From Oscillospiraceae bacterium (lineage in GTDB: Bacteria; Bacillota_A; Clostridia; Oscillospirales; Ruminococcaceae), in the NCBI GenBank assembly GCA_017523995.1, contig JAFWUX010000233.1:1-9319 (forward strand): a DNA stretch of 9,319 nt, read 5' to 3'. Both the position numbers and the translations under genes were made by a program. The notes under the pieces are model-generated. The model saw only the letters and a program-made list of their open reading frames with translations, searched no databases and was not told where the DNA came from. Shown here in pieces: positions 1-9,319 of the stretch (its first letter is position 1; every line of letters begins with the position of its first letter).

Positions 1-504
1 CCGCATGAGCTGTTTATAAAGCCGCAGATAGAGTGCATCCCGGAAACATCGGAAATCGGTGTTCTCTGTGTTCCGTTCATGCAGGAATTCATCGGAAAAT
101 GAGAAATTGAAATGGATGCCGGAAAACAGCATCAGCTTTTTACCGTATTTCTGCTCCAGATATTCGCGGTAACTGCGCTTTGAGGAATGGTCGCCGGTGA
201 ATGCCGCGATCGGGATCTCGTCCTCGCTGTCAAAATGCGGCGGATTGCTGTAAAGCCAGAGATGCTCGCCGTTCGCCTTGAGCGTATCCCGCACCTGTGC
301 ATCCAGCGTGCCGAGCGATTCCAGTGCTTCATCAATGCTGCTGCAAACCGGTGTGACAAGCTCGATCTGATTCTCGCAGAAATCGCGTGTAATATGCGGA
401 TCATCGCCGAACGGATGCGGCGTCTGTGCAAGACTGCCGAAGCTGTCCACGCGCAGCGTTTCACGCTCAATGCCGAATTTTCCTTCAAACGAATGACTTC
501 TCAT
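1..504 (-). CDS. gshA: glutamate-cysteine ligase (GshA, or N-terminal part of a GshAB fusion), 5' portion only
   Basis: The 168 visible codons are open from an ATG at 504-502 to the left edge, so the C-terminal part lies outside the window. The product joins glutamate and cysteine with ATP to make gamma-glutamylcysteine, the first step of glutathione synthesis in the cytosol. Visible family signatures in order are FGIERETLRV (residues 10-19), a DFCENQIELVTPVCSS block (about 40-55) that binds glutamate/metal in the family, LWLYSNPP near residue 85, and YREYLEQKYGKKLMLFSGIH followed by FNFSF (about 112-136). These match the gram-positive GshAB/GshF N-terminal ligase. Whether an ATP-grasp glutathione synthetase domain follows cannot be seen. 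The start is fixed by a GGGAGGT ribosome site (511-517) six bases upstream. The gene is divergent from metK. The family is certain enough; single-domain versus fused is open. Confidence 0.85.
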   Translation of the reverse strand, partial: MRSHSFEGKFGIERETLRVDSFGSLAQTPHPFGDDPHITRDFCENQIELVTPVCSSIDEALESLGTLDAQVRDTLKANGEHLWLYSNPPHFDSEDEIPIAAFTGDHSSKRSYREYLEQKYGKKLMLFSGIHFNFSFSDEFLHERNTENTDFRCFRDALYLRLYKQLMR

Positions 505-553
505 ACGATCACCTCCCGCCGGTTCTGTTTGCATACTGATTTGCTATGCTTAT

Positions 554-582
554 ATTATAGCATATATTTCCTATCACGTCAA
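554..582 (-). promoter_or_regulatory. sigma-A promoter of the glutamate-cysteine ligase gene
   Basis: Read on the minus strand, TTGACG (582-577) and a perfect TATAAT (559-554) are separated by 17 bases, about 50 bases upstream of the start codon. A 6-bp inverted repeat (TATGCT at 545-550, AGCATA at 559-564) straddles the -10 and start-site region and could be an operator; this last point is inference. Confidence 0.8.
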
Positions 583-688
583 TAGGATATACAATACATC
601 ATGCGGATAACAGGTTATAGAATCAGGCTATACCACCAATGCCGCGAAGCTATCATCTCCGGCTATCACCGGTAATCATTTTTATGAA

Positions 689-718
689 TTGGACAACGCA
701 AGCTTTTTGCGATATAAT
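689..718 (+). promoter_or_regulatory. sigma-A promoter of metK
   Basis: TTGGAC (689-694) and TATAAT (713-718) are 18 bases apart. Transcription should begin near 725, giving a leader of about 190 nt before the metK start at 917. The length of the leader, and its structure, are what suggest control by attenuation. Confidence 0.7.
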
Positions 719-725
719 AGGCATA

Positions 726-870
726 TCTTACGGAAGGGAGCTGCTTCTCGATGAAAACGTGTTGTCGCTGTTTCTCACTTCGCAGCAACAAAATACTGAT
801 GAACCGTAGAAACAGCACTTTCATGATCTGACTGTGTACATTTGTGCGCAGCATATTTCAAGGGAAATGC
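726..870 (+). promoter_or_regulatory. structured metK leader: candidate riboswitch or attenuator of unknown class
   Basis: Three helices can be drawn by eye. P1 pairs 726-733 with 804-810 (TCTTACGG/CCGTAGA, seven pairs and one bulged T). P2 is a short hairpin at about 736-749 (GGGAG/TTCTC with wobbles). P3 pairs 760-763 and 767-770 with 783-790 (TGTT, bulge GTC, GCTG; CAGC, AACA). Together they form a three-way junction. Downstream, 851-859 (GCATATTTC) can pair with 864-870 (GAAATGC) around an AAGG loop. That pairing uses the 5' arm of the terminator at 860-889, so the two hairpins exclude each other. The gene controlled makes SAM, so SAM or a precursor is the natural ligand guess. I do not see the conserved blocks of SAM-I, nor those of T-boxes. 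Confidence 0.5.
751..831 (+). CDS. possible 26-residue Cys-rich leader peptide ORF upstream of metK
   Basis: An ATG at 751 opens 26 codons ending in TGA at 829-831. The product begins MKTCCRCF, with Cys codons at 760-765 and 769-771. These codons sit on the 5' arm of leader hairpin P3, so a ribosome stalled there would remodel the leader. The ribosome site is weak: AGGGAG at 735-740 is ten bases from the ATG. The ORF may be fortuitous; the placement of its Cys codons ahead of a sulfur-metabolism gene is the only reason to list it. Confidence 0.2.
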
Positions 871-897
871 ATTGCTCTGCATTTCCCTTTTTATTTT
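860..897 (+). terminator. intrinsic terminator in the metK leader
   Basis: A perfect 12-bp stem (AAGGGAAATGCA at 860-871, TGCATTTCCCTT at 878-889) encloses a six-base loop and runs straight into a T-rich tract (about 886-897). It ends just before the metK ribosome site (904-910). No complete gene of ordinary size ends upstream, so this reads as an attenuator acting on metK rather than an end-of-gene terminator. Confidence 0.85.
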
Positions 898-916
898 TAT
901 GATAAGGAGATTATTT

Positions 917-2089
917 ATGAGCAAGTATATTTTTACATCCGAATCCGTTACAGAGGGACATCCTGATAAGGTCGCAGACAAGATTTCCGATGCGATTCTT
1001 GACGCTTATCTTGCAAAAGATCCGAATGCAAGAGTTGCCGCAGAGACTGTCCTCAAAAACAATACGGTGATTCTCGCAGGTGAGATCAGTTCCTCCGCGG
1101 AAATTGATACCGAAAAGGTTGTCCGAAATGTCATCAATGAGATCGGCTTTGACGGTCACACCGCAGAAATAATCAATCTGCTTGATCGTCAGTCTCCTGA
1201 TATTGCGCAGGGTGTCGATTCGGCGTTGGAAGTCCGGGAAGAAAACGGCAGCGAGATCGGTGCCGGCGATCAGGGCATTATTTTCGGCAATGCGACCGAT
1301 GAAACACCGGAGCTTCTGCCGCTGCCAATCGCCCTTGCACACAGACTTGCTTTCCGCCTGACAGAGGTACGCAAAAACGGCACACTTCCGTACTTGCGTC
1401 CGGATGGCAAAACACAGGTTTCGGTTATTTATGAGGATGACAAAGCTGTCGGGATTGATACGATTCTGATCTCCACGCAGCATGATGAGCGTATTTCACA
1501 GGAACAGCTTCGCGCTGATCTCATTGAATATGTCATTAAGCCGGTGATCCCGCAGCAGTGGCAGAATGAGAATGTACGGATTCTGGTGAATCCGACCGGC
1601 AGATTCGTCATCGGCGGTCCGGTCGGTGACAGCGGTCTCACCGGCAGAAAGATCATTGTCGATACCTACGGCGGTGCCGCGCATCACGGCGGCGGCGCAT
1701 TCAGCGGCAAGGATTCCACAAAGGTTGACAGAAGTGCTGCGTATGCTACAAGATGGGCAGCAAAGAATATTGTAGCAGCAGGACTTGCAGAACGCGCAGA
1801 GATTCAGCTTGCCTATGCGATCGGAGTCGCCGCGCCGGTCTCGGTTTATGTCAACACCTTCGGCACCGGCACACTTCCGGATGAGGTGATTCAGGACGCA
1901 GTTTCGCAGGTTTTCGACTTCACACCCGGCGGCATCATCCGGGAACTGAATCTCCGTCAGCCCGTATTTGCACAGACTGCCGCTTACGGTCATTTCGGCA
2001 GACCGGATACCGATTTTTCATGGGAGCGCATCGACCGCGCAGAGGAACTGAAAAATGTGCTCCGTCTTTCTGTTCATGCCTCAGCGTAA
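917..2089 (+). CDS. metK: S-adenosylmethionine synthetase (methionine adenosyltransferase)
   Basis: The product has 390 residues, the usual family length, and makes S-adenosylmethionine from ATP and methionine in the cytosol as a homotetramer. Signatures visible are [12 protein letters not shown] at residues 7-18 with the catalytic His15, the first PROSITE-type motif GAGDQG at 115-120, the phosphate-loop motif GGGAFSGKD at 258-266, and [11 protein letters not shown] just after. The start at 917 is chosen because AAGGAGA (904-910) lies six bases upstream and [14 protein letters not shown] is the normal family N-terminus. An upstream in-frame ATG at 842 would add 25 residues encoded by the terminator and is rejected. 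The gene is monocistronic: it is preceded by its own promoter and attenuator and followed by a terminator. Identification is secure. Confidence 0.98.
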
Positions 2090-2098
2090 ATAGCAATG

Positions 2099-2137
2099 AA
2101 AGCCTTGCTCTGTGTGTTTGTGAGCAAGGCTTTTCTG
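2099..2137 (+). terminator. intrinsic terminator of metK
   Basis: AAAGCCTTGCTC (2099-2110) pairs perfectly with GAGCAAGGCTTT (2122-2133) over an 11-base loop and leads into TTTTCT. It lies ten bases after the metK stop codon. Confidence 0.85.
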
Positions 2138-2146
2138 TCAAACAGA

Positions 2147-2175
2147 TTGCCTTCCAGACGAATCTGTGATATACT
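2147..2175 (+). promoter_or_regulatory. promoter of the PepT-like peptidase gene
   Basis: TTGCCT (2147-2152) and TATACT (2170-2175) are 17 bases apart, between the metK terminator and the peptidase ribosome site. It is a moderate match to the sigma-A consensus. Confidence 0.6.
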
Positions 2176-2205
2176 GATGGAAAGAATCATGATGGAGGGA
2201 TTTCG

Positions 2206-3327
2206 ATGATACCGACGATTTCGCAGGAACGGCTGACACAGGTATTTCTGGAGCTGATCGCGGTCAGTTCCGAAAGTCTGGATGAACGCAAAGCGGCTGA
2301 TCTGCTCACGCAAAAGCTGCATGAACTCGGTTTTTCTGTTGTTGAAGATAAAGCCGGAGAAAAGCTCGGCGGAAATGCCGGAAATCTGTACGGCTTTCTC
2401 AAAGGGACAATTCCCGGTGAACCGCTCCTGTTTTCAGCGCATATGGATACCGTAAAGCCGGGGCGGAATAAGAAACCGATTCTGCATGAAGACGGAATCT
2501 TTACGTCTGACGGAACGACGGTGCTCGGTGCGGATGATGCAGCGGGACTTGCGGAAATACTGGAAGGCATCCGCAGTGTACGGGAATCCGGTCTGCCGCA
2601 CCGTGATATTGAGATACTGTTTCCGGTAGCAGAGGAGATTTACATTCAGGGAAGCGGCGTGTTCGATTTTAGCCGTATCCGAGCAAAAGAAGCATATGTA
2701 CTGGATATGAGCGGCGAAGTCGGAAGTGCAGCTGTGCGTGCGCCGTCGCTGATTTCGTTTCGCGTGACTGTGAACGGCAGGGCATCTCATGCAGGATTTG
2801 CGCCGGAAAAAGGCGTTCATGCGATTGCGGCTGCGGCAGAAGCAATTGTTCACATTCCGCAGGGTCAGGCGGACGAAGAAACGACTTGCAATATCGGAAC
2901 GATTACCGGCGGTACTGCGAAAAACATTGTTCCGGAGCAATGTGTCTGCATCGGTGAGGTCAGAAGCTTTTCTCATGAAAAGGCGTTGCAATGGATCGAG
3001 ATCATCAACCGTGCCTTTGCGGATGCTGCGGAACGCTTCGGTGCATCGTTTGAAATGGAAACGCAAGAGGTTCTTCGTACATATCGTGTGCCGGACAATG
3101 CACCGGTTGTCAGCAGATTTCAGCGAGCCTGTGCAGCACTTGGGCTTTCCGGTACGCTGCGTTCCACATTCGGCGGAAGCGATAATCACAATTATCTGAA
3201 TGCCGGCATCAGCGGAATCGTGATTTCCTGCGGAATGCAGTGCGTACATTCCACAGAGGAGAATATTTCGATTCCGGAACTGATGAACGGTGCGGCGCTT
3301 GTTGCACAGCTCATCCAAGATGAATGA
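2206..3327 (+). CDS. PepT-like M20 family metallopeptidase
   Basis: The 373-residue product is a cytosolic zinc-dependent aminopeptidase/dipeptidase of the M20 clan, closest in motif pattern to the PepT-like group. Metal and catalytic positions can be read off: SAHMDTV with His79 and catalytic Asp81, GADDAAG with bridging Asp110, AEE with general base Glu143 and ligand Glu144, Asp167 in VLDMSGEVG, and a C-terminal His348 in CVHSTEE. The lid/dimerisation domain lies between about 180 and 290 (ASHAGFAPEKG, TCNIGTITGG). GGAGGG (2194-2199) six bases upstream fixes the ATG. All key residues are present, so it should be active on short peptides; the exact substrate cannot be told. It stands alone between two terminators. 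Confidence 0.88.
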   Translation: MIPTISQERLTQVFLELIAVSSESLDERKAADLLTQKLHELGFSVVEDKAGEKLGGNAGNLYGFLKGTIPGEPLLFSAHMDTVKPGRNKKPILHEDGIFTSDGTTVLGADDAAGLAEILEGIRSVRESGLPHRDIEILFPVAEEIYIQGSGVFDFSRIRAKEAYVLDMSGEVGSAAVRAPSLISFRVTVNGRASHAGFAPEKGVHAIAAAAEAIVHIPQGQADEETTCNIGTITGGTAKNIVPEQCVCIGEVRSFSHEKALQWIEIINRAFADAAERFGASFEMETQEVLRTYRVPDNAPVVSRFQRACAALGLSGTLRSTFGGSDNHNYLNAGISGIVISCGMQCVHSTEENISIPELMNGAALVAQLIQDE

Positions 3328-3360
3328 TTTGTTGTGAAGTGTATTTTTTTATAATGAGTT

Positions 3361-3394
3361 ACGGGAACCAACAAAGCGCCGGTTCCCGTTTCGT
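3361..3394 (+). terminator. likely terminator of the peptidase gene
   Basis: ACGGGAACC (3361-3369) pairs perfectly with GGTTCCCGT (3381-3389) over an 11-base loop and is followed by a weak T tract (TTCGTT). The minus-strand reading lacks a T tract, so it acts rightward if at all. Confidence 0.6.
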
Positions 3395-3459
3395 TATACC
3401 CTTTTGTCGAGATCATCTTCTCCTCCGCGGTGTGAACTGCACTCTTTTTGGAATAGGGA

Positions 3460-3474
3460 GCCCTGATTCAGGGC
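3460..3474. repeat. palindrome at the 3' end of the minus-strand cysteine-cluster gene
   Basis: GCCCTGA T TCAGGGC is a perfect 7-bp inverted repeat about one centre base, six bases beyond the minus-strand stop codon at 3481-3483. It may act as a weak terminator or mRNA 3' end, although no T run follows on the minus strand. Confidence 0.45.
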
Positions 3475-3480
3475 GTCATC

Positions 3481-4421
3481 TTAATCGCATTCAGTTGGTT
3501 CTCCGTACTTGGCAAGTATCTCGTATTTCTTATTGTTTAGTTCATCATAGAGTTTATTCTTGATTTCGTTTTTCAGCTTGAAGATATCTCTGATCGGTGC
3601 ATCGGTCGCTTTCATCGTCTTCGCTCGCGCCTTGACGGAATTCTGCATCGGTGTCGCAAAAGCATTGAATTCCTCCACTGCATGTGCTGATTCGCAGATC
3701 TGTACAATATTACAGCGATGCTGTCGGACGCGGCAGGAGAAATTGCGGACAAGCGCCGACAGCTCGTTTTTTTCTGATATGGATCGGTCATTTCCAGATA
3801 CTTTTTGCAATCCGGATTTGTGCAGCAATCATCGTTCGGCTTGCCACAGAAATAGTCTCCGCAGACGGTGCAGGTGCAAATTGCTGATCCGGTCTGCTGC
3901 AGCATATCTTGGAACATGATTAGAAAAGCATTGCAGGGGAAAACAGAGCTGTACCATGTCTGTCCGCCGATGATTTCCGCCTGAACCGGCTGAAAAAGAG
4001 AAAACTCGTCGAGATCCGGCGTTGTACCGGCAGGGAATGCAGTCAACAGTCTGCGCAACTGTTCAAAGCCGGGCTGTACCTGATCTTTCATGTGACCGCC
4101 GACCGTTTTCAGCTTGATCCTCATGATATCCTCATTATGATACAGCGCGTATTCGTAAATCGAATCCAGTAAAAATACGCAAAAAGCGCCGTTATACCCT
4201 GCATCTTTATAGTTCTGGACTGCCTCGTGCAGTCCTTTTTCTTTTGTACCCTTGCGAATCCGTTCTTCTGCCTTGTCCGCCAGATCATTGATAACCGGCA
4301 GATTCGCCGCCAAGTGGTTGATCTGCTGTATAGCTTGCGTAAAGCTGCACTCGGTTTCGGTATCGTCTGCGAGAAAATGCACGGCGTATATGCTCAGGTC
4401 AAAGCGAAATCTCAGTTTCAT
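3481..4421 (-). CDS. DUF6076-like cysteine-cluster protein, split between two frames at an A7 run
   Basis: From ATG 4421 the first frame is open for 269 codons (to 3612). The sensible C-terminal part lies in the -1 frame and ends at TAA 3481-3483; joined, they give 313 residues. Residues 182-205 hold seven cysteines (CTCTVCGDYFC...CC...C), a likely zinc ribbon. After the shift the product continues NELSALVRNF and a charged helical tail ending KYGEPTECD. The pattern recalls DUF6076 proteins of clostridia, from memory only; function is unknown. The switch falls exactly on codons 217-218 (AAA AAA, A7 at 3773-3767). A stem (GCTGTCGG/CCGACAGC) starts three bases later. This is either programmed -1 frameshifting, an indel that kills the gene, or an assembly error. 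The start has only GGAG 11 bases upstream, but the promoter ahead of it is perfect. Confidence 0.6.
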
Positions 4422-4451
4422 CGTCGGTAATTCTCCACGTTTTTTACTCTC

Positions 4452-4480
4452 ATTATACGTTTTCAGAGGACGTTTGTCAA
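4452..4480 (-). promoter_or_regulatory. perfect consensus sigma-A promoter of the cysteine-cluster gene
   Basis: On the minus strand TTGACA (4480-4475) and TATAAT (4457-4452) match the consensus at all twelve positions with the ideal 17-base spacer, about 30 bases ahead of the start codon. Such a strong promoter in front of a frame-split gene argues that the gene is, or recently was, expressed. Confidence 0.85.
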
Positions 4481-4538
4481 GGAAAAATCCAATAATAAAC
4501 TAGTTTTTATTTCTGAAATCAAATTGTTTTCTAGTTTT

Positions 4539-4581
4539 ACACGGAAACGTGTTTGCAAAAATCGGAGGAATGCGCTACACT
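4539..4581 (+). promoter_or_regulatory. promoter and operator-like palindrome of the ATPase operon
   Basis: TTGCAA (4553-4558) and TACACT (4576-4581) are 17 bases apart, a moderate promoter for the rightward operon. Directly upstream is a 14-bp palindrome ACACG GAAA CGTGT (4539-4552) abutting the -35. It is placed where a repressor or activator would act; the excisionase-type HTH protein of this operon is one candidate. Nearby, CTAGTTTT occurs twice, 31 bases apart (4500 and 4531). Confidence 0.45.
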
Positions 4582-4662
4582 GGATAGTAGAGCACACAGC
4601 TCTGAAAAAATACAGTGAGCTGCCGCAACAATTCGTTCGTGCAGCGGAAAGGAGGCATCAAC

Positions 4663-4725
4663 ATGAGCAGGGACAGTCCGCAGATCGCAGTTTTGCAAAC
4701 AACACAGAAAGGAGGGGTTCAATGA
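4663..4725 (+). CDS. 20-residue leader ORF translationally coupled to the AAA ATPase
   Basis: ATG 4663 opens 20 codons ending in TGA 4723-4725, which overlaps the ATPase start codon as ATGA. Its ribosome site AAAGGAGG (4648-4655), seven bases upstream, is among the best in the window, so translation is likely. The product has no recognisable domain. Coupling would make ATPase synthesis depend on translation of this leader. It could also be the remnant of a longer gene; the tail QKGGVQ faintly resembles a ParA-type QKGGVGKT loop, probably by chance. Confidence 0.4.
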   Translation: MSRDSPQIAVLQTTQKGGVQ

Positions 4726-5774
4726 CAGATGAAAAGACAATGCAGCAGGACATTCCGCTGAAACTGATTCACATGGACGAGATAGAGGCGACCGATACGC
4801 ACTGGCTCTGGTATCCGTACATCCCATACGGCAAGATCACGATCATTCAGGGCGATCCCGGCGAAGGCAAGACAACGCTGGTGCTGCATCTTGCTGCGGA
4901 GCTGACGCGTGGTAAAATGATCAGCTCTGAGGAACAGCTGGAGCCGGTTACGGTGATCTATCAGACAGCGGAGGATGGCTTGGCAGATACGATCAAGCCA
5001 CGCCTGATTGCCGCAAATGCCGATTGCTAAAAGGTTCTCGTGATTGATGAAACGGAACAATGCGTTTCGATGACAGACGGCAGACTGGAAGCCGCAATTC
5101 AGCAGACCGATGCAAAGCTCGTGATCCTTGATCCGATTCAGGCGTATCTCGGTGCAACGGTGGATATGCACCGGGCAAATGAAGTCCGACCGATCATGTC
5201 GCACCTTGCCGGTATCGCGGAGAAATACGGTTGTGCAATCGTCCTGATCGGTCACATGAACAAGTCTTCAGGGCAGAAAGCATCGTATCGCGGGCTCGGA
5301 AGCATCGACTTTGCAGCGGCTGCGCGGAGTGTTCTGATCGTGGCGCGGGACAAGGAGAATCCGCAAGTGCGTGTCATGATTCATGCAAAGAGCAGTCTTG
5401 CGCCGGAAGGCAAGCCGGTTGCGTTTGAACTGGACGCAGACAATGGGTTTCGCTTCATCGGAGAATATGACGGTGACCCGAGCGAACTGCTCTCTGGTTA
5501 CGGCGGAAAGAAGAAAGGAAAACTTGCGGAACAGCTACTTCTGCATGAACTGAGAGAAGGAGCAAAATCGCAGAAAGAGATACTTGCAAGAGCGGAGGAA
5601 TGCGGCATTTCCAAGCACACGATGGTTGCAGCAAAGAAGACGCTCGGCGTGCAGTCTGAGAAAAAGGCAGACGGCTGGTATTGGTCGCTGCCGGACGGCA
5701 ATGATGCAAGGATGCAAGAGTGCAAAGACAACGAAAGTTTGCATCCTTGCACGCTTGAACAGGGAGGGGTATGA
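4722..5774 (+). pseudogene. RepA/RecA-like AAA ATPase (hexameric helicase type) interrupted by an in-frame TAA
   Basis: Read through, the frame encodes 350 residues of an AAA_25/RepA-like ATPase of the sort carried next to mobilization genes on plasmids and integrative elements. Visible are Walker A GDPGEGKTT (44-52), YQTAEDGL, Walker B KLVILDPIQAYLG with Asp137, the sensor-like IGHMNKSSG (about 176-184), and a C-terminal winged-helix-like segment (about 285-345, KSQKEILARAEECGISKHTM). Codon 103 is TAA (5028-5030), directly before KVLVIDE, where a sense codon such as TCA or GAA is expected. No frame change occurs and the protein resumes perfectly. A GTG at 5040 with AAAAGG before it could restart translation, giving separate Walker A and Walker B halves. 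The start at 4722 has AAAGGAGGGG (4708-4717). Otherwise this is a very recent pseudogene. Confidence 0.8.
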
Positions 5775-5776
5775 AC

Positions 5777-6034
5777 ATGAAGAGAACAAAAAGCGAAATC
5801 ATGGCTGAAATCATCGCGCTGATCGGTCAGCTTGCAAACGATGAGGAAGAGACGACTCCGGTCGAGATGCTGACGATCAAGGAATGCACCGGCGTCATTC
5901 ACGGGCTTTCTGAGCATACCGTTCGGCAGCTGATTGCGCAGGGCAAGCTGCCGAGCATCCGAACCGGTCAGGGTGTGCGCGGCAAGATTCTGGTCAACAA
6001 AGCCGACCTGCTCGCGTATTTCACGGGGGTATAA
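5777..6034 (+). CDS. excisionase-family helix-turn-helix DNA-binding protein
   Basis: The 85-residue protein has an acidic N-terminal helix and then an HTH_17/MerR-like excisionase domain (about residues 32-83): MLTIKECTGVI, SEHTVRQLIAQGKLPSIRTG, and a wing ending KILVNKADLLAYF. Proteins of this type bind element ends as excision factors, or act as regulators, in mobile elements. An earlier in-frame ATG at 5771 overlaps the ATPase stop as ATGA. However, GGGAGGGG (5762-5769) is only one base from that ATG and seven from the ATG at 5777, so I prefer the latter. It is the second complete cistron of the operon. The fold is clear; excisionase versus repressor role is not. Confidence 0.8.
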   Translation: MKRTKSEIMAEIIALIGQLANDEEETTPVEMLTIKECTGVIHGLSEHTVRQLIAQGKLPSIRTGQGVRGKILVNKADLLAYFTGV

Positions 6035-6038
6035 CGAA

Positions 6039-6149
6039 ATGGGACAGAGAATTCCGAGGAACGCGCTGCCGTTGTATCTGCCGCGGAACCATGTGAACAG
6101 CCTGCTGGCGACACTTGATCTCATCATTCGTGCGGATGAGAAAAACTAA
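6039..6149 (+). CDS. small 36-residue operon protein, function unknown
   Basis: The ATG at 6039 is four bases after the HTH gene stop, and the TAA (6147-6149) touches the next start at 6150. The sequence begins MGQRIPRNALPLYLPRNH and ends in DLIIRADEKN. A GGGGG run (6025-6029) nine bases upstream serves as ribosome site. Tight packing in the operon supports it as a real gene rather than a gap. No domain is recognised. Confidence 0.6.
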   Translation: MGQRIPRNALPLYLPRNHVNSLLATLDLIIRADEKN

Positions 6150-6353
6150 ATGGCAGTATCCGCGCAGAAACTCAAGGACAAGATTCTGCGGTACGGCAAG
6201 GCGTTTCAGTTGAACGGTGAAGACTGCGTGTCAGTTCTCCTTTTTCAGAACGAAATCCTCCCGCTGCTGAAAATCCTGCTGTTGATCGTATCGGTCAAGA
6301 TTGATGCAGCGCGGGATTATTACCCGATCATCGAACACAAAAAGAAAGGATGA
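6150..6353 (+). CDS. small 67-residue operon protein with a hydrophobic segment, function unknown
   Basis: The gene starts on the base after the preceding stop codon and its own TGA overlaps ATG 6350 (ATGA). The product is basic at the start (AVSAQKLKDKILRYGKAF). It has a strongly hydrophobic stretch at about residues 28-50 (VLLFQNEILPLLKILLLIVS) that could span or lie on the membrane, and ends EHKKKG. Its ribosome site is weak, so translation probably depends on coupling to the gene before it. No family is recognised. Confidence 0.6.
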   Translation: MAVSAQKLKDKILRYGKAFQLNGEDCVSVLLFQNEILPLLKILLLIVSVKIDAARDYYPIIEHKKKG

Positions 6354-6358
6354 GTGCA

Positions 6359-6772
6359 ATGCCCAAGGGAATCAAGAAGCGGACTGCCGCAACGGTGCGC
6401 GCGGAAATGGAGAAGCAGGCGGCTGCGATCAATGACACGCGTGCGGCAATCAAAAAGGCGAAAGAGGACTATGAGAACAAGGCAAGACAGATGCGCGATG
6501 ATCTGAAAACGAAGGAGAAGCGGCTCGGCGAATTGCAAAAAGAATTCAAGCAGCTGATGCAGGACGAGCAGAGGAAAGCCATTTCCGCGATGATGTTCAA
6601 CGGCGACCTGACACCGAGCGATATCAACGCCGCGCTCAATGCGCTTGGCACTTTGTTCTCCGGTCAGGGAGATAAAACAGCGGCAATTCAGCGGCTTCAG
6701 GATATTGCAAAGGAACAGGACAACTCCGCGATCTCGAATCTGGTCAGCGAGATCGGCAATGAAAACGGATAA
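6359..6772 (+). CDS. coiled-coil protein of the mobilization operon, function unknown
   Basis: The 137-residue product begins MPKGIKKRTAATV, with a basic start suited to nucleic-acid contact. It has a long charged helix rich in heptads (about residues 15-72, INDTRAAIKKAKEDYENKAR and onward) typical of a coiled coil, then a helical C-terminal part (NGDLTPSDINAALNALGTLF). ATG 6350 also lies in frame and overlaps the previous stop, but AAAGGA (6345-6350) is correctly spaced only for 6359. Its place just before the candidate oriT and Mob/Pre start suggests a relaxosome accessory protein; that role is inferred from position alone. Confidence 0.65.
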   Translation: MPKGIKKRTAATVRAEMEKQAAAINDTRAAIKKAKEDYENKARQMRDDLKTKEKRLGELQKEFKQLMQDEQRKAISAMMFNGDLTPSDINAALNALGTLFSGQGDKTAAIQRLQDIAKEQDNSAISNLVSEIGNENG

Positions 6773-6821
6773 TCGCGGGGGTCTGGGGCAACACCAGCAG
6801 CGAAGCAGAAATAATAGCTCT

Positions 6822-6914
6822 CCGGATTTTGAATCCGGCCCGATTCAGTAGTGGATGCGCGAGTATCCGCTACTGACATTGGGTGAACATAGGTGCTAAA
6901 GTACCGAAACGGTA
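6822..6914. other. candidate oriT: three successive hairpins ahead of the Mob/Pre start
   Basis: Between the coiled-coil gene and the Mob/Pre start lie three inverted repeats. The first is CCGGATT ttg AATCCGG (6822-6838). The second is a 12-bp pair (6845-6856 TCAGTAGTGGAT with 6865-6876 ATCCGCTACTGA; one G-T wobble, 8-base loop). The third is TACCG aaa CGGTA (6902-6914). MOBV relaxases nick at hairpin-forming oriT sites just upstream of their own genes, so the place fits. I cannot point to a nic site. Regulatory RNA is the alternative. Confidence 0.45.
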
Positions 6915-6939
6915 GGTCAGGTAAGAAAGAGAGGGGAAA

Positions 6940-7045
6940 ATGACAGTAGAGAGGTTTAGTATCAGCTTTACGCTCGGAAAAGCGAGCGCGGCACACGGTG
7001 CAAATGTCAATCACAATAACCGGAAGTTCCTCGCGGACAACATTC
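6940..7045 (+). pseudogene. Mob/Pre (MOBV) relaxase, N-terminal fragment
   Basis: From ATG 6940, with GAGGGG at 6931-6936, about 35 codons read as the N-terminus of a plasmid recombination enzyme: MTVERFSISFTLGKAS, AHGANVNHNNRKFLADNI. The SFTxGKxS and HNNR blocks are the first conserved motif of Mob/Pre (PF01076) proteins, which nick oriT and lead the strand during mobilization. After Ile35 (7042-7044) the family resemblance stops. The frame stays open to 7155, but it now reads the complement of another relaxase gene. Full-length members have roughly 400 residues, so all catalytic regions beyond motif I are lost. Confidence 0.75.
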
Positions 7046-7549
7046 CCAACGGCTCTTTCCCTTGCCCATTTCAGGGTGTTCAATTACATTCAGATGATGC
7101 CGTTTGCACACTTCGTCGGATGTGTCACGGAGCTTCTTCCACATACGTTCGCTGATCTTGCCCTGATTGTTCAGCGTCTGGAAAGTATAGCCGTTCAACA
7201 GGTTCGTATTATTGAATACGCAATGCAGGTGCGTGTGCTGTTTATCAACGTGGACTGTCAGCAGAAACTGGTACTGATCGTCCAGAAATTTCGTGCAGAT
7301 TTCCTTGCCGACTTCAAGCGCCCTTTCAGGAGTAATCTCACCGGGCTTGAAGCTGACAATAAAGTGCTGAGCGAGGACAGAGCTTCTGCGTGATCTGATC
7401 TCGGCAAAATCCTTTGCGGCTCTGCTCGGTTTTTCGCTGCAACCGAAGGCATAGACGAGCCTGCCGTTGTCGGTCTTTTCTGGATTGGCGATGTAGGCAA
7501 GAGCGCCTTCCACATCTGCGTGTATCGGAAATATTTTTGTCGTCGCCAT
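7007..7549 (-). pseudogene. relaxase/mobilization nuclease (MOBP-like), C-terminally truncated
   Basis: From ATG 7549 the minus strand encodes MATTKIFPIHADVEGALAYI, NPEKTDNGRL and later QHFIVSFKPGEITPERALEV. The metal-binding triad HVDKQHTHLHC is at residues 100-110 (His105, His107, His109), followed by FNNTNLLNGYTFQTLNNQGK. These are hallmarks of clostridial VirD2-like relaxases (Pfam Relaxase family). Family resemblance ends at Glu169 (7043-7045). Eleven residues then follow from the complement of the Mob/Pre fragment before TGA 7007-7009. The primase-like or coiled C-terminal part typical of these proteins is missing. GGAG lies 11 bases upstream of the start. The nuclease core could still fold, but mobilization function is doubtful. 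Confidence 0.8.
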
Positions 7550-7666
7550 AGGTAGCGTTTCTCCAATCTTTTTCAGCAAATAATTCACCTGAATTTTTGC
7601 TGAATCTTTCTCTTTTCTTTGCGGGGTTGTAGGGGCAGCCAGCCCTCTGCCAAGCGGTGTATAAAA

Positions 7667-7787
7667 GCATTCAAATCTCAAATTTGTAATGCGGTTATAC
7701 CATGCTTGCGAACTGTGAATATGCCCGTTCCGGGCATTTTTCATTTTGAGCCTTCGGCTCTAGGATTTTTCTCACTCCTGTGAGAAA
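7667..7787. other. candidate oriT region: hairpin cluster upstream of the MOBP-like relaxase
   Basis: Four inverted repeats lie 120-240 bases upstream of the minus-strand relaxase. They are GCATT CAAAT with ATTTG (bulged T) AATGC (7667-7692), ATGCCCG ttc CGGGCAT (7721-7737), GAGCC ttc GGCTC (7748-7760), and TTTCTCAC tcct GTGAGAAA (7768-7787). The first has the bulged-stem shape common in oriT repeats. The second is followed by TTTTCATTTT on the plus strand and could serve as a rightward terminator. The assignment to oriT rests on position and structure only. Confidence 0.4.
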
Positions 7788-8048
7788 TTGGAGCTTTGTG
7801 ACTGCACATCTGATATTGTAATATTCATCGGCGCAGTTATCGTGCCGGGAGTGCGGCAGTCTGGTGAAACTTCTCCCATATATCTATACCAAATTATGAG
7901 GCTCATCGTTAAGTATCTACACAGAAAAATTCGGAAAGGCTCTGATGTATCATTTGTGCATAACAGAGATTATTTCGGCGGCACTTAACGATAGGCTGTT
8001 TTTATTGGTAATGATATGTAGGAGCATATTACTCACGATACGACAAAG

Positions 8049-8066
8049 CCCTCTACTTATCTACCG
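8049..8066. repeat. left copy of a perfect 18-bp inverted repeat
   Basis: CCCTCTACTTATCTACCG here is the exact reverse complement of 8503-8520, about 440 bases away. Beyond the perfect core the two arms keep partial similarity inward (8089-8117 against the complement of about 8452-8480, in both cases a GATTTT, CGG/CGA, AATT, ACA pattern). Confidence 0.75.
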
Positions 8067-8502
8067 TGATTTTTGAGCTTTCGGGCATGATTTTTCGGAG
8101 AATTTACAGTTTGTTCATGGTGATTCTCCCTATCGCATAGATTCAACATCGGAAAACTATTTATTATGACCATGAGCTTGTACGCTACTGAATGAAGTCC
8201 TCTGTTCCGCTGACAATCTATCTGGCACTTCCCGCAGGGAGCTTTCCCTATAAAAATAACTGCACCTTACACGGTGCAGCAGGTGGTCATAATGTCGGTA
8301 TATCGTACAGAATATCTCACGCCGATTTAGGCATAACGGAGAACATTTCGATTTCGGGTAAGATAATTCTCAAAATCCTTGTCCAAAACGGAATTTTCTC
8401 GGTAGTAAGGTGAGGGAGGTTTTCATGTCATCAACATCAGAAGGCTATTTGTAAACATTTTGTGAATTTTTCGGAAAATCCTTCCCACTTTTCCAAATTT
8501 CC

Positions 8503-8520
8503 CGGTAGATAAGTAGAGGG
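8503..8520. repeat. right copy of the 18-bp inverted repeat
   Basis: CGGTAGATAAGTAGAGGG is the exact reverse complement of 8049-8066. TTTGTAAACA lies 46 bases upstream (8448-8457). A third, diverged unit in the same orientation as this one follows at 8576-8639, with the identical TTTGTAAACA (8576-8585) and GGTATATAGAGGGGG (8625-8639). Confidence 0.75.
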
Positions 8521-8552
8521 GTATGATCACCTTCGGCAATTTGTGATCGTAC
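8521..8552. repeat. 10-bp hairpin next to the right repeat copy
   Basis: GTATGATCAC (8521-8530) pairs with GTGATCGTAC (8543-8552), with one T-G wobble, across a 12-base loop. No T tract follows, so it is not a typical terminator. Confidence 0.55.
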
Positions 8553-8857
8553 AACTCAATAACAGATGTGAACTTTTTGTAAACAATTCAGCTTTTCTTG
8601 CCCGATTTCCCATTTTTCTTACTTGGTATATAGAGGGGGATTTATATCGTGGCACAGAGTATAGAAATGCTCGTTTGAAATCATAACGAGCAAGACTGAA
8701 AAATCATGTTCATTACCGTTGGACAATAGACAGGAGATGATGTGCAGAACTATAAAAATCTCACCACAAGGACAAAACCAAAGAGGGGCAGAAAGAGAAA
8801 GCAATCCCCTCGCTCTAAAAGCATAGAGATAGGGAAGCTAAAGGAGTAAAATTCGCT

Positions 8858-9070
8858 ATGAATAAAAATGATACTGCCGTAGAAAGAGAGAAGGCAGGAA
8901 AAATGTTTGAGCTGAACGAGAAGTACAAGGATTTCCCTGAGAGAGTTTCCGAATATGAGATTGACGGGAAGAAGTACATCGTTCATAGCCGTTTCGTCGG
9001 AGAGAAATATATCGACGAAGTGATTAGCAGGCTCGCTTTTGAGAGAGCTGTAAAAGAAACATTGGCGTAA
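8858..9070 (+). CDS. small TnpW-like transposon-encoded protein
   Basis: The 70-residue product starts MNKNDTAVEREKAGKMFELN and has the compact core YEIDGKKYIVHSRF, GEKYIDEVISRLAFERAV. This pattern (a DGKxYIVxSxF strand-rich centre followed by a helix near the C-terminus) resembles the TnpW family of small proteins encoded just ahead of Tn4451-type serine recombinases. Its place 146 bases before such a recombinase fits. TnpW has no established biochemical role that I can cite. AAGGAG (8841-8846) precedes the ATG by 11 bases, rather far. The resemblance is from memory of the family and is moderate. Confidence 0.65.
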   Translation: MNKNDTAVEREKAGKMFELNEKYKDFPERVSEYEIDGKKYIVHSRFVGEKYIDEVISRLAFERAVKETLA

Positions 9071-9085
9071 TTTGTCGGCAAGGCA

Positions 9086-9114
9086 TTGACTATACCGACA
9101 TTTTGCGCTATACT
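9086..9114 (+). promoter_or_regulatory. promoter of the serine recombinase gene
   Basis: TTGACT (9086-9091) and TATACT (9109-9114) are exactly 17 bases apart, about 100 bases ahead of the recombinase start. The spacer holds one arm of a 13-bp inverted repeat and the -10 touches another, so repressor control is likely. Confidence 0.7.
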
Positions 9115-9187
9115 GTATTAAACGACTTATTGCCGTTTAATACAAAACAAACACCCGGAAAACAGGCGTTTGAAAAAATGTCGGTAT
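9092..9187. repeat. nested inverted repeats around the recombinase promoter
   Basis: The outer pair is ATACCGACATTTT (9092-9104) and AAAATGTCGGTAT (9175-9187), 13 bp and perfect. The inner pair is TGTATTAAACG (9114-9124) and CGTTTAATACA (9134-9144), 11 bp and perfect, with a 9-base centre. Between them CAAACACC/GGCGTTTG (about 9148-9172) forms a third arm with one mismatch. The left outer arm lies upstream of the start of transcription, so the outer pair must act as DNA sites rather than an RNA stem. Confidence 0.7.
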
Positions 9188-9216
9188 GGTACTGCTTTGA
9201 TTTGAAAGGAGTTATA

Positions 9217-9319
9217 ATGGCAAAGCAGACCATTTACAATGCAGGAATTTACGTCCGCCTCTCGCAGGAGGATATGAGAGCCGGCGAATCCCTGTCAATA
9301 GAAAACCAGAAACTTATCC
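9217..9319 (+). CDS. large serine recombinase (TnpX-like resolvase/invertase family), N-terminus only
   Basis: From ATG 9217 the frame is open to the right edge (34 codons): AKQTIYNAGIYVRLSQEDMR then AGESLSIENQKLI. The YVRLSQED block carries the catalytic serine (Ser15), and SLSIENQ is the usual continuation in large serine recombinases of clostridial integrative elements. These enzymes cut and rejoin attachment sites to integrate or excise the element. AAAGGAG (9205-9211) five bases upstream is a strong ribosome site. Together with the TnpW-like gene ahead it indicates a Tn4451-like or related element extending rightward. The rest of the gene is outside the window. Confidence 0.9.
   Translation, partial: MAKQTIYNAGIYVRLSQEDMRAGESLSIENQKLI

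Follow-up and report, generated by a model that had tools for sequence, protein, structure and literature searches.

The DNA analyzed here, in the following called the window, is a stretch of 9,319 nucleotides from an Oscillospiraceae bacterium. It harbors the gene metK2, which is preceded by the leader dissected in Table 1. A preliminary description had claimed a promoter, a structured leader, an intrinsic terminator with a T tract and a metK gene downstream of it, and all four were verified. The whole leader folded with -53.9 kcal/mol (z -4.36), better than 200 of 200 shuffled sequences, the hairpin at 860-889 was its only terminator-like site, and metK2 matched the model TIGR01034 with an E-value of 6.5e-164. 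The GGACA..TATAAT-like pair of the promoter is retained in most of the aligned relatives, and AAAGGAG occupies the position of the Shine-Dalgarno sequence of the leader peptide in these relatives.

Table 1. Parts of the metK2 leader in the window; positions are counted from the first nucleotide of the window.
Feature	Position	Strand	Basis
Promoter-like site TGGACA-17-TATAAT	690..718	+	Consensus scan, 11/12
Shine-Dalgarno-like AAGGGAG for the leader peptide, ATG ten bases on	734..740	+	Sequence
Leader peptide uORF, 26 residues	751..831	+	Poly-Cys uORF in relatives and in-frame pN/pS
Regulatory codons TGT TGT CGC TGT (Cys Cys Arg Cys)	760..771	+	Sequence; in relatives 3-5 Cys per run
Segment 1, partner 808-816	767..775	+	9 pairs in the window; RNAalifold
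Segment 2; 808-816 pairs with segment 1, 815-822 able to pair with 864-870	808..822	+	Folding
Stop codon TGA of the uORF; a ribosome there would cover segment 2	829..831	+	Sequence; usual ribosome footprint
Hairpin separating uORF and terminator	832..851	+	8 pairs in the window
Segment 3, predicted antiterminator partner within the 5' arm of the terminator	864..870	+	Folding
Intrinsic terminator hairpin (3:4), followed by a T-rich tail	860..889	+	12 pairs, 6-nt loop
Shine-Dalgarno-like AAGGAG for metK2	904..909	+	Sequence
metK2, methionine adenosyltransferase, second copy in its genome	917..2089	+	Three S-AdoMet_synt Pfam domains; TIGR01034 above cut-off

The window starts with a divergent glutamate-cysteine ligase-like gene (1-504, minus strand; PF04262, E 1.2e-39) that is cut by the window end. 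A PF04262 gene lies likewise upstream of metK2 at two related loci (L062, L074), where it is another sulfur gene beside metK2. On the 3' side, behind metK2 and an M20-type peptidase gene, an HTH_17 protein (5771-6031, plus strand) and a relaxase (7010-7744, minus strand) are encoded, which suggests a mobile element nearby. The gene at 4713-5771 (plus strand) looks broken; its frames 4713-5030 and 5040-5771 match adjoining parts of one AAA_25 domain. In the genome that was used as the window's own, one contig (C197, 5783 bases) covers only positions 196-5978 and has 8 mismatches, and therefore this genome is very near to the source of the window, albeit not identical to it.

The preliminary description had overlooked that the leader contains an open reading frame (uORF, 751-831) as well as the helix of 767-775 with 808-816. 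The uORF reads ATG AAA ACG TGT TGT CGC TGT ... TGA, and its three Cys codons in total, at 760-765 and 769-771, are interrupted by an Arg codon. A MetK protein search of genome contigs yielded a related group of 18 loci with 77-87% identity (L061-L077 and L122), many of them titled Ruminococcus or R. flavefaciens and most of ruminant origin. The upstream DNA was readable at 17 loci, L071 with its 17 nt of upstream DNA being excluded, and a poly-Cys uORF was present at all 17, at 16 of them directly upstream, that is within 350 nt of metK, and at the remaining one ahead of an operon. Examples of the leader peptides are MKKICCCCFSLSNRIVNCRRNSTFAI (L070), MKKICCCFSLDNRIFSYRRNSNFVL (L062), MKICCHCCNRKPENRIMNYRGKTAFAE (L076) and MKKCCCTRNNCIRC (L122). 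A uORF with at least three Cys in six residues was found at 18 of 108 metK loci, compared with 56 of 5400 shuffled sequences. These 18 positives consisted of 16 loci of the metK2 group and of L090 and L193, the uORFs of which look like chance occurrences; at metK loci outside the group no poly-Cys uORF was found on the match strand (0/29, L002-L030).

The substitution pattern revealed selection on the encoded peptide. With 16 aligned uORFs, L122 being left out, pN/pS was 0.386 in frame and 0.936 and 0.747 in the two shifted frames, and a comparison of the uORF of the window with the other 15 gave a pS of 0.70 and a pN of 0.22. Within the Cys run TGT and TGC are freely exchanged, while the run is kept at 3-5 clustered codons in the relatives, and C-terminal residues such as RRNSTF are likewise conserved. 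On these grounds of sequence conservation, the uORF is most probably translated. The leader peptide of L122 is the shortest of the set with 14 residues; metK2 at this locus is read in two frames (L122:2031-3183, matches 2031-2408 and 2401-3183), and the same genome has another metK2, L071.

When 15 genomes were searched for the pattern MK..CCC in uORFs, 14 yielded their metK2 leader, that of L076 deviating from the pattern; this search did not catch a second leader, which came to light via the operon described below. The other in-frame matches that were inspected lie inside or antisense to longer frames, or they start longer genes that are csoR-like by eye. A covariance model of the leaders, run over 295 genomes of the order, matched 18 genomes, including the window itself, and revealed no further convincing member. 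Its weak matches, 17 loci with 27-35.3 bits and E-values of 1.1e-5 to 6.1e-4, were taken as chance: 16 lacked a start with at least three Cys in six residues, and at L237 an open frame with three Cys in six did not end inside the match. When 396 genomes of the family were searched with the leader DNA, the best matches apart from the own genome spanned only the metK start or the terminator region, and collections of plasmids and phages contained distant metK matches only, none of them spanning 80% of the query.

The leaders of 15 relatives were aligned with that of the window. L067 was used neither in the alignment nor for folding, as its terminator loop contains an insertion; about 90-100 extra bases lie between the two terminator arms (L067:1859-2110), which may disable this terminator. 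RNAalifold predicted, unprompted, a helix of seven pairs between the Cys codons and the end of the uORF, the hairpin behind the stop codon and the terminator, and also a small hairpin of four pairs near the Shine-Dalgarno sequence. The first of these, the 1:2 helix of segments 1 and 2, also appears when the whole leader is folded to its minimum free energy. Across the 15 relatives, 100 of 121 cells of the alignment were paired in the 1:2 helix, 160 of 180 in the terminator, and 74 of 120 in the hairpin at 832-851, which is the weakest helix of the attenuator structure. In 13 of the 16 leaders the 1:2 duplex was stronger than in shuffled sequences (p<=0.05). In comparison with 500 shuffled alignments, which take no account of relatedness, the attenuator structure had a covariation of 0.175 versus 0.148 (4 shuffles as high), 80.7% paired cells (14 as high), and 16 cells changed on both sides versus 10.5 (8 as high). 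Two further measures were at the level of the shuffles, namely 7 pairs changed on both sides versus 6.3 (209 as high) and 25 further pair types versus 26.1 (429 as high).

The preliminary description raised the possibility of a novel RNA sensor for SAM or sulfur, in which the helices P1, P2 and P3 form a three-way junction, and it named an alternative hairpin at 851-870. Such a metabolite-binding riboswitch, of a new class for SAM, cysteine or sulfur and with an incidental uORF, would agree with the frequent control of metK genes by riboswitches and with the strong fold, and P1, P2 and P3 can indeed form in the window. Yet they are paired in only 49 of 103, 33 of 60 and 62 of 114 cells, respectively, in the 15 relatives, their covariation was 0.082 versus 0.084 in shuffles, and all five measures were at shuffle level; the hairpin at 851-870 is paired in 17 of 120 cells. 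When P1 and P3 were checked for conservation and covariation among the relatives, both were absent, and therefore the riboswitch model fails by the criterion that the preliminary description had itself set. In addition, P1 and P3 share sequence with the Shine-Dalgarno region and with the protein-coding uORF, and the region is under protein-coding selection. The claimed absence of a known riboswitch class was borne out: the window had no Rfam match at the gathering score, positions 500-1100 gave only five sub-threshold matches (best E 1.1), and at the gathering score none was found in the metK2 leaders L061, L062, L070, L076 and L122 nor at L077. With Rfam negative for window and relatives and with low pair counts for P1-P3, the riboswitch hypothesis was rejected.

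The consequences of ribosome positions were analyzed by folding, with the edge of a stalled ribosome set 12 nt from the A-site codon. With the ribosome stalled on the Cys codons, all 16 metK2 leaders are predicted to form an antiterminator that sequesters 5-11 bases of the terminator arm; in the window 8 of the 12 arm bases pair upstream. With the ribosome at the stop codon or with no ribosome at all, the terminator is predicted for each of the 16 leaders, with no more than one pair missing. Taken one by one, 8 of the 16 antiterminators were stronger than in shuffled sequences (p<=0.05), that of the window not being among them (p 0.34). The total of arm pairing, 117, was moderately higher than the 95.4 of the shuffles (sd 9.6, maximum 120 in 200 shuffles), and pairing of the terminator arm alone is a weak test of an antiterminator.

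The best explanation, given with high confidence, is that the metK2 leader is a classical ribosome-mediated transcription attenuator, which would respond to tRNA-Cys charging and thereby control metK2. By analogy with known attenuators, at plentiful Cys-tRNA, the ribosome would pass the Cys codons, reach the stop codon at 829-831 and cover segment 2, and then the terminator at 860-889 would form and end transcription before metK2. At scarce Cys-tRNA, it would stall at 760-771 and mask segment 1; segment 2 could then pair with 864-870, the terminator would not form, and metK2 would be made. In the absence of translation, the 1:2 helix as well as the terminator would form. The term attenuator, which the preliminary description had already used, thus survives in a changed form as a leader-peptide type, the conserved elements of which are the Cys reading frame, the 1:2 helix and the terminator. 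Its proposal of sulfur sensing survives in a changed form as well, while a three-way-junction RNA is unsupported.

At least two metK matches were present in 16 of 16 genomes searched. A full second metK with 60-62% identity, here called metK1, was found in 15 of them (not in G457), and in 14 of these 15 the upstream stretch of metK1 contains a SAM-I riboswitch, the exception being G456 (L213); this can be counted in favor of riboswitch control also at metK2. In the genome of the window, the other metK is located on contig C84 (64% identity), with a SAM-I match about 1 kb upstream. With a SAM-I riboswitch at metK1 and a poly-Cys leader at metK2, the signal for metK1 is SAM, and that for metK2 appears to be cysteine. 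A third, more distant type of metK with 46-47% identity is represented by G444:C17:61962-63044 and by second matches in G003 and G004; the upstream stretch of the gene in G444 (L225) is without an Rfam match.

At the locus L077 the uORF, MRKSCCCSKVQSIVMKQRNSTSYRPRVR, lies about 1 kb upstream of metK2 and together with a terminator precedes an entire operon. The gene order is LCM-type methyltransferase, metK2, LuxS, an mccB-like gene for a Cys/Met-metabolism PLP enzyme and an mccA-like gene for a cysteine-synthase-like enzyme, with functions assigned from families and with mccB and mccA models below the NCBIfam cut-offs. Together these genes would lead from methionine to cysteine, once the SAH nucleosidase required by LuxS is added. 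In six other genomes a methyltransferase-mccB-mccA operon is separate from metK2, and it has a poly-Cys uORF of its own in 6 of 6. The sequence of this uORF differs from that of metK2, e.g., MRKNMICCCMCYMIYERILRACAQRCCILS at L275, and it is followed by a terminator. In the window's own genome (L281, MKTMCCMLCCMTANNQIRMSHTRAAQQRCRLSHVI) Shine-Dalgarno sequence, terminator and methyltransferase start follow in order, and a second contig carries the rest of an mccB, then ahcY (TIGR00936, above cut-off) and then mccA; we infer that the two contigs join. At L270, L271, L273 and L274 genes that by eye resemble those of a substrate-binding lipoprotein, an ABC ATPase and a permease lie just upstream of the operon leader.

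The survey was extended to all metK2 genomes and to the wider family. The methyltransferase protein search matched 17 of 17 metK2 genomes, and a poly-Cys uORF precedes the methyltransferase-mccB operon in 16 of these, including the window's own; the operon of G457 (L298) is devoid of it. Two separate poly-Cys leaders exist in 15 genomes, and in the genome of L077 metK2 and luxS are under the same leader (L299) as the rest of the operon. A search of 396 genomes of the wider family detected the methyltransferase at E <= 1e-40 in 24, and a poly-Cys uORF was found at 13 of the 23 loci from it (L301-L323), of which three look like chance (L315, L318, L319) and one (L303, coinciding with L295) belongs to a genome that had been included before. 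Of 41 operon loci, 40 were examined, L300 being left out as a C-terminal fragment, and a uORF with at least three Cys in six residues was present at 29 of the 40, compared with 13 of 800 shuffles. Folding was performed for 24 of these 29 leaders, without L303, L304 (peptide identical to that of L295), L315, L318 and L319. The terminator was found in 24 of 24, and the stalled-state antiterminator was predicted in 22 of 24, L305 and L314 having none, and the arm-pairing total was moderately raised with 214 versus 181.6 (sd 13.9, maximum 213 in 100 shuffles). For 15 operon uORFs the pN/pS values of the three frames were 0.61, 1.10 and 0.60. As this is no clear frame preference, the case for their translation is made by the Shine-Dalgarno sequences and the conserved Cys pattern.

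The operon leaders share the Cys codons and the attenuator layout with the metK2 leader, and no aptamer-like sequence was seen in them. Poly-Cys leaders at an operon for the conversion of methionine to cysteine, i.e., the existence of a regulon, are decisive for the attenuator over the riboswitch, which is regarded as exceedingly improbable. Two further explanations concern the peptide itself. The nascent Cys-rich peptide could stall its ribosome upon sensing a small molecule or a metal, not uncharged tRNA-Cys, with the same RNA switch downstream; Cys-rich peptides are able to bind metals, and the conservation of C-terminal residues in the metK2 leaders would fit. However, the operon leaders have clustered Cys within a different peptide sequence, the conserved RRNST codons fall into segment 2, where RNA pairing can explain them, and the target genes form cysteine, and thus a ligand-sensing arrest peptide is considered very improbable. 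Alternatively, the small peptide might be a working product, e.g., for metal or redox binding, that is co-transcribed with metK2 under some other control. The coding selection would be in line with such a role, in contrast to the terminator 3' of the uORF at both kinds of targets, the overlap of the 1:2 helix with the Cys codons, and the length of merely 14-15 residues of the uORFs of L122, L313 and L314; the probability of a working peptide is regarded as almost negligible.

The attenuator would thus act on genes of one pathway. The leader-controlled operon genes, i.e., methyltransferase, luxS, mccB-like, mccA-like and ahcY, are Cys-forming, and MetK2 would provide the first step from methionine via SAM, SAH, homocysteine and cystathionine to cysteine, working alongside the methyltransferase-mccB-mccA operon under its own poly-Cys leader. 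PF01053 was present in 7 of 7 genomes searched, and the cysE model TIGR01172 was matched in 7 of 7 and exceeded its cut-off in none. No T-box was matched with Rfam in the window nor at 20 and 7 operon loci. Elsewhere in these genomes T-boxes do occur, with 4-15 matches per genome in 5 of 5 genomes searched, none of them on the contigs of metK2 or of the methyltransferase operon.

Classical amino acid attenuators are the trp, his and leu leaders of enterobacteria. The metK2 leader resembles them in its segments 1:2, 2:3 and 3:4 and in the placement of the regulatory codons in segment 1, whereas amino acid, lineage and target genes are different. Poly-Cys leader uORFs of Actinobacteria have reportedly also been treated by Canestrari et al. 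in 2020. Cys-codon leader peptides precede mycobacterial, propionibacterial and bifidobacterial cys/cbs genes (PMC1262725, PMC4633059), and the likeness lies in a short leader ORF with runs of Cys codons, placed upstream of genes of Cys metabolism, including cbs of Bifidobacterium longum. In the relevant passages on Actinobacteria, no conserved terminator is reported (PMC1262725), the Cys run is near the stop codon, and the mycobacterial uORFs are leaderless; in contrast, the uORF described here is led by a Shine-Dalgarno sequence, has its Cys run near the start and is followed by an intrinsic terminator. The uORFC-8-2 motif before cysS of Rhodobacterales, for which the authors propose, in the section on this motif, Cys-tRNA-dependent ribosome-mediated attenuation (Brewer et al., 2021; PMC8632094), likewise has a tandem-Cys uORF inside a stem and an intrinsic terminator downstream. 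That motif, as presented there, belongs to Alphaproteobacteria, targets cysteinyl-tRNA synthetase and has two Cys codons near codons 14-15, whereas the leaders of this study belong to Clostridia, have 3-5 Cys codons near the start and target metK2 and the Met-to-Cys operon.

The nearest counterpart with regard to the pathway is found in Clostridium, where, according to the pertinent part of PMC2940859, a Cys T-box controls a methyltransferase-mccBA operon and an S-box controls metK. The Cys T-box precedes ubiG-mccBA(-luxS) in Clostridium perfringens, C. botulinum and C. acetobutylicum, and pathway, presumed tRNA-Cys charging signal and premature termination are the same as proposed here (PMC2940859, same part). 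The sensor described there is a tRNA-binding T-box RNA, whereas at the loci of this study it would be a translated poly-Cys uORF, no T-box having been found at them. Searches of open-licence full text brought up no paper in which metK or a Met-to-Cys operon of Clostridia is preceded by a Cys leader peptide.

By its mechanism the switch would be of an ordinary kind, though in an unexpected place, and the regulon would make sense of both the leader and the duplication of metK, the function being inferred. The case is also a caution that a structured leader of no known class before metK need not be a riboswitch. It seems probable that R. flavefaciens-like Clostridia of rumen and gut have a dedicated route from methionine to cysteine, which comprises MetK2, a TIGR00027/LCM-type methyltransferase that converts SAM to SAH, LuxS or AhcY, MccA and MccB, and which forms one regulon under poly-Cys leaders in place of the Cys T-box reported for other clostridia, while the housekeeping MetK1 is under SAM-I control, so that SAM for methylation and SAM for sulfur answer different signals. 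If this is true, one pathway in Clostridia can be under either a tRNA-binding Cys T-box or, in its place, a ribosome-stalling sensor, the latter in genomes with T-boxes at other loci. It would also suggest a role for the methyltransferase and a role for the duplication of metK, with a SAM synthetase as the first step of cysteine synthesis.
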